From Schaalia georgiae DSM 6843 (GTDB lineage Bacteria > Actinomycetota > Actinomycetes > Actinomycetales > Actinomycetaceae): 64,000 bases of DNA. The stretch lies in the NCBI RefSeq assembly GCF_000429245.1, contig NZ_AUBM01000006.1, forward strand, positions 69,051 to 133,050. Reading direction: 5' to 3'. Every line of letters starts with the position of its first letter. Position 1 is the stretch's first letter. Below are positions 1 to 64,000 of the stretch, piece by piece. A program made the position numbers and the translations under genes. Under the pieces are notes generated by a model. That model was given only the letters and a program-made list of their open reading frames with translations, searched no databases and was not told the origin of the DNA.

Positions 1-46
1 AAGCCGCTGGATCAGCGAACAGAATCCGAGTAGGCCCTCAGTGGGC

Positions 47-1234
<1,188 letters not shown>

Positions 1235-1284
1235 TTGTGTCCTCCTGGACTCGGGTAGATGTTCTCAGCCTACGGCTAGGTGTC

Positions 1285-1290
1285 ACTCTA
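1285..1290 (-). promoter_or_regulatory. Candidate tuf -10 box (TAGAGT)
   Basis: Read on the minus strand, a TAGAGT hexamer lies about 50 nt upstream of the tuf GTG, inside the fusA-tuf gap. TAGAGT recurs as the -10 box of other genes in this window. No convincing -35 is visible, so this is a candidate only. Confidence 0.4.
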
Positions 1291-1346
1291 ACACCAAGGG
1301 GGCATGAGACCTACTGGGTTTTACTTGTGTGTGAGGCGGCTCGCTT

Positions 1347-1374
1347 GGGCTGGGTCACTGCGCGCTCCCAGCCC
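1347..1374 (-). terminator. Hairpin in the fusA-tuf gap
   Basis: GGGCTGGG pairs with CCCAGCCC across a 12-nt loop, beginning about 20 nt after the fusA stop. There is no U tract. It could partially terminate or protect the rpsL-rpsG-fusA message and so separate fusA levels from tuf levels. Confidence 0.4.
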
Positions 1375-1394
1375 GAAGCGGCCCCCGGTGGGAC

Positions 1395-3518
1395 TCAGTT
1401 GCCCCGAGATTTGCCGATGACCTCGTCCGCGACGGCGCGCGGGACCTCGGCGTAGCTGTCGAACTCCATGGAGTAGACGGCACGGCCCTGCGTCTTGGAG
1501 CGCAGGTCGCCGACGTAGCCGAACATCTCGGACAGCGGCACCTGGGCCTTGACGACGCGGACGCCGTGCTGCTCGTCCATCGACGAGATCGCGCCGCGGC
1601 GGGAGTTGAGGTCACCGATGACGTCGCCCATGTACTCCTCGGGAGTACGCACCTCGACGGCCATGATCGGCTCGAGGAGGACGGGGCTCGCCTTCTTGGC
1701 GGCCTCCTTCAGGGCCATGGAGCCGGCCACCTTGAACGCCATCTCGGAGGAGTCGACCTCGTGGTAGGCGCCGTCGAGCAGCGTGGCCTTGATGTCCACC
1801 ATCGGGTAGCCCGCGAGCACGCCGGACTGCATGGCGTCGCGGATGCCGTGGTCGACCGAGGGGATGTACTCGCGCGGGACGCGGCCACCGGTGACCTTGT
1901 CCTCGAACTCGTACTCCTCCTCGGAGCCCGCCGGAAGCGGCTCGAGCGCGATGATGACGCGCGCGAACTGACCGGAGCCGCCGGTCTGCTTCTTGTGGGT
2001 GTACTCGTACTTGTCGACCTTCTTGCGGATGGTCTCGCGGTAGGCGACCATCGGGTTGCCGACGTTCGCCTCGACCTTGAACTCGCGGCGCATGCGGTCC
2101 ACGATGATGTCGAGGTGCAGCTCGCCCATGCCGCCGATGATGGTCTGGCCGGTCTCCGGGTCCAGCTCGACGGTGAAGGTCGGGTCCTCCTCGGCGAGCT
2201 TCTGGATGGCCACGCCCATCTTCTCCTGGTCGGCCTTCGACTTGGGCTCGACGGCGACCTGGATGACGGGGGCCGGGAAGGTCATCGACTCCAGGACGAT
2301 CGGCTTGTCCATGGCGCACAGCGTATCGCCGGTCGTCGTGTCCTTGAGGCCGATGACAGCGTAGATGTGCCCGGCGTGCGCCTGCTCGACGGGGTTCTCC
2401 TTGTTGGAGTGCATCTGGAAGATCTTCCCGATGCGCTCCTTCTTGCCCTTCGTCGAGTTCATCACCTGGGCGCCGGCGTCGACCTTGCCCGAGTAGACGC
2501 GCACGAAGGTGAGCTTGCCGTAGAAGGGGTGGGCCGCGATCTTGAAGGCCAGGGCGGCGAAGGGCTCGGACTCGGAGGGCTTGCGGGCCTCCGTCTCCTC
2601 CTCGGTGTCGCTTCCGGGCTTGAAGCCGCGGACCTCGCCGATGTCGAGCGGGGACGGCAGGAAGTCCACGACGGCGTCGAGGACGGGCTGGACGCCCATG
2701 TTGCGCAGCGCCGTGCCGCAGTAGACGGGGAAGGCCCGTCCGGCGACCGTCAGGGCCCGGATGCCCTCTTTGATCTGCTCGACGGTCAGCTCGCCGTTCT
2801 CCAGGTAGAGCTCGGTGAGCTCATCAGTGCCCTCGGCGGCGGCCTCGACGAGCGCCTCGCGGTACTCCTCGGCCTTCTCCTGGTACTCGGCGGGGATGGG
2901 GCCGCGCACGATGACGGAGCCGAGGGTGTCGTTGCCCTTGTCGTCCTTGGCCGGGTAGGTCAGCGCCTCCATGGTCAGCAGGTCGATGTTCCCGACGAAA
3001 TCGGACTCGGCGCCCATGGGCAGCTGCATGACGATGGGGGTCGCGTGGAGGCGGTCCTTGATGGTGGAGACGGAGAAGTAGAAGTCGGCGCCCATCTTGT
3101 CCATCTTGTTGATGAAGCAGATGCGGGGGACCTCGTACTTGTCGGCCTGGCGCCACACGGTCTCGGACTGGGGCTCAACACCCTCCTTGCCGTCGAAGAC
3201 CGCGACGGCGCCGTCGAGGACGCGCAGCGAGCGCTCCACCTCGACCGTGAAGTCGACGTGGCCGGGGGTGTCGATGATGTTGATCTGGTTGCCGTTCCAG
3301 AAGGAGGTGACAGCGGCGGAGGTGATGGTGATGCCGCGCTCCTTCTCCTGTTCCATCCAGTCGGTCGTCGAGGCGCCGTCGTGCGTCTCGCCGATCTTGT
3401 AGTTGATGCCCGTGTAGAACAGGATTCGTTCCGTCACGGTCGTCTTGCCGGCATCGATGTGAGCCATGATGCCAATGTTGCGGACCTTGTTGAGGTCCGT
3501 CAGCACCTCTAGTGCCAC
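1395..3518 (-). CDS. fusA: Elongation factor G
   Basis: EF-G is the translocase GTPase that moves tRNA and mRNA after peptide transfer and works with RRF in ribosome recycling. The protein has 707 residues. The P-loop AHIDAGKT is at residues 19-26, DTPGHVDFT and NKMDKMG are present, and the C-terminal domains include [15 protein letters not shown] and the [10 protein letters not shown] segment. The start is GTG at 3516-3518 with GAAGGA about 10 nt upstream. It lies 86 bp after rpsG, separated by a stable hairpin, and is part of the str operon. Confidence 0.99.
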
Positions 3519-3570
3519 GAGTGCAGTTCCTTCGTTCGAAGTTATGGGTGACTATGGCGCTGGCGCCAGC

Positions 3571-3598
3571 GACGGGGCCGGTCAGCCCCGGCCCCGTC
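3571..3598 (-). other. Intercistronic hairpin between rpsG and fusA
   Basis: GACGGGGCCGG pairs with CCGGCCCCGTC (11 bp, GC only, 6-nt loop) just after the rpsG stop. It has no U tract. Placed inside an operon, it is more likely an attenuating or RNA-stabilising element than the operon terminator. Confidence 0.45.
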
Positions 3599-3604
3599 AG
3601 TGGT

Positions 3605-4074
<470 letters not shown>

Positions 4075-4075
<1 letters not shown>

Positions 4076-4449
4076 TACTTCTTCTCCTTCTTCGCGCCGT
4101 AGCGGGAGCGGGCCTGCTGGCGGCCGCGCACGCCCTGCGTGTCCAGCGAACCGCGGACGATGCGGTAGCGCACGCCCGGGAGGTCCCTAACGCGGCCACC
4201 GCGCACGAGCACGATCGAGTGCTCCTGCAGGTTGTGGCCCTCACCGGGGATGTAGGCGGTGACCTCGATGCCCGACGAGAGGCGCACGCGGGCGACCTTT
4301 CGCAGGGCCGAGTTCGGCTTCTTGGGCGTGGTCGTGTACACGCGGGTGCACACGCCGCGGCGCTGGGGCGACCCCTTGAGCGCACGGGTCTTCACCTTCG
4401 CGCGCTTCGACACACGCCCCTTGCGGACGAGCTGCTGAATGGTAGGCAC
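4075..4449 (-). CDS. rpsL: 30S ribosomal protein S12, carrying Arg88
   Basis: S12 forms part of the decoding centre and controls accuracy. The protein has 124 residues with the conserved segments [11 protein letters not shown] and [11 protein letters not shown]. The start is GTG at 4447-4449 with GGAG upstream. Lys43, the other classic streptomycin site, is wild type. Residue 88, normally Lys in the GGRVKDLPGV loop, is Arg and is encoded by AGG at 4186-4188. This is the only AGG or AGA codon in the gene: all other Arg codons are CGN and all Lys codons are AAG. An AAG to AGG transition is therefore the simplest origin. K88R (K87R in mature E. coli numbering) gives streptomycin resistance in other bacteria. 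Confidence 0.98.
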
Positions 4450-4676
4450 TGGGACTCCAGTTTCTTTCCGTCGGAGGCCCCTTGGCGGGGCACTGGTGGT
4501 GAGTCTGCCGTGACTGCGATTCCCCTTCGGGCGCGCGGAAGTCCGTCAGGGGCCGGTGCGCCATGATGACGGGGCCGTGGCCGGGTCAGAGGATGACGCC
4601 CGGAGCTCCGACGGACGGAGCCCGCTGCCAGCGCGGAGCTGGCACAGGGAACCCGCAGGCGCGGGAACCGCCCTCT

Positions 4677-4706
4677 AGAATACGGCGTCGGCCGCTTACC
4701 CGTCAA
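4677..4706 (-). promoter_or_regulatory. Promoter of the str operon
   Basis: On the minus strand TTGACG (4701-4706) and TATTCT (4677-4682) are separated by 18 bp. Transcription would begin near 4670 and give a leader of about 220 nt before rpsL. The leader holds several small GC-rich inverted repeats, for example GCCAGC/GCTGGC and GCTCCG/CGGAGC, which may be regulatory. The rest of the rpsL-GH3 gap shows nothing else. Confidence 0.7.
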
Positions 4707-4776
4707 AGGTTCCCCGTGTGCTCTCGCCCTCAGCGCACGAGGCGGGGGCTGGGCCGCGCGGCCCGCTGCGGGGCGG

Positions 4777-7731
4777 CTACTCGGTGCCACCCCCTCGCGC
4801 CCCGTCCCCGTCGTCCGTGTCACCGGTGGGCGGCGTGGGCTCCGCTCCCCCGGCCGAGCGCGCCCGGTAGCGGCGGAGGGCCATCACCTCCAGGCCCAGC
4901 AGCGCCAGGATCAGCGCTCCGGCGACAACCCACGTGATGTACTCCCACGCGTTGCGCTCCACCTCGGGCTGCCCGTTCTCGTACATCCACGAGTTCGCCA
5001 CCGTGTAGAGGATGTTGTGCGAGGCGCGGCGCATCTGGACCAGCCCAGCGTCGGACTGGGTGTTGACCTTCGCGATGGGCATGTCGAGCGTGGCGAGCAT
5101 GAAGTCGCCGCCGTTGCGCACGATCTGGTCGGCGTTCTGATAGCCGTACCCGGCGAAGTAGTCGGTCAGGACCATGCCCCGGAATCCCCATTCCTGGCGG
5201 AGCACCGTGTTGAGCAGCTCCGGGTGGGCGCCGGCGTAGGTGGTGCCGATGTAGTTGAAGGCGCTCATCACGGCGCGGGCACCCCCCTGCTTGACTCCGA
5301 TCTCGAAGGGCCGCAGGTACACCTCGCGCAGGGCCTGCTCGTTCGTCCACGTCGCCAGCATGTGCGTGCGGTTCGTCTCCTGGTCGTTGAGGGCGAAGTG
5401 CTTGATGAAGGCGTACACGCCCTTGGCCTGCGCGCCCTGGATCTCCTCGGCGACCTGCGCCCCGGCCAGCAGCGGGTCCTCCGAGAAGTACTCGAAGTTG
5501 CGGCCCGCGTACGCGTAGCGGTGGGTGTTCGTCGCGGGGGCGTACCAGCCGGAGACCTGCATGTCGTGCGCCATGGTGCCGATGGCGTCGCCGAAGGAGC
5601 GCGCGAGCTCCTTGTTGAAGGTCGCCGCGACCGACACGGCCGACGGAAGGCCGATGGATCCCACGCCCGTGAAATTGTTGTTCAACGAGGCGGGGCCGTC
5701 CACGTCGGAGACGCGCAGTTTGCCCACTGATGACACCGCCGGGGAGCCGTAGCCGCCCTTGGAGATCAGGGAGTTCATGTCATCGACCGAGAGCTGGTCG
5801 AGCAACTGGTCCCACTTCGGGTCGTCGTAGGCGAGTCCGTGCAGATCCCCCAGCACCAGGCCGTTGCGGGCGTCCGTCGTCGGGCGGCGCACCGACAGTC
5901 CGGCCTCGTCGGAGTCGGGGTCGTAGTTCGATGTGGCCAGGAACGCGGCCTTGTGCTCGGCGGACATCTCGAAGTCGGTGGGGGCGGCCGTCGCCTCGGC
6001 GAGGTTGGCGAAACGCCCGGCGCGCGACAAGTACGTGGCGCCGCCGGCCGCCTCGTCGAAGTGGTTCGTCGCGACGACGCGGTCACCGTCGTGGGTGTCC
6101 GCCGCAGAGTCGTAGACGGTGGTCTGCGCGACCGGGAAGGACTGCTCGGCCAGGACCTCGTGGGAGTTCGACCGGATCGAGATGCGGTAGTCGCCCGCCT
6201 CGAGGACGTAGGCCTTGGCGTCCCCGGCGTCGTAGGAGGCCAGGGAGTCCCGCGACCACGTCACCGGCACGGTCTGCGACTCGCCGGGCTGGAGTGCCCT
6301 CGTCTTCTCGTAGGCGATCAGGTTCGCCGCCGACTTCTCAATGCCGCCGTCGGTGTAGGGCGGGTTCGAGTAGACCTGGACGACGTCCTTGCCCGCCACC
6401 TGGCCGGTGTTCGTCACCGTCACCTCTGCGCTCAGCACTCCGTCGGCGCTCTCGCGCAGTTCTGACATCTCCTGGGCGAAACTCGTGTAGGACAGGCCGT
6501 GGCCGAAGGGGTAGACGACTTCGCTGGAGTACTCGATGACGCCCTCAGCCGCAGCGGTCTCGTACCAGCGGTAGCCCACGTAGACGGAGTCCGTGTAGTT
6601 GACGAACGACGGCTGGGTGAATGTGCCCTTGTTGAAAGGGTCCTCCTGGGCGAACTCCGTCATGTTCGTGTACTGGAAGTCGCCGAAGTTGTTGGCGGCG
6701 GGACCCGCCTTGAGGATCCGGGGGAAGGTGTCGGGGGTCTTGGCCGACGGGTTGACCTCGCCGTCCAGGATGCGGCCCAGGGCGTTGAAACCCACCTGCC
6801 CGCCCGGGATCGCCCAGACGATCGCGTCGATGTCCGGGTCGTCCTGCAGCTCGCCCAGCTGGAACACGTTCGCGGCGTTGACGACGACGATGGTCTTCTT
6901 GGAGTTCTGCTTGGCCAGCGCGATCATCTCCCGCTCGGGGCGGGTGAGCTCCAAGTAGCCCTGCCCATCCAGGAAGTCCGGGTACTCGGTGGAGTTGTCC
7001 GTGTACGAGAAGTAGGGGTTCTCGCGCATCTCCTTGTTGACATCGCGGGGCAGGTCGAAGCCCTCGCCGCCACTGCGGGCGATGGTCACGACCGAGGTGT
7101 CGGAGAAGGTTCTCACGCCGCGGAGCAGGTCGTCGGAGTACATGTCCTCGGTCGGCTCGGGCAGCGACCAGTCGGCCTTGAACATGCCGACCTCGGGGCG
7201 CTCGGCGCGGTAGCCGGTGTAGAGGGCCGACAGGTCGGTGTTCGTCGAGAAGCCCGCGTTCGCCAGGCCGTCGAGCAGGGAGGTCGTCGGGTTGTCGGCC
7301 GACAGGGAGCCCGAGCCCGTCCCGCCGTAGATGGGGTTCGTCGAGGCCCACCCCCACACGTTGACCGCGGACCCCTTCTGCAGGGGCAGCGCGCCGTCCG
7401 TGTTCTTCAGCAGGACCATCCCCTCGTCGGAGATGTCGTTGCCCAGTCCCTCCACCTGGGCCTTCGAGGCGTCGGTGAGAGCCCCTTTCCCGGAGGCGAG
7501 GTCGAGGACGGTGCGGAAACCGCCGTACATCATCGACACGACGGCGACGACGACGGCCGCGAAGGCGGCGACCCACACGGTCGATCGCGCGAGTTTGCGG
7601 GCGGGACGGTTCATTCTGATGACGGCGATGGAGACGACGGCGGCGAGCGCCAGCGCGACGCCGATGACGATCAAGGAGATCTTGATCGTCTCAACCATCT
7701 TCCACACGTCATCCCAGTTGATGGAAAGCAT
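4777..7731 (-). CDS. Membrane-anchored GH3 beta-glucosidase-like enzyme, permuted domains
   Basis: This is a glycoside hydrolase family 3 enzyme of 984 residues that probably releases glucose or another sugar from beta-glycosides outside the membrane. The domain order is permuted: GH3 C-terminal domain (DEGMVLLKNTDGALPL, from about residue 100), fibronectin-III-like domain (about 430-510), then the catalytic TIM barrel (about 655-900). The likely nucleophile Asp857 is in VLTDYF, and SDVDGP and KHFALNDQETNR are also present. Two N-terminal membrane segments (about 13-40 and 50-72) and one near 933-952, followed by RRYRAR, place the catalytic part outside. The start is ATG at 7729-7731 with GAGGAAC upstream; the frame is open further upstream but has no ribosome site. 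It separates rpoC from rpsL, which are normally adjacent. Substrate is unknown. Confidence 0.9.
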   Translation of the reverse strand: MLSINWDDVWKMVETIKISLIVIGVALALAAVVSIAVIRMNRPARKLARSTVWVAAFAAVVVAVVSMMYGGFRTVLDLASGKGALTDASKAQVEGLGNDISDEGMVLLKNTDGALPLQKGSAVNVWGWASTNPIYGGTGSGSLSADNPTTSLLDGLANAGFSTNTDLSALYTGYRAERPEVGMFKADWSLPEPTEDMYSDDLLRGVRTFSDTSVVTIARSGGEGFDLPRDVNKEMRENPYFSYTDNSTEYPDFLDGQGYLELTRPEREMIALAKQNSKKTIVVVNAANVFQLGELQDDPDIDAIVWAIPGGQVGFNALGRILDGEVNPSAKTPDTFPRILKAGPAANNFGDFQYTNMTEFAQEDPFNKGTFTQPSFVNYTDSVYVGYRWYETAAAEGVIEYSSEVVYPFGHGLSYTSFAQEMSELRESADGVLSAEVTVTNTGQVAGKDVVQVYSNPPYTDGGIEKSAANLIAYEKTRALQPGESQTVPVTWSRDSLASYDAGDAKAYVLEAGDYRISIRSNSHEVLAEQSFPVAQTTVYDSAADTHDGDRVVATNHFDEAAGGATYLSRAGRFANLAEATAAPTDFEMSAEHKAAFLATSNYDPDSDEAGLSVRRPTTDARNGLVLGDLHGLAYDDPKWDQLLDQLSVDDMNSLISKGGYGSPAVSSVGKLRVSDVDGPASLNNNFTGVGSIGLPSAVSVAATFNKELARSFGDAIGTMAHDMQVSGWYAPATNTHRYAYAGRNFEYFSEDPLLAGAQVAEEIQGAQAKGVYAFIKHFALNDQETNRTHMLATWTNEQALREVYLRPFEIGVKQGGARAVMSAFNYIGTTYAGAHPELLNTVLRQEWGFRGMVLTDYFAGYGYQNADQIVRNGGDFMLATLDMPIAKVNTQSDAGLVQMRRASHNILYTVANSWMYENGQPEVERNAWEYITWVVAGALILALLGLEVMALRRYRARSAGGAEPTPPTGDTDDGDGARGGGTE

Positions 7732-8015
7732 GTCAGGTGTTCCTCTTTCAGACTCCACGGCACTATGGCAGGAAATGGGAAGCGCCTCGTCATCGCGGCC
7801 CCGCCCGGGCGGTGTCACCTTCGACGTGGATGAACGACCGGGCGACCGGGTGCCGAAACCCTCCACCACCCATTGAACCGCCCCCGCGCCACGGATCCAA
7901 CGGTCAGCCACAATCTGTAACCAGAGGCGCACAATCTGCCTCCGCGCGGCGCGAGACGGCGCCCTTCAACGGGGCGCGCGAGCGCATCCGTCCGGTGCGC
8001 TCACGCGGTCGACGG
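7732..8015. other. Upstream region of the GH3 gene
   Basis: This is a gene-free gap between the GH3 start and the rpoC terminator. A CATAGT hexamer at 7762-7767 (minus strand) is a weak -10 candidate for the GH3 gene, with no matching -35. No operator-like palindrome was seen. Confidence 0.3.
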
Positions 8016-8051
8016 CCTGGGCCCGGCCCCCGTGCGGGGGCCGGGCCCAGG
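8016..8051 (-). terminator. Terminator of rpoBC
   Basis: A perfect 17-bp GC stem, with arms beginning CCTGGGCCCGG and ending CCGGGCCCAGG, closes on a 2-nt loop. It begins 25 nt after the rpoC stop. It lacks a T tract, as is common for actinobacterial terminators. Confidence 0.75.
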
Positions 8052-8075
8052 TTCCCGGATCAGCCGATCAGGCGC

Positions 8076-11978
<3,903 letters not shown>

Positions 11979-11993
11979 AGTTGTCTCTCCCTA

Positions 11994-15470
<3,477 letters not shown>

Positions 15471-15603
15471 AGGGGGTCCTTCCCTGCTTTTCCGTTGCGC
15501 GCATGCGCCTTCGGCCCATTACCTGACACCGCCGCCGCCCGCCAAGCGCCTGTTACGGCGGGTGGGTACGGGTCACCTCGGACACAATAAGGCGCAACCA
15601 CTC

Positions 15604-15632
15604 ATAATAGGCACAACCCGGGGGCCTCTCAA
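15604..15632 (-). promoter_or_regulatory. Promoter of rpoBC
   Basis: On the minus strand TTGAGA (15627-15632) and TATTAT (15604-15609) are separated by 17 bp. Transcription would start near 15597 and give a leader of about 127 nt. It lies directly after the stop of the upstream membrane-protein gene. Confidence 0.7.
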
Positions 15633-15650
15633 CAAGGAGGGCCGCCTGTG

Positions 15651-16088
15651 TTAAAATTCACCCTCCGCGAGCGCGCTGCGCACACGCCACGCCCGGAATG
15701 CCTCGCGCAGCAGCCACGCGGACACCGCCGCGCACAGCTGGGCGACGACCACGGCCGCCAGCACCGCAGCGCCCCCGAGGACCGGGGATGTCCCAGCGCC
15801 GCCCCTCCCCGCGACGAGGCCGACCACGATGGCGACGGGCACGAACACCAGCACCGGCGAGACCACCACGAGCGCCTTGACCCGGGTCGGCCGTGCGAGC
15901 AGCGCCGACGGGATCGACACGAGGACCTGGACGAAGGTGAAGAAGCCGAAGGTGCCGTAGGCGTACACCGCGAACAGGTCCGCATCCGCCCAGTACAGCA
16001 CGAGCCCGCCGACGCAGGCCGCGAGGAAGGCCACCAGGGCTCGGACCAGGAACACCAGGACCGGTCGGGGGGCTGCTTCATCGTCCAT
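15651..16088 (-). CDS. Small four-helix membrane protein, function unknown
   Basis: I do not recognise a family for these 145 residues. They form about four hydrophobic segments (near 10-28, 36-55, 68-88 and 95-118) and end in a basic tail (REAFRAWRVRSALAEGEF). The frame is open further upstream, but ATG at 16086-16088 is favoured because a TATCAT box lies exactly 6 nt before it, the leaderless pattern seen elsewhere here. It sits on the same strand just upstream of the rpoB promoter. Nothing links it functionally to rpoB. Confidence 0.6.
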   Translation of the reverse strand: MDDEAAPRPVLVFLVRALVAFLAACVGGLVLYWADADLFAVYAYGTFGFFTFVQVLVSIPSALLARPTRVKALVVVSPVLVFVPVAIVVGLVAGRGGAGTSPVLGGAAVLAAVVVAQLCAAVSAWLLREAFRAWRVRSALAEGEF

Positions 16089-16094
16089 TGTCTG

Positions 16095-16100
16095 ATGATA
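16095..16100 (-). promoter_or_regulatory. Leaderless -10 box of the small membrane protein
   Basis: TATCAT (minus strand) lies 6 nt before the ATG at 16088, with no Shine-Dalgarno sequence between. This places the transcript start at or next to the start codon. Confidence 0.5.
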
Positions 16101-16255
16101 CAGATGCGAGCGGGCGACGGCCAGGGGGCGGTGCGGAATAGGGATGACCGGCGCCCGCCCCTTCGCCCTGCCGCGCCCCGACGGCCGCGGGCAACCCGCG
16201 CTGTTCGTGGTCCAGTCGTCTGGTGGCCTTATAGTCTGGCGCCTCAGTGGTTCGG

Positions 16256-16438
16256 TGGTCCAAAAAGCGTCTGAGTCTCGGGCGAGAACGAGGGCTTGGC
16301 AGGCATTTGGTCCAAAAAGCGTCTGAGTGTCACCGAATCCACCCGAATCCGGCCAAAACCACCAAACCCAGACGCATTTCGGACCACCCACGCGCGGAGC
16401 CCGCCGAAAACAGCGAAACCCAGACGCATTTTGGACCA
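16256..16438. repeat. Four copies of a 21-bp repeat, two direct and two inverted
   Basis: TGGTCCAAAAAGCGTCTGAG plus T occurs at 16256-16276 and 16308-16328. The inverse complement, with one or two changes, occurs at 16366-16386 and 16418-16438. Spacing within each pair is 52 bp. The DNA between copies does not repeat and no frame runs through them. Function is unknown; binding-site array and mobile-element remnant are both possible. Confidence 0.8.
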
Positions 16439-16520
16439 CTCCCGCCCACCGCCACCCGGATTCCCGGCGAAGCCAGCAGAAACCGGAGCACCGAAAGCGC
16501 CGCAGGCAGGCAGGCGTCCG

Positions 16521-16631
16521 CATTGGGGCAGGTTACGGTGCATTGGGGTAGGTTACAGTGCATTGGGGCAGGTTAATAACCTGCCCCAATGGGGGCTAAC
16601 CTGCCCCAGTAGGTGGCTTCCTGCCCCAATG
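16521..16631. repeat. Six-copy 15-bp iteron array with 20-bp phasing around a palindrome
   Basis: CATTGGGGCAGGTTA begins at 16521, 16541 (one change) and 16561. Its inverse complement begins at 16577, 16597 (two changes) and 16617 (two changes). Copies in each half are spaced exactly 20 bp. Copies three and four form a near-contiguous 31-bp palindrome centred on 16576. Even phasing of about two helical turns suggests protein binding on one face of the DNA. It ends 44 bp from the 3' end of the adjacent tRNA gene. Confidence 0.85.
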
Positions 16632-16674
16632 CGCCCCGCCGGGCGACGCGGGGCGCGCAGTGGTACCACGGCCG

Positions 16675-16751
16675 TGGTGCCCCAAGCCGGGCTTGAACCG
16701 GCGACCGGCGGATTATGAGTCCGCTGCTCTAACCGACTGAGCTATTGGGGC
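16675..16751 (-). tRNA. tRNA with CAT anticodon (Met elongator or Ile2)
   Basis: The cloverleaf is complete. The acceptor stem is GCCCCAA/TTGGGGC, the D stem GCTC/GAGC, the anticodon stem GCGGA/TCCGC with loop CTCATAA, and the T arm GCCGG-TTCAAGC-CCGGC. Discriminator A and CCA are encoded. Anticodon CAT fits elongator tRNA-Met or the lysidine-modified tRNA-Ile2; the sequence alone does not settle which. It is not an initiator tRNA, because its acceptor end is fully paired. Confidence 0.9.
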
Positions 16752-17000
16752 ACTGACAGTCTAGCGGCTCACCCGGCCCCGCTCATAGCGGTGGCTCACC
16801 GGCACGGCGGCGCGCGTCCGATGTTCATCGAGCGGAGCGCGCCGTCGCGGCACCGCTCCTGCGGGCACCGGCGCACAATGGTCGGACACGGCCCATGCGC
16901 ACGACCCGGCCCCGGCCCCAGGCGCAGTGGCGCGCCAGTGCGCAAGGGCGACCGCAACCGCGCGAGCGCCCCCTGCGCGCGACCGGCCCCGTCCGACCAC

Positions 17001-17879
17001 CTACGCGTAGCGGCGGGCGACAGCCGTGGCCTCGGGCACGTAGGAGCGTCCGAAGAGGAAGCAGTGGACCATGATGATGTGCATCTGGTGGAGGCCCGTG
17101 CGCTCGCGCCACCCGTCGGCCAGGGGGGACGCCTCGTGGTACGCGGCTGTGATGCGCTCCAGGTGCGGGCAGCCGAAGACGGCGAGGGCGGCCAGGTCCT
17201 CCTCGGCGTGGCCCCCCTGGGCGGCGGGGTCGATGAGCACCGCGCCGTCGGGCGTCCACATGACGTTCCCGCTCCACAGGTCCCCGTGGGTGCGGGCCGC
17301 GCCGACCTGCCCGGACGCGACGGCAGCCTCGGCGACCAGGCGGGGCTGGTCGTGGTTGAGCGCCCCCGATTCCAAGCGCCCGCACAAGCGCTCGATGAGG
17401 GCGCGCTCCGCCGCCGTGAAGGCGGGCGCCCCCAGGTAGGGCGCGATGCGCTCGCGCGCGTAGAAGCTCCCCCACGATGCGGTGGGCGCCGGGGAGTCCG
17501 CGCCTTCGGGGATGCTCCCCCGTCCTGTTGCCGACGCCTTCCCCGCGGCCGGTCCGCTCCGCGGCGCGGGTTCTGGGCGCGCGGGCAGGGTCAGGGGGGC
17601 CTGGCCCATCCACCCATCGCCACTGTGCCCGGGCGGCGGGGCGCCGAGGTGGGCAGCGCCCGCGGCGTGGGTGCGGGCGAGCGCCCTGCCGAACTCCTCC
17701 GCGGCCCCCGCGGTGGGCGCGGCGGCACGCAGTCGCGGCTCCTCCAGCCAAGTGGGGCCGTGGGCGAGGACGGGCACGACCGGCGCCCCCGACGGCCCGG
17801 CTGCAGCCAGCCAGGCGAGCCCCGCCACCTCGTAGGCGATCCTGCCGGGGCGGCTGTCCGTTTTCCTGAAGGCGCTCAC
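17001..17879 (-). CDS. Fructosamine kinase family protein
   Basis: These 292 residues match the fructosamine/ketosamine-3-kinase family (aminoglycoside-phosphotransferase-like fold), which phosphorylates sugar adducts on amines so that they decompose. The catalytic loop HGDLWSGNVMW and the metal-binding IDPAAQGGHAEEDLA are present, as is the family ending HHC-like HIIMVHCFLFGRSY. The start is GTG at 17877-17879 with GAGGGAG 8 nt upstream. It lies 94 bp after the DUF262 gene on the same strand and may share its transcript. The true substrate in bacteria is often unknown. The 249 bp downstream, up to the tRNA, show nothing. Confidence 0.85.
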   Translation of the reverse strand: MSAFRKTDSRPGRIAYEVAGLAWLAAAGPSGAPVVPVLAHGPTWLEEPRLRAAAPTAGAAEEFGRALARTHAAGAAHLGAPPPGHSGDGWMGQAPLTLPARPEPAPRSGPAAGKASATGRGSIPEGADSPAPTASWGSFYARERIAPYLGAPAFTAAERALIERLCGRLESGALNHDQPRLVAEAAVASGQVGAARTHGDLWSGNVMWTPDGAVLIDPAAQGGHAEEDLAALAVFGCPHLERITAAYHEASPLADGWRERTGLHQMHIIMVHCFLFGRSYVPEATAVARRYA

Positions 17880-17973
17880 CCGGGCACTCCCTCGTGTTCG
17901 GCCGCCCCCGATCGGGAGCCGGCGGGCGCCCCGCAGTCCCCCGCCGCCGTGGCGGGCCTTTCCGCGCCGCCCC

Positions 17974-19992
17974 TCATTTGCTGAAGCGGCGGCGGTAGGT
18001 GTCCCACAGCTCCCGCATTTTCTTGCCGTCCGATTCGCGGACGAACACGTCGAAGGCGGCCGCCGAGGTGCCGGTCAGCGCGCGGACGGCGGCCGACGGC
18101 GAGGCCACCGAGGTCCCGTCGGAGAGCTCGAGCCTGCCCGAGTCGGTCACGGTGACTGAGTACTCGTCACCGATATTGGGACGGCGCCACACGAACACGT
18201 CCCCGGGGGCGATGATCCCCGAGTCCACCACGTCAGCCAGGCGCACCAGCTTGGTGCGGCCTCCGGACTTCCCCTCCATGTTGCGGCCCAGCTCCTCCTC
18301 GGTCATCCGCGTCAAGTCGACATGGTCGGAGTCGCGGCGGATGTCCCAGTAGTCGGCGACGAGTTCCACGAGCCTGCCGTGGCGCTCCTGGAGTGCCCGG
18401 TCGTCCAGGGTGTCGGCCCCGGGGAACGAGGCGACGACCGTTTTCCCGATCCCCCTCGTGCTCCGCAACTTGTCGTTGATGGCGGACCAGTTGCCCGCCG
18501 TCCTCACGTCGCGGGGCTTCATGGCGCTCAGCGCGAGTCCGCCCAGGCGCATCGACCACGCCTCGAGCGGCGTCTTCGGGTCGATGCCGTCGATGGGGGC
18601 GGGCGGCAGCGCTTGGATGGCCGTGGTCGCGCGGGGGAGGGTGGGGATCCTCCCGTCGAGCGCCATGAGGGCGCGGTAGAGCAGGATCTTCCCGTCGGCC
18701 TTCTTCGTCAGGGAGGACTTGAGGCGGGCGACCACGCGCAGGCGCACGTCGTCGCCGACGGAGAAGATGCGGTCGGCGTGCTCCACGGGGCGCACGTCGT
18801 CGTCGAGGGCCCTCATCGCCCGCACGAGCCGCTTCTCGCGTTTGCCTGGCGAAACCTTGGCCATGTAGTTGGCGCCGTACATGCGCTCCAGGCGTTTGAG
18901 CAGGTCCGCTTTGCCCTCCTGCGGCACGTCGAGGCGCAGGACGCTCATCGCCGCGGGCTTCCAGTCGGAGGCCGGGTACTGGCGGAGCAGTTCGAGCCAC
19001 ACGCCCCCGGGCATGGTGGCCTCCGTGGCCGAGGCGATCTCCCGGTACGCCCTGGCCGCGGGGACCAGCAGGTCGTCGATGAACTCCTTGCCGGTGTGCT
19101 CGCGCAAGTAGGGGGACAGCACCTTCGCCTCGAACTCGTCAATGAGGGCCCTGCTGGCGAAGTCGTGCGTGTAGAGGACCAGCAGGTGCGAGAAGAACTG
19201 GTCCGCGCTGTCGGGGCTGGCCTCGTCGAGGGTACGGTCCCACAGGTCGCCGTAGGAGTCTCGGCTGGAGGGGCTGACGGCGGCCAGGACCCTCGCTTTG
19301 AAGATGTCGGCGGCCGTCAGCGAGACCCCCCGGGTGTTGAGGACTCCGAAGATCCTGTGGGCGCTCTGGTAGGTGTCGGTCTTGACCTTGACGATGGACA
19401 CGCGCTCGCTGAGGAACTGGAGGAAGGACCAGAGGTTGTCCTCGTTGATCACGTCCTCGAGCGCGTCGAGGATCACGAGGGTGTTGGCGTGCATGTTGCG
19501 CTGGCCCTTGGTGGCCAGGGCGGTGGGATCGCAGTCCCGCAGGGAGTCGAGGTCCCCGTCGATGATGTAGTCCTCGAAGAAGTCGACGTCGCGGTTGCGC
19601 ATCTTCAGGCGGGGGCGCTCCTCCAGGCCCCTGATGAGCCTTCGTGGGATCTTGAGGAGCTCCGTGATCTCGCCGCGCTGGGTCTCGTCGAGGATGAGGT
19701 AGCGGATGACGGCGAGCAGGAGGCATATGGTGGTGAGCCTCTGCTGGCCGTCGATGATGTCCTCGTCGATAGAGCCCGGGGAGGAGACGACGACGATGGA
19801 TCCCAGGAAGTAGTCCTCCTCACCCTCGCGGTGCCACGCCTCCAGGAGGTCCGCCATGAGGGTCTCGACCTGCTCCGACTCCCACACGTAGGGCCGCTGG
19901 AAGTCCGGGATGCGGTACTGGCGGTCCCCACTGAGCAGGCCGTGCTCGCCCAGCTTGCCGCCAATCGTCGTCTGCTCAACCTCGATCGACAC
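17974..19992 (-). CDS. DUF262 and RAMA domain protein, probable DNA-targeting defence enzyme
   Basis: The protein has 672 residues. The N-terminal DUF262 (ParB-like nucleotidase fold, as in GmrSD and SspE-type defence proteins) shows IPDFQRPYVW (about 28-37) and IDGQQRLT (about 80-87). The last 90 residues match the RAMA fold: GIIAPGDVFVWRR, YSVTVTDSGRLELSDG and SPSAAVRALTG. RAMA domains are proposed to sense modified bases. A DUF1524 HNH half, usual in GmrSD, was not found. The start is GTG at 19990-19992 with AGGAGG 8 nt upstream; the open frame reaches 20178 without a ribosome site. It stands alone, with no methylase next to it. Restriction of modified phage DNA is inference. Confidence 0.75.
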   Translation of the reverse strand: MSIEVEQTTIGGKLGEHGLLSGDRQYRIPDFQRPYVWESEQVETLMADLLEAWHREGEEDYFLGSIVVVSSPGSIDEDIIDGQQRLTTICLLLAVIRYLILDETQRGEITELLKIPRRLIRGLEERPRLKMRNRDVDFFEDYIIDGDLDSLRDCDPTALATKGQRNMHANTLVILDALEDVINEDNLWSFLQFLSERVSIVKVKTDTYQSAHRIFGVLNTRGVSLTAADIFKARVLAAVSPSSRDSYGDLWDRTLDEASPDSADQFFSHLLVLYTHDFASRALIDEFEAKVLSPYLREHTGKEFIDDLLVPAARAYREIASATEATMPGGVWLELLRQYPASDWKPAAMSVLRLDVPQEGKADLLKRLERMYGANYMAKVSPGKREKRLVRAMRALDDDVRPVEHADRIFSVGDDVRLRVVARLKSSLTKKADGKILLYRALMALDGRIPTLPRATTAIQALPPAPIDGIDPKTPLEAWSMRLGGLALSAMKPRDVRTAGNWSAINDKLRSTRGIGKTVVASFPGADTLDDRALQERHGRLVELVADYWDIRRDSDHVDLTRMTEEELGRNMEGKSGGRTKLVRLADVVDSGIIAPGDVFVWRRPNIGDEYSVTVTDSGRLELSDGTSVASPSAAVRALTGTSAAAFDVFVRESDGKKMRELWDTYRRRFSK

Positions 19993-20184
19993 TGCTGCGT
20001 CCTCCTGTGTTCCGCGCTCCCGCCGGGCCAACGGGAGCTGTGCTCGCATGGGGCGCCGTGGCCCCGCTCCCATAGTAGGGCGAACCGCAGCGGCGGCGCA
20101 CCCCCCTCCGACGGGCGGGATCCAGCAGCCGACAGGAACCACTAAGTGACCAGTGCCATATGCCGCACAGCGAACCAAATTACT

Positions 20185-20227
20185 TTTCCATCATGGAAAC
20201 TTTCGTATATGCTTTCCATTATGGAAA
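20185..20227. promoter_or_regulatory. Twin palindromic operators over a leaderless promoter
   Basis: TTTCCATCATGGAAA (20185-20199) and TTTCCATTATGGAAA (20213-20227) are both perfect palindromes apart from the centre base. Their centres are 28 bp apart. The first overlaps the -35 region. The second covers +1 and the start codon at 20221. The -10 is TATGCT at 20208-20213, 7 nt before ATG. This is a textbook layout for repression, probably by the regulator encoded two genes down. Confidence 0.75.
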
Positions 20228-20685
20228 CACACTTCGAGGGCGGTCGGGACGAGGCCGCAGAAATGCTCACCGCACTGTCAGCGGACCGCCAGAGGCTCGC
20301 ACAACAGGTCACCGTGCCGTGGACGCTGATGGCGGCGTTCGGCGCACTGGGCGCCTGGTGGGTCGGCTCGGCCGCTTCCACCGCGCCCGGAGCGCACTAC
20401 GAACCGCCACTGTCAGGCTGGATGGCGCTCGTCGGCGTTCTGGTCGTCGTCCACCTGGTGCAGCGCGAGACGGGGATCCGCTTCCGGTCGCTCGGGGCGC
20501 GCGCGAATTGGATGGTCGCGGCGATCGTGATGACCTGCCTCGTGCTGTTCAGCGTCTCGCTGGGCCTCGTGTCGCTCCAGCTCCCGTGGGCCGTCGTCGC
20601 GACCAGCCTCGCAGCCTTCGCCATCACGACCTGCCTGTCCGGCCTCGCCCTGCGCAGCGCCGTGGAGAGAGCGCGCCGTGGCTGA
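20221..20685 (+). CDS. Small membrane protein co-operonic with a winged-helix regulator
   Basis: These 154 residues have four predicted membrane segments (near 34-50, 65-80, 92-115 and 120-142) after a soluble N-terminus. No enzyme motif is visible and I do not name a family. ATG at 20221 is chosen because TATGCT lies 7 nt upstream and there is no Shine-Dalgarno site, which fits a leaderless transcript. The start codon lies inside the second palindrome of the operator. It overlaps the regulator gene by 8 bp. Similar membrane protein/MarR-like pairs exist widely in actinobacteria; their role is poorly known. Confidence 0.65.
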   Translation: METHFEGGRDEAAEMLTALSADRQRLAQQVTVPWTLMAAFGALGAWWVGSAASTAPGAHYEPPLSGWMALVGVLVVVHLVQRETGIRFRSLGARANWMVAAIVMTCLVLFSVSLGLVSLQLPWAVVATSLAAFAITTCLSGLALRSAVERARRG

Positions 20686-20983
20686 GGCGCGCTTCGACGA
20701 GCTCGTCCACGCGCCGCTGCGCCTGCGCATCTGCGGACTGCTGCGCCACGTCGCCGGCCTGAGCTTCGCGCGCCTGCGCGATTCCCTCGAGGTCTCGGAC
20801 GCCACCTTGTCCAAGCACGTCAAAGCACTCGCTGGCGCCGGTTACCTCGAATCGCGCAAGAGCGCGTCCCCGACGCGCGACGACTCACGGCGCATCATGT
20901 GGCTCTCGCTGACCGAGGAGGGGCGGAGGGCCTTCGACGGCCACGTGCGCGCCCTCAAGGAGATCGTGGGCCCCGGGTCGTGA
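20678..20983 (+). CDS. Winged-helix transcriptional regulator
   Basis: These 101 residues are essentially one winged-helix domain (HTH_34, MarR/ArsR-like). The recognition helix is in LEVSDATLSKHVKALAGAGY, followed by a wing with SPTRDDSRR. The start is GTG at 20678, overlapping the previous gene by 8 bp, with GGAGAG upstream. Translational coupling and the twin palindromes at the operon start suggest autoregulation. No ligand site or Cys/His metal site is evident. The 140 bp downstream carry no gene. Confidence 0.85.
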   Translation: MAEARFDELVHAPLRLRICGLLRHVAGLSFARLRDSLEVSDATLSKHVKALAGAGYLESRKSASPTRDDSRRIMWLSLTEEGRRAFDGHVRALKEIVGPGS

Positions 20984-21123
20984 GCGCCCCGGCGCGAACG
21001 GCCCCTACCCGCTAAGGCCCGCCCATCCGCGCGGCAAGACCCGGCACCGTTGAGCCCCTTCCCTCCGGCCGGGTACCACCCCCGCGCAGCAGCCGACCAC
21101 GCGCGCAGTGGCCGGGCCGCCCT

Positions 21124-22629
21124 TCACTCCGACGAGTCCAGGAGCTCCCACGCCGTCCAGATGATGTCGATGACGTACGCAGTCGTCCAGACGCGCATTC
21201 CGACTTGCACCGCAGGAGCCAGTTCGACGCCCAGAACATTGGGCAGGGCCCAGACCACCAGTCGGGCGGCTCCGAATATTCCGGTGCGCCAGAGGAACTC
21301 ACTGAGGATCGTTGTACGGGATTTGGGCCGAGTGCGCCCCCCACCGCCCGCGGCCGGAGCGCCCCCGTCGGGCTCGGCACTGGTCGGCCCCAGCTGTTCC
21401 GACGACCGATCAGGGCGACTGCGCCTTGGCCGGGGCGCGGGACGGTCCGCGACGCCGAGGCGTCCCAGCGCGAGGGGCACCAGGAGCCCGCCCGAGGCGA
21501 TGACGGCCGCGCAGACGACGCAGGCCAGCATCCAGCTCCCCTTCCCGTACAGGAAGCCCGCCGCAGCGGAGCCGGCGAACTGGCCGACCAGGCACGCGGC
21601 CTCGTACATGCCCAGCCCCCTGCCAAGGCGCTCCGGGCCAACGGACTCGGTGATCGCGGACTGCTGCACCGGGACCACCAGGGACCAAGCAGTCGCTGAG
21701 AGCACCCACGCCGCGCCGATCCACAGGGGACTGGGGGCCAAGGCGAGGGCGAGGGCGAAGACCGCGCTCAACGCCGATCCGAGCGCCAGTGCCCGTCGGC
21801 GCCCGAGCGCGACGACCAGGCGGTGCAGGTACGGGGGGAGCGCACTCATCATGACGGCGCCGGGCAGGAACACGTACGCGATCTGGGTGATCTCGAGCTC
21901 GAAGCCGCGCTGCAGGTGGAGTATCAGCAGCAGGCCGATCGCCGATTCCGCGCTCATCGTCACCGCGACGGCCACGAGCATGGGGCGCAGAGACACCGCG
22001 GCCTCCCGGCGCTCTTCGCGCACGGGCGCGGCGGCGGGAGAGGACGCGCTCATCCGGGCACCCCCTTCGCGGCGCCCGGACAGCAGGTTCCACGAGGCCA
22101 GGACGCAGCACGCGGCGACCCCCGCGAACACCCACTGGTATCCGACGACGGGCACTAGGACGACCGCTGGGACGAGGACGATCCAACCTCCCGCCTCCTC
22201 CGCGGCCATCAATTCGGCGAACGCCCCCGAGTCCACGCGGAGCCGTTCCCCCACGATGGCGCGGATGCCGATCCACACGAACGCCCCGGCCGCACCGGTG
22301 ACAAGCGCAGCGCATGCCGCCAGCAGCAGGCTGGTCGATAGGGCGTAGAGCCCGCATCCGACCGCCCACGCCGCCGCGCCGACACCGGCCACAGTCGAGC
22401 GGTCCGCCCGGTCGACCACCGCTGCGGCGACAGGGCGCGCCAGGAAGGCGACGAGCTGCTCGACGGCGACCAGCACTCCCGTCTGCCCCGGGGAGAGCCC
22501 GAGGTGCGCGCCCGCGAACAGGGGCAAGACGAAGTCGACGACTTGCTCGGCGCCGCTGGCCAGGGCTGCGCTGTCGAGGACCCTGCGGCCCCAGCTCTTC
22601 TCCCCCAACGGAACCGCATTCGAAGGCAT
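21124..22629 (-). CDS. MFS transporter with an extra C-terminal domain
   Basis: The protein has 501 residues. About 12 membrane segments cover residues 20-395, with the family A-loop region DRADRS between helices 2 and 3. A basic, Gly/Pro-rich linker follows, then about 75 further residues with two hydrophobic stretches, which is not usual for this family. It probably exports drugs or metabolites. ATG at 22627-22629 is chosen for the GGGGGA site 6 nt upstream over the ATG eight codons earlier. It is divergent from a TetR-type regulator, and a large palindrome lies between them, so TetR control is likely. The substrate cannot be read. Confidence 0.85.
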   Translation of the reverse strand: MPSNAVPLGEKSWGRRVLDSAALASGAEQVVDFVLPLFAGAHLGLSPGQTGVLVAVEQLVAFLARPVAAAVVDRADRSTVAGVGAAAWAVGCGLYALSTSLLLAACAALVTGAAGAFVWIGIRAIVGERLRVDSGAFAELMAAEEAGGWIVLVPAVVLVPVVGYQWVFAGVAACCVLASWNLLSGRREGGARMSASSPAAAPVREERREAAVSLRPMLVAVAVTMSAESAIGLLLILHLQRGFELEITQIAYVFLPGAVMMSALPPYLHRLVVALGRRRALALGSALSAVFALALALAPSPLWIGAAWVLSATAWSLVVPVQQSAITESVGPERLGRGLGMYEAACLVGQFAGSAAAGFLYGKGSWMLACVVCAAVIASGGLLVPLALGRLGVADRPAPRPRRSRPDRSSEQLGPTSAEPDGGAPAAGGGGRTRPKSRTTILSEFLWRTGIFGAARLVVWALPNVLGVELAPAVQVGMRVWTTAYVIDIIWTAWELLDSSE

Positions 22630-22653
22630 GTGTCCCCCACCTTTTGATAGCAC

Positions 22654-22694
22654 GACTGTGTTACCAAATTATGGTAGCACAGTCACGATACGAT
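22654..22694. promoter_or_regulatory. 31-bp palindromic operator and leaderless TetR promoter
   Basis: GACTGTGTTACCA (from 22654) and TGGTAGCACAGTC (to 22684) are inverted repeats with 12 of 13 positions matching and a 5-bp centre. A TACGAT -10 box follows at 22689-22694, exactly 6 nt before the TetR ATG at 22701. The palindrome therefore covers the -35 of the regulator and lies 24 bp from the MFS start. Confidence 0.75.
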
Positions 22695-22700
22695 AAGCGC

Positions 22701-23441
22701 ATGCCCAAACTCATCAACCACGGTAGGCGCCGCGAGGAGATTGCCGAAGCGACATGGCGGGTGATCCACTCCTCGGGCATATCGGGCGTCTCCATCCGCA
22801 CAGTCGCAGCGGAAGCAGGGCTCTCAACCGGCTCCATCCGGCACGTGTTCCCCAGCAGGGCCGACCTGATCACGCACGCGATGGAACTGGTGGGACTGCG
22901 CGCGTGGGATCGGATCTCCCGCCATTTCGAAGAAGCCGATCCGCGCGCCCGCGCCACACGGGTGATCCACGAGCTGCTGCCCCTCGACCCCGAGCGGCGC
23001 ATCGAGATGGAGGCGAACATCGCACTGATCGCCGAGGCCCCGGCTAGCGACCAAGTGCGGGAAGCCCGCGACGCTTCCTACGCCGCCGTCAGGTTCGCAT
23101 GCCGACGAGTGGTTGAGAACCTGCGCGGCGCCGCCCCCGCGCCCCCGGGCACCGACCTCGACAAGGACGCCTCGGCCCTGCACGCCCTCGTGGACGGACT
23201 GGCCCTCCACCTGCTCATCAACCCCGATCCGAAGTTCCGCGAGAACGCCCTTCGCGCGCTCGAGGACGCCCTTGACGCCCTGTGCGAACACCCCCTGCCG
23301 ACGCCCGAACACGAGCGGATCGCCGCCCCACCGCCCCAGACCCGCCGACACGAGAGAGTTGACGGGGCCGCCGGAGCGGTTCGCGGAACACGACTCAGGA
23401 ACAACACTGGCCCTTCGCGCTCGAAGGGGGCCTCCTGCTGA
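22701..23441 (+). CDS. TetR family regulator
   Basis: The protein has 246 residues. The N-terminal HTH (REEIAEATWRVIHSSGISG, then SIRTVAAEAGLSTGSIRHVF) is typical of TetR. A helical ligand domain follows to about residue 205. The last 40 residues are Arg, Pro and Gly rich without structure and may be read-through of a decayed 3' end. The start is at the ATG 6 nt after TACGAT, so it is leaderless. It probably represses itself and the divergent MFS gene through the palindrome between them. Confidence 0.85.
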   Translation: MPKLINHGRRREEIAEATWRVIHSSGISGVSIRTVAAEAGLSTGSIRHVFPSRADLITHAMELVGLRAWDRISRHFEEADPRARATRVIHELLPLDPERRIEMEANIALIAEAPASDQVREARDASYAAVRFACRRVVENLRGAAPAPPGTDLDKDASALHALVDGLALHLLINPDPKFRENALRALEDALDALCEHPLPTPEHERIAAPPPQTRRHERVDGAAGAVRGTRLRNNTGPSRSKGASC

Positions 23442-23751
23442 GCGCGAGAACCCGGTCCCCAGTCAGAGGCACTCGCCGCACAGGAGGAGCCCGACCACTG
23501 CCACAACCAGTCCCAGATGCCCGGCACGGTGAGCACCGCGACGATGAACGCGATGATCGACGTGGCGAACGCAGCGGCAAGGGCCCTATCGCGCCTCCCC
23601 CTCGCTGCGAGCACTCCCCCGCACGAGCACCCTATCGCGCGGCCGAGCACGCCTGCGATGCGCAACCCCACCCCGGAAAGCAGGAACTCCCCCGGCGCGC
23701 CGAGGGAGTCCGATCAGTATTCACTTCGAGACCGGGCCCGGAAGACCCTGG
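23442..23751. other. Gene-poor gap with a possible small minus-strand membrane ORF
   Basis: A minus-strand frame opens at ATG 23671. It encodes a stretch with one hydrophobic segment (AFATSIIAFIVAVLTVPGIW) and then runs antisense into the TetR 3' end to 23078 with low-complexity sequence. The first 80 codons look protein-like and the rest do not. It may be a short gene with a damaged 3' end or chance. Nothing else was seen before the tRNA. Confidence 0.25.
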
Positions 23752-23827
23752 TGGTGGAGCTAGGGGGATTCGAACCCCCGACCTTCTCATTGCGAACGAG
23801 ACGCGCTACCAACTGCGCCATAGCCCC
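23752..23827 (-). tRNA. tRNA-Ala(CGC)
   Basis: The acceptor stem is GGGGCTA/TAGCTCC, which includes the G3:U70 pair that identifies alanine. The anticodon loop TTCGCAA gives CGC. The T arm is GGGGG-TTCGAAT-CCCCC and CCA is encoded. All stems pair. Confidence 0.95.
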
Positions 23828-24031
23828 AAGGACGGAGATAAGCATAGCATCTCCGCCCACTGAGCGCGAACCGGGAGGGCGGGGCCCGTCCTGCCAAGCC
23901 TGCCGACCATGGGGAGGATCTGGGCGTCGCGCAGGAGCAGCAGACCGCACCACCAGTGGGATGGGGCGGACTCTCCCAGCCGCGTCGTGGCGGGGCATCC
24001 CACCAATCCACGAAGATGGTGGACAGACACT

Positions 24032-24070
24032 GCCGCCCCGGGGCCGCGCGAGTTGCGCGCCCGGGGCGGC
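24032..24070 (-). terminator. Terminator of the Rv0996-like gene
   Basis: GCCGCCCCGGG pairs with CCCGGGGCGGC (11 bp) across a loop that can itself pair. It begins 25 nt after the stop at 24095. Confidence 0.6.
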
Positions 24071-24094
24071 TTCGTCAGTCAGCAGTCCCCCGCA

Positions 24095-25378
24095 TCACTG
24101 GGCGCGCTTGGCGTCCAGGACGGCGTCAAGGTTGAGGGCGACAGCCTGGTCGGCGACGACCTCCTCGGTGGAGCGCTTGCCGCCCTCGTAGGTGGCGGCA
24201 ACGGGGCGCGCGGGCACGGATGCAGCAACCTTCGGGATGCCGCGCAGGTCCGTGTCGGCGTGGACCATGCGGCCCGAGATGCGCTCGCGCATCACATAGG
24301 TGGGCGCGGGAACGGGGACGACCGTCCACGTGCGCGACTGGGCGAGGGAGCGCGCGGCGCGCGCGGTCTCCTCCTCGGAGACTGGCACGACCTCCGCGGC
24401 ATCGACGTCCGTGTTGAAGACGAGGCCGGGGGAGTCCCCACCGGCGGCCCCGGATCCGGCGGTGGGACCCTCCGCGTCGGACCCGCTGGGAAGTACGGTG
24501 CCAGCCGCCCCGGCGGCGGACGCCGCTTCGGACCCGGTGTCCGCCTCGTCAACCAAGGAGGGACGGGCGGAGGAACGCCCGGAGGCGGGCGGATACGAGG
24601 GCGGCGCGGCGTCGCGGGCACGGGGGGAGTCAGACTCCGCCCTGGCCCCGGAGGCGTGCTGGGCGCCGACCTTGGGAGCGCCCGGATCGGAGGACCGGCG
24701 CCGTTCCCCATCGCCAACGGCGCCCGACGCCCGCACGCCGGAAGAGGCCCTGCGCAGGGCGCGCGCGAAAGCGGAACCACTGGACGCCCCCTCGGCCTCG
24801 GCGGTGGGGGACGAGGCACGGGGAGCACCCCCGCGCAGCTCGCGCAGCAGTTCGACCTCGCGCTCGTTCTCGCGCTGGGAGCGGATGGCGGCGAAGCGGG
24901 AGGCGCCCAGGGAGGCCGCCAGCGCGACACCGGGAACGGCCGCCCACGCCCACGCCAGGCCAGCGGCCCACACTCCGACGCCGAGGAGGACGGTAGCCAG
25001 TGCGAACACGGCGGAAGCGACCATCCGGCGCTTGGCGGCGGCCGCCTCGCTGGCCAGGCGGGCGGCCCGCTTGGCGCGCAGCCGCGCGATGTCGCGGACC
25101 GCGCGCGGACTCACGCGCTCAGTCGACCGGGGCGCTGCGCCGGTGCGTTCCATGGTGCCTCCACCTCGTCCTGTTTCCTTCGAGGGCGCCAGCAGCGGGC
25201 CGGTAGCCCGCCCGCGCGGCTCGTTCTTTTCCTCGGGGGCCCGGATCATCCTCAGCCCCGGCGAGAACCGGTCGAGTTCACGGGACTGGGTTATCGCGCT
25301 CCGGCGTGCGACCAGCGCCGGCACAGCCGCCACCAGGACGACGCACACCGCTGCGAAAACAAGTCCACCGATCTCCAC
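24095..25378 (-). CDS. Conserved actinobacterial membrane protein (Rv0996-like)
   Basis: The protein has about 427 residues. A first membrane segment is at the N-terminus (GGLVFAAVCVVLVAAVPALV), followed by ARRS and the SRELDRFSPGLR segment. A helical pair lies near 150-195, then a long Ala/Pro/Ser-rich region. The conserved end carries RTWTVVPVPAPTYVM and DTDLRGIP. This architecture and its place next to rimJ-moeA-galU-5-FCL match Rv0996 of Mycobacterium tuberculosis, whose function is unknown. The start is uncertain: GTG at 25376-25378 is chosen, but GGAGG ends only 1-2 nt before it, which is close for a ribosome site. Confidence 0.7.
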   Translation of the reverse strand: MEIGGLVFAAVCVVLVAAVPALVARRSAITQSRELDRFSPGLRMIRAPEEKNEPRGRATGPLLAPSKETGRGGGTMERTGAAPRSTERVSPRAVRDIARLRAKRAARLASEAAAAKRRMVASAVFALATVLLGVGVWAAGLAWAWAAVPGVALAASLGASRFAAIRSQRENEREVELLRELRGGAPRASSPTAEAEGASSGSAFARALRRASSGVRASGAVGDGERRRSSDPGAPKVGAQHASGARAESDSPRARDAAPPSYPPASGRSSARPSLVDEADTGSEAASAAGAAGTVLPSGSDAEGPTAGSGAAGGDSPGLVFNTDVDAAEVVPVSEEETARAARSLAQSRTWTVVPVPAPTYVMRERISGRMVHADTDLRGIPKVAASVPARPVAATYEGGKRSTEEVVADQAVALNLDAVLDAKRAQ

Positions 25379-25477
25379 TCCTCCAAAGGTAGGCAAATCG
25401 GCTGGCCACGCGCGCGGCGGGCGGGCGCGTGTCGAGGATTGGACCCCACTTAACTTTTCGGATAATTGACAAACGCC

Positions 25478-25518
25478 ACATTCACAACACATGCATCCCG
25501 TGCATCATTCATGAATGT
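25478..25518. repeat. Nested inverted repeat between convergent message ends and a promoter
   Basis: ACATTCA (25478-25484) pairs with TGAATGT (25512-25518). Inside, ATGCA and TGCAT enclose CCCG. The stretch is AT-rich for this genome. It follows the stop of the rimJ-like gene (minus strand) and precedes the Rv0996-like gene. It may be a terminator or an operator. Confidence 0.5.
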
Positions 25519-25524
25519 GAGCGA

Positions 25525-26217
25525 TCACTCATCAATCCCTTTGCCCCACTTGGCGACCACCAGCCCCCCCTCGGGCAGGGACTCCCGGTCGATGGAGAAG
25601 GCGACGTGGTCCGCCCACTTCCCCGCGATGTGCATGAAACGCCTGCGCAGGCCCTCCTCGTGCAGGCCCAGGCGCCTGCACAGCGCCAACGAGCGCTCGT
25701 TCTCAGGCCGAACGCACACCTCGACCCTGTGCAGGCCCAGTTCCCCGATGGCCAAATCGATCACCATCGCGGCGACCAGGGCGCCCAGGCCCCGCCCCGA
25801 CCACGACGAGGCGAGCCAGTAGCCCAACATCCCCTGGCTCATCGCCCCGCGCTGCACATTCGACAGGGAGTACTGGCCGGCCACCTTCCCATCCGCCTCG
25901 ACCACCAGCATCAGGGTGCGCCCCTCGCGCTGCTCGCGGTCGATGCGGTTGCAGTACTCGGCGATGGCGGGGACGGGCTCGTCCGCCTCCGGCGGCATCG
26001 TCGCCTCCCACGGCGCCAGCCACTCGCGGTCCCCCCGCCTCACGGCGTCGATGCGCAGGTGGTCGCGGCCCAGCGCCGGGCGCACCACCAGCTCGCGGGG
26101 ATCCCCCGTGCGAGCCGAGGGGGAGGCGGGCCCCATGAACCCCCTCCCCACGGGGTCGGGCACCCTCAGCGCCAGGCGCGCCGGACTGCCCCCCCACACT
26201 CTGCGCAGCAGGGGCAT
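25525..26217 (-). CDS. GNAT acetyltransferase, RimJ/RimL type
   Basis: The 230-residue protein has a GNAT fold of the ribosomal-protein N-acetyltransferase type. Motif A is in LASSWSGRGLGALVAAMVIDLAI (GRGLG binds the CoA pyrophosphate). It is followed by the RimJ-family LHRVEVCVRPENERSLALC and GLHEEGLRRRF. The ATG shares its first base with the TGA of moeA, so translation is coupled. The order moeA-rimJ is conserved in mycobacteria. The real acetyl acceptor is unknown. Confidence 0.85.
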   Translation of the reverse strand: MPLLRRVWGGSPARLALRVPDPVGRGFMGPASPSARTGDPRELVVRPALGRDHLRIDAVRRGDREWLAPWEATMPPEADEPVPAIAEYCNRIDREQREGRTLMLVVEADGKVAGQYSLSNVQRGAMSQGMLGYWLASSWSGRGLGALVAAMVIDLAIGELGLHRVEVCVRPENERSLALCRRLGLHEEGLRRRFMHIAGKWADHVAFSIDRESLPEGGLVVAKWGKGIDE

Positions 26218-27443
26218 CAGTCCAGGACCAGGCACTGCAGGCGGTCGCCCGCACGGACGTTCGTCACTTCCTCGGGAACGACCGCGAGGGCGTTCGACTC
26301 CGCCAGGGCCGACAGCAGCAGGGCGGTCGGCGAGCCCATGACTTTCGCCTGGTAGCCCGAGCGGGGGTCCCCCGCCAAGCGGACGCGCACGAACTCGCGC
26401 CTGCCCTTGGGCGAGTACCACGTGCGGTCCACGGCGGCGCGCACGACCGGGCGGTTCAGCGACTTCCACCCCTGCATGTGGCGCAGGGCCGGGCGGACGA
26501 ACACCTCGAAGCACACCTGGGCCGACACCGGGTCGCCCGGCAGGCAGAAGATCGGCGTCGCCGCTCCCCCGTCCTCGCCGCCGACGGTGCCGACCCCCAG
26601 GATGTGGCCCGGCCACGCCGCCACATTGTCGAAGCGCACAGTCCCCAGGGAACCGAGCACCTCGCGCACCGTGTCGCCGCTGCCATAGGAGATGCCGCCC
26701 GTCGTGAGCACGAGGTCGGCGCGCACCAGCTGGTCCTCGATCGTCTCGCGGAGCTTCGCCCTCTCGTCGGGAACAGCCGCGACACGGAAGGTCTGCGCGC
26801 CCGCGTCCGTGATCGCGGTGGACAGTGCGTGCCCGTTGGCGTCGAAGACGGTGCCGGGGCGCGCCTTGCGGCCGGGCTCCACCAGTTCGTCCCCGATGGA
26901 CAGGACCACGACGCGCGGACGCGGGTGTACGAGCAGCCGCGAGCGCCCCACCCCTGCCAGCAGCGCCACCTGCCGGGCGCCCACACGGGCGCCGGAGCGC
27001 AGGACGATCTGCCCCTCGGCCACGTCCTCGGCGCAACGGCGGATGTTCTCGCCCACGGCGGGCGCGGAGCGCACGCCCACCTCGGCGACGCCGTGGTCCG
27101 TGAACTCCAGGTCCACGACGGCGTCGGCGCCCGCCGGAACGGGCGCGCCCGACGCGATGCGGATCGCAGTGCCCGGCACCAGGGCCGCGGGGTCGACGAC
27201 GCCCGCGCGGATCTCCTCCGTGACGGGCAGGGAGACGGGCGCGTCCAGAGCCGCACGCGAGCAGTCCGAGGCGCGGACCGCGTACCCGTCGCAGGCGGCC
27301 AGGTCGGCCACGGGCAGGTTGAAGGGGGCGTGGACGTCCTCGGCGAGCACGCAGGACACGGCGTCCGCCAGTTGGACATCCAGGGGCGGCTGCTGGTCGA
27401 CCGCTGCGATGCAGTCCTGGTAGAAGTCGGCGACACTGCGCAT
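26217..27443 (-). CDS. moeA: Molybdopterin molybdotransferase
   Basis: MoeA inserts molybdate into adenylated molybdopterin in cofactor synthesis. The protein has 408 residues. The N-terminal domain carries PFNLPVADLAACDGYAV. The MoCF domain has the TTGGISYGSGDTVREV loop and NVAAWPGHILG, and a C-terminal barrel follows PIFCLPGDPVS. ATG at 27441-27443 lies 4 nt after the galU stop, giving a galU-moeA-rimJ operon. No other cofactor gene is nearby. Confidence 0.93.
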   Translation of the reverse strand: MRSVADFYQDCIAAVDQQPPLDVQLADAVSCVLAEDVHAPFNLPVADLAACDGYAVRASDCSRAALDAPVSLPVTEEIRAGVVDPAALVPGTAIRIASGAPVPAGADAVVDLEFTDHGVAEVGVRSAPAVGENIRRCAEDVAEGQIVLRSGARVGARQVALLAGVGRSRLLVHPRPRVVVLSIGDELVEPGRKARPGTVFDANGHALSTAITDAGAQTFRVAAVPDERAKLRETIEDQLVRADLVLTTGGISYGSGDTVREVLGSLGTVRFDNVAAWPGHILGVGTVGGEDGGAATPIFCLPGDPVSAQVCFEVFVRPALRHMQGWKSLNRPVVRAAVDRTWYSPKGRREFVRVRLAGDPRSGYQAKVMGSPTALLLSALAESNALAVVPEEVTNVRAGDRLQCLVLD

Positions 27444-27447
27444 GGGC

Positions 27448-28371
27448 TCAGTCCCCGACCTTGGTCTTGAGGAACTCCTTGAGGGCGGGGCCGAGCGCCG
27501 GATCCTCGAGCGCGAGGGCGACATTGGCCTCCAGGTAGCCCAGCTTGTCGCCGGTGTCGAAGCGCCGCTCGTCAATGACGACGCCGTACAGGCCGCCGCC
27601 CTGCTCGGCGGGCAGGTCGATCATGCGCGCGTAGCCGTCGGTGAGCTGGTACTCGCCGCCGGCACCGGGCTCGATCTCCTCCAGCGCGGTGAAGACGGCG
27701 GGGTCCAGCACGTAGCGGCCGACGACCGCGTACTCGGACTTGACCTCCTCGAGCGGGGGCTTCTCGGTGACGGCGGTGATGCGCATGAGGCTGCCCTCGG
27801 CCAGGTCCACGCCCTCGGGGATGGGGAGCGGCTCGACGGCGGTGGAGGCGTAGGCGGTGGCCTGCTCGGGGGTGACCCGCAGCAGGGCGACGACGGTACC
27901 GCCCAGCGCCTGGCGCACCTGGATCATCTTCGACAGGAGCGTCGAGCCCGGCTCCATGAGGTCGTCGGGCAGAAGCACCGCGCAGGGCGCGTCGCCCACG
28001 TGCTGCTTCGCCTGGGCGATGGCGTGGCCCAGGCCCAGGGGGTGGCCCTGGCGGACCGAGTGGACGCGGGCGTACTGCTTGTACTCGTTGACGGAGTCGA
28101 GCGCGTCCCGTTTTCCGGCCCTGGCCAGGTCGGCCTCCAGGCCCGGCTCGGCGTCGAAGTAGTCCTCAATGGACTGTTTGCCCGCGCGTGTGACGAAGAG
28201 GATGTCCTCAATGCCTGCGTCAGTGGCCTCCCTCACGATGTACTCGATGGAGGGCCTGTCGACGACTGGCAGCATCTCCTTGGGAACGGACTTCGTGATC
28301 GGCAGGAAACGGGTTCCCCGCCCGGCCGAAGGGACAACTGCGTGGATTACGGTCTGTTTTTTGTCTGCCAT
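27448..28371 (-). CDS. galU: UTP-glucose-1-phosphate uridylyltransferase
   Basis: GalU makes UDP-glucose from UTP and glucose-1-phosphate for glycan and glycolipid synthesis. The protein has 307 residues. The nucleotide loop is VPSAGRGTRFLPITKSVPKE, and PLGLGHAI, LLPDDLM and the closing RRFDTGDKLGYLEAN are present. ATG at 28369-28371 is leaderless: TACTCT lies exactly 7 nt upstream. It heads the galU-moeA-rimJ operon and shares its -10 region with the divergent 5-FCL gene. Confidence 0.95.
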   Translation of the reverse strand: MADKKQTVIHAVVPSAGRGTRFLPITKSVPKEMLPVVDRPSIEYIVREATDAGIEDILFVTRAGKQSIEDYFDAEPGLEADLARAGKRDALDSVNEYKQYARVHSVRQGHPLGLGHAIAQAKQHVGDAPCAVLLPDDLMEPGSTLLSKMIQVRQALGGTVVALLRVTPEQATAYASTAVEPLPIPEGVDLAEGSLMRITAVTEKPPLEEVKSEYAVVGRYVLDPAVFTALEEIEPGAGGEYQLTDGYARMIDLPAEQGGGLYGVVIDERRFDTGDKLGYLEANVALALEDPALGPALKEFLKTKVGD

Positions 28372-28377
28372 ACCCGC

Positions 28378-28384
28378 TAGAGTA
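28378..28384. promoter_or_regulatory. Symmetric bidirectional -10 serving two leaderless genes
   Basis: TAGAGT reads rightward at 28378-28383, 7 nt before the ATG at 28391. TACTCT reads leftward at 28384-28379, 7 nt before the galU ATG at 28371. The two boxes overlap by five bases and the whole intergenic gap is 19 bp. Recognisable -35 boxes are absent on both sides. Confidence 0.75.
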
Positions 28385-28390
28385 GCGAAT

Positions 28391-29023
28391 ATGGGGGCAA
28401 AAGTGGATACGATCACAGCTAAGCAGGAACTTCGGAGCCAGATCCGGGCGACCCGGCTCACGCGGAGGCGCACCGGCGCTGACATCCCGGGCAGCCTGGA
28501 GACTGAGCGCGCCGGAATGGTGCGCTCGTTCGACGAGGCGTGGGCGCGCCTGGGCGGGCCGCGCCTGCCCGCCCTCTTCCTCCCGCTGCCGACCGAGCCG
28601 GACCTGACGTGGGTCGTCGAGGCGGTGCCCGAGTGCCTGCTGCCCGTCGTCACGATCGCGGGCGTGCCCATTGAGGATCCCGAGTGGGGGCTGCACCGCG
28701 CGGGCGAGGCGCTGGCCGCCCCCTCGCAGTGGCGCCCGACCGATGGCAGCAACCCGCGCCGGCTCGCCGGGCCCGAGGGGATAGCGAGGGCCGATGTCGT
28801 CGTCATCCCCGCGCTGGCCGTCGACGAGTCGGGCACGCGCCTCGGGCAGGGGGGCGGATGGTACGACCGCACCCTGCCCCACCGCCGCGACGGCGTGCCC
28901 GTCCTGGCGTGCGTCTTCGACGACGAGGTGCGCGAGGCCGACACCCTGCCCCGCGAGGCCCACGACGTGCGCGTGGACGGCGTGATCACGCCGTCCACGT
29001 TCCGCCTCTTCGACCCCGTATAA
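28391..29023 (+). CDS. 5-formyltetrahydrofolate cyclo-ligase
   Basis: This enzyme converts 5-formyl-THF to methenyl-THF with ATP and returns it to the one-carbon pool. The protein has 210 residues. The N-terminal KQELRSQIRATRLTRR helix is present, and the family signature is in GTRLGQGGGWYDRTL, with DVVVIPALAVDESG before it. The end matches the family (DVRVDGVITPSTF). The ATG at 28391 is leaderless. Divergent pairing with galU is also seen in mycobacteria (Rv0992c/Rv0993). Confidence 0.93.
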   Translation: MGAKVDTITAKQELRSQIRATRLTRRRTGADIPGSLETERAGMVRSFDEAWARLGGPRLPALFLPLPTEPDLTWVVEAVPECLLPVVTIAGVPIEDPEWGLHRAGEALAAPSQWRPTDGSNPRRLAGPEGIARADVVVIPALAVDESGTRLGQGGGWYDRTLPHRRDGVPVLACVFDDEVREADTLPREAHDVRVDGVITPSTFRLFDPV

Positions 29024-29247
29024 GGGCTCGAACGCGTATATCACCTGGTCACAATGTGAGGAAGATACCTTCGGTCCACCTTTCCCCGGCTCGAAAGTCC
29101 TTATACGCTCATTGGTGGTTCTTGAGTCCTCCGTCGGTGGCCTCAGGGGCCCGTAACGCCCGCGGGCGCCGCACTCCCGGCGAGCGCCCGCCGCGGCCAT
29201 CCCGCCCCGGCGGCCCCCGCCGCCCGAACACGACTAGGAGTTTCCCA

Positions 29248-29655
29248 ATGATCAAGGGCTTCAAGGACTTCATCTCCCGCGGCAACGTCGTCGACCTGGC
29301 CGTCGGCGTCGTCATCGGCGCCGCCTTCGGAAAGATCGTCGACGCGCTCGTCGACGGCATCATCAACCCCCTCATCGCCGGAATGATCGGCAAGCCCGAT
29401 TTCTCCGACGTCCTGGCCTTCACCATCGGCAATTCCACGGTGAAGCCCGGCCTCCTCATCACCGCCGTCGTCAACTTCCTGCTCATGGCCTTCGCCATCT
29501 ACCTGTGCATCGTCGTGCCGATGAACAAGCTCGCCGAGCTGCGCACCGCGAAGGAGAAGGCGGACAAGGACGCGGCCCCCAAGGTCTCCGACGAAGTCCA
29601 GCTGCTCACCGAGATCCGCGACGCCCTCAAGTCCTCCGGTTCCACCACCGTGTGA
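29248..29655 (+). CDS. mscL: Large-conductance mechanosensitive channel
   Basis: MscL opens under membrane tension to release solutes in osmotic downshock. The 135 residues are typical. The N-terminal amphipathic helix MIKGFKDFISRGNVVDLAVG leads into TM1 (VVIGAAFGKIVDALVDGII). TM2 is near 70-92, and the cytoplasmic helix ends the protein. ATG at 29248 has AGGAG 8 nt upstream. It lies in the conserved galU/5-FCL neighbourhood. The 224 bp upstream hold its promoter, not clearly resolved. Confidence 0.97.
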   Translation: MIKGFKDFISRGNVVDLAVGVVIGAAFGKIVDALVDGIINPLIAGMIGKPDFSDVLAFTIGNSTVKPGLLITAVVNFLLMAFAIYLCIVVPMNKLAELRTAKEKADKDAAPKVSDEVQLLTEIRDALKSSGSTTV

Positions 29656-29676
29656 GCCGACATTCTCCCGTAGGAG

Positions 29677-29712
29677 GCGCGCGGGGCCAGCCGAAGGGCT
29701 GGCCCCGCGCGC
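29677..29712 (+). terminator. Terminator of mscL
   Basis: A perfect 16-bp stem, arms GCGCGCGGGGCCAGCC and its complement, carries a GAAG loop. It begins 22 nt after the mscL stop. There is no T tract. The next 160 bp hold no gene. Confidence 0.85.
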
Positions 29713-29878
29713 TATCGCATCCGGTGCCCGGCCGCTGCCTGCGGGAACTGGGAGTGCCGGGGGCCCGGGCGCACTCCCACGGCCCCAGCGACTGCCGCAG
29801 CTACGGGCCCCACTCCCACGGCCCCAGCGGGGGACGCGGGAAACAGGAGCGCGCCCAGAACATCCTCTGGGCACGGCC

Positions 29879-30112
29879 TCACACGCGAGGCTGGGCGTGG
29901 GGCGGGACGTTCTCCAGCAGGCGCCTGTCGTTCGCGCCATCGCCCCTGTCGGGGCTGTCGGCCATAGATCCTGGCCGCGTGTCCTCCGGGCGGACCAGGT
30001 CCTCCCACGAGGGCGGGATGCCCCGGTCGATGAGCCTGCGGTCCACGTCGGACACGTGGCGCGCCACCCTGCGGCGCCCCGGTGCGCGCCCGGAGGCGCT
30101 CCGCTCACTCAT
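29879..30112 (-). CDS. Small protein translationally coupled to the helicase
   Basis: These 77 residues are charged and mostly unstructured, but with conserved-looking segments: VDRRLIDRGIPPSWEDLVRP and NDRRLLENVPP. The ATG at 30110-30112 overlaps the helicase stop (ATGAGTGA, 8 bp), which argues for a real coupled gene. No catalytic motif is visible. I recall similar small proteins encoded after this helicase in other actinobacteria, but this is not checked. Function is unknown. Confidence 0.6.
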   Translation of the reverse strand: MSERSASGRAPGRRRVARHVSDVDRRLIDRGIPPSWEDLVRPEDTRPGSMADSPDRGDGANDRRLLENVPPHAQPRV

Positions 30113-33100
30113 CGGCACCGTCGTCGTAGTCGTCGTCGAAGAACGCGCCCACGTCGACAGCAGCCGGATCCTGGCCCCCCGGGCCCCCGGGAGGCACGGA
30201 GCCTACACCCGCCCCCGGAGCTGAAACGGGCTTCGTGCGGCGCACGACGTTGCCCAGAACGGCGTCCGACTGGAAGCCCCGCCGCGTGATGCCCAGAGCC
30301 AGGCGCAGTTCCTCGGCCGTTTCGATGTCGGAGCGCTCCACGCCGTCCGAGCGCACCCACGCGGCCATCTCGTCGAGTTGGTCGTCGGAGTACGCGGCCA
30401 GGGGCAGGCCCTTGGCGATGGCGGGACGGGGGCCGCGGTTCTCCTCCGAGGCGCGCTCCTTCTTCTGGATGGCGAGGAGCATGCCCGTGGTCACCTCGTC
30501 GACGTTCCTACGGCGTTTGCTCGCCTCGTCCAGCTCCTCGTCGAGGACGGGAACGGACCGGGGGGAGCCGCCTTGGGCGACCGCGTCCTCCGCCTCGGGG
30601 GCGGCCGCGTCGCCCCAGGGGCCGTCGACGGGGCCCGCAGCGCCATCGTCAGCGGCCGGAGCGGACTGCGCTGCGCCGTCGGCCGGAACCGGCGCGGGCC
30701 TGGGGACCTCCAGTACCGGCTCCGCGTCGTGCGCGCCGGAGTCGGCGACCATCGCATCGACGAGCGCCCCGATGGAGTCCGCCTCGTGGTCGGGGTCGAT
30801 GAACAAGGGCATCGACAGCGCCGTGACGACCCTCCACCCCTGGTCCTCGAGCATCGCGGGGCGCACCCGGTCGCGCACGCGCACGCTCGGCTCGTCGCAG
30901 TACGCCTCGTCGTCGGTCATGACGGCGACCAGCAGGCGGCCCGGCACATCCGGGTGCCCCACGGCCAACGGGATGCGCATACCACCGGGGATGCCGATAT
31001 TGGCGATCGCCTCGTAGCCCCGCTCGTAGAGCTTGTCCGCCAGGTCGATGAGGAGCCGGTCGGGCTCCCCCTCCAGTACGGGCCACGCGTCCGCGCCCTC
31101 GCCGGAGTGCCCCTCGGCGATCTCCAGGAGGTCCACGAGCATGTGCACGCCCTCGCGGTGGATCCGGGAGCGGTCGATGTCGGCACTGCGCAGGGACGAC
31201 ACCAGGGTGAGCTCCCCGCGCACGCTGCGCAGGACATCGGCCATGACCCGTGCCCCGTCGTCCGTCGAGAGCACCCCGAAGTCGTGGATGACGCGCCCGT
31301 GCGGCGTCTTGGCGAAGCCGACGGAGATGATGACCCGGTCACGGACGATCCCCTGCGCATGCCCAGGGCCTACGACGACGAAGGGCTGCACGGAGGTGGA
31401 GTCGAAGAACCTCGACAGCCCCGGCTCATTGGCGCGCAGCTTGTCCACGGCGGCCCGGATTCGCGCGGCGTGGCGCTCCGAGAGGGCGATGACGGCGAGG
31501 GAACGCTCGGGAGCCTCCACCCCGTGGGCGAGGACCAGGTCGACGACCGTTTCGACCTCCGCAGAAGTCGTCTCGATCGCGTTGCCCCCGAGGGCGGGCA
31601 TGCCCGTCCCCTCACACCACACAGCGCCGACGGGGGCGTTCGAGGCGGTCCACGGCACCGGGACGCCGCTGTGGCCCAGCGCGTACCGGGCGAGCAGCAG
31701 GGCGACTTGGTCGTTGAGCCGGCTCGGCCTCTGCTCGAGGCGGACGGAGGGCAGGACCCGCGCGAGGCTCGCGATCGCTCCGCCCTCGGCGCCCCCCGCC
31801 ACGTCAGCGACGACGACTACCTGGCGCGCCCTGGCGATCACCGGGATGAGCTCGCCCAGGGGCACCGAATCGGCGCCGTCGATGACCGCCAGGTCCACGT
31901 GGTGGCCGGGCCGCACGCATTCGGGCACCAGTGCGGGTGACGTGAGGACCACGGGGATGAGGCGGCGCACCAGCGGGTAGGAGCAGATCAGATCCGCGTC
32001 GGAGGGTGCCGGGACGTCCCCGGTGACGGCGTCGCGGAGCTCCTCGTGCTGGGTCGCGCGGGTCGCGAGCGCCGACGTGCGCAGGCGGCGCAGCGACGAG
32101 ACGGCCTGGGGGGCCAGGCTGGCCACCTGGCGCCTGTCGAGATCGCGCCCCTCGGCGAGTCGCGCGGACACCCGGGAGGGCTCGAGGCCCCCCAGGCTCG
32201 GGTCCGCCGCGAGCATGAGTGAGAGCAGGGAGGCCCACCACGCCAGGTCCAGCTCCGCGTCGATCATGGGAGCGCCGACGCCCCGCGCGGCGAAGTCCTC
32301 GGCCAGCGCCCGCAGGCCGAGCCCGTCGATCTTCGCCCACAGGGCCACCCGCCCGGGCAGTTCCCGTGCGCCAGCCTTGTCTGCCGCCCACTCCTGGACC
32401 AGTTCGGTGAGCTTGGCGACGTGAGTGCCCACGAGATTGGGCTGCTCGGCGGCGAAAACGGGGGCGATGGCCTCCAGGTCGGCGCGGACCCGGGCCGTGA
32501 GCTCCTCGCACTCGCTGAGCTGGGCGGGGACCACCGGCCAGCCGTCGTCGCCGCAGATCTTGCGCCACGCGTCGCGCCGCTCTTGGACGCGGATGAGAGC
32601 GCGGTGCAGGTCGGGCACGTGGATCCCGGGGCGCACGTAGTCGCGCGCCTGCTTGACCAAGCGGTTGCGCTCACGGCGCTTCATGGTGATGCCGTGGTCC
32701 GAGCGCCACTGCTTCGAGGCTGTGGCGATCACCATGTCCGCCGCAGATCTCTCGAAAATCTGGGGCTGGAAGATGTCGACGGCCTCGGCGACCCCTTCGA
32801 ACATGGCGAGTTGGAGCTCCCACTGCTCGAGCGTGTGGGCGTCGCGCGCGCCCGTCTCCCCCGCGACGGCGCTCATGTGGACCCGCAAGCGGGGCAACGA
32901 CTCGGCGAGGCGCACGACGCGCTCGAGGACGTCGGCCACCTCCTCCTCGGAGGAGACGACGGCGCCCTTCCACACCGAGTCGGGGTCGTCGCGCAGGTAC
33001 CCCCGCTCGGAGGCGGTGTGCAGCACGGCACGGGCGCGCTCCCCCTGGTCGAGGGCGATCTCGTACAGGGTGTCCTCGTCAAGGCGCACCCGTGTTGAGG

Positions 33101-34394
33101 GCGCGTCCTCCTCCTCGGTGAGGTCGGTGAGGACCCGCAGGGCGTGGGCGGCACTGACGCCGAAGTTCTTGTACGGGCGGCGCAGCGCGTCCGTGTAGGC
33201 CAGCAGGCTGGCGCGGGCCTCGCGCAGACGGGTCCGCATGTCGTCGACCTCGCGCTGGTCCATCACCGGCGACGTGTCCGCCATAGCGGCGCGCACCTTG
33301 TCCGCCAGGCCGTGGGACTCGCGGCTGCGCCCGTCGAAGTCGGCGAAGATCTCCTCCACGCCCAGTTCCATGAGGCGCGCGCGGGCCCGGACGGTGTGCG
33401 AGGGGGACGCGCCGACGTGGAGCACCGAGCGCCCCGACGCGGCGGCGTCCGCCAAGACCGCGGCGATGACGCTCGTCGCGTCCGAGTCAATGGGGGCGTC
33501 CACCACCAGCGAGTCGCCGGCGGCCACCGCCTCGACGGCGTCCTGCTGGGCGGGCGTGAGGTCGCCGATCCCGCGCTCCTTCCACGGGTCGCGGTCCCGG
33601 GGGTTGGGCGGGGCCAGGGAGACCGCGAGGGAGCCCACGGCGTCCTCGTCCCCGGCGAGGGCCCGCACGAGGGGCGAGTCCGCGAGGCGGTCGAGGTCCT
33701 CGAGGTCCCGCAGCAGCGGCGTCGCGGGGTGCTCGAAGATGCCGAGGATGAGTTCGTCGCGCACCTCGACGCCGTCGAGGACTCCGACCCGTTCGCGCAG
33801 CAGCGCGAGCGCCACCGACGCGGAGAAGCCATGGGAGGAGCGCGCTCCGTCGAGGAGGGCCTCCGCGTCGCAGTGCTCGCCCTTCTCGCGCAGAGCCGCC
33901 TCCAAGTCCGGGTCCATCAGGGCGCCCGGCTCGAGGGTGATCATGACGTCGCCGCCGACGTCGTCGAGGCGCACGGGCTTGAGCAGGGCCGCGGAGCGGA
34001 CCACGTGGCCGTCGCGGCGCCACTGCACCTGCCCGATGGACAGGTGGACGCGACCCACCCCGTGGCGGGTGGAGAGCTGGAGCGAGCGGGCCATCATCGC
34101 GCGGGCGCGCTCCATCGCGCGGGCGAGGCTGGCCTTCTCCCGGATGAGTGAGGACAGGCGCGTGGGCGCCTCCGTGTAGAGGCGGGCGAGGCCCCCCGGG
34201 TGCGCTTGGGTGATGGTCAGCTGCGGGACGTTTTGGCCCTCGGCGTCGGTGACCTCTACGACTTGCGCTCGCCAGCGCTCGACCGCCGCGGCGAGTGCGC
34301 TGGCGGCGGGGGAGGCTTGGACGGGCGTTTCCCGCGGGGGCGCCTGACGGTCCGCCCCACGGGAATTCCGGCGCGAGAAGAAACTAGTAGCCAC
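30105..34394 (-). CDS. Large helicase-like protein with degenerate ATPase and C-terminal nuclease-like domain
   Basis: The protein has 1,429 residues. It has the layout of the large SF1-like proteins of actinobacteria that end in an MTES_1575-type PD-(D/E)XK domain. The expected Walker A (GPPGTGKT) reads DAPIDSDATSV near residue 300, and the Walker B region reads VIDGADSVPLGEL, so ATP hydrolysis is doubtful. A C-terminal block (YERGYEAI, DDEAYCDEPSVRVRDRVRP, then EDQGWRVVTALS) matches the nuclease-like domain. A long charged tail follows. The start is GTG at 34392-34394 with TAGGGT 6 nt upstream, so it is leaderless. It is probably a DNA-binding or structural relative of a helicase-nuclease; its role is unknown. 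Confidence 0.75.
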   Translation of the reverse strand: MATSFFSRRNSRGADRQAPPRETPVQASPAASALAAAVERWRAQVVEVTDAEGQNVPQLTITQAHPGGLARLYTEAPTRLSSLIREKASLARAMERARAMMARSLQLSTRHGVGRVHLSIGQVQWRRDGHVVRSAALLKPVRLDDVGGDVMITLEPGALMDPDLEAALREKGEHCDAEALLDGARSSHGFSASVALALLRERVGVLDGVEVRDELILGIFEHPATPLLRDLEDLDRLADSPLVRALAGDEDAVGSLAVSLAPPNPRDRDPWKERGIGDLTPAQQDAVEAVAAGDSLVVDAPIDSDATSVIAAVLADAAASGRSVLHVGASPSHTVRARARLMELGVEEIFADFDGRSRESHGLADKVRAAMADTSPVMDQREVDDMRTRLREARASLLAYTDALRRPYKNFGVSAAHALRVLTDLTEEEDAPSTRVRLDEDTLYEIALDQGERARAVLHTASERGYLRDDPDSVWKGAVVSSEEEVADVLERVVRLAESLPRLRVHMSAVAGETGARDAHTLEQWELQLAMFEGVAEAVDIFQPQIFERSAADMVIATASKQWRSDHGITMKRRERNRLVKQARDYVRPGIHVPDLHRALIRVQERRDAWRKICGDDGWPVVPAQLSECEELTARVRADLEAIAPVFAAEQPNLVGTHVAKLTELVQEWAADKAGARELPGRVALWAKIDGLGLRALAEDFAARGVGAPMIDAELDLAWWASLLSLMLAADPSLGGLEPSRVSARLAEGRDLDRRQVASLAPQAVSSLRRLRTSALATRATQHEELRDAVTGDVPAPSDADLICSYPLVRRLIPVVLTSPALVPECVRPGHHVDLAVIDGADSVPLGELIPVIARARQVVVVADVAGGAEGGAIASLARVLPSVRLEQRPSRLNDQVALLLARYALGHSGVPVPWTASNAPVGAVWCEGTGMPALGGNAIETTSAEVETVVDLVLAHGVEAPERSLAVIALSERHAARIRAAVDKLRANEPGLSRFFDSTSVQPFVVVGPGHAQGIVRDRVIISVGFAKTPHGRVIHDFGVLSTDDGARVMADVLRSVRGELTLVSSLRSADIDRSRIHREGVHMLVDLLEIAEGHSGEGADAWPVLEGEPDRLLIDLADKLYERGYEAIANIGIPGGMRIPLAVGHPDVPGRLLVAVMTDDEAYCDEPSVRVRDRVRPAMLEDQGWRVVTALSMPLFIDPDHEADSIGALVDAMVADSGAHDAEPVLEVPRPAPVPADGAAQSAPAADDGAAGPVDGPWGDAAAPEAEDAVAQGGSPRSVPVLDEELDEASKRRRNVDEVTTGMLLAIQKKERASEENRGPRPAIAKGLPLAAYSDDQLDEMAAWVRSDGVERSDIETAEELRLALGITRRGFQSDAVLGNVVRRTKPVSAPGAGVGSVPPGGPGGQDPAAVDVGAFFDDDYDDGADE

Positions 34395-34400
34395 CCTTTC

Positions 34401-34406
34401 ACCCTA
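34401..34406 (-). promoter_or_regulatory. Leaderless -10 box of the helicase-like gene
   Basis: TAGGGT (minus strand) lies exactly 6 nt before the GTG at 34394. The AAAGG next to the start is too close to act as a normal ribosome site. Confidence 0.5.
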
Positions 34407-34509
34407 CGCGTCCCGCGCATCGGGCGCGCGCAGGCACCGCCGCAGTGCCCCACTTTGGGAGGCGACACGCCGGAGCGGGAGCCGGCACCGCCGGCTCCCG
34501 CTCCATGTG

Positions 34510-34582
34510 TGCCCCCGAGACGATTCGAACGTCCGACACCCGCTTTAGGAGAGCGGTGCTCTATCCCCTGAGCTACGAGGGC
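34510..34582 (-). tRNA. tRNA-Arg(CCT)
   Basis: The acceptor stem GCCCTCG/CGGGGGC has one T-G pair. The D stem is GCTC/GAGC, the anticodon stem CCGCT/AGCGG with loop CTCCTAA gives CCT, and the T arm is GGACG-TTCGAAT-CGTCT. CCA is not encoded. It reads AGG, the codon used at rpsL position 88. Confidence 0.92.
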
Positions 34583-34705
34583 GCGCAGGCAGCGCCTGCC
34601 CGCCCACTGTAGCAAAGACCCGGGGGCGTGCGCGCATCGGCCCGTCCGGCGGGCGCGGTGCCCGCGCGCGGCGAGCAGGGTAGTCGTGCGACGGCCAGAG
34701 CCGCC

Positions 34706-35635
34706 TCAGCGGCGCTCCCATGAGGGGCGGATCTGCTCGGCCTTGCCCAAGTGGGTGGAGGGCACCACCATCACCGGGCAGGTGGAGTGCCCCAGGACGG
34801 TCTGGGCGGTGGAGCCCATGAGCACGCCCGCCAGTCCGCCACGGCCGCGGGTCCCCACCACCACTAGGTCCACGGCCGTGGAGAACTCGATGAGCAACGA
34901 GGCGGGCGAGCCGTCCAGGGCGTGCCGGGCGACGTTGATGCCCCGGTCCCCCACCGCCTCGGCGATCGCCTTGTCCATTCCCTCGCGCACTTGGGCGAGC
35001 AGCGCCGAGTGGTCGATGCCGGTCGGCGTCCACGCCATGACCGCGGGGCCGACGGCGATGGGCACGGCCGAGATCGCGGTGAGGCGCGCGCCCCAGGTCT
35101 GCGCCTCCTCGACTGAGCGGCGCAGGGCACTGGAGGGGGCCTCCGTGCCGTCGATGCCGACGACGATCCGTTCCACCGGCGTGAACTTCTTGCCCGAGGT
35201 GTGCCTGGGGACGACGACGACCGGGCATTTGGCGTACGCGGGCAGGGCGGAGGACACCGTGCCGAGCAGCCGGTCCGCGAAACCGCCCGAGCCCCTGGAC
35301 CCGACGACGACCAGGTCCGCCTCCTTGGAGAAGTCGATGAGGACTCCCGCTGGATCCCCGGGTTGGGTGGATCCGGCCGCGTTCTTCGCGCCGTGCTTCG
35401 TCGCGTGGGCGACAGCCTCGTCGACCACCTGCTGCGCGCCCTTCTGCAGCGCCTCGTCGTCGAGTACCGCGTATCCGCCGTCGAGGGCGGCCGCGGAGTA
35501 GGACGCGAGGGCGTAGGTGCACACGCAGTGGATGCGCGCCCCTGTGCGCACCGAGCGGTGGGACGCCCAGGTCACGGCCGCGATGCTCTCCGTCGAGCCG
35601 TCGACCCCGACCACGATGACTTCGGTGGAACCCAT
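34706..35635 (-). CDS. Tandem universal stress protein
   Basis: The protein has 309 residues and two UspA domains. Each begins with a VGVDGS or VGIDGT strand (about residues 9 and 164). Each has an ATP-binding loop of the G-2x-G-9x-G-S/T type: GSRGSGGFADRLLGTVSSA and GTRGRGGLAGVLMGSTAQT. It is therefore probably ATP-binding, like mycobacterial two-domain Usp proteins induced by hypoxia and stasis. ATG at 35633-35635 has AGGAGG upstream. It stands alone after tRNA-Arg. Confidence 0.93.
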   Translation of the reverse strand: MGSTEVIVVGVDGSTESIAAVTWASHRSVRTGARIHCVCTYALASYSAAALDGGYAVLDDEALQKGAQQVVDEAVAHATKHGAKNAAGSTQPGDPAGVLIDFSKEADLVVVGSRGSGGFADRLLGTVSSALPAYAKCPVVVVPRHTSGKKFTPVERIVVGIDGTEAPSSALRRSVEEAQTWGARLTAISAVPIAVGPAVMAWTPTGIDHSALLAQVREGMDKAIAEAVGDRGINVARHALDGSPASLLIEFSTAVDLVVVGTRGRGGLAGVLMGSTAQTVLGHSTCPVMVVPSTHLGKAEQIRPSWERR

Positions 35636-35767
35636 GATGTCCTCCTCGTGATTCCAGTCACTGATAATTGTGCCTCATCGCAGTGATTTCCGAAAGGGGA
35701 CACAAGGCGGCGCCTTCCCATCCCCGACCGGACCGGGGCAGCCCCGTCCGGGGGAGGGGATACGACG

Positions 35768-35794
35768 GGGCCCGCCGGCTATGCCGACGGGCCC
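35768..35794 (-). terminator. Terminator of the NlpC/P60 gene
   Basis: GGGCCCGCCGGC pairs with GCCGACGGGCCC (12 bp, one T-G wobble) around a 3-nt loop. It begins about 20 nt after the NlpC/P60 stop. A second small GC hairpin lies further on. Confidence 0.7.
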
Positions 35795-35812
35795 GCGGAT
35801 CAGTGGTCCGGA

Positions 35813-36565
35813 TCAGTAGCGCACGTAGGTTGCGCCCGGGCGCACGTCGGAGATCTTCGACAGGGCGCCGGGGACCGTTGCCTCGACCATCTTGCCGTTG
35901 CCGATGTAGATGGCGACGTGCCCGGGGTAGGACACGATGTCACCGGGCTGGGGGTCGGAGACGATCCTGCCGCCGGCGGTCTGCGCCGAGGAGGAGTGCG
36001 GCAGGTTGATGCCCGCGGCCGCGTAGGCGTACTTCACCAGCCCGGAGCAGTCGAGTCCCGCCAGGGTCTCCCCGCCGTAAACGTAGGGGATACCGGTGAG
36101 GGACAGCGCCACGGCGGCGATGTCCGAGCCCGCGGCGTTGAGAGCGGCCTGGCGGGAGCGCGAGGCCGACTCGGAGGCGTCGTCACGGGCCTCGGAGCGC
36201 GAGGCGGCGGCGGTGGCGTTCGTAGTCTCCTCCTCCGCAGCGGGAGGAGGGGTCTGGACGGGGGCCTCGGCGGTCGCCGAGTCCTGATCGGCCGACCATG
36301 CGATATCGGGGACCTCGACGGTGGTGACATCGTCAATGGCGACGGTGGTGGCGTTCTGATCGGCGCTCTGCGTGTCGGACTGCCCCTGGACCGGGGCGGC
36401 GTTCGCGATGCCAGCGGCAACCGCGGTGAGGGCAACACCCGTCACGGACGCGAAGGCAACCGCGCGGCTGGGATCGAATTGACGGGCTGCGTCAGCCAGA
36501 TTGGTGACGGGGGCCAATGGGCGCCGCTCCATGCGGTGGCGCGCAACGTGCTTAGCAGTCTTCAC
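35813..36565 (-). CDS. Secreted NlpC/P60 peptidoglycan hydrolase
   Basis: The 250-residue protein probably cleaves peptide stems of the cell wall. A basic N-terminus and a hydrophobic segment (about 38-57) make an export signal ending near NAAP. A Thr/Pro/Glu-rich linker follows, then the C-terminal NlpC/P60 domain with catalytic Cys173 (GLDCSGLVKYAY) and His216 (GHVAIYIG). The usual third residue position reads MVEAT. The start is GTG at 36563-36565; an ATG 4 nt upstream is out of frame. The leader holds a ydaO-type riboswitch, so c-di-AMP probably controls expression, as known for other actinobacterial wall hydrolases. Confidence 0.93.
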   Translation of the reverse strand: MKTAKHVARHRMERRPLAPVTNLADAARQFDPSRAVAFASVTGVALTAVAAGIANAAPVQGQSDTQSADQNATTVAIDDVTTVEVPDIAWSADQDSATAEAPVQTPPPAAEEETTNATAAASRSEARDDASESASRSRQAALNAAGSDIAAVALSLTGIPYVYGGETLAGLDCSGLVKYAYAAAGINLPHSSSAQTAGGRIVSDPQPGDIVSYPGHVAIYIGNGKMVEATVPGALSKISDVRPGATYVRY

Positions 36566-36583
36566 TCATGTTCTCCCTGTTAT

Positions 36584-36722
36584 TCCTGCGAGGTCAGCTG
36601 TCGGATTCGGGCGGGACGCCCGGCTCGGTTCCCCGAGCTTCACCCCAAGGTTCGTGTGAACCGAATGTGGTTCCCCCGCGTTGGACCGAGGTGTACCGCG
36701 CCTCCCGCGGTCCAACTTCGGT
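36584..36722 (-). ncRNA. c-di-AMP riboswitch (ydaO-yuaA type)
   Basis: The minus-strand leader carries the conserved blocks in order: GGGGGAACCA, TTGGGGTGAA, CCGAATCCGACAGCTGACCT and CTCGCAGG close to the gene. This is the ydaO-yuaA pattern. Class members bind c-di-AMP and turn off wall hydrolase and osmolyte genes in gram-positives. The exact 5' edge is approximate. It ends about 20 nt before the NlpC/P60 start. Confidence 0.88.
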
Positions 36723-36758
36723 TTCCGGAAGACGGGCTGGTCGTATCGACCAAGTGAC

Positions 36759-36788
36759 ACTCTACCCTGTCCACCTGGAAAATGTCAC
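36759..36788 (-). promoter_or_regulatory. Promoter of the riboswitch-NlpC/P60 transcript
   Basis: GTGACA (36783-36788) and TAGAGT (36759-36764) on the minus strand are 18 bp apart. The start of transcription would be near 36752, about 30 nt before the riboswitch core. Confidence 0.65.
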
Positions 36789-36974
36789 ATGGCGATAACG
36801 GAAGATAGGACACACCGCCCCACCCGCCTGCCCACGGTGAGCCCAACCCGCGCCCATGGGCACCCAAAAGCCCAGGATTCCGCCATTTTCCAGCAGGCAG
36901 CGCCGCCGCCCGCGACCACGGGGGCTGCGGGCGGCGGCGCCCGGCGGACGGCCTGGAGGGGGGCGGGCAGGGCC

Positions 36975-37655
36975 TCAGTCGCCCCTGACGAACAGATGGG
37001 GGGACAAAGCCACAGGTATGGTCAGATATCCGACAACCGCGCCCGCCTCGTCGAGCGCACTGATCCGAACCAGATCGCCATGGACGGAAAGGGCGACGCG
37101 GGCGCCCGGAGCGAGGCCCAACTCAGCAAACGATGTGAGCAATTCCTCATCGGCTTGAATGGGCTCGCCGATGCGGACGATCCGCACGGCGCGCTCCTCG
37201 GGGTTGCGCACTGCGAGCTCCACAGACTCGCCCGCCACCTCGAGGCCCGATCCGGGGACCGGATTGCCGTAGGGATCCACCACCGGCTCGTGCAGCAGTT
37301 CCGCCAGGCGGTCCTCGACGCGGTCGCTCATCACGTGCTCCCAGCGGCACGCCTCCGCGTGAACCGCGTCCCATTCCAGGCCGATGACGTCGAGCAGCAG
37401 GCGCTCGGCCAAGCGGTGCTTGCGCAGCACCTCCACCGCGCGCGCCCGGCCCTCCTGGGTCAACTCGAGGCGCCTGTCCCCCATCACGTGCAGCAGGCCG
37501 TCGCGCTCCATGCGCGCCACCGTCTGGGACACCGTGGGACCGGAATGGCCGAGGCGGTCGACGATGCGCGCCCGCAGCGGAGTGACGGAATCCTCCTCCA
37601 TCTCGAGGATCGTCTTGAGGTACATCTCAGTCGTATCGATCAAGTCGGCCACCAT
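36975..37655 (-). CDS. DtxR/IdeR-family metal-dependent regulator
   Basis: The protein has 226 residues. The N-terminal winged helix (MYLKTILEMEED, then SGPTVSQTVARMERDGLL) is followed by the dimer and metal domain, which has HAEACRWEHVMSDRVEDRL with the Cys, Glu and His metal ligands. A C-terminal SH3-like FeoA domain ends the protein. DtxR members sense iron or manganese and repress uptake and iron-dependent genes. ATG at 37653-37655 has GAAGGAG upstream. It is divergent from serC. Iron against manganese cannot be told from sequence. Confidence 0.92.
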   Translation of the reverse strand: MVADLIDTTEMYLKTILEMEEDSVTPLRARIVDRLGHSGPTVSQTVARMERDGLLHVMGDRRLELTQEGRARAVEVLRKHRLAERLLLDVIGLEWDAVHAEACRWEHVMSDRVEDRLAELLHEPVVDPYGNPVPGSGLEVAGESVELAVRNPEERAVRIVRIGEPIQADEELLTSFAELGLAPGARVALSVHGDLVRISALDEAGAVVGYLTIPVALSPHLFVRGD

Positions 37656-37808
37656 GGGCTCCTTCAAGAATCGCGGGGATTTGCTACAGAATAGGGCGTC
37701 CCCGCCCGGGGCGGGCACAACGGCGCCATAACGCTGAAGACACGGCGCCCCGACCGTCCCCCGCCGCCCACAATTCGCCAAACACGTGTCATAAAAATCA
37801 GTGCGCGT

Positions 37809-37814
37809 TAGACT
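37809..37814 (+). promoter_or_regulatory. Leaderless -10 box of serC
   Basis: TAGACT lies exactly 6 nt before the ATG at 37821. No Shine-Dalgarno sequence is present. Confidence 0.55.
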
Positions 37815-37820
37815 CGGCAC

Positions 37821-38930
37821 ATGCAGGCCCTCCCCCCGATCCCCCCCGAACTCCTCCCCTCGGACGGGCGTTTCGGCGCGGGCCCCTCACGGGTGCGCAC
37901 GGAGCAGTTGGACGCCCTCAGCGCACCCCTCGTCATGGGGACCTCGCACCGCCAGGCGCCCGTGCGAGAGGTCGTCGCCTCCCTGCGCACAGGGCTCGCC
38001 GACCTCTTCGGCCTGCCCGACGGCTACGAGGTCGTCCTGGGCAACGGCGGCGCCACCGCATTCTGGTCGGCGGCCTGCGCGAGCCTCATCATCGACCGCG
38101 CCGCTTTCGCGGTATTCGGGGAGTTCGGGAAGAAGTTCGCCGCCGAGGCCGCTGGAGCCCCCCACCTGGCCGCCGCCGTCGACGAAGCGCCCGCCGGCCG
38201 CTTGGCCACCGTCGCCCCGCACGAGGGCGTGGACGCCTACGCGTACCCGCACAACGAGACCTCCACGGGCGTCCTCTCCCCGCTCTACCGGCCCGCCGCC
38301 GACGCTCTCACGCTGGTGGACGCCACCTCCATCGCCGGAGCCGCCCCCGTCGACCTCGCGGACGTCGACGCCTACTACTTCTCGCTGCAGAAGGCCTTCG
38401 GCGCCGACGGCGGCCTGTGGGTGGCCGTCCTATCCCCCGCCGCCGTCGCGAGGACCTCCATCTGCACGGGGATGCCCGGCCGGTGGGTGCCCTCCTTCCT
38501 CGACCTCGGCGCCGCCATCGCGAACTCGCGGAAGGACCAGACCCTCAACACTCCGGCGGTGGCGACGCTCGTCATGGCGGCCGACCAGGTGCGGTGGATG
38601 AATGAGTCGGGCGGCCTGGAGGGCATGAGCGCCCACGTGCGGGCATCATCGGACCTCGTCTACCGGTGGGCGGAGGACAGCCTGGTGGCCCGCCCATTCG
38701 TCGAGGACGCGCGCCTGCGCTCCCCCGTAGTGGCCACCATCGAGTTCGACCCCGCCGTGGACGCCGCCGCCCTGGCCGCCCACCTGCGCTCCCACGGCGT
38801 CGTCGATGTCAACCCCTACAGGGGGGTCGGCGAGAACCAGCTGCGGATCGCCACGTGGCCGTCGATCCCCACCCGCGATGTCGAGGCCCTGCTGGCCTGC
38901 ATCGACTACTGCCTGGAGCGGGCTCTCTGA
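37821..38930 (+). CDS. serC: Phosphoserine aminotransferase
   Basis: SerC transfers the amino group from glutamate to 3-phosphohydroxypyruvate in serine synthesis and also acts in pyridoxal phosphate synthesis in some bacteria. The protein has 369 residues and is of the actinobacterial type. FGAGPSRVR and MGTSHRQAPV are at the N-terminus. The PLP lysine is in YYFSLQKAFGADGG (about residue 192). The C-terminus carries VDVNPYRGVGENQLRIATWP. The gene is leaderless. It is divergent from the DtxR gene, and no serA or serB is nearby. Confidence 0.95.
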   Translation: MQALPPIPPELLPSDGRFGAGPSRVRTEQLDALSAPLVMGTSHRQAPVREVVASLRTGLADLFGLPDGYEVVLGNGGATAFWSAACASLIIDRAAFAVFGEFGKKFAAEAAGAPHLAAAVDEAPAGRLATVAPHEGVDAYAYPHNETSTGVLSPLYRPAADALTLVDATSIAGAAPVDLADVDAYYFSLQKAFGADGGLWVAVLSPAAVARTSICTGMPGRWVPSFLDLGAAIANSRKDQTLNTPAVATLVMAADQVRWMNESGGLEGMSAHVRASSDLVYRWAEDSLVARPFVEDARLRSPVVATIEFDPAVDAAALAAHLRSHGVVDVNPYRGVGENQLRIATWPSIPTRDVEALLACIDYCLERAL

Positions 38931-39018
38931 GAGCGGCGCCGCGCCCGCCCGGCGCGCCCCACGCGCCACAGTGCCGCGCACTTCGTCAGCGCACCGTCCC
39001 GGGCCCGCCCGGCGCGCC

Positions 39019-40266
39019 CTACCGGGAGCGCTCGATCCTGGGCCTCCACCCCTCGAAGCGCAGGCGGACCCCCCAGTGGGCCACCGCCCACAGCCCGCAC
39101 ACGACGGCGATCCCCAGCGACGCCATGCCGCCCACCAGGATCGACCACCGGGCCCCCAGGACCTGGCCGACCCATCCGATCAGCGGCGAGCCCACGGGCG
39201 TGGCCCCCAGGAACACCAGCGAGTACAGGGACATGACGCGCCCGCGTTTCTCCTCGTCCGTGTGGATCTGGATGTACGCATTGGCACTGGTGCTCGTCGT
39301 CAGCATGAAAAGACCAGTCGGGACCGAGAGCGCGGCGAACCACCAGTAAGTGGGGGCGAGGCCCAGGCCGATCTCCACAAGGCCGTACAGGGCGGCTCCA
39401 CACAAGATCGTTCGTATGCGCGGTGCGCGGGCGGCCGCAGCCACCGCTCCCAGGATCGATCCGACGGCCATGAACGAGGAGAGGACGCCGAACTGCCCAG
39501 CGCTCTTGCCGAAGACGTCGGTCGCCATCAGGGCACTGGTCATTTGGAAGTTCATCCCCAGGGCGGAGACCACGAAAACGAGCAGCAGGATAACGCGGAT
39601 GTCCGTGCGCCCGCGCACGTAGGCGAGGGCCTCGCGCACCTGGCCCGGGGCGCGGGGGACGAACGGGCGCTGGACCAGCTCCCCTGCGCGCATGAGCGCC
39701 ATTGTGAGGATCGGGATGAGGAAGAGGACGGCGGTGGCCAGACTGACCGGCCCCACCCCGTACCATTCGATGAGGAGACCCGCGATCGCCGGACCGATGA
39801 GGCGCGCGGCGTGGAACGCGGTCGCGTTCAGGGCGATGGCGTTGGCCATATGGGTGCGCGGAACCAGTTCGCCAACGAAAGCCTGACGCGCGGGGGTGTC
39901 GATGGCGATGATGATGCCCGACGCCACCGCCAAGGCGTACATGTGCCACATATTGCACACGCCTGTCTGGATCAGCACGCCCATGCACAGCGAGACGAGG
40001 CACACCCCCAACAGGGAGATCTGAAGGATCTTACGGCCTTTGACGCGGTCGGCCAATGCGCCCGCGAATCCGGACAAACCCAGAATCGGCAGGAACTGGA
40101 GGGCCGTGACGATGCCGACCTGTGAGGAGTCGTGGTCGGTGAGGACGGTGAGGACGTACCAGTCCTGCGCGACCCGTTGGAGCCACACCGCCGTGGAGGA
40201 CACCAACGACCCGCCGAACCACAGCCGGTAGTTGAAGAACCGCATAGACGCGAAGGGGGATGCCAC
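39019..40266 (-). CDS. MFS transporter, EntS-like
   Basis: The protein has 415 residues with 12 predicted membrane segments. It belongs to the MFS_3 group (enterobactin exporter EntS and related drug exporters), with LADRVKGRKIL between helices 2 and 3 and NFQMTSALMA later. The GTG at 40264-40266 is chosen for GAAGGAG 5 nt upstream; the frame is open nine codons further up. It probably exports a siderophore or drug. The nearby DtxR regulator makes iron-linked export conceivable but unproven. Confidence 0.85.
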   Translation of the reverse strand: MASPFASMRFFNYRLWFGGSLVSSTAVWLQRVAQDWYVLTVLTDHDSSQVGIVTALQFLPILGLSGFAGALADRVKGRKILQISLLGVCLVSLCMGVLIQTGVCNMWHMYALAVASGIIIAIDTPARQAFVGELVPRTHMANAIALNATAFHAARLIGPAIAGLLIEWYGVGPVSLATAVLFLIPILTMALMRAGELVQRPFVPRAPGQVREALAYVRGRTDIRVILLLVFVVSALGMNFQMTSALMATDVFGKSAGQFGVLSSFMAVGSILGAVAAAARAPRIRTILCGAALYGLVEIGLGLAPTYWWFAALSVPTGLFMLTTSTSANAYIQIHTDEEKRGRVMSLYSLVFLGATPVGSPLIGWVGQVLGARWSILVGGMASLGIAVVCGLWAVAHWGVRLRFEGWRPRIERSR

Positions 40267-40484
40267 GGACGCTCCTTCTGCCGGCACACGCACTCATTCC
40301 CCGCTGCGGGACCACGGCCCGCCGTGTCATCCAGACCCCCGGGCCCGGGCGGGTCCCGTCTACGATACGACCATCAACGGACGACCGCCCCACGGGCAGG
40401 CGGCCAACGGGCCGGCGTCCCACGATGCGACCCCATGGGCGCGTGACGGACGGGGCCGTGGGGCGGGCTCCGTGGCGGAGGCCG

Positions 40485-41936
40485 TCAGCCGACTCCGAGG
40501 AGCCGCTGGATGGGGCCGATCAGGAAGTAGACGACGAAGAGGGCGGAGACGACCCACAGGAGCGGGTGGACGCGCTTGGCCCTCCCCGTCGCCAACTGGA
40601 TGAGGGCGTGGGTGACGAAGCCGACTCCGATGCCCACGGACACCGAGTAGCCGAAGGGCATGAGGGCGATCGTCATGAACGAGGGGATCGCGATCTCGGG
40701 GGACTTCCAGTCGATGTCGGTGACCTGGGTCATCATCAGGAAGCCGACGAAGACGAGCGCGGTGGATGCGGCCTCGGTGGGGACCAGCTCGACCAGCGGC
40801 GCCAGGAAGGTCGACAGCAGGAAGAGGACGCCCGTCACCACGGAGGCGAGGCCCGTGCGGGCACCCTCGGCCACGCCGGACGCGGACTCGACGTAGGACG
40901 TGTTCGAGGAGACCCCGCCCAGGCCGCCCGCGACGGCGGCGAGCGAGTCGATGACGAGGATCTGGCGCGTGCGGGGAGGGTTGCCGTCCGGGTCGAGCAG
41001 ACCGCCCTCGGCGCCGACCGCGACCATCGTCCCCATGGTGTCGAAGAAATCGGCGAGCATGAGGGAGAAGATCAGGAGGACCACGGACACGGCCCCGAGT
41101 TTGCCGAAGCCGCCGAGCATGTCCACCTTGCCGAGGGTGTTGAAGACGGGCACGGCCACCGGGGAGCCCTTGAGCTCGGGAACGGTCTGCCCCCATCCGG
41201 TCGGGTTGGACTCCGAGATGCGGTCCAGGTGGGCGAGGGCCTGGACGAGGACCGCCAGGACCGTGGCGGACACGATGGAGATGAGGACGGCGCCTTTCAC
41301 CCCGCGCACGTACAGGACGATCATGAGGAACAGGCCGAACACGAACACCATCGCCGGCCAGCCGTCCAGGGAGCCGGAGACGCCGAATTGGACCGGGGTC
41401 GCCCCGGTGCGCACGATGCCCGCGTTGACCAGTCCGATGAGGGAGACGAAGAGGCCCAGGCCAACCGTGATCGCGGTCTTCAGGGCGGCGGGGACAGCCC
41501 GGAAGACCGCCTCGCGGAAGCCCGTGAGGACGAGCAGGAGGATGAGCAGGCCCTCCCACGCGATGACGCCCATGGCCTCGCCGTAGCTCAGGCCGGAGCC
41601 GAGGACCAGGGTGAAGGCGACGACCGCGTTGAGGCCCAGGCCCGCAGCCAGGGCGAGGGGGTAGTTCGCGACGGCGCCCATGAGGATGGTGACGGCGCCC
41701 GCGACCAGCGCCGTGCCCGCGGCGATCCCCTGGGTCGTGATCGAGCCGTCGTCGGGGACCGCGTTGCCCAGGATCGCCGGGTTGACCACGAGGATGTACG
41801 CCATGGCGAAGAAGGTGACGAAACCGCCACGGATCTCGCGGCCGATGCTCGAGCCCCTGGCGGTGATCTGGAAGAAACTGTCTAGTGCCTGTGCGACCGC
41901 GCTCCGGGATGGGGTGGTCCTGTTCTGTGTGCTCAC
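40485..41936 (-). CDS. Purine permease, NCS2/AzgA type
   Basis: The protein has 483 residues and about 13 membrane segments. It matches the guanine/hypoxanthine permeases of the AzgA/PbuG group: GFVTFFAMAYILVVNPAIL at the N-terminus, the pore segment GLGLNAVVAFT, DFFDTMGTMVAVG and VSSNTSYVESASGVAEGARTG. The start is GTG at 41934-41936 with no clear ribosome site, so it is possibly leaderless. No purine riboswitch was found in the 70 bp upstream. Confidence 0.92.
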   Translation of the reverse strand: MSTQNRTTPSRSAVAQALDSFFQITARGSSIGREIRGGFVTFFAMAYILVVNPAILGNAVPDDGSITTQGIAAGTALVAGAVTILMGAVANYPLALAAGLGLNAVVAFTLVLGSGLSYGEAMGVIAWEGLLILLLVLTGFREAVFRAVPAALKTAITVGLGLFVSLIGLVNAGIVRTGATPVQFGVSGSLDGWPAMVFVFGLFLMIVLYVRGVKGAVLISIVSATVLAVLVQALAHLDRISESNPTGWGQTVPELKGSPVAVPVFNTLGKVDMLGGFGKLGAVSVVLLIFSLMLADFFDTMGTMVAVGAEGGLLDPDGNPPRTRQILVIDSLAAVAGGLGGVSSNTSYVESASGVAEGARTGLASVVTGVLFLLSTFLAPLVELVPTEAASTALVFVGFLMMTQVTDIDWKSPEIAIPSFMTIALMPFGYSVSVGIGVGFVTHALIQLATGRAKRVHPLLWVVSALFVVYFLIGPIQRLLGVG

Positions 41937-42006
41937 AGGCTAATCGTGCCCGTAATTGAAGTCACACCGCAAACATGACGCGCGTGATCTTCAATACCAG
42001 GTAACG

Positions 42007-42774
42007 TTATGCCTCCGGGGTTTGCTCCACGTCGATCGCCGAGTCGTTGACGCGCGGTGGGCGCACCGGCCACGCGGTGGCCCCCTTGGGCAGGTCCGTC
42101 TCCGAATGGGATCCGCAGGTGTGGTCGAGGCTGACGACGCTTCCGTCGTCCGTTGCCCACTCGTTCGCGCACACGCCGAACGCCGTGCGCATCTCGCCGC
42201 TCATCTTGATGAGGAAACCGCAGTTGGAGCACGTGTTCTTGGGGCGCCTGCCCGATTTCGGGCCGCGCTCGGAGGCGTACCAGCGGTTCGCCGCGTCCCA
42301 GCGCCCCTGTGGGGAGAGCACGCGGGGCCGCCCGAGGCCGAGATCGCGGACGATCGGCAGATCCGCGTCGTCGCTGGTGTCCTCCAGGCCCGGCTCGAGG
42401 CGCGCGTCCTCGTCCCGGTAGGCCAGGACGTCGTCGCGCGACACATCCGAGGGGCGCAGGCGCTCCTCCCACGGCACCCACCGGGGCGCCAGGAGCGCCC
42501 CCTCGCGCGGAGCCATGTCGACTTCGCAGACGGTGGCGGTGCGCCCACGGGGCACGCGGGCGAGCGTCACCGCCCAGCACCAGCCGGCGTAACCGGGGTC
42601 CGTCGAGACGAAGTAGTGGGTTCCGAGTCGGTCCGCCTCCATCGTGAAACCGACGTGGTCGCCGACGGGGCGGGGGCTGGCGACGGCCTCGGCCGCCTCC
42701 CTGGCCAACGCGACGGAGTCCGCCAGGATCGCGTCGGTCTTCGGGGTCCGCGTGCGCGGAGTGGTTCTAGGCAT
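42007..42774 (-). CDS. DUF3027 family protein with a putative zinc site
   Basis: The 255-residue protein is of the actinobacterial DUF3027 family, function unknown. The N-terminal half holds HYFVSTDPGYAGWCWAVTLAR and WVPWEERLRPSD. Four cysteines in CSNCGF, GVCANEW and DHTCGSH near 180-225 resemble a zinc ribbon. The ATG overlaps the cold-shock gene stop by 8 bp (ATGCCTAG), so the two are translated together, a linkage also seen in other actinobacteria. Confidence 0.88.
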   Translation of the reverse strand: MPRTTPRTRTPKTDAILADSVALAREAAEAVASPRPVGDHVGFTMEADRLGTHYFVSTDPGYAGWCWAVTLARVPRGRTATVCEVDMAPREGALLAPRWVPWEERLRPSDVSRDDVLAYRDEDARLEPGLEDTSDDADLPIVRDLGLGRPRVLSPQGRWDAANRWYASERGPKSGRRPKNTCSNCGFLIKMSGEMRTAFGVCANEWATDDGSVVSLDHTCGSHSETDLPKGATAWPVRPPRVNDSAIDVEQTPEA

Positions 42775-43144
42775 CGAAATCCTCTGCGACGGCGCGGAGC
42801 ACCTTCGCGATCTTGTCAGCGTTGTCTGGGTACTTGCCCCGGCGCAGCGATGCGGACGAGGCGTCGAGGAGTTTGATCAGGTCCTCCACGACCGGGACCA
42901 TCGCCCGGGGCTTGCGCCGCTTGGCATGGGCGACTGAGGGGGCCTCGGCCACGACCCGCGCCGACAGCGCCTGGGGGCCCTTGCGCCCGTCGGCCACCGA
43001 GTACTCGACGCGCGCGCCCGCGCGGGGGTGCGCGCCGCCCTCGGGGAGCGCCGAGGAGTGGAGGAAGACCTGGGAGCCGTCGTCGCCGGTGATGAAACCG
43101 AAGCCTCGTTCGGGGTCGAAGAACTTGACCCTACCGATGGGCAT
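42767..43144 (-). CDS. Cold-shock-domain protein with C-terminal extension
   Basis: The protein has 125 residues. The first 65 form a cold-shock RNA/DNA-binding domain: GRVKFFDPERGFGFITG carries RNP1-like aromatic residues and VFLHSSAL is RNP2. The rest is a basic and helical tail not found in short Csp proteins. ATG at 43142-43144 has GGAGGGGG upstream. It is the first gene of a pair with DUF3027. Confidence 0.93.
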   Translation of the reverse strand: MPIGRVKFFDPERGFGFITGDDGSQVFLHSSALPEGGAHPRAGARVEYSVADGRKGPQALSARVVAEAPSVAHAKRRKPRAMVPVVEDLIKLLDASSASLRRGKYPDNADKIAKVLRAVAEDFDA

Positions 43145-43349
43145 GACGTCCCCCTCCTCTCATCCGTGGGGCGCGCGGCGCGCGGCCCCTCCCATCATAG
43201 GGCGGGCGGCACGGGGGCGCTCCACAGCACCCGGCTCCTGTAGCGAAACCCACCGGATCCCAGACTATTCGCCCGTTCGCAAGACTGTTGTGCGCTCCGC
43301 CGCATATCGTGTACCGTGACATGTTCGCCCGCGACTCCTTGGAGGAAAC

Positions 43350-45419
43350 GTGAAGCACCGGTTCCGCGCCGCCGCCGTCGGCGTGTGCGTTCTACTCATG
43401 GCACTGAGCGGCGCGACCGCCTTCGCCGCCTCCCCCGTCACCATCTCCGACACGGTCACCGACCCGGACGGGTGGCTGAGCGCCGACCAGAGCGCGCGCA
43501 TCTCCTCCGCGGCGTCCAGCGCCCGCGCCAAGGGCCTCGACATCTACTTCGTGGCGGTCCCGGACTTCTCGGGGAAGAACATGGGCGACTGGTGCAAGCA
43601 GTCGATCAAGCAGTCCGGCCTGTCCACCGCGTCGATCGCCTACGTCATCGCGTACAAGGAGCGCAAGCACGTGTCGTGCGGGAACGCCGGAGAACCGGTG
43701 GTCTCCGACAGCCAGCTCACGACGGCGCGCTCCGCCGCTGAAACGGCGCTGCGGGCAGCCGATCCGCTCACCGCCGAGGCCACCACCGACGCAGCGCTCG
43801 CCTTCTACTCCTCAGTGGAGGCGAGCGCGTCCGGGGCGGGTTCTTCCGCTTCTCCATCACCCGCCCGCACTTCTGCGGCCTCCTCCGGCAAAGACACGGC
43901 GACGACGATCACGCTCCGCTACGTGGCCTTCTTCGTGGGTGTGACCATGGTCTACCTCATCGCCCGGAGAACGCTTGGCCGCGGGAAGAAGAGCGTCGCC
44001 AACGCCACCACCAGGGACGCCGAGCGCGCGCGCCGACTGGTCGACGAGGCGAACCGCCAATTGCTGTCCGCCGACGAGCAGGTGCGCAGCGCCGACGACG
44101 AGCTCTCCTTCGCCCAGGCGCAGTTCGGCGCGCTCAAAACCCAAGAGTACGGGGCCGCCCTGCAAGCCGCCCGCAACGCCGTCGCCCAGTGCTTCGTGCT
44201 CCAGCAGCAAATGAACGCCGCCGCCTCCGACGCGCACAGGGCCAGCCTGGCCACCCGGATCATGGACGCCCTCGGCGCCGCTATGAACGACCTGATTGAG
44301 AAACAACGCGCCTTCGCCTCCATGCGGGACGAGCGCGCGGACCTGCCCCGCCAGATCCGCGAGGCCCGCGAGCAACTGGCGGAGTTCGAGGGGCGCCTCA
44401 CCGACGCGAAAGCGGAGCTCGCCTCAGTCAGCGCCCTCTACCCGAAGCAGATGGTCGCATCCCTGCTCGACAACCCCGATCAGGCGCGCGCCCTCCTCGA
44501 CTCCGCCCGGGACGCCCTCGACAACGCGGAGCCGGCGGCCGCCTCCTCCCCCGACGCCGCCGCCAACGCCCTGGACACCGCACGGCGCGCGATGGCAATG
44601 GCGAGCCACCAGATGGACGCCATCTTCGCCGCGAAGAACGACCTCAGCGCCATCGAGGACACGCTGACCAGGGCCATCGCCTCGATCACCTCCGACCTGT
44701 CGGACGTCACCCGCCTCGGCGCGGACCAGGTCGCCTTCGCCCCACTGGTCGCGGACGCGCACACAGCGGTCGACAAGGCCCAGAGCGCCCGGAGCGGCAT
44801 CGGCGACCCCCTGATCGCACTCGAGGAGCTGCGCACGGCAGAGGCGACCCTCGACGCCGCCCTCGAACCTTTGCGCAGTGAGGAGGACGCCGAGAAGCGC
44901 CGCAGGACATCAGCGTCCGAACGCATCGCCGAGGCCGAGACCCTGCTCGAGCAGGCTGACCGTTACGTGCAGGGACGGCGCGGAGCCATCGACCTCGACA
45001 CACGCTCCCAGCTGTCCCAAGCGCACTCGGCCCTGGCGCAGGCCCGGGCGGCGACGGAGTCCGCCGAGGCCGCCTCGCACGCCGCCACCGCCGCAGCGCT
45101 GGCCCGCCAGGTCCTCGCCGCGCCCGCCACCCCCTCCGCCCCCGCCTTCAACACTGGGACGGCCCCCACTTTCAATACCGGGACGCCCCGCAGCCGCGGC
45201 AACGGAAGTTTCACCGGCTCTACGCTGGGCGACTTCCTCATGTGGATGACGGCCTACGGCGTCAGCCAACACGGCTGGGGCGGGGGCCACGGAACACGGG
45301 ACCGCTACGACTCCGATTCCTCATGGGACAGGGACTCGTACAGCGATTCTTCCGGGAGCAGCGATTCGAGCAGCAGCTCCTCGGACTCCGATATGGGATG
45401 GGGCGGGAGCTCCTTCTAA
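43350..45419 (+). CDS. TPM-domain membrane protein with long coiled coil
   Basis: The protein has 689 residues. A signal peptide (about 1-27) is followed by a TPM domain (about 30-150; DPDGWLSADQSARIS), a membrane segment near 187-206, and about 400 residues of Ala-rich coiled coil in the cytoplasm. A Ser/Asp-rich tail ends GWGGSSF. The start is GTG with GGAGGAAAC upstream. TPM proteins act in envelope quality control in several groups. Its position just before pspA suggests a joint role in membrane stress, an arrangement common in actinobacteria. Confidence 0.9.
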   Translation: MKHRFRAAAVGVCVLLMALSGATAFAASPVTISDTVTDPDGWLSADQSARISSAASSARAKGLDIYFVAVPDFSGKNMGDWCKQSIKQSGLSTASIAYVIAYKERKHVSCGNAGEPVVSDSQLTTARSAAETALRAADPLTAEATTDAALAFYSSVEASASGAGSSASPSPARTSAASSGKDTATTITLRYVAFFVGVTMVYLIARRTLGRGKKSVANATTRDAERARRLVDEANRQLLSADEQVRSADDELSFAQAQFGALKTQEYGAALQAARNAVAQCFVLQQQMNAAASDAHRASLATRIMDALGAAMNDLIEKQRAFASMRDERADLPRQIREAREQLAEFEGRLTDAKAELASVSALYPKQMVASLLDNPDQARALLDSARDALDNAEPAAASSPDAAANALDTARRAMAMASHQMDAIFAAKNDLSAIEDTLTRAIASITSDLSDVTRLGADQVAFAPLVADAHTAVDKAQSARSGIGDPLIALEELRTAEATLDAALEPLRSEEDAEKRRRTSASERIAEAETLLEQADRYVQGRRGAIDLDTRSQLSQAHSALAQARAATESAEAASHAATAAALARQVLAAPATPSAPAFNTGTAPTFNTGTPRSRGNGSFTGSTLGDFLMWMTAYGVSQHGWGGGHGTRDRYDSDSSWDRDSYSDSSGSSDSSSSSSDSDMGWGGSSF

Positions 45420-45615
45420 CCGCATCCCGGCCCGCCCGAGCAGAAGCGGACGCCCATCCGAGCACCCCGGCCTCCAGGCCACCGCGCCCCTCCTGCGGGC
45501 ACGGGCCACTGACCACTGACAGATCCGACCCCGTCGCCCGCGGCCGCGGGCGCACGGACCACCTCGGCCCAACCGGCCGCACACGCCCTACAGGCACACA
45601 ACCAAGGAGAGAACC

Positions 45616-46335
45616 ATGGCAGAGAAGCAGTCCATCCTGGGACGCATCACGCAACTGGCGAAGGCCAACATCAACGCCCTCATCGACCGCGCCGAGGATC
45701 CGCAGAAGATGCTCGACCAACTGATCCGCGACTACACGAACTCCATCGCGGACGCCGAGTCCGCAGTGGCCCAGACCATCGGGAACCTGCGCCTGGCCGA
45801 GAAGGACCACGCGGAGGACGTCGCCGCCGCCGAGGACTGGGGCCGCAAGGCCCAGGCCGCCTCCACGAAGGCCGACCAGCTCCGCGCCGCGGGCGACACC
45901 GCCGGGGCCGACAAGTGGGACAACCTGGCGAAGGTCGCGATCGGCAAGCAGATCCAGTTCGAGGGCGAGGCCAAGGAGTCCGCCCCCATGATCGCCTCCC
46001 AGACGGAGGTCGTTGAGAAGCTCAAGGCCGGTCTGAACCAGATGAAGGAGAAGCTCAGCGACCTCAAAGTCCGTCGCGACCAACTGGTGGCGCGCCAGAA
46101 GTCCGCGCAGGCCCAGGCGCAGGTGACCGACGCGATCTCGTCGATCAACGTCCTGGATCCCACTTCGGAGCTCTCCCGCTTCGAGGACAAGGTCCGCCGT
46201 CAGGAGGCAATGGCCCAGGGCAAGACCGAGCTGGCCGCTTCCTCCCTGGACGCCCAGTTCGCCGAATTGGAGACCGACGCCTCCCAACTCGAGGTCGAGG
46301 CCCGACTGGCCGCGCTGAAGAACAAGGACGCCTGA
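45616..46335 (+). CDS. PspA/IM30 family protein
   Basis: The 239-residue protein is almost entirely helical. The PspA start pattern SILGRITQLAKANINALIDRAEDPQKMLDQLIRDYTNSI contains the amphipathic helix and the DRAEDP loop of this ESCRT-III-like family, which coats damaged membranes. ATG at 45616 has AAGGAGAG upstream. It is co-oriented with the TPM gene 196 bp upstream and probably in the same operon. Confidence 0.95.
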   Translation: MAEKQSILGRITQLAKANINALIDRAEDPQKMLDQLIRDYTNSIADAESAVAQTIGNLRLAEKDHAEDVAAAEDWGRKAQAASTKADQLRAAGDTAGADKWDNLAKVAIGKQIQFEGEAKESAPMIASQTEVVEKLKAGLNQMKEKLSDLKVRRDQLVARQKSAQAQAQVTDAISSINVLDPTSELSRFEDKVRRQEAMAQGKTELAASSLDAQFAELETDASQLEVEARLAALKNKDA

Positions 46336-46397
46336 GCGCTCCGGCGCGCGGGCCAGAGCCGCCCCGGACCGGCCTTCGGCCGCGTCACACGGGCTGA

Positions 46398-46491
46398 GGG
46401 GACACCGGCTTCCCCCCCTGCGGATCCGCTCCGGCGCCTTCAAGGCGCTGTCGCCCAAGCGGGGACACCGGCTCCCCCCTGCGGATCCGCT
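46398..46491. repeat. Direct repeat pair of about 32 bp
   Basis: Two copies of a block that begins GGGGACACCGGCT and ends CTGCGGATCCGCT lie at 46398-46430 and 46461-46491. They differ by two inserted bases. They sit in the non-coding gap between the convergent pspA and NYN genes. Confidence 0.65.
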
Positions 46492-46536
46492 ACTCCTCCC
46501 TGGGACCGCGCACAGGGGAGGGAATGAAACAACACG

Positions 46537-46578
46537 GCACCGCACACAAGGGCTTGATTCCGCCCTTGTGTGCGGTGC
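46537..46578. terminator. Bidirectional terminator hairpin
   Basis: GCACCGCACACAAGGGC pairs perfectly with its complement (17 bp) around an 8-nt loop, and the stem extends past a one-base bulge. Four T residues follow on the plus side. It lies between convergent genes and can serve both. Confidence 0.8.
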
Positions 46579-46653
46579 GTGTTTTGTGAATCAGGGCCCT
46601 TGTGCGCGCACCCCGGGGAAAACGGCCCGGAGCACTGCTCTGGCCTGCGCGTG

Positions 46654-46742
46654 GACGCGCGTCGTCGACACGGACGCGCGTTGTCGACATCGTGAGGGGG
46701 TTATAACGCGCGCTGGTGTCGATAACGCGCGTCGGCATCGGC
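46654..46742. repeat. Four degenerate 19-bp repeats
   Basis: Units beginning GACGCGCGT at 46654 and 46673 and AACGCGCG at 46705 and 46724 share the pattern ACGCGCG, then about five bases, then TCGA or ATCG. Spacing is 19 bp within each pair. No gene covers them. They lie just after the 3' end of the NYN gene. Confidence 0.5.
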
Positions 46743-46822
46743 GCCGGCGACCGTCGTCGGCACCGAGTGCGCAGCCACCGGCAAAGCAGCGCCCGTCGAT
46801 GACCCCCGCCCGGCGGTGCCCG

Positions 46823-47395
46823 TCAGAGGAAGGTCAAGGGGTCGAAGTCGTCGATATCAATGATGTGGAGCCTGGGCAGCCGCACCTGGAAGGCGTGGAC
46901 ATCGTACTCGAGGTCGATGATCTCGAGGCCGCGGTCGACCAGCTCGTGCAACTGGGAGGAGAGGAACTCCCGGAAGCACATCACGCCAACGCGGCGCCCC
47001 GCGTCGAGGAGGGCTTCGATCTGCGGGGCGAAGTCGGCGTCGTGGCTGGCCAGGATCACGGATCCGCGCTCGAGCTTGACGATCGCGTCCATGGTGCGCT
47101 GCAGGCCCACGTCCACGACCTTCATGTCCTCGGGGCCCGACAGCGGGATGACCGCGTAGTCCATCGCAGTGAGCGCCTGGACGAACCCCATCGGCAGGTA
47201 CCCCGACGAGCCGTTGAGGAAGAACAGGCCCTTCGCGCGTTGCCCCCATTGGTTGTGCGCCCCCTCCAGGACGCGGTCCCAGCGGGGCCTCTCCTCGGGG
47301 TTCGGGCGCCTGTCCAGCACTGACAGACCGAGGGTGGCGTCGATGTTCTCGCCGTCGACTACCAGATAGGTCGTTTCTTCCATAGACGTCTCCAT
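46823..47395 (-). CDS. NYN-domain (PIN-like) ribonuclease family protein
   Basis: The 190-residue protein is a stand-alone NYN domain. Acidic metal-binding positions are visible in YLVVDGENIDATLG, DMKVVDVGLQRTMDAI and ILASHDADFAP. NYN proteins cut RNA; the target here is unknown. ATG at 47393-47395 is taken because TAGAGT lies 6 nt upstream (47402-47407). A second ATG four codons later has GGAG in front and is the alternative. Confidence 0.85.
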   Translation of the reverse strand: METSMEETTYLVVDGENIDATLGLSVLDRRPNPEERPRWDRVLEGAHNQWGQRAKGLFFLNGSSGYLPMGFVQALTAMDYAVIPLSGPEDMKVVDVGLQRTMDAIVKLERGSVILASHDADFAPQIEALLDAGRRVGVMCFREFLSSQLHELVDRGLEIIDLEYDVHAFQVRLPRLHIIDIDDFDPLTFL

Positions 47396-47462
47396 AGGAT
47401 CACTCTACCCGATAGCGCGCAAGCCTATGCGCAGGTCGCACGGGACTCCGGCGCGCACGAAG

Positions 47463-47508
47463 GGCCGGAGCGCCCTGGCGCCCTTGCGGGCACCGGGGCG
47501 CTCCGGCC
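47463..47508 (-). terminator. Terminator of glpFK
   Basis: GGCCGGAGCGCCC pairs with GGGCGCTCCGGCC across an 18-nt inner region. It lies 20 nt after the glpK stop. Confidence 0.7.
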
Positions 47509-47528
47509 ACTGCATAGCGGTGGGACAG

Positions 47529-49049
47529 TCACTTCACGTCGTCATCGACCCAGTCGAAGGTACGGGTGACGGCCTTCTTCCACAGGCGGAAGGTGCGGTC
47601 GCGCTCCTCGACGGGCATCGACGGGGTCCAGCGCTTCCCCTCCTGCCAGTTGGCCACCAGGTCGTCCGTGCCCGACCAGTAGCCGACAGCCATGCCGGCG
47701 GCGTAGGCGGCACCGAGGGCCGTGGTCTCGATGACCTTGGGGCGCACCACGTCGACGCCGCACAGGTCGGCCTGGAACTGCATGACCAGGTCGTCGTGCG
47801 TCATACCGCCGTCGACCTTGAGTTCCTTAAGGGGCACGCCGGAGTCCGCGTTCATCGCGTCGAGGACCTCGGCGCTCTGGAAGGCGGTCGATTCCTCGAC
47901 GGCGCGGGCGATGTGGCCCTTGTTGACGTAGCGGGTCAGGCCCACGATCGCGCCGCGCGCGTCGGAGCGCCAGTAGGGGGCGAAGAGGCCGGAGAACGCG
48001 GGGACGAAGTAGACGCCGCCGTTGTCCTCGACGGTGCGCGCCAGCTCGCCGATATCGGAGGACTTGACGATCATTCCCAAGTTGTCGCGCAGCCACTGCA
48101 CGAGCGAGCCCGCCACGGCGATCGAGCCCTCGAGGGCGTAGACGGCCGGCTGGTCGCCGATCTTGTAGGCGACCGTCGTGAGCAGGCCGTTGTCGGAGAA
48201 GACGGGCTCGGTGCCAGTGTTCATGAGCATGAAGCAGCCGGTGCCGTAGGTGTTCTTCGCCATGCCCTTCTCGAAGCACGCCTGGCCGAAGGTCGCGGCC
48301 TGCTGGTCGCCCAGGATGCCGGAAATGGGCGTGTCGATGAGGAGGCCGTTCTTGCGCCCGTAGCCGTAGATCTCGGAGGAGGACTTGATCGCGGGGAGCA
48401 TCGACATGGGGATGCCGAAGATCCCGCACACGTCCTCGCGCCAGGTCAGTGTGCGGATGTCCATGAGCATGGTGCGCGAGGCGTTCGTGACGTCCGTGCA
48501 GTGGACGCCGCCGTTGACGCCGCCCGTCATGTTCCACAGGACCCACGAGTCCGTATTGCCGAACAGCAGGTCGCCGGCCTCGGCGCGCTCGCGCGCCCCT
48601 TCGACATTGTCCAGGATCCACTTGATCTTGGAGCCGGAGAAGTACGGGGACAGCCCCAGGCCGCAGATCTGGCGGAAGCGGTCCGGCCCCTCGTCGCCCC
48701 CGAGTTCCTTCACCATCTCCGCAGTGCGCACGTCCTGCCAGACGATCGCGTTGTAGACGGGTTCGCCGGTGTTCTTGTCCCACACGACGGTGGTCTCGCG
48801 CTGGTTGGTGATGCCGACGGCGGCCAGCTGGTGGCGGTTGATCTCGGCCTTTTGCAGGGCCTCGGCGACGACGGTGCGCGTGGTGTCCCAGATCTCGAGG
48901 GGGTCGTGCTCGACCCACCCCGGGTTGGGGAAGATCTGCGTGAACTCCTTCTGGCCGACGGCGATGATCTCACCGGAGTGGTTGAAGATGATGGCGCGGG
49001 TGGAGGTCGTGCCCTGGTCGATGGCCAGAACGAATTTCTCTTCGGTCAT
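47529..49049 (-). CDS. glpK: Glycerol kinase
   Basis: GlpK phosphorylates glycerol to glycerol-3-phosphate and so traps it. The protein has 506 residues of the FGGY family. [12 protein letters not shown] is the phosphate loop, and [17 protein letters not shown]-type sequence (here [18 protein letters not shown]), GILGDQQAA and the closing [17 protein letters not shown] are all present. ATG at 49047-49049 has AAGGGAA upstream. It lies 38 bp after glpF in one operon. No glpD is in the window. Confidence 0.98.
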
Positions 49050-49087
49050 GGTCGGGTTTCCCTTCTTTCACTTCGTTGTGGACGGAC

Positions 49088-49873
49088 TCAGGCCAGGCCC
49101 GAGGCGAAGACGATCACGGTCGCGATGATCGCGCCGATGATCGGACCGACGACGGGCACCCAGGAGTACGCCCAGTCGGATCCGCCCTTGCCCTTGATCG
49201 GCAGAATCGCGTGGGCGACGCGGGGCCCCAGGTCACGGGCGGGGTTGATCGCGTAGCCGGTGGGCCCGCCCAGGGAGTTGCCGATGACGACGATGATGAG
49301 GGCGACCCCGAGAGGGCCGATGGCGGTGGTCGTGTAGCCGGAGACGTAGATCCAGATGATGAGGACGGCGGTGCCGATCGCCTCGGTCACGCAGTTCCAC
49401 CCGTAGGAGCGGATCTCGGGCCCGGTGGAGAACACCCCGAGTTTGAAGGCGGGTTCGCACTGCTCGTCGAAGTGGCGCTTGAAGGAGAGCCACACGAGCA
49501 CAGCGCCCACGAAGGCGCCGACGAACTGCGCGACGATGTAGATGGCGACGTTCACGGCGGTCACGGCGACGCCGGGCGCGAGTTCGACTGCGGGGTCGAA
49601 CATGTTGCCGACGACTTTCGCGATCGTGACCGCGGGGTTGAGGTGGCCCCCGGAGAGGTACGCGACGTAGACGCCCGCGAAGACCGCCAGGCCCCACCCC
49701 ATGTTGATCATGAGCCAGCCGCCGCCCTTGCCCTTGGACTTCGGCAGCAGGTTGGTCGCGACGACACCCCCGCCCAAGAGCAGGAGGACCGCTGTGCCCA
49801 TGAACTCCGACATGAACAATTGCCCGGTGGAGGGCGCCGCCGTGCCTGCCATCGGGAGAAGTGTTGCGAACAT
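49088..49873 (-). CDS. glpF: Glycerol uptake facilitator
   Basis: GlpF is an aquaglyceroporin that passes glycerol into the cell. The protein has 261 residues and six membrane segments. The two pore loops are SGGHLNPAVT and YAINPARDLGPR; the Asp after the second NPA-R is the mark of glycerol-conducting members. ATG at 49871-49873 has AGGAACA upstream. The frame is open further up, but that part has no membrane or family similarity. It is the first gene of glpF-glpK. Confidence 0.96.
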   Translation of the reverse strand: MFATLLPMAGTAAPSTGQLFMSEFMGTAVLLLLGGGVVATNLLPKSKGKGGGWLMINMGWGLAVFAGVYVAYLSGGHLNPAVTIAKVVGNMFDPAVELAPGVAVTAVNVAIYIVAQFVGAFVGAVLVWLSFKRHFDEQCEPAFKLGVFSTGPEIRSYGWNCVTEAIGTAVLIIWIYVSGYTTTAIGPLGVALIIVVIGNSLGGPTGYAINPARDLGPRVAHAILPIKGKGGSDWAYSWVPVVGPIIGAIIATVIVFASGLA

Positions 49874-50062
49874 TGTTCCTATCTTTCTTCGACGCTTCCT
49901 CGCATCGAATCCACGGTGGTTGCCCACCTCCAACGGTTCACCGGCTGGCCTTGCCCTGGCCAACGCCGACCCGGGGGCCGCCGCCGACATCGTAGTCAGC
50001 GCACATCCATCCGGGCGTGCTGGATATTCGTGCACCCAATGATTGTGACTCTCCTCATCCAA

Positions 50063-50085
50063 ATGTGCAAATCAGCTGTTCACAT
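50063..50085. promoter_or_regulatory. Candidate operator between glpF and its regulator
   Basis: ATGTG and CACAT, 13 bp apart, form an inverted repeat inside the 271-bp divergent gap. It is weak but is the best symmetric element there. It may be the binding site of the SorC-type regulator. Confidence 0.35.
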
Positions 50086-50144
50086 GCCCCGGCTTCGGGC
50101 GGCTCCGGCACACGAGGGGAAACCAACATGGCACACTGGACACT

Positions 50145-51122
50145 GTGACCATCCGAGATGAGCAAGCACACGAAGCCGCGTCCATGTACTACCTCCAGGG
50201 GCACACCATGGACACGATCGCGCGGACCCTCGACATATCCCGGTCCTCGGTCTCCCGCCTGCTGACCTATGCCCGCGAAACGGGCCTCGTCCGTATCTCA
50301 CTGGCCGCCTCGCCCTCCCTGAAAGGGACTCTGGCGGGCCAGATCTCCGAGCTCTTCGACGTCCAGGTCTCGGTCGTGCCCACTTACGAGGCCGCCTCGG
50401 AGGTTGACCGCCTCCACAACGTCGCCCTGGCCGCCGCGGATCTGCTCATGGGTATGCTGCGCCCCGGCGCCGTCCTGGGAATCGCGTGGGGGAACACGAC
50501 CGCCGAGATCACCCGCTGCATGCCCAGCATCTACGTCCCCGGCTCGACGGTGGTCCAGCTCAACGGCGCGGCGACGGCCACGGAGTCCGGCCTGCCCTAC
50601 GCCGACGCCATCATCGCCCGCGCCGCCCGCGCCATCGGGGCGACGATGGTGAACTTCCCCGTCCCCGCGTTCTTCGACTACGTGGAGACGAAGCGCCAGC
50701 TGTGGCGCGAGCACTCCATACAGACCGTCCTCAAAACCATCGACAGGTGCACCGTTGCGCTCTTCGGAGTCGGCTCCATGTCCTCGCGCCTGCCCTCCCA
50801 CGTCTACGCCGGGGGGTTCTTGGACCCTGACGAGATCGCTGCCGTCCAGAAGGACGGGGTAGTCGGCGACGTGTGCACCGTGCTCATCCGGGAGGACGGC
50901 TCGACGGACATGGCGCTCAACAAACGCGCCTCAGGCCCCAAGCCCGAGGTCCTGCGCACGATCCCCCGCCGCCTGTGCGTCGTCTCCGGCGCCTCGAAGG
51001 CGCTGCCCCTGCTGGGCGCCCTGCGCACGGGAGTCGCCACGGACCTCGTTCTCGACGACCGGGCGGCCCGGGAGCTCCTCGAGCTGGTGCACACCCGGAC
51101 AACCGCCCCGAGCGCGGTCTGA
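50145..51122 (+). CDS. SorC/DeoR-type sugar-binding regulator, probably of glpFK
   Basis: The protein has 325 residues. The N-terminal HTH (TMDTIARTLDISRSSVSRLL) is followed by the SorC effector domain (about 60-315) with VLGIAWGNTTAEI and FGVGSM. Such domains bind phosphorylated sugars, so glycerol-3-phosphate or dihydroxyacetone phosphate is a reasonable guess. The start is GTG at 50145 without a ribosome site, so it is possibly leaderless. It is divergent from glpFK. Confidence 0.87.
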   Translation: MTIRDEQAHEAASMYYLQGHTMDTIARTLDISRSSVSRLLTYARETGLVRISLAASPSLKGTLAGQISELFDVQVSVVPTYEAASEVDRLHNVALAAADLLMGMLRPGAVLGIAWGNTTAEITRCMPSIYVPGSTVVQLNGAATATESGLPYADAIIARAARAIGATMVNFPVPAFFDYVETKRQLWREHSIQTVLKTIDRCTVALFGVGSMSSRLPSHVYAGGFLDPDEIAAVQKDGVVGDVCTVLIREDGSTDMALNKRASGPKPEVLRTIPRRLCVVSGASKALPLLGALRTGVATDLVLDDRAARELLELVHTRTTAPSAV

Positions 51123-51283
51123 GGGCCGACGAGGCGGGGGCCGGCCCACCGCCGCAGAGCGGGGAATCCTGTTGGCCCTGCGCGCGGACAGCGGCGCGGT
51201 TGTCCCGCCGCAGGGGCCCTGCCGGCTCCACCCGCCCCGGTCGGCGCGACCGCGACCAGAACGGGCGGGGCGGCGTTCGGGAT

Positions 51284-52903
51284 TCAGCCCAGGCGCTTGA
51301 CCAGCGGGAAGGGGATGGTCTCGCGGATGCCCTGGCCAGTCAGCACCATGAGCAGGCGGTCGATCCCCATGCCCATGCCGCCGCACGGGGGGAACCCCTG
51401 CTCCATGGCGACCAGGAAGTCCTCGTCCAAGACCATCGCCTCGGGATCGCCATTCGCGGCGGCCAGGGCCTGCGCCTCGAAGCGCTCCCGCTGCACGACG
51501 GGGTCCGCCAGCTCCGAGTAGGCGGTGGCCGTCTCGAAGCCGCGGACGTACAGGTCCCACTTCTCAGTCAGGCCGGGGCGGGAGCGGTGGTAGCGGGTCA
51601 GGGGCGAGGTGTCCTCGGGGAAGTCGAAGACGAAAGTGGGGGCCCACAGCTTCGATCCGACGAGTTCTTCGAAGATGTCCTCGACGATCTTGCCGCTCAC
51701 CGCGTAGTCGTCGACCTCCAGGCCGATGCGCTCGGCGTGCGCGACCAGGGTGGCGCGCGGGGTCTCGACCGTGATCTCCTCGCCCAGGGCCTCGGAGGTC
51801 GAACCGTACAGGTCGATGCGGTCCCACTGGCCCGACAGGTCGTACTCGGTTCCGTCCGCCAGGCGCACGACCTCGTTGCCCTCCGACAGGCCGAAAGCGT
51901 CGCGGGCCGCCTGCTGGATGAGGTCGCGCGTCAAGTCGGCCATGCCGTTGTAGTCCGAGTACGCCTCGTAGGCCTCCAGGGCTGTGAACTCGGGGCTGTG
52001 CGAGGAGTCCATGCCCTCGTTGCGGAAGTTGCGGTTGATCTCGAACACTCGATCCACACCGCCCACGACCGCGCGCTTGAGGTAGATCTCCGTGGCGATG
52101 CGCAGGTACAGCTCCATGTCGAGCGCGTTCATGTGCGTGGTGAACGGCCTGGCGGCGGCGCCCCCGTGGATGACCTGCAGCATCGGGGTCTCCAGCTCGA
52201 TGTAGCCGCGGGCGTGGAAGTTCTCGCGGATGGAGCGGTTGACGGCGGCGCGCACGCGGATCATGTCGCGGGCGGCTGGGCGGGTGATGAGGTCGAGTTC
52301 GCGCCGGCGGATGCGCTGGTCCTCCGACAGGGTGATCTCCTTGCCGTCCTGCGTGGTCCAGGTCTTGGGCAGGGGGCGCAGCGCCTTCGAGGCGATGGCC
52401 CACGGGGCGTCGGGCTCGGGCAGGGCGGTGGGCGCGGCATCATGGGCGGCCAGAGCCTGCTCGGTGGCCTTGGCCGGGGTCGCGAAGACCGACAGCTCGC
52501 CGCGGCGCGAGGAGATGACGCGCCCGTGGACGAAGAGGTGGTCCCCCAGGTCCACGTCGTTCTTGTAGGCGGCCAGCGAGTCGGCGCCGACGGAGGCGGC
52601 GGAGAGCATCACCTGGATCTTCTCGCCCGCGCCGTCCATGAGGGTCGCGAAGCAGAGCTTGCCGCCATTGCGCATCAAGACCACGCGCCCGGCGATGCCC
52701 ACGAGATCCTCGGTCTCCTCGCCCGCCTCCAAGTGGGCGTACCGCTGGCGGACCTCCGCTATCGTGGAGGTGATCGGCAGAACAACGGGGTAGGCGGGGG
52801 TGCCCTCCTCCATGAGGCGGGCTCGCTTCTGAGAGCGGACCTTGACCTGTTCGGGGGTGTCGTCCGCGGGGGCATTCACGTTCTGGGCGTTTGCTTCACT
52901 CAC
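51284..52903 (-). CDS. lysS: Lysine-tRNA ligase, class II
   Basis: LysRS charges tRNA-Lys. The protein has 539 residues. An OB-fold anticodon domain (about 60-165) is followed by the class II core with motif 2 in FEINRNFRNEGMDSSHSPEF and motif 3 in GGMGMGIDRLLMVLTG. GTG at 52901-52903 is leaderless, with TACGAT 6 nt upstream. The open frame continues into the FAD gene, but that part is not protein-like. It begins 38 bp after the FAD oxidoreductase stop. Confidence 0.97.
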   Translation of the reverse strand: MSEANAQNVNAPADDTPEQVKVRSQKRARLMEEGTPAYPVVLPITSTIAEVRQRYAHLEAGEETEDLVGIAGRVVLMRNGGKLCFATLMDGAGEKIQVMLSAASVGADSLAAYKNDVDLGDHLFVHGRVISSRRGELSVFATPAKATEQALAAHDAAPTALPEPDAPWAIASKALRPLPKTWTTQDGKEITLSEDQRIRRRELDLITRPAARDMIRVRAAVNRSIRENFHARGYIELETPMLQVIHGGAAARPFTTHMNALDMELYLRIATEIYLKRAVVGGVDRVFEINRNFRNEGMDSSHSPEFTALEAYEAYSDYNGMADLTRDLIQQAARDAFGLSEGNEVVRLADGTEYDLSGQWDRIDLYGSTSEALGEEITVETPRATLVAHAERIGLEVDDYAVSGKIVEDIFEELVGSKLWAPTFVFDFPEDTSPLTRYHRSRPGLTEKWDLYVRGFETATAYSELADPVVQRERFEAQALAAANGDPEAMVLDEDFLVAMEQGFPPCGGMGMGIDRLLMVLTGQGIRETIPFPLVKRLG

Positions 52904-52909
52904 GCGCCC

Positions 52910-52915
52910 ATCGTA
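52910..52915 (-). promoter_or_regulatory. Leaderless -10 box of lysS
   Basis: TACGAT (minus strand) lies 6 nt before the GTG at 52903. It sits in the 38-bp gap after the FAD gene, so lysS has its own promoter. Confidence 0.55.
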
Positions 52916-52941
52916 CCGGGTGGCGGCGCCCCCGGCCGCCC

Positions 52942-54249
52942 TCAGCCGCGTTCCTCCGCCAATCGCACACGGTTCGCGGCCCACAGCCCCGTCAGGGCGG
53001 CGGAGTCCGACCAGGGGAACGCCAGGTAGTCGCCCGCCAGGACCACCGGCCCGTTCTGCTCCCGGCGGTAGCGGCGCACCAGGGAGGCCCGCCCGACCGG
53101 GCAGGTCGGCATGGCCGCGGGGATCCTCACGACACAGCTGGAGGCCTGGTCCACGGCGCCCTCCAGGGAGGGGACGAGCGCGCACAGGGACTCCACGGCG
53201 CGTCCGACGAGCTCCTCGTCGGGTGTGCCCCGTTTGATGCACTCCCCGGCCGCTTTCCCGTCGAGCATCACGGTGACGGCGTCGCGTCCGGGCGCCGCGT
53301 GCCCCGCGCGGCTCGACGCGCACAGCGCAGCGAGGTCACCGCCCCGGCCGGGCGAGGCCAGCAGCCCGTAGGCGCCCCCCAGCTCATGGTCCGCGAGCCT
53401 GCGCGTGAGGGCGACCACCACGAGGAGACCCGGGCTGTACGGAGTGGCGATGAGCTCCGCTTCCACGGGGGACGGGTCGTCGAGGAGCGCCGCGGCCCGG
53501 GGGCCGGGCACGGCCAGGACGACCCGGTCAGCCTCGACGGACGCGCCGTCGGCCAGGACCAGGGCGGCGCCGCGCTCGCCGCGCTCGAGGCGGGCCACTG
53601 GCGAGTCGTAGTGGATGGTGAGCCCCGAGGCGAGCGCGCGGGGGATCGCCTCGAGGCCCGGGTCCGCGGTGAGCGTCGTGAAGGGACGGGCGCCGTAGGC
53701 GACCATGGCGAGCGCCGCCGACGCGGAGGTGGTGGCGAGGTCCTGGAAGTAGTATCCCCTGAACGCCGAGCCGATCACGGCGTCCGTGAAGGCCCGGCCG
53801 AAGCGCTCGGCGCACCACGCTACGGCGGGAACGTCGATGTCGGCCCACTGGGCGGGGTCCGCTGGGTCGGCCCGCGCCAGGCGACGGACCTGGCCCGCCA
53901 TCGCCCACCCGGCTCGGGCGGCGTCGCGCCAACCGACCACGCCCGCGCGCACCATCGCGGGACCGTTGGGCTTGTAGGCCATGACGGCTGAGTCGGTGAT
54001 AATGCCCGCGCGGGAGCGGATGGGGCGCAGTGGCACTCCGAGGCGTTTGGCCAGGCGGGGGAGCACCCGGTAGGTGGAGGAGAGGAAGTTCGCGCCGACC
54101 TCGACCCGGCAGTCGGCGACGGACGCCGTCTCGAAGCGTCCCCCCGCGCGGCTGGTCGCCTCGTAGACCTCCACGTCCTCCCCGCGCCGGGCGAGCGCAT
54201 CCGCGCACACCAGCCCCGCGATCCCCGCGCCGACGATAACTGTTCGCAT
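52942..54249 (-). CDS. FAD-dependent amine oxidase family protein, protoporphyrinogen-oxidase-like
   Basis: The protein has 435 residues. The N-terminal dinucleotide-binding VIVGAGIAGLVCADALARRG is followed by EVYEATSRAGGR, the flavin amine oxidase pattern. The end carries VVLAGDYLAFPWSDSAALTG, the family's second FAD contact. It resembles the HemY/phytoene-desaturase group. No haem or carotenoid genes are adjacent, so the substrate is open. ATG at 54247-54249 is leaderless, with TAGAAT 6 nt upstream. Confidence 0.82.
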   Translation of the reverse strand: MRTVIVGAGIAGLVCADALARRGEDVEVYEATSRAGGRFETASVADCRVEVGANFLSSTYRVLPRLAKRLGVPLRPIRSRAGIITDSAVMAYKPNGPAMVRAGVVGWRDAARAGWAMAGQVRRLARADPADPAQWADIDVPAVAWCAERFGRAFTDAVIGSAFRGYYFQDLATTSASAALAMVAYGARPFTTLTADPGLEAIPRALASGLTIHYDSPVARLERGERGAALVLADGASVEADRVVLAVPGPRAAALLDDPSPVEAELIATPYSPGLLVVVALTRRLADHELGGAYGLLASPGRGGDLAALCASSRAGHAAPGRDAVTVMLDGKAAGECIKRGTPDEELVGRAVESLCALVPSLEGAVDQASSCVVRIPAAMPTCPVGRASLVRRYRREQNGPVVLAGDYLAFPWSDSAALTGLWAANRVRLAEERG

Positions 54250-54255
54250 AGGGGG

Positions 54256-54261
54256 ATTCTA
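54256..54261 (-). promoter_or_regulatory. Leaderless -10 box of the FAD oxidoreductase gene
   Basis: TAGAAT (minus strand) lies exactly 6 nt before the ATG at 54249. Confidence 0.55.
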
Positions 54262-54512
54262 GGCGCCCGGGCCGTTCCATGAGGCGTTATGGGAGCGTTA
54301 TGACGGTCCAGAGCGGTCTGGGCAGCAGGCTCGTGTGCCGTCCCCTCCCCCTGCACCAGTCCTGTGCCCGTGCGGCAGCGCGCGGAGGCCCGTTCCCCAG
54401 CACCGCCATTCCGGCGGAGGGCAACGCGGGCCCGCACCCGGCCGGCACTGACTCCGGCGCTGCCCCACCTGCCCACGTTCGCGTTGACAGCGACGCAAGG
54501 TAACAGTGTTCG

Positions 54513-55388
54513 ATGGTGCCTATGAGAGTCAAAGTGATGGCCGACCTGGCGGGGACCACGACGCGGACGGTGCGCTACTACCACCGCCTGGGGCTGCTGC
54601 CTGTGCCCCCGGTCGTCGCGGGGCGCCGCGACTACGGGATCGAGCACCTGGCGCGCCTGCTGCGCATACGGTGGCTGGCCGAGTCCGGGATCCCCCTGGC
54701 GAAGATCGCCCCGATACTGCCCGACGAGCCCGCCCAGGGGCGCAGCGCCATCGAGGCGGACCTGCTCGCCACGCGGGCGCAGATCGAGGCGCGCATCGAG
54801 GTCCTGCACCACCAGCGGTCCCGCATCGACGAGCTCGTGGCCAGGGTGCGCTCCGGCGAGGCGCTCTCGCCCCTGCCCATCGTTCTCGAGCGCTTCTACG
54901 ATCACATCGAGGGCCTCGTCGAGGACCCGGCCACGCTGTCCATCATCCACACGGACCGGCGCATGGTCCTGGCGCTGGCGATCTCGGGCCTCATCCCGGC
55001 CTCGCTGGGCCCTTACATCGAGGGGCTCAGCGACCAGGACCACCGCGCGGTGGCCCGTATGATCACCGCGTTCGCCAGACTCGACCGCAGCCGCTATCCC
55101 GGCGCCTACGGCGGCGCGGAGAGGGAGCGCGTCATCAAAGACCTCACGGAGAGCGCGTGGGCCGTCCTCGAGCGCAACAGGGCCACCGCCCTCGCGATGC
55201 TGCGCGACCTGCCCAGTGGCGGGCCCGGGCACCTGTTGTGGAAGCGGGTGGCCCGGCTGTCCAAGATCGGCTACCCCGAGCCCGACCAGAGGCGCGTCAT
55301 CGACGACCTGATGCACCTCTTGCGGGCGGACCCGGAGTTCGGGCCCGTGCTCGAAGAAAGAACAGGAAAGGACTGGAACATTGTCTGA
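54513..55388 (+). CDS. MerR family regulator of the ABC exporter operon
   Basis: The protein has 291 residues. The N-terminal MerR helix-turn-helix (VKVMADLAGTTTRTVRYYHRLGLLP, with RRDYG) is followed by a coiled coil and a 160-residue helical effector part. No cysteine metal site is seen, which fits a drug or organic effector. ATG at 54513 has a weak TAACAG 6 nt upstream, so it may be leaderless; an ATG three codons later is the alternative. The stop overlaps the ATPase start by 8 bp. Confidence 0.88.
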   Translation: MVPMRVKVMADLAGTTTRTVRYYHRLGLLPVPPVVAGRRDYGIEHLARLLRIRWLAESGIPLAKIAPILPDEPAQGRSAIEADLLATRAQIEARIEVLHHQRSRIDELVARVRSGEALSPLPIVLERFYDHIEGLVEDPATLSIIHTDRRMVLALAISGLIPASLGPYIEGLSDQDHRAVARMITAFARLDRSRYPGAYGGAERERVIKDLTESAWAVLERNRATALAMLRDLPSGGPGHLLWKRVARLSKIGYPEPDQRRVIDDLMHLLRADPEFGPVLEERTGKDWNIV

Positions 55389-56295
55389 TCTCATCGAGGC
55401 CGAGGGCCTCATCAAGAGTTTCGGGAGGGCCAAGGCCCTGGACGGCCTCGACCTGGGGGTCGGGAAGGGCCAGATCCACGGCTTCCTGGGCCCCAACGGC
55501 GCGGGGAAGTCCACGACGATCCGCGTGCTGCTGGGCATGTACCGCACCGACGGCGGCCGCGCCCGCGTCCTGGGGATGGACCCCGCCCGCGAAGCCTCCG
55601 CCATCAACCGCCGCCTCGCCTACGTGCCCGGCTCGGTGAGCCTGTGGCCCAGCCTCACGGGCGGGCAGGTGCTCGACACCCTGGCGGGCCTGCGCGGCTC
55701 GCGGGACCGCGCCCGCGAGGAGGAGCTCACCGAGCGCTTCGACCTGGACCCGACCAAGCGGGTGCGCGCCTACTCCAAGGGCAACGCGCAGAAGGTGGCG
55801 CTCGTGGCCGCCCTGTCCGCGCCCGTGGACCTGCTCATCCTCGACGAGCCGACCTCGGGCCTGGACCCCCTCATGGAGCGCGTCTTCACGGATGTGGTCC
55901 GCGAGGCCGCGGTCGGGGGCGCCACCGTCCTGCTGTCCAGCCACATCCTGGCGGAGGTCCAGGACCTGTGCTCGCACGTGACGATCATCAAGGACGGGCG
56001 CACCGTGGAGAGCGGCGACTTGTCGCATCTGCGCTCCCTGGCTGAGACCGCTATCCGAATCGGCGTCGGCGAGGCGGACGCGCGGCGCCCCCGCCTCGTC
56101 GAGGCCCTGGCCGGGCTCGGCGCCCCCGTCCGTCCCACCGGGACCCGCGTGGAGACCCGCGTCCCCTCCTCCCTGGTTCCTGCGGTCCTGGGCGTGGTCG
56201 CGGATCTGGGCGCGGACGATGTCCAGGTGGAGCCCGCCAGCCTGGAGGACTTGTTCATGAGCCACTACTCGGGGGACCAGGGGGCGCAGTCATGA
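55381..56295 (+). CDS. ABC transporter ATP-binding protein
   Basis: The protein has 304 residues. Walker A is GPNGAGKST, Walker B is LLILDEPTSGLDP, and SSHILAEVQ carries the switch histidine. The signature reads YSKGNAQKV in place of LSGGQ, a form known among ABC-2 drug exporters. The start is TTG at 55381 with GGAAAGGA upstream, overlapping the MerR stop. It works with the permease encoded next. Confidence 0.95.
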   Translation: MSDLIEAEGLIKSFGRAKALDGLDLGVGKGQIHGFLGPNGAGKSTTIRVLLGMYRTDGGRARVLGMDPAREASAINRRLAYVPGSVSLWPSLTGGQVLDTLAGLRGSRDRAREEELTERFDLDPTKRVRAYSKGNAQKVALVAALSAPVDLLILDEPTSGLDPLMERVFTDVVREAAVGGATVLLSSHILAEVQDLCSHVTIIKDGRTVESGDLSHLRSLAETAIRIGVGEADARRPRLVEALAGLGAPVRPTGTRVETRVPSSLVPAVLGVVADLGADDVQVEPASLEDLFMSHYSGDQGAQS

Positions 56296-57893
56296 GCGCG
56301 TTCACGGGAGTCCGGCCCTGCCTGGGACTGGCGACGCGCCGCTACAGGTGGCAGGCGCTCGCGTGGATGGTGCCGCTGTGGCTGTTCCTCCTGGCCAATC
56401 CGATCGCCTTGCAGCGCACCTACCCCTCCTTCGAGGAGCGCACCGCGATCCTGTCCCAGATGCGCGACGCGCCGGGCGTGCGCCTGCTCTTCGGACCCCT
56501 CCCCGCCACCGGCGGCGTGGGGGAGTTCGCCAGTTGGGAGGACGGCGGGTTCCTGCTGTGGTTCGTGGCGATCATGGCGATCATGCTCACGACCGCCCTG
56601 GCCCGGCGCGACGAGCAGGACGGGCACGTCGAGGTCGTCCTCGGGGCGGGCGCTGGCCGCTGGGCGCCCTTCGCCTCGGCGACCGCGTGGGCGCTGGGCG
56701 CCATGGCGCTCACGGGCGCGGGCCTGGCGGCCTCACTGATCGGCGTGAACACCGCCGTGGGCGAGACTCCCCTGAGGGGAGCCCTGGTGTTCGGCGGGGT
56801 GGCCATTGCCCAGGGGTGGGCTTTCGCGGGCGTCGCCCTGGTGGCCTCACAGCTGGTGCAGGACGCCTCGGCTGCGCGGGGCCTGTGTTTCACGGTCTTC
56901 GGGGCGGCCTTCGCCGTCCGCGTCCTGGCCGACGAGACGGGGGCCGCGTGGCTGCGGTGGCTCAGCCCCCTGGCCTGGCGGGACGTCGCCGAGCCCTTCG
57001 GGGCGGAGCGCGTGTGGGCGTTCGCCGTCTTCGCACTCGTGGTCGCCGCTCTGGTGGCGCTGGCGGCGCTGTTCCACTCCCGCCGGGAGCTGCTGGGGGC
57101 GGTGCTGGCCGACCGCTCCGTGTCCACCAGGCGGTGGCGCGTGCGCGGCCCCCTGGGCCTGACCGCGCGCCTGGGAGTTCGGCGCCTGGCGGCCTGGGCC
57201 TTCGCCCTGGCGCTCACGGCGGCGCTCTTCGGCGCAATGTCGGGCGGGCTGTCCGACCTGATCGCCAACAACCCATCGAGCGCCGCCTACATCGACAAGA
57301 TGGCCCCCGAGATGCGGCCCGTCGTCCAGTACACCACGTTGCTCACGGTCGTGATGGTGGCTCTCGTGGCCACTGCGGTCGTCCAGCGGGTGCTCGGCCT
57401 GGCCGCGTCGGAGGAGAGGGGGCTGTCCGAGGCGGTGCTGGCCTGCGGCGTCCCGCGCACGCGCGCGCTCATGGCAGCCGTGGCCGACGCCATCGGCGCC
57501 GGGGTGGTCCTGCTCCTCGTGTCCGGGGCAGCACTGGCGGCCTCCACGGCCACCCAGGTGGGCGAGGACCACGCTCCCGCCCGCGCGTTGGTCTCCACGC
57601 TGACCCAGCTGCCGGGGGTCGTGGCGGCGGCGGGAATCGCCGCGTTGCTGGTGGGCGCTGCGCCCCGGTGGCGGTCCCTGGCGTGGGCACTCATCGCGTG
57701 GAGTTCTTTCGCGCGCTTCTTCGGGGGCCTCATCGACATGCCGAAGTGGGCTCAGGACCTGGGCGTCCTGGGGCACGTGGTCGACCCGTGGGGGACGACG
57801 CACTGGGTGCCGCTGGCGGTCCAACTGGTGGTGGGACTCACCTGCTGCGGCGCCGGGCTGGCCGTCTACCGGAGGAGGGACATCCCGGCCTGA
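56292..57893 (+). CDS. ABC-2 exporter permease, polyketide-antibiotic-exporter-like
   Basis: The protein has 533 residues with about 12 membrane segments in two similar halves, as in the exporters of polyketide antibiotics (TnrB3-like, COG3559). ATG overlaps the ATPase stop as ATGA. The operon MerR-ATPase-permease probably gives inducible export of a toxic compound. The actual substrate cannot be read. No terminator hairpin with a T tract was found directly after it. Confidence 0.9.
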   Translation: MSAFTGVRPCLGLATRRYRWQALAWMVPLWLFLLANPIALQRTYPSFEERTAILSQMRDAPGVRLLFGPLPATGGVGEFASWEDGGFLLWFVAIMAIMLTTALARRDEQDGHVEVVLGAGAGRWAPFASATAWALGAMALTGAGLAASLIGVNTAVGETPLRGALVFGGVAIAQGWAFAGVALVASQLVQDASAARGLCFTVFGAAFAVRVLADETGAAWLRWLSPLAWRDVAEPFGAERVWAFAVFALVVAALVALAALFHSRRELLGAVLADRSVSTRRWRVRGPLGLTARLGVRRLAAWAFALALTAALFGAMSGGLSDLIANNPSSAAYIDKMAPEMRPVVQYTTLLTVVMVALVATAVVQRVLGLAASEERGLSEAVLACGVPRTRALMAAVADAIGAGVVLLLVSGAALAASTATQVGEDHAPARALVSTLTQLPGVVAAAGIAALLVGAAPRWRSLAWALIAWSSFARFFGGLIDMPKWAQDLGVLGHVVDPWGTTHWVPLAVQLVVGLTCCGAGLAVYRRRDIPA

Positions 57894-58248
57894 GCCGCCC
57901 CTGCCCGGAGGGCCCGGGGGCATTGGGACCGGGCGCCGGGTCGGCTTCGAGCGGGTCGACCGGGTCCGGGCCCCGCCCCGCAGGGTGGGAGCCCGGCGGG
58001 CGGGGCGTACAGAGCTCCCGCCCGCGCATTCCCGTCGGCGCTCGAGCAGCGCCAACGGCCTGGGCCACGAACGCTGCGCGACCCGGATGAACGCCAGCGC
58101 CCGGATCAGAAGTCGCAGCCGAGGGGATGCCGTTCTCCTCGTCCTCGAGCCACAAGCACCGACCGTAATCGAGTCTTCGCAAGCATCACGGTTGCGACAC
58201 ACAACGCATTCTCTATTGGATGTTGGTGCATGGGGGGATCTTGACCGT
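57894..58248. other. Boundary between the exporter operon and the toxin island
   Basis: The first 150 bp are GC-rich and non-coding. A 3' scar of an immunity gene lies at 58108-58150. From about 58180 the DNA turns AT-rich, ending in a possible start at 58249 for the damaged toxin gene. No intact gene was seen. Confidence 0.5.
58108..58150 (-). pseudogene. 3' scar of an immunity paralogue
   Basis: On the minus strand this piece encodes LEDEENGIP and then, after a one-base loss, ends in DF and a stop. It matches the last 14 residues of the intact immunity proteins at 61426 and 62079 (LEDEENGIPLDFDYF). At DNA level an unbroken core of about 20 bases is shared. Confidence 0.65.
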
Positions 58249-58403
58249 ATGGATGGTTTTGATGAGGTGATCGCCCGTGTGGAGGGTAAGGACTCAAAGG
58301 AGGCGCGAAGAACTTCAAGGAGACCGTCAAGGGCCTCGGAAAGAAGGTTCCGAAGGAGGCTTCCAGGGAGAAGGGGTACGTTCCAACGAAGTTCTGGAAG
58401 AAG
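58249..58403 (+). pseudogene. Frameshifted front end of the GH-E toxin gene
   Basis: ATG at 58249 with GGGGGGA upstream begins MDGFDEVIARVEGKDSKEA. The protein-like reading then jumps by one base near 58305 to the frame KNFKETVKGLGKKVPKEASR, which runs into the GH-E module. A single base deletion explains this. The normal long N-terminal region of such toxins is missing. Confidence 0.55.
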
Positions 58404-58859
58404 ATGCGCTTGAAACTGGATCCGAGGAAGTACGCGACCTATATCGACAGGGAAGGGCGTTTGGTCGTCGATCCGAAGGATCCCCGTCCGTATCTGAAGA
58501 TGGATAAGAACAGGAAGCCCATTTCGCGTCCGAGTTATCGAAAGGAAACCAAGGGCCATCCGGGGACGGTCGAGGAGGCGTGGCGCCGTGCGCAGAGGAA
58601 GTCTCCCGATGGCATCGTGCGCGATCCTGTGACAAAGACCCCGATCGAGTGGGAGATCGGGCAGCCCCGGAATAAAGTGTGGGATATGGGGCACAAGCCA
58701 GATCAGCAGTACCGTACTGTTCATCAGCAGTATATTGAGCAGGATATGACGCCGGAAGAGTTCCGGGAGTGGTTCCAGGATCCCAAGAACTACAGGCCGG
58801 AGTTGTACTCGTCGAACAGGGCTCGCATGGGTGAGAACACGGATCCGGAGGAGGAGTGA
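58404..58859 (+). CDS. GH-E family nuclease toxin module (orphan)
   Basis: These 151 residues match the GH-E toxin tip, an HNH/Endo VII type nuclease of polymorphic toxins (PF14410). The frame before it reads back to 58290 without a start. The key residues are Gly96-His97 in VWDMGHKPDQ and Glu133 in NYRPELYSSNR, with DPVTKTPIEWEIGQP before them as usual. ATG 58404 is only the first in-frame ATG, so the true start is unclear. There is no secretion or trafficking region. It is followed 4 bp later by an ankyrin gene, which should encode the immunity protein. It is likely a displaced tip that serves as spare cassette. Confidence 0.8.
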   Translation: MRLKLDPRKYATYIDREGRLVVDPKDPRPYLKMDKNRKPISRPSYRKETKGHPGTVEEAWRRAQRKSPDGIVRDPVTKTPIEWEIGQPRNKVWDMGHKPDQQYRTVHQQYIEQDMTPEEFREWFQDPKNYRPELYSSNRARMGENTDPEEE

Positions 58860-58862
58860 GTG

Positions 58863-59438
58863 ATGGGTTTGGAGATCGTTGCCCGGACGGGGAGTTATGC
58901 GGATTTCCTCAGGGCGTACCGGAAGCGGGCCAGGGTGTTCCGCAGGCGCGCCGCGCGCAAGCTGTACGGCGGCAAGTCGTTGGTGATGTGGGCTCTGGGG
59001 AACAACAGCATGGAGGACCGCTATGCGATGGTGGACTTCCTGTTGGAGCAGGGCGCGGTGCCCGGCCCTCCCAACCCGTACGGCGACGGCCCGCTCCACG
59101 TTCTGTTCAGCAGGGTGGACTGGGACAGTGCGAGCGACGCGCGGATCGCGGAGCGGCTCATCGAGATGGGGGCCGATATCAACTTGCGCAACGACAAGGG
59201 CATGGTCCCCTTGAAGGAGTTGCTGCTGCGGAAGGGGACCAGGGCCCAGATGGCCCCGCTCTACCGGCCCTTCCTGCTGGCGCCCGACCTGGATGTCACG
59301 ACACCGGACAGAGGGGGCCACGACCTGGTGGAGGCCGCGCGCCTCCTCCGAGGGGGATTCGCCCTCGAATGGCTGACGCGCTACCGCGACACGGGCCCCT
59401 TCGACTGCACGGCCGACCAGGCCAGCGCAGATCAGTGA
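58863..59438 (+). CDS. Ankyrin-repeat immunity protein
   Basis: The protein has 191 residues. Two or three ankyrin units are visible: DRYAMVDFLLEQGAVP, GDGPLHVLF and AERLIEMGADINLRNDKGMVPLKELL. Ankyrin proteins of this size are a known immunity class next to nuclease toxins. ATG at 58863 follows the GH-E stop by 3 nt and uses GGAGGAG within the toxin 3' end. It probably blocks the GH-E nuclease by direct binding. Confidence 0.85.
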   Translation: MGLEIVARTGSYADFLRAYRKRARVFRRRAARKLYGGKSLVMWALGNNSMEDRYAMVDFLLEQGAVPGPPNPYGDGPLHVLFSRVDWDSASDARIAERLIEMGADINLRNDKGMVPLKELLLRKGTRAQMAPLYRPFLLAPDLDVTTPDRGGHDLVEAARLLRGGFALEWLTRYRDTGPFDCTADQASADQ

Positions 59439-59470
59439 GGGCCGGAGCGGGTCACTAGAGGGTCCCTGTA

Positions 59471-59524
59471 GAATGGCTGACGGGGCACAAGGACACGGAT
59501 CCCTTCGACTGCATGGGAGGATGA
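59471..59524 (+). pseudogene. 3' remnant of a second ankyrin immunity gene
   Basis: The plus frame reads EWLTGHKDTDPFDCMGG and stop. The intact ankyrin protein ends EWLTRYRDTGPFDCTA and a few more residues. The GGAGGA of this scar now serves as the ribosome site of the Imm33-like gene, whose ATG directly follows the scar's TGA stop. Confidence 0.8.
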
Positions 59525-59935
59525 ATGCCGCAACTACGGATACCCGGAGCGTTGAACTGCTTGGCGTCCAAGCAGTTCCTGAATGAGGACGCGCCGCTCG
59601 GCTGGCTGGTGCGCGTCGAACCCGAGGCCCCCGAGGACTCGGGATGGCGCCTGTACTCCCGCGCCGACACCCCGGAGTACATCGAGGGTGACGGGAACTT
59701 CGCGATCGTCCCCTATAACGATGCCGGCGAGATCGAGCCGATGATCCTTCCCGTCTACTTCATGCCGGTGGGCACTGAGCTCCGTTTGTTCTATGACGAG
59801 CAGAACGACAGGCTCCGCTGGTTCGACGAGAATAGCAATCAGGACGGCAAACTGGATGAGGTGCGCTTCGACGACGTCTTCTGGGCGCAGTTCAACCAGG
59901 ACTACGCCGCGTGGGTCGACAAGCTGCAGGAATAG
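59525..59935 (+). CDS. Imm33/DUF2185-like immunity protein
   Basis: These 136 residues resemble the DUF2185 (Imm33) fold: ASKQFLNED, EDSGWRLYSRADTPEYIEG and then NFAIVPYNDAGEIEPMILP. No partner toxin is present in the window, so it is an orphan immunity gene, as often seen in such islands. It is translated directly after the ankyrin scar stop. The family match is from memory and was not searched. Confidence 0.75.
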   Translation: MPQLRIPGALNCLASKQFLNEDAPLGWLVRVEPEAPEDSGWRLYSRADTPEYIEGDGNFAIVPYNDAGEIEPMILPVYFMPVGTELRLFYDEQNDRLRWFDENSNQDGKLDEVRFDDVFWAQFNQDYAAWVDKLQE

Positions 59936-60004
59936 GTGGAGTCGTATTGCGATCCCGCTGACGCGGTGCGGTCCCGGTGCGGCGCCAAGCGCGCGCGGGG
60001 GCTC

Positions 60005-60200
60005 ACGGCGGCGGAGTCCGCGGCTCGGATAGCCGCTCCTCCCCTGGGACCAGGTTCGACAGCCGCGCCCGCACTCCGAACACCGGATCGTGCTCACTAT
60101 TGAAGTAGGCGACGTCCTCGTCGGGGGATGGATCCGAGGTGAACACCCTCAGGATCAGAACCCGAGGAACGGAAACCGAGAATGGATATCCCTGATGATA
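60005..60200 (-). pseudogene. Decayed immunity paralogue (DUF6301-like)
   Basis: On the minus strand it encodes LGFRSSGSDPEG, then after a +1 shift near 60148 FTSDPSPDEDVAYFNSE and FGVRARLSNLVPGEE. This matches residues about 35-85 of the intact protein at 61426. Both ends are missing. It lies just before an intact, oppositely oriented paralogue. Confidence 0.8.
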
Positions 60201-60233
60201 GAACTCGGTCACTAGCGAAGGGAGATGCGGCTG

Positions 60234-60764
60234 GTGGGTAACGACTTCACGTTCCGCGTGGTGGGGGAGCGGCGCTTCGCCGAGGTCGTCGACGCGTGGG
60301 TCGGCCACACGTGGCCGATGCCGGTTGAGGAGGCGGTCGCACTGTGCATGGGCTTCGGTTGGGAGCAGTCGCCCCAGAATCCCCGGGTGTTCACGTCCGA
60401 TGCCATTCCTGACGAGGCGTCGTCGTTCTTCACCCATGTGCGTGGGTTCGTGAACATGTTCAAGATGCCGGTCACCGATATCGCCGACGAGGGCTCGTGG
60501 GACCGGGCCGCCGTTGAGGCCCGTGCGGTCTTCGAGCGCTTCGCGGGCCTGCTCGGTGACCACTACGGCGTTGCGCCCGCCCTGGAGGTGGAGGACGATG
60601 GAGGAAGCCGCAGCGCCGAGTTCTTCTTGCCCAACGGCGTCTACTTGAACCTGGGGGCGAACCAGGGGTCGGTGTCGCTGGTCCTCTACTCGCCGGACGA
60701 GGCGCGCTTCCTGCGCGAGGAGCGAGAGAGGCAGTCGCTCGGGATGCCCGCGGTCGACTCGTGA
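60234..60764 (+). CDS. Immunity-type protein, divergent DUF6301-like paralogue
   Basis: The 176-residue protein shares the core GHTWPMPVEEAVALCMGFGW and FTSDAIPDEASSFF with the three other paralogues here but is the most divergent. GTG at 60234 is chosen because AAGGGAG lies 9 nt before it and directly abuts the alternative ATG at 60225. I recall this Actinomyces family as DUF6301; it is unverified. No toxin is adjacent on this strand. Confidence 0.7.
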   Translation: MGNDFTFRVVGERRFAEVVDAWVGHTWPMPVEEAVALCMGFGWEQSPQNPRVFTSDAIPDEASSFFTHVRGFVNMFKMPVTDIADEGSWDRAAVEARAVFERFAGLLGDHYGVAPALEVEDDGGSRSAEFFLPNGVYLNLGANQGSVSLVLYSPDEARFLREERERQSLGMPAVDS

Positions 60765-60830
60765 CACACGCGAACCCTAGGGAACGCGTGGTGGGTTCGC
60801 GCGGATGGCTTGGCAGCAGGAGAGCATGAC

Positions 60831-61370
60831 ATGAGGAGGGGCGACGCGTCCGTGGAGTTCGAGGCGGTTCCCACTGAGCGGGCTGTTGAGATCATGCGGG
60901 CGTGGGCGCTGCACCGGTGGCCGATGACGGTGGACGAGGGGGTCGGGGTGTACACGGGCCTGGGTTTCACTCCGCGTCCGGGGGATCGGACATTCTTCAC
61001 GTCGGACATGTCGCCCCGGGAGGCTGACTCGTTCCTCGTCGTTGAGGGGGATCTTGTGGGGGAGGTGTCGTTGCGGTTGTCGAACTGGGTGCCCGAGGAG
61101 GACTGGGAGCGCTCCCTGCCCAAGTCGCGCGCGGCTTTCGATGAGTGCGTGCGGGCGTACACGGAGGTGCTCGGCGAGCCGTTCTCCTTCGAGGACGAGG
61201 GGACGGACTTCTCACGCCGGTGGATCCTCGACACCAAAGTGATGGTCGAGCTCGCGGGGAACGAGGCGTTCGTGGAGCTGTCTGTGGACTCACCCGAGGG
61301 CACGGGGGACTTCCTGCGGGAGCTCGAGATGGAAGAGCGCGGCGAGCCCATCGACCAGGACTACTTCTAG
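60831..61370 (+). CDS. Immunity-type protein, DUF6301-like paralogue
   Basis: The protein has 179 residues. The shared core is ERAVEIMRAWALHRWPM, then FFTSDMSPREADSF, LRLSNWVPEEDW and the ending EMEERGEPIDQDYF. ATG at 60831 has AGGAGA 7 nt upstream; the TTG at 60810 is less likely. It is convergent with the paralogue at 61426 and is separated from it by 55 bp. Its toxin partner is not in the window. Confidence 0.75.
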   Translation: MRRGDASVEFEAVPTERAVEIMRAWALHRWPMTVDEGVGVYTGLGFTPRPGDRTFFTSDMSPREADSFLVVEGDLVGEVSLRLSNWVPEEDWERSLPKSRAAFDECVRAYTEVLGEPFSFEDEGTDFSRRWILDTKVMVELAGNEAFVELSVDSPEGTGDFLRELEMEERGEPIDQDYF

Positions 61371-61425
61371 CCGTGCGCCGACAGGGGCGCCACCGGAAGG
61401 CGCGGCCAGGATAGCCGCGGCCGGG

Positions 61426-61950
61426 CTAGAAGTAATCGAAATCGAGCGGGGTGCCGTTCTCCTCGTCCTCCAGCTCGGAAAGGTGGCACTCCGCCTCTTC
61501 CGGTGATTCGACCGAAGCGGTGATCAGAGCCTGGTTTCCGTTCAGCCCGACCCCTGCCCCATTGTCAAGGAACCACTGAGCCTTGAAAGACGACTCCGTG
61601 CTCTCCCTGGAGTAGGGGGCACCGAACACCTGGGAGAACGCGGCGACGTAAGACTCGAAGACCTCCCTGGAACGCGGCAACGACGCCGCCCATCCCTCCT
61701 CGGGGACCAGGTTCGTCAACTGCACCCGCACTCCGAACACCGAACCGTTCTCACTGTTGAAGTAGGAGACGTCCTCGTCGGGGGACAGATCCGAAGTGAA
61801 CGCCTCACGGTCAGAACCCGCGCAACGGAAACCGAGATCGGTGTAGACCCGCACCCCCTCCTTGACGCGCATCGGCCATGTGTGCAGCGCCCACGCCCGC
61901 ATGATCTCAACAGCTCTCTCAACAGGAACGGCTTGGAACTCCACAGGCAC
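61426..61950 (-). CDS. Immunity protein, tandem copy 2 (DUF6301-like)
   Basis: The 174-residue protein is nearly the same as the copy at 62079 over residues 10-40 and 80-115 and differs mainly at two loops: DREAFTSDLSPDEDVSYFNSEN, and near VGLNGNQALITAS. GTG at 61948-61950 has GGAGGGG upstream and gives exactly the same length as the paralogue. The open frame upstream is not protein-like. It follows the first copy in the direction of transcription and may protect against a related toxin. Confidence 0.8.
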   Translation of the reverse strand: MPVEFQAVPVERAVEIMRAWALHTWPMRVKEGVRVYTDLGFRCAGSDREAFTSDLSPDEDVSYFNSENGSVFGVRVQLTNLVPEEGWAASLPRSREVFESYVAAFSQVFGAPYSRESTESSFKAQWFLDNGAGVGLNGNQALITASVESPEEAECHLSELEDEENGTPLDFDYF

Positions 61951-62078
61951 ACCACTCCCCTCCACTAGGTCGTTGACTGATCGCTGCAACCCTCGCCAAG
62001 CCGCATCCACCCGTACTTTTCTCTGTGGTGTCCAGGCCGGACCCACCGGAAGGCGCGGCCAGGATAGCCGCGGCCGGG

Positions 62079-62603
62079 CTAGAAGTAATCGAAATCGAGC
62101 GGGATGCCGTTCTCCTCGTCCTCCAGCTCGGAAAGGTGATAACCCGCGTACTCCGGTGATTCGACCGAAGCGGTGACTAGCGCTTGATCCCCACCGACTT
62201 CCACACCCGCCCCATTGTCAAGGAACCACTGTGCGCTGAAATCCGACTTCGTGCTCTCCCTGGAGTAGGGGGCGCCGAACACCTGGGAGAACGCGGCGAC
62301 GTAAGACTCGAAGACCTCCCTGGAACGCGGCAACGACGCCGCCCACCCCTCCTCGGGGACCACGTTCGACAACTGCAGCCACACATTCGAAATGACACCA
62401 TGATCGCTGGTGAAGTAGGAGACGTCCTCGTCGGGGGACAGATCCGAAGTGAACATCTCAGGATCAGAACCCGCGCAACGGAAACCGAGATCGGTGTAGA
62501 CCCGCACCCCCTCCTTGACACGCATCGGCCACGTGTGCAGCGCCCACGCCCGCACGATCTCAACAGCCCGCTCAGTGGAAACCGCCTGAAGCTCATGACT
62601 CAT
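62079..62603 (-). CDS. Immunity protein next to the polymorphic toxin (DUF6301-like)
   Basis: The 174-residue protein begins MSHELQAVSTERAVEIVRAW. ATG at 62601-62603 has GGAGG upstream; an ATG four codons earlier is the alternative. It follows the toxin stop by 44 bp on the same strand, the normal place for the cognate immunity gene. It is acidic, as expected for an inhibitor of a basic nuclease tip. The mode of action is inferred only. Confidence 0.8.
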   Translation of the reverse strand: MSHELQAVSTERAVEIVRAWALHTWPMRVKEGVRVYTDLGFRCAGSDPEMFTSDLSPDEDVSYFTSDHGVISNVWLQLSNVVPEEGWAASLPRSREVFESYVAAFSQVFGAPYSRESTKSDFSAQWFLDNGAGVEVGGDQALVTASVESPEYAGYHLSELEDEENGIPLDFDYF

Positions 62604-62647
62604 CTCAACCTCCATAGGGTCATTCTTCTGATACTACAGCACTGTTC

Positions 62648-64000
62648 TCACAATTGCGCGTCGATATGGTCTATGGTCCTCTGCTCGAGCGTGAACGGCG
62701 TTGATTTATAGGTCGTACTACCCAACCCACTGGTGTTAGTGACAGAAACCACATTATTGAGTTGTACATCCCCATTCTTGATCCGGCGCCAGAACTCCGG
62801 ATTGTCCCTCATCAATTGGAGGAACTCCTTGTCTTGGCGGGCGATGTGATTGAGGTACTCGGGTGTACCCTGTCTCAGTTTCACCTTCTGCCCGTTGGGC
62901 AGGATGTCCGTGGCCTGTCCCATATGTGGGCTCCTGCCCTCTTTTACCCCTTTCGATTCAATGAAGTCCAAATTCTTCAAACGCTCATCCACAGCAAGCA
63001 CATCGAAGCGCCTATTGCCAGCACCCGAGCCCCCGACCCCCGGAATCACATGGCGCGGCGGATGAAAATTGTTCGCCGCATACTCCGCCCCCAACTGCCC
63101 GAGATCCTCACTTGCCCGCTTTTCCATAACGCGCGCTTTGGACAGCCGGTTCGCCTCCCACTGCACCATCTTCCTTTCAAATATAGACTTTCCTTTTTTA
63201 CGCATTTTCCTAAGAGTCTTATTGCAATTACTTGCGCTTACATCAGAGGTGCTCAGCCCGCGCTTCTCGATCTTCTCGATGTACTTCTTCTTCCTCGCGT
63301 TCGCCTTCTTCCCCTTTTCGATGAGTTTCTTTGCCCGCTTCTCCGCCTTCTCCGCAGTCCACATGCGCTTCCTGCTCTTCACAAGCTCCTTGAGATCGGT
63401 CCCCTTTTTGCCCTTCAGAAACTTCTTACCAAGGTCTTTGAGTCCTTTGAGTCCTTGTTTGCCTTTCTTGAGGAGGGATTTGAGTAGTTCGAGCAGGCCT
63501 TTGAGGGAGGTGAGTTGCTTGAACAGGGATTTGGCGGATTTGAGCAGGCCGGTGATCTTGGCGCCCATCTCGGCGGCTTTGGCCCCGACCTTGATCTGGA
63601 CTTGGGCGATGATGGCGGGGATCGCAAAGCCCACAGTGACCACCGCCTCGATGATCGCCGAGGCGAGGGTCCCGATGATGTTGGCGATCGCGTCGCGCAC
63701 GAGGTCGTGGACGACCTTGACGACCGTCGCGAGCACGCCCAGCGCCCCGCTCATCGCCGCCGCGGCCTTGCCCGCGGTGCGCAGGCTCTTGGACACGTCC
63801 CCGTTGGCCGCCAAGTACCCCATGGCCGCGGCCCCGCGGGCGTCGGCCATCAGCCCCTTGGCGTCCATCTCCAAGTCCTCGGCCAGGCCGCCCATCGCCT
63901 CAGCGACGTTCCCCCACGTCTGGGCATTGGCCTTCACCTGGTCCGCGTCCCCGGCCAACTGCTCCAACCAGCCCTTCATCGGGTTGAAGTGCTCGATCAG
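62648..64000 (-). CDS. Polymorphic toxin with C-terminal PD-(D/E)XK-like nuclease tip (partial)
   Basis: The gene runs off the right edge. An ATG lies at 63979, but the frame is open and protein-like before it (LIEHFNP), so the start is outside. Numbering from that ATG (443 residues): residues 1-70 are helical and resemble WXG100/LXG regions of type VII substrates (TWGNVAEAMGGLAEDL). Residues 75-135 are hydrophobic and 140-300 are Lys-rich coils. The tip (about 300-443) has Asp326, Glu341 and Lys343 in RRFDVLAVD and FIESKG, a D-x(n)-E-x-K nuclease pattern. Its DNA is clearly more AT-rich than the surroundings. The toxin call is inference from layout plus the adjacent immunity gene. Confidence 0.75.
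   Translation of the reverse strand: MIEHFNPMKGWLEQLAGDADQVKANAQTWGNVAEAMGGLAEDLEMDAKGLMADARGAAAMGYLAANGDVSKSLRTAGKAAAAMSGALGVLATVVKVVHDLVRDAIANIIGTLASAIIEAVVTVGFAIPAIIAQVQIKVGAKAAEMGAKITGLLKSAKSLFKQLTSLKGLLELLKSLLKKGKQGLKGLKDLGKKFLKGKKGTDLKELVKSRKRMWTAEKAEKRAKKLIEKGKKANARKKKYIEKIEKRGLSTSDVSASNCNKTLRKMRKKGKSIFERKMVQWEANRLSKARVMEKRASEDLGQLGAEYAANNFHPPRHVIPGVGGSGAGNRRFDVLAVDERLKNLDFIESKGVKEGRSPHMGQATDILPNGQKVKLRQGTPEYLNHIARQDKEFLQLMRDNPEFWRRIKNGDVQLNNVVSVTNTSGLGSTTYKSTPFTLEQRTIDHIDAQL

What the first reader, a model, noticed from the sequence alone, without database searches (positions are those of the whole stretch)
58108..64000. Polymorphic toxin island with an expanded and decaying immunity array
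Seen: a toxin with a helical front and a D-x(n)-E-x-K tip at the right edge; four intact members of one immunity-like family in both orientations; one frameshifted copy; one 3' scar; an orphan GH-E tip with ankyrin partner; an Imm33-like orphan. Known: type VII and contact-dependent toxin loci swap C-terminal tips and keep spare immunity genes. Inference: a competition locus under strong turnover. The pairing of the DUF6301-like family with a PD-(D/E)XK-like tip may be undescribed.
Basis: partly seen in the sequence, partly recalled or inferred. Interest (0 to 1): 0.8.

Follow-up and report, generated by a model that had tools for sequence, protein, structure and literature searches.

The report
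Nuclease-like toxin with DUF6301 immunity arrays
An actinobacterium carries what looks like a weapon protein tipped with a nucleic-acid-cutting enzyme fold, and the small genes behind it, from a protein family of unknown function, most likely protect the cell from that tip.

Summary
The edge toxin is complete just outside the window (575 aa, window 62648 to 64375) and follows YbaB-like and EspC-type genes; an EssC-like type VII ATPase lies about 19 kb away. Its C-terminal tip matches no Pfam or NCBIfam family but carries an E...D...ExK...Q pattern, is modelled with a PD-(D/E)XK-like core, and links by sequence profile and structure comparison to UPF0102 (PDB 3fov). The four small genes are DUF6301. 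The pairing is general: of 27 distinct tips examined, 24 have DUF6301 on the same strand within 330 bp, behind several kinds of N-terminal part and in three families of Actinomycetota; the two tips with none have lost the catalytic pattern. Tip and DUF6301 divergence correlate (r 0.82). DUF6301 is most likely the immunity family of an unnamed REase-fold tip; arrays reach nine copies. The plus-strand half (GH-E tip, ankyrin, Imm33, two DUF6301) looks like a second operon that lost its delivery half. DUF6301 also occurs without this tip. Toxicity and binding were not tested. New member of a known kind.

The parts
62648..64000 (-). Polymorphic toxin, 575 aa; continues to 64375 outside the window (L008:6648-8375)
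   Evidence: complete ORF; N-terminal half 56-58% identical to the toxins of contigs C11 and C12, 36% to C3
62651..63190 (-). C-terminal tip of the toxin, PD-(D/E)XK-like (E36, D63, E78, K80, Q107 in tip numbering); stretch used for alignment and model
   Evidence: conservation; link to UPF0102; model and structure comparison
62079..62615 (-). DUF6301, proposed immunity gene, first behind the tip
   Evidence: PF19818, 61.6 bits; 36 bp behind the tip hit
61426..62046 (-). DUF6301, second copy (83% identical protein)
   Evidence: 58.4 bits
60810..61370 (+). DUF6301, opposite strand
   Evidence: 66.5 bits
60225..60764 (+). DUF6301, opposite strand, most diverged copy
   Evidence: 53.8 bits; 31-32% identical to the other three
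60036..60181 (-). Internal DUF6301 fragment, in two frames, both ends missing
59525..59935 (+). Imm33 gene, probable partner of a GH-E tip
   Evidence: 55.9 bits; Imm33 follows the GH-E toxin on C11
58860..59438 (+). Ankyrin-repeat protein, possible GH-E immunity protein
   Evidence: Imm-ank is listed as a GH-E partner in PMC3482391 (passage)
58404..58859 (+). GH-E tip without its delivery half
   Evidence: 73.4 bits; 35% identical to the tip of the C11 toxin
58207..58286 (+). Leader and start region of a YbaB-like gene, fused out of frame to toxin linker and GH-E tip
   Evidence: 89% to L008 leader; three-frame reading
58076..58150 (-). Remnant of a DUF6301 3-prime end
   Evidence: 75-76% identity to the 3-prime ends of the two minus-strand copies

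Best explanation
The locus encodes a type VII-type polymorphic toxin whose C-terminal tip is a PD-(D/E)XK-fold nuclease, and DUF6301 proteins are its immunity proteins. Steps: the YbaB-like and EspC-type small proteins and the helical N-terminal half take the toxin to a type VII machine (inferred from gene order and an EssC-like ATPase nearby). The tip enters a neighbouring cell and cuts nucleic acid with its D / E-x-K site (inferred from motif and modelled fold). DUF6301 binds and blocks the tip in the producer and its kin (inferred: DUF6301 follows the tip, not the N-terminal part; shown as gene order only). Extra, diverged DUF6301 copies may widen protection to variant tips and be reshuffled between copies (inferred). 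In the window a second, opposite operon with a GH-E tip lost its delivery half through a deletion and survives as tip and immunity genes (deletion scar seen; history inferred).
Confidence: 0.8

Rival explanations
1. DUF6301 proteins are chaperones or targeting partners that help export the toxin, not immunity proteins.
Against: DUF6301 goes with the tip across several N-terminal types and is absent next to the same N-terminal half with other tips. It lies behind the toxin, even behind orphan tips without any N-terminal half. Multiple diverged copies per toxin fit immunity better.
Confidence: 0.1
2. The tip is not a nuclease: the E / D / ExK pattern is a coincidence or the domain has another activity.
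For: No match to a nuclease family in Pfam or NCBIfam; PDB sequence search best E 0.75 to an unrelated protein; modest structure scores.
Against: D, ExK and Q are kept in 22 of 27 tips, and the five exceptions are three orphan or truncated tips and the two tips without DUF6301. Profile and structure both point to UPF0102 / 3fov.
Confidence: 0.1
3. The DUF6301 arrays are mainly a general store of immunity genes against foreign toxins of several kinds, and only the first copy, if any, serves the local tip.
For: DUF6301 also stands in A. oris next to Imm5 and SsdA-type deaminase toxin genes without this tip. Two of the window copies lie on the opposite strand from the toxin. C3 has eight copies, only 36-66% identical to the copy C3_11512.
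Against: 18 of 25 DUF6301 clusters of the family sample hold a tip of this kind, and tip and first copy diverge together. This is compatible with the main reading; it differs in what the extra copies do.
Confidence: 0.25

Closest known systems
Polymorphic toxin systems with REase-fold tips, Tox-REase-1 to -10 (Zhang et al. 2012, PMC3482391; abstract, section 22 and passages seen)
   Same: C-terminal REase-type tips with D-[EQ]xK sites on interchangeable N-terminal parts (type VII, PrsW), toxin-then-immunity order, orphan cassettes. Tox-REase-2 is listed as 'E, DG, [DE]xK, T, W', Actinobacteria, T7SS (WXG) and PrsW, immunity '-', which resembles this tip.
   Different: The Tox-REase-2 model PF15646 does not match the tips: no match at E 1 or better at a tip in 12 tip-bearing genomes, none in 18 tips. 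DUF6301 is not among the immunity partners in the passages I saw.
esaG / tipC / tsaI immunity gene strings of type VII toxins in Firmicutes (PMC9484751; abstract and outline seen)
   Same: Strings of non-identical immunity paralogues behind a type VII toxin; evidence of recombination between esaG copies, as suggested here by clustered differences between two copies.
   Different: Other protein families, other phylum; the EsaD nuclease is another toxin.
UPF0102 (PF02021; PDB 3fov, RPA0323)
   Different: A short stand-alone protein, not a tip; no DUF6301 within the 11 kb fetched around the G732 copy.
Homogeneous polyimmunity loci (PMC3482391, passages of section 39)
   Same: Tandem paralogues of one immunity family, close together in one orientation in G042, G083 and G131.
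   Different: Here the arrays lie directly behind a toxin, and in C3 an orphan tip splits the array; the paper says such loci are never interrupted by toxin cassettes.

Membership tests
Polymorphic toxin system | Shared N-terminal half with different C-terminal tips | tested here: met
   N-terminal halves of C2, C11, C12 56-58% identical, C3 36%; tips differ
Polymorphic toxin system | Toxin gene followed by a small gene tied to the tip; orphan tip cassettes | tested here: met
   orphan tips on C3, C5, C11, C12 and the GH-E tip of the window
Polymorphic toxin system | Toxic tip neutralised by its partner | not testable with these tools
   Needs expression experiments
PD-(D/E)XK nuclease superfamily | D ... 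(D/E)xK signature conserved | tested here: met
   22 of 27 tips keep D, ExK and Q (read from the alignment)
PD-(D/E)XK nuclease superfamily | Sequence-profile relation to a member | tested here: met
   UPF0102 protein in G732: E 2.5e-5 for one genome, hhalign 89%, PF02021 1.6e-21. That UPF0102 has the REase fold is recalled
PD-(D/E)XK nuclease superfamily | Core fold | tested here: inconclusive
Tox-REase-2 (PF15646) | Match to the family model | tested here: not met
   18 tips; 12 genomes; only match 0.164, not at a tip
DUF6301 (PF19818) | Match over the curated cut-off | tested here: met
   four window proteins, 53.8-66.5 bits against 27.2
GH-E (PF14410) | Match over the curated cut-off | tested here: met
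   73.4 bits against 25
Type VII secretion substrate | Small EspC / WXG-type partner gene next to the toxin | tested here: met
   PF10824, 31.9 bits against 23.5
Type VII secretion substrate | WXG100 or LXG domain on the toxin | tested here: inconclusive
   Window toxin: no family; one relative, L058, matches WXG100_2 below cut-off, 18 against 27 bits
Type VII secretion substrate | EssC/EccC machine in the genome | tested here: inconclusive
   FHA-FtsK protein, EssC E 1.4e-142 but below the model's cut-off; other machine genes not looked for
Type VII secretion substrate | Export through the machine | not testable with these tools
   Needs experiments
Homogeneous polyimmunity locus (PMC3482391) | Same orientation, never interrupted by toxin cassettes | tested here: not met
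   Window copies lie on both strands; in C3 an orphan tip splits eight copies into four and four. The G042, G083 and G131 arrays do fit in orientation

The most novel reading that the evidence does not exclude
One REase-fold tip family travels between type VII-type and PrsW-like delivery proteins across Actinomycetota together with DUF6301, and arrays of up to nine DUF6301 copies are reshuffled by recombination between copies, so that a cell holds standing protection against tip variants it has not yet met; when a tip loses its catalytic residues, the immunity gene is no longer kept.
Probability: 0.3. Interest if true: 0.6.

Novelty: new member of a known kind. Interest (0 to 1): 0.45.

Why it matters
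It gives a likely function to DUF6301, a Pfam family of unknown function, and names its target: a REase-fold toxin tip that no Pfam or NCBIfam model recognises in the 18 tips scanned. The arrays offer a direct test of how many related immunity genes share out protection against one toxin family, in actinobacteria outside the well-studied Firmicute examples.

Tried and rejected

Rows dropped before counts: L079, L081, L082, L083, L085 as repeats of G112, G083 and G149 loci; the frame-split tip of L086 (two rows) counted once; the UPF0102 hit in G732 not counted as a tip; four of 27 tips left out (C11 fragment, G100, G112:C24, G390).

Full report
What is there. The window is contig C2:69051-133050 of an unnamed 2.5 Mb genome. 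The reported island is real. Beyond the right edge the toxin gene is complete: 575 aa, preceded on the same strand by a 107-aa EspC-type gene and a 140-aa YbaB-like gene. About 19 kb from the toxin start lies a 1458-aa FHA-FtsK protein that matches EssC (1.4e-142, below that model's cut-off). Three more toxins of the genome share the N-terminal half: C11 and C12 at 56-58% identity, C3 at 36%. Their tips differ: GH-E in C11, an unassigned tip in C12, a relative of the window tip in C3. That is the hallmark of a polymorphic toxin.

The tip. Pfam and NCBIfam give no significant family for 18 tips. The conserved pattern is G-x-x-G-x-E, D, E-x-K-G, Q, D. AlphaFold2 (8 sequences, pLDDT 74.9, pTM 0.67) gives a long helix, strands with D63 at the start of one and E78 and K80 in the next, then helices and two more strands. 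The PDB comparison lists mostly REase-like folds (3fov, LHK-Exo, SPARDA, Hjc, RecB nuclease, splicing endonucleases), each with a modest score, plus coiled-coil matches to the first helix; Foldseek leads with HincII at E 0.029 and puts 3fov 38th. Independently, the tip profile picked a UPF0102 protein in another genome (hhalign 89%; PF02021), and that protein's PDB relative is 3fov, 'UPF0102 protein RPA0323', the top row of the structure comparison. Sequence and structure meet on the same family.

The partner. The genome holds 16 DUF6301 matches over the cut-off, in five loci that each hold a tip of this kind: C2 (4), C3 (8), C12 (2), C11 (a broken one), C5 (1). Profile searches for the tip alone found it in 10 of 151 genomes of a family sample, 8 of 347 of an order sample and 4 of 396 of a phylum sample (one of these four being the UPF0102 protein). 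DUF6301 was found in 14, 13 and 4 genomes of samples of the same size and handles, of which 12, 12 and 3 over its cut-off; both were found in 9, 7 and 3. The samples partly overlap. A scan of named genomes with a four-tip alignment gave eight loci, all Actinomyces, three of them new. In all I examined 27 distinct tips: 24 have DUF6301 on the same strand within 330 bp, measured between profile hits. Of the other three, G390 has it 2,460 bp away and G100 and G112:C24 have none in the fetched stretch. Leaving out the five seed tips (one of the seed loci, C3, had been found through DUF6301) and counting two tips inside giant ORFs of the phylum sample as misses, it is 19 of 24.

Why immunity rather than delivery. 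DUF6301 tracks the tip. The same N-terminal half with a GH-E tip is followed by Imm33, and with another tip by a 166-aa protein without Pfam family. The same tip on membrane proteins that look PrsW-like, on a second helical type and on other N-termini keeps DUF6301 (the PrsW likeness is by eye and recall, Pfam gave no hit to the one scanned, L061). The two tips without DUF6301 lack the D, the K of ExK and the Q. Divergence of tip and first DUF6301 correlates over 23 pairs (Mantel r 0.82, P 0.0001); the trend also shows between loci of one genome, where species descent cannot cause it (C2 against C12: 56% and 45%; C2 against the two C3 tips: 24-27% and 22-26%).

Against, and limits. DUF6301 is wider than this pairing: by my grouping 7 of 25 DUF6301 clusters of the family sample have no such tip (two of the seven are below the cut-off and were not fetched), and in other families it is fused to TY-Chap3 or stands alone. 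In A. oris it stands near an SsdA-type deaminase toxin and Imm5. The fold of DUF6301 is unassigned. Nothing here shows toxicity, cleavage or binding.

History of the island. The two minus-strand DUF6301 proteins are 83% identical. Their genes differ at 77 of 572 aligned bases, in clusters (longest identical run 72, P 0.0015; sum of squared gaps not reached in 20,000 shuffles), as recombination between copies would give; the aligned stretch includes a strongly diverged 5-prime end, which adds to the clustering. On the plus strand, 58207-58286 is the leader and start of a YbaB gene, followed out of frame by toxin linker and the GH-E tip, then ankyrin, Imm33 and two DUF6301. Contig C11 has GH-E toxin, Imm33, a broken REase tip and a broken DUF6301 in that order, so the plus-strand half reads as a second operon that lost its delivery half. 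The DUF6301 fragment at 60036-60181 and the remnant at 58076-58150 share the minus orientation and flank the GH-E part, so they may be one gene split by it (inference). Orphan tips decay: C3's orphan lacks the E of ExK, C5's lacks D, E and K, C11's is cut short, C12's is intact.

Relation to what is known. Toxin-then-immunity order, orphan cassettes and tandem immunity copies are described (PMC3482391: abstract, section 22, passages; PMC9484751: abstract and outline). The ankyrin neighbour fits a listed partner of GH-E tips, and Imm33 is listed with other HNH-type tips (passages). What I did not find in print, by the searches 'DUF6301' and 'PF19818' (zero papers in an open-licence library), is DUF6301 as an immunity family and this unnamed REase-fold tip as its target. 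I call it a new member of a known kind.

Noticed in passing
L118:9016-11511 (-) and L119:4675-7170 (+), two Actinomyces genomes (G100, G112:C24): PrsW-like membrane proteins (by eye) with a tip relative that has lost D, K of ExK and Q and has no DUF6301, in the same gene neighbourhood in both genomes (a succinyl-CoA-synthetase-like gene nearby, by eye). Possibly a retired toxin kept for another use.
   Followed up: partly
L134:962-10999 (+) and L135:3-9248 (-), genomes G516 and G697: Tip relatives with an intact D and EAK inside giant open frames (12,041 and 4,416 aa by the tool), with DUF6301 on a different contig of each genome.
   Followed up: partly
L113:4596-5588 (-) and L116:4524-5516 (-): DUF6301 fused behind a TY-Chap3 peptide-binding chaperone domain, far from any tip of this kind in the fetched stretch.
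   Followed up: partly
L063 and L064 (G112, A. oris): SsdA-type deaminase toxin and Imm5 genes with single DUF6301 genes but no REase-like tip.
   Followed up: partly
L008:14342-15967 (+), about 5 kb beyond the toxin operon, outside the window: Another probable toxin, with the N-terminal type of L065 and L067 by eye and another tip, between the island and the EssC-like gene; no Pfam family.
   Followed up: partly
L057:7747-14607 (-), genome G042; L059 and L060, genome G083: Nine DUF6301 copies in one array behind one toxin, and arrays of eight and seven full-length copies (plus a fragment) behind two near-identical tips (95%) in one genome.
   Followed up: yes
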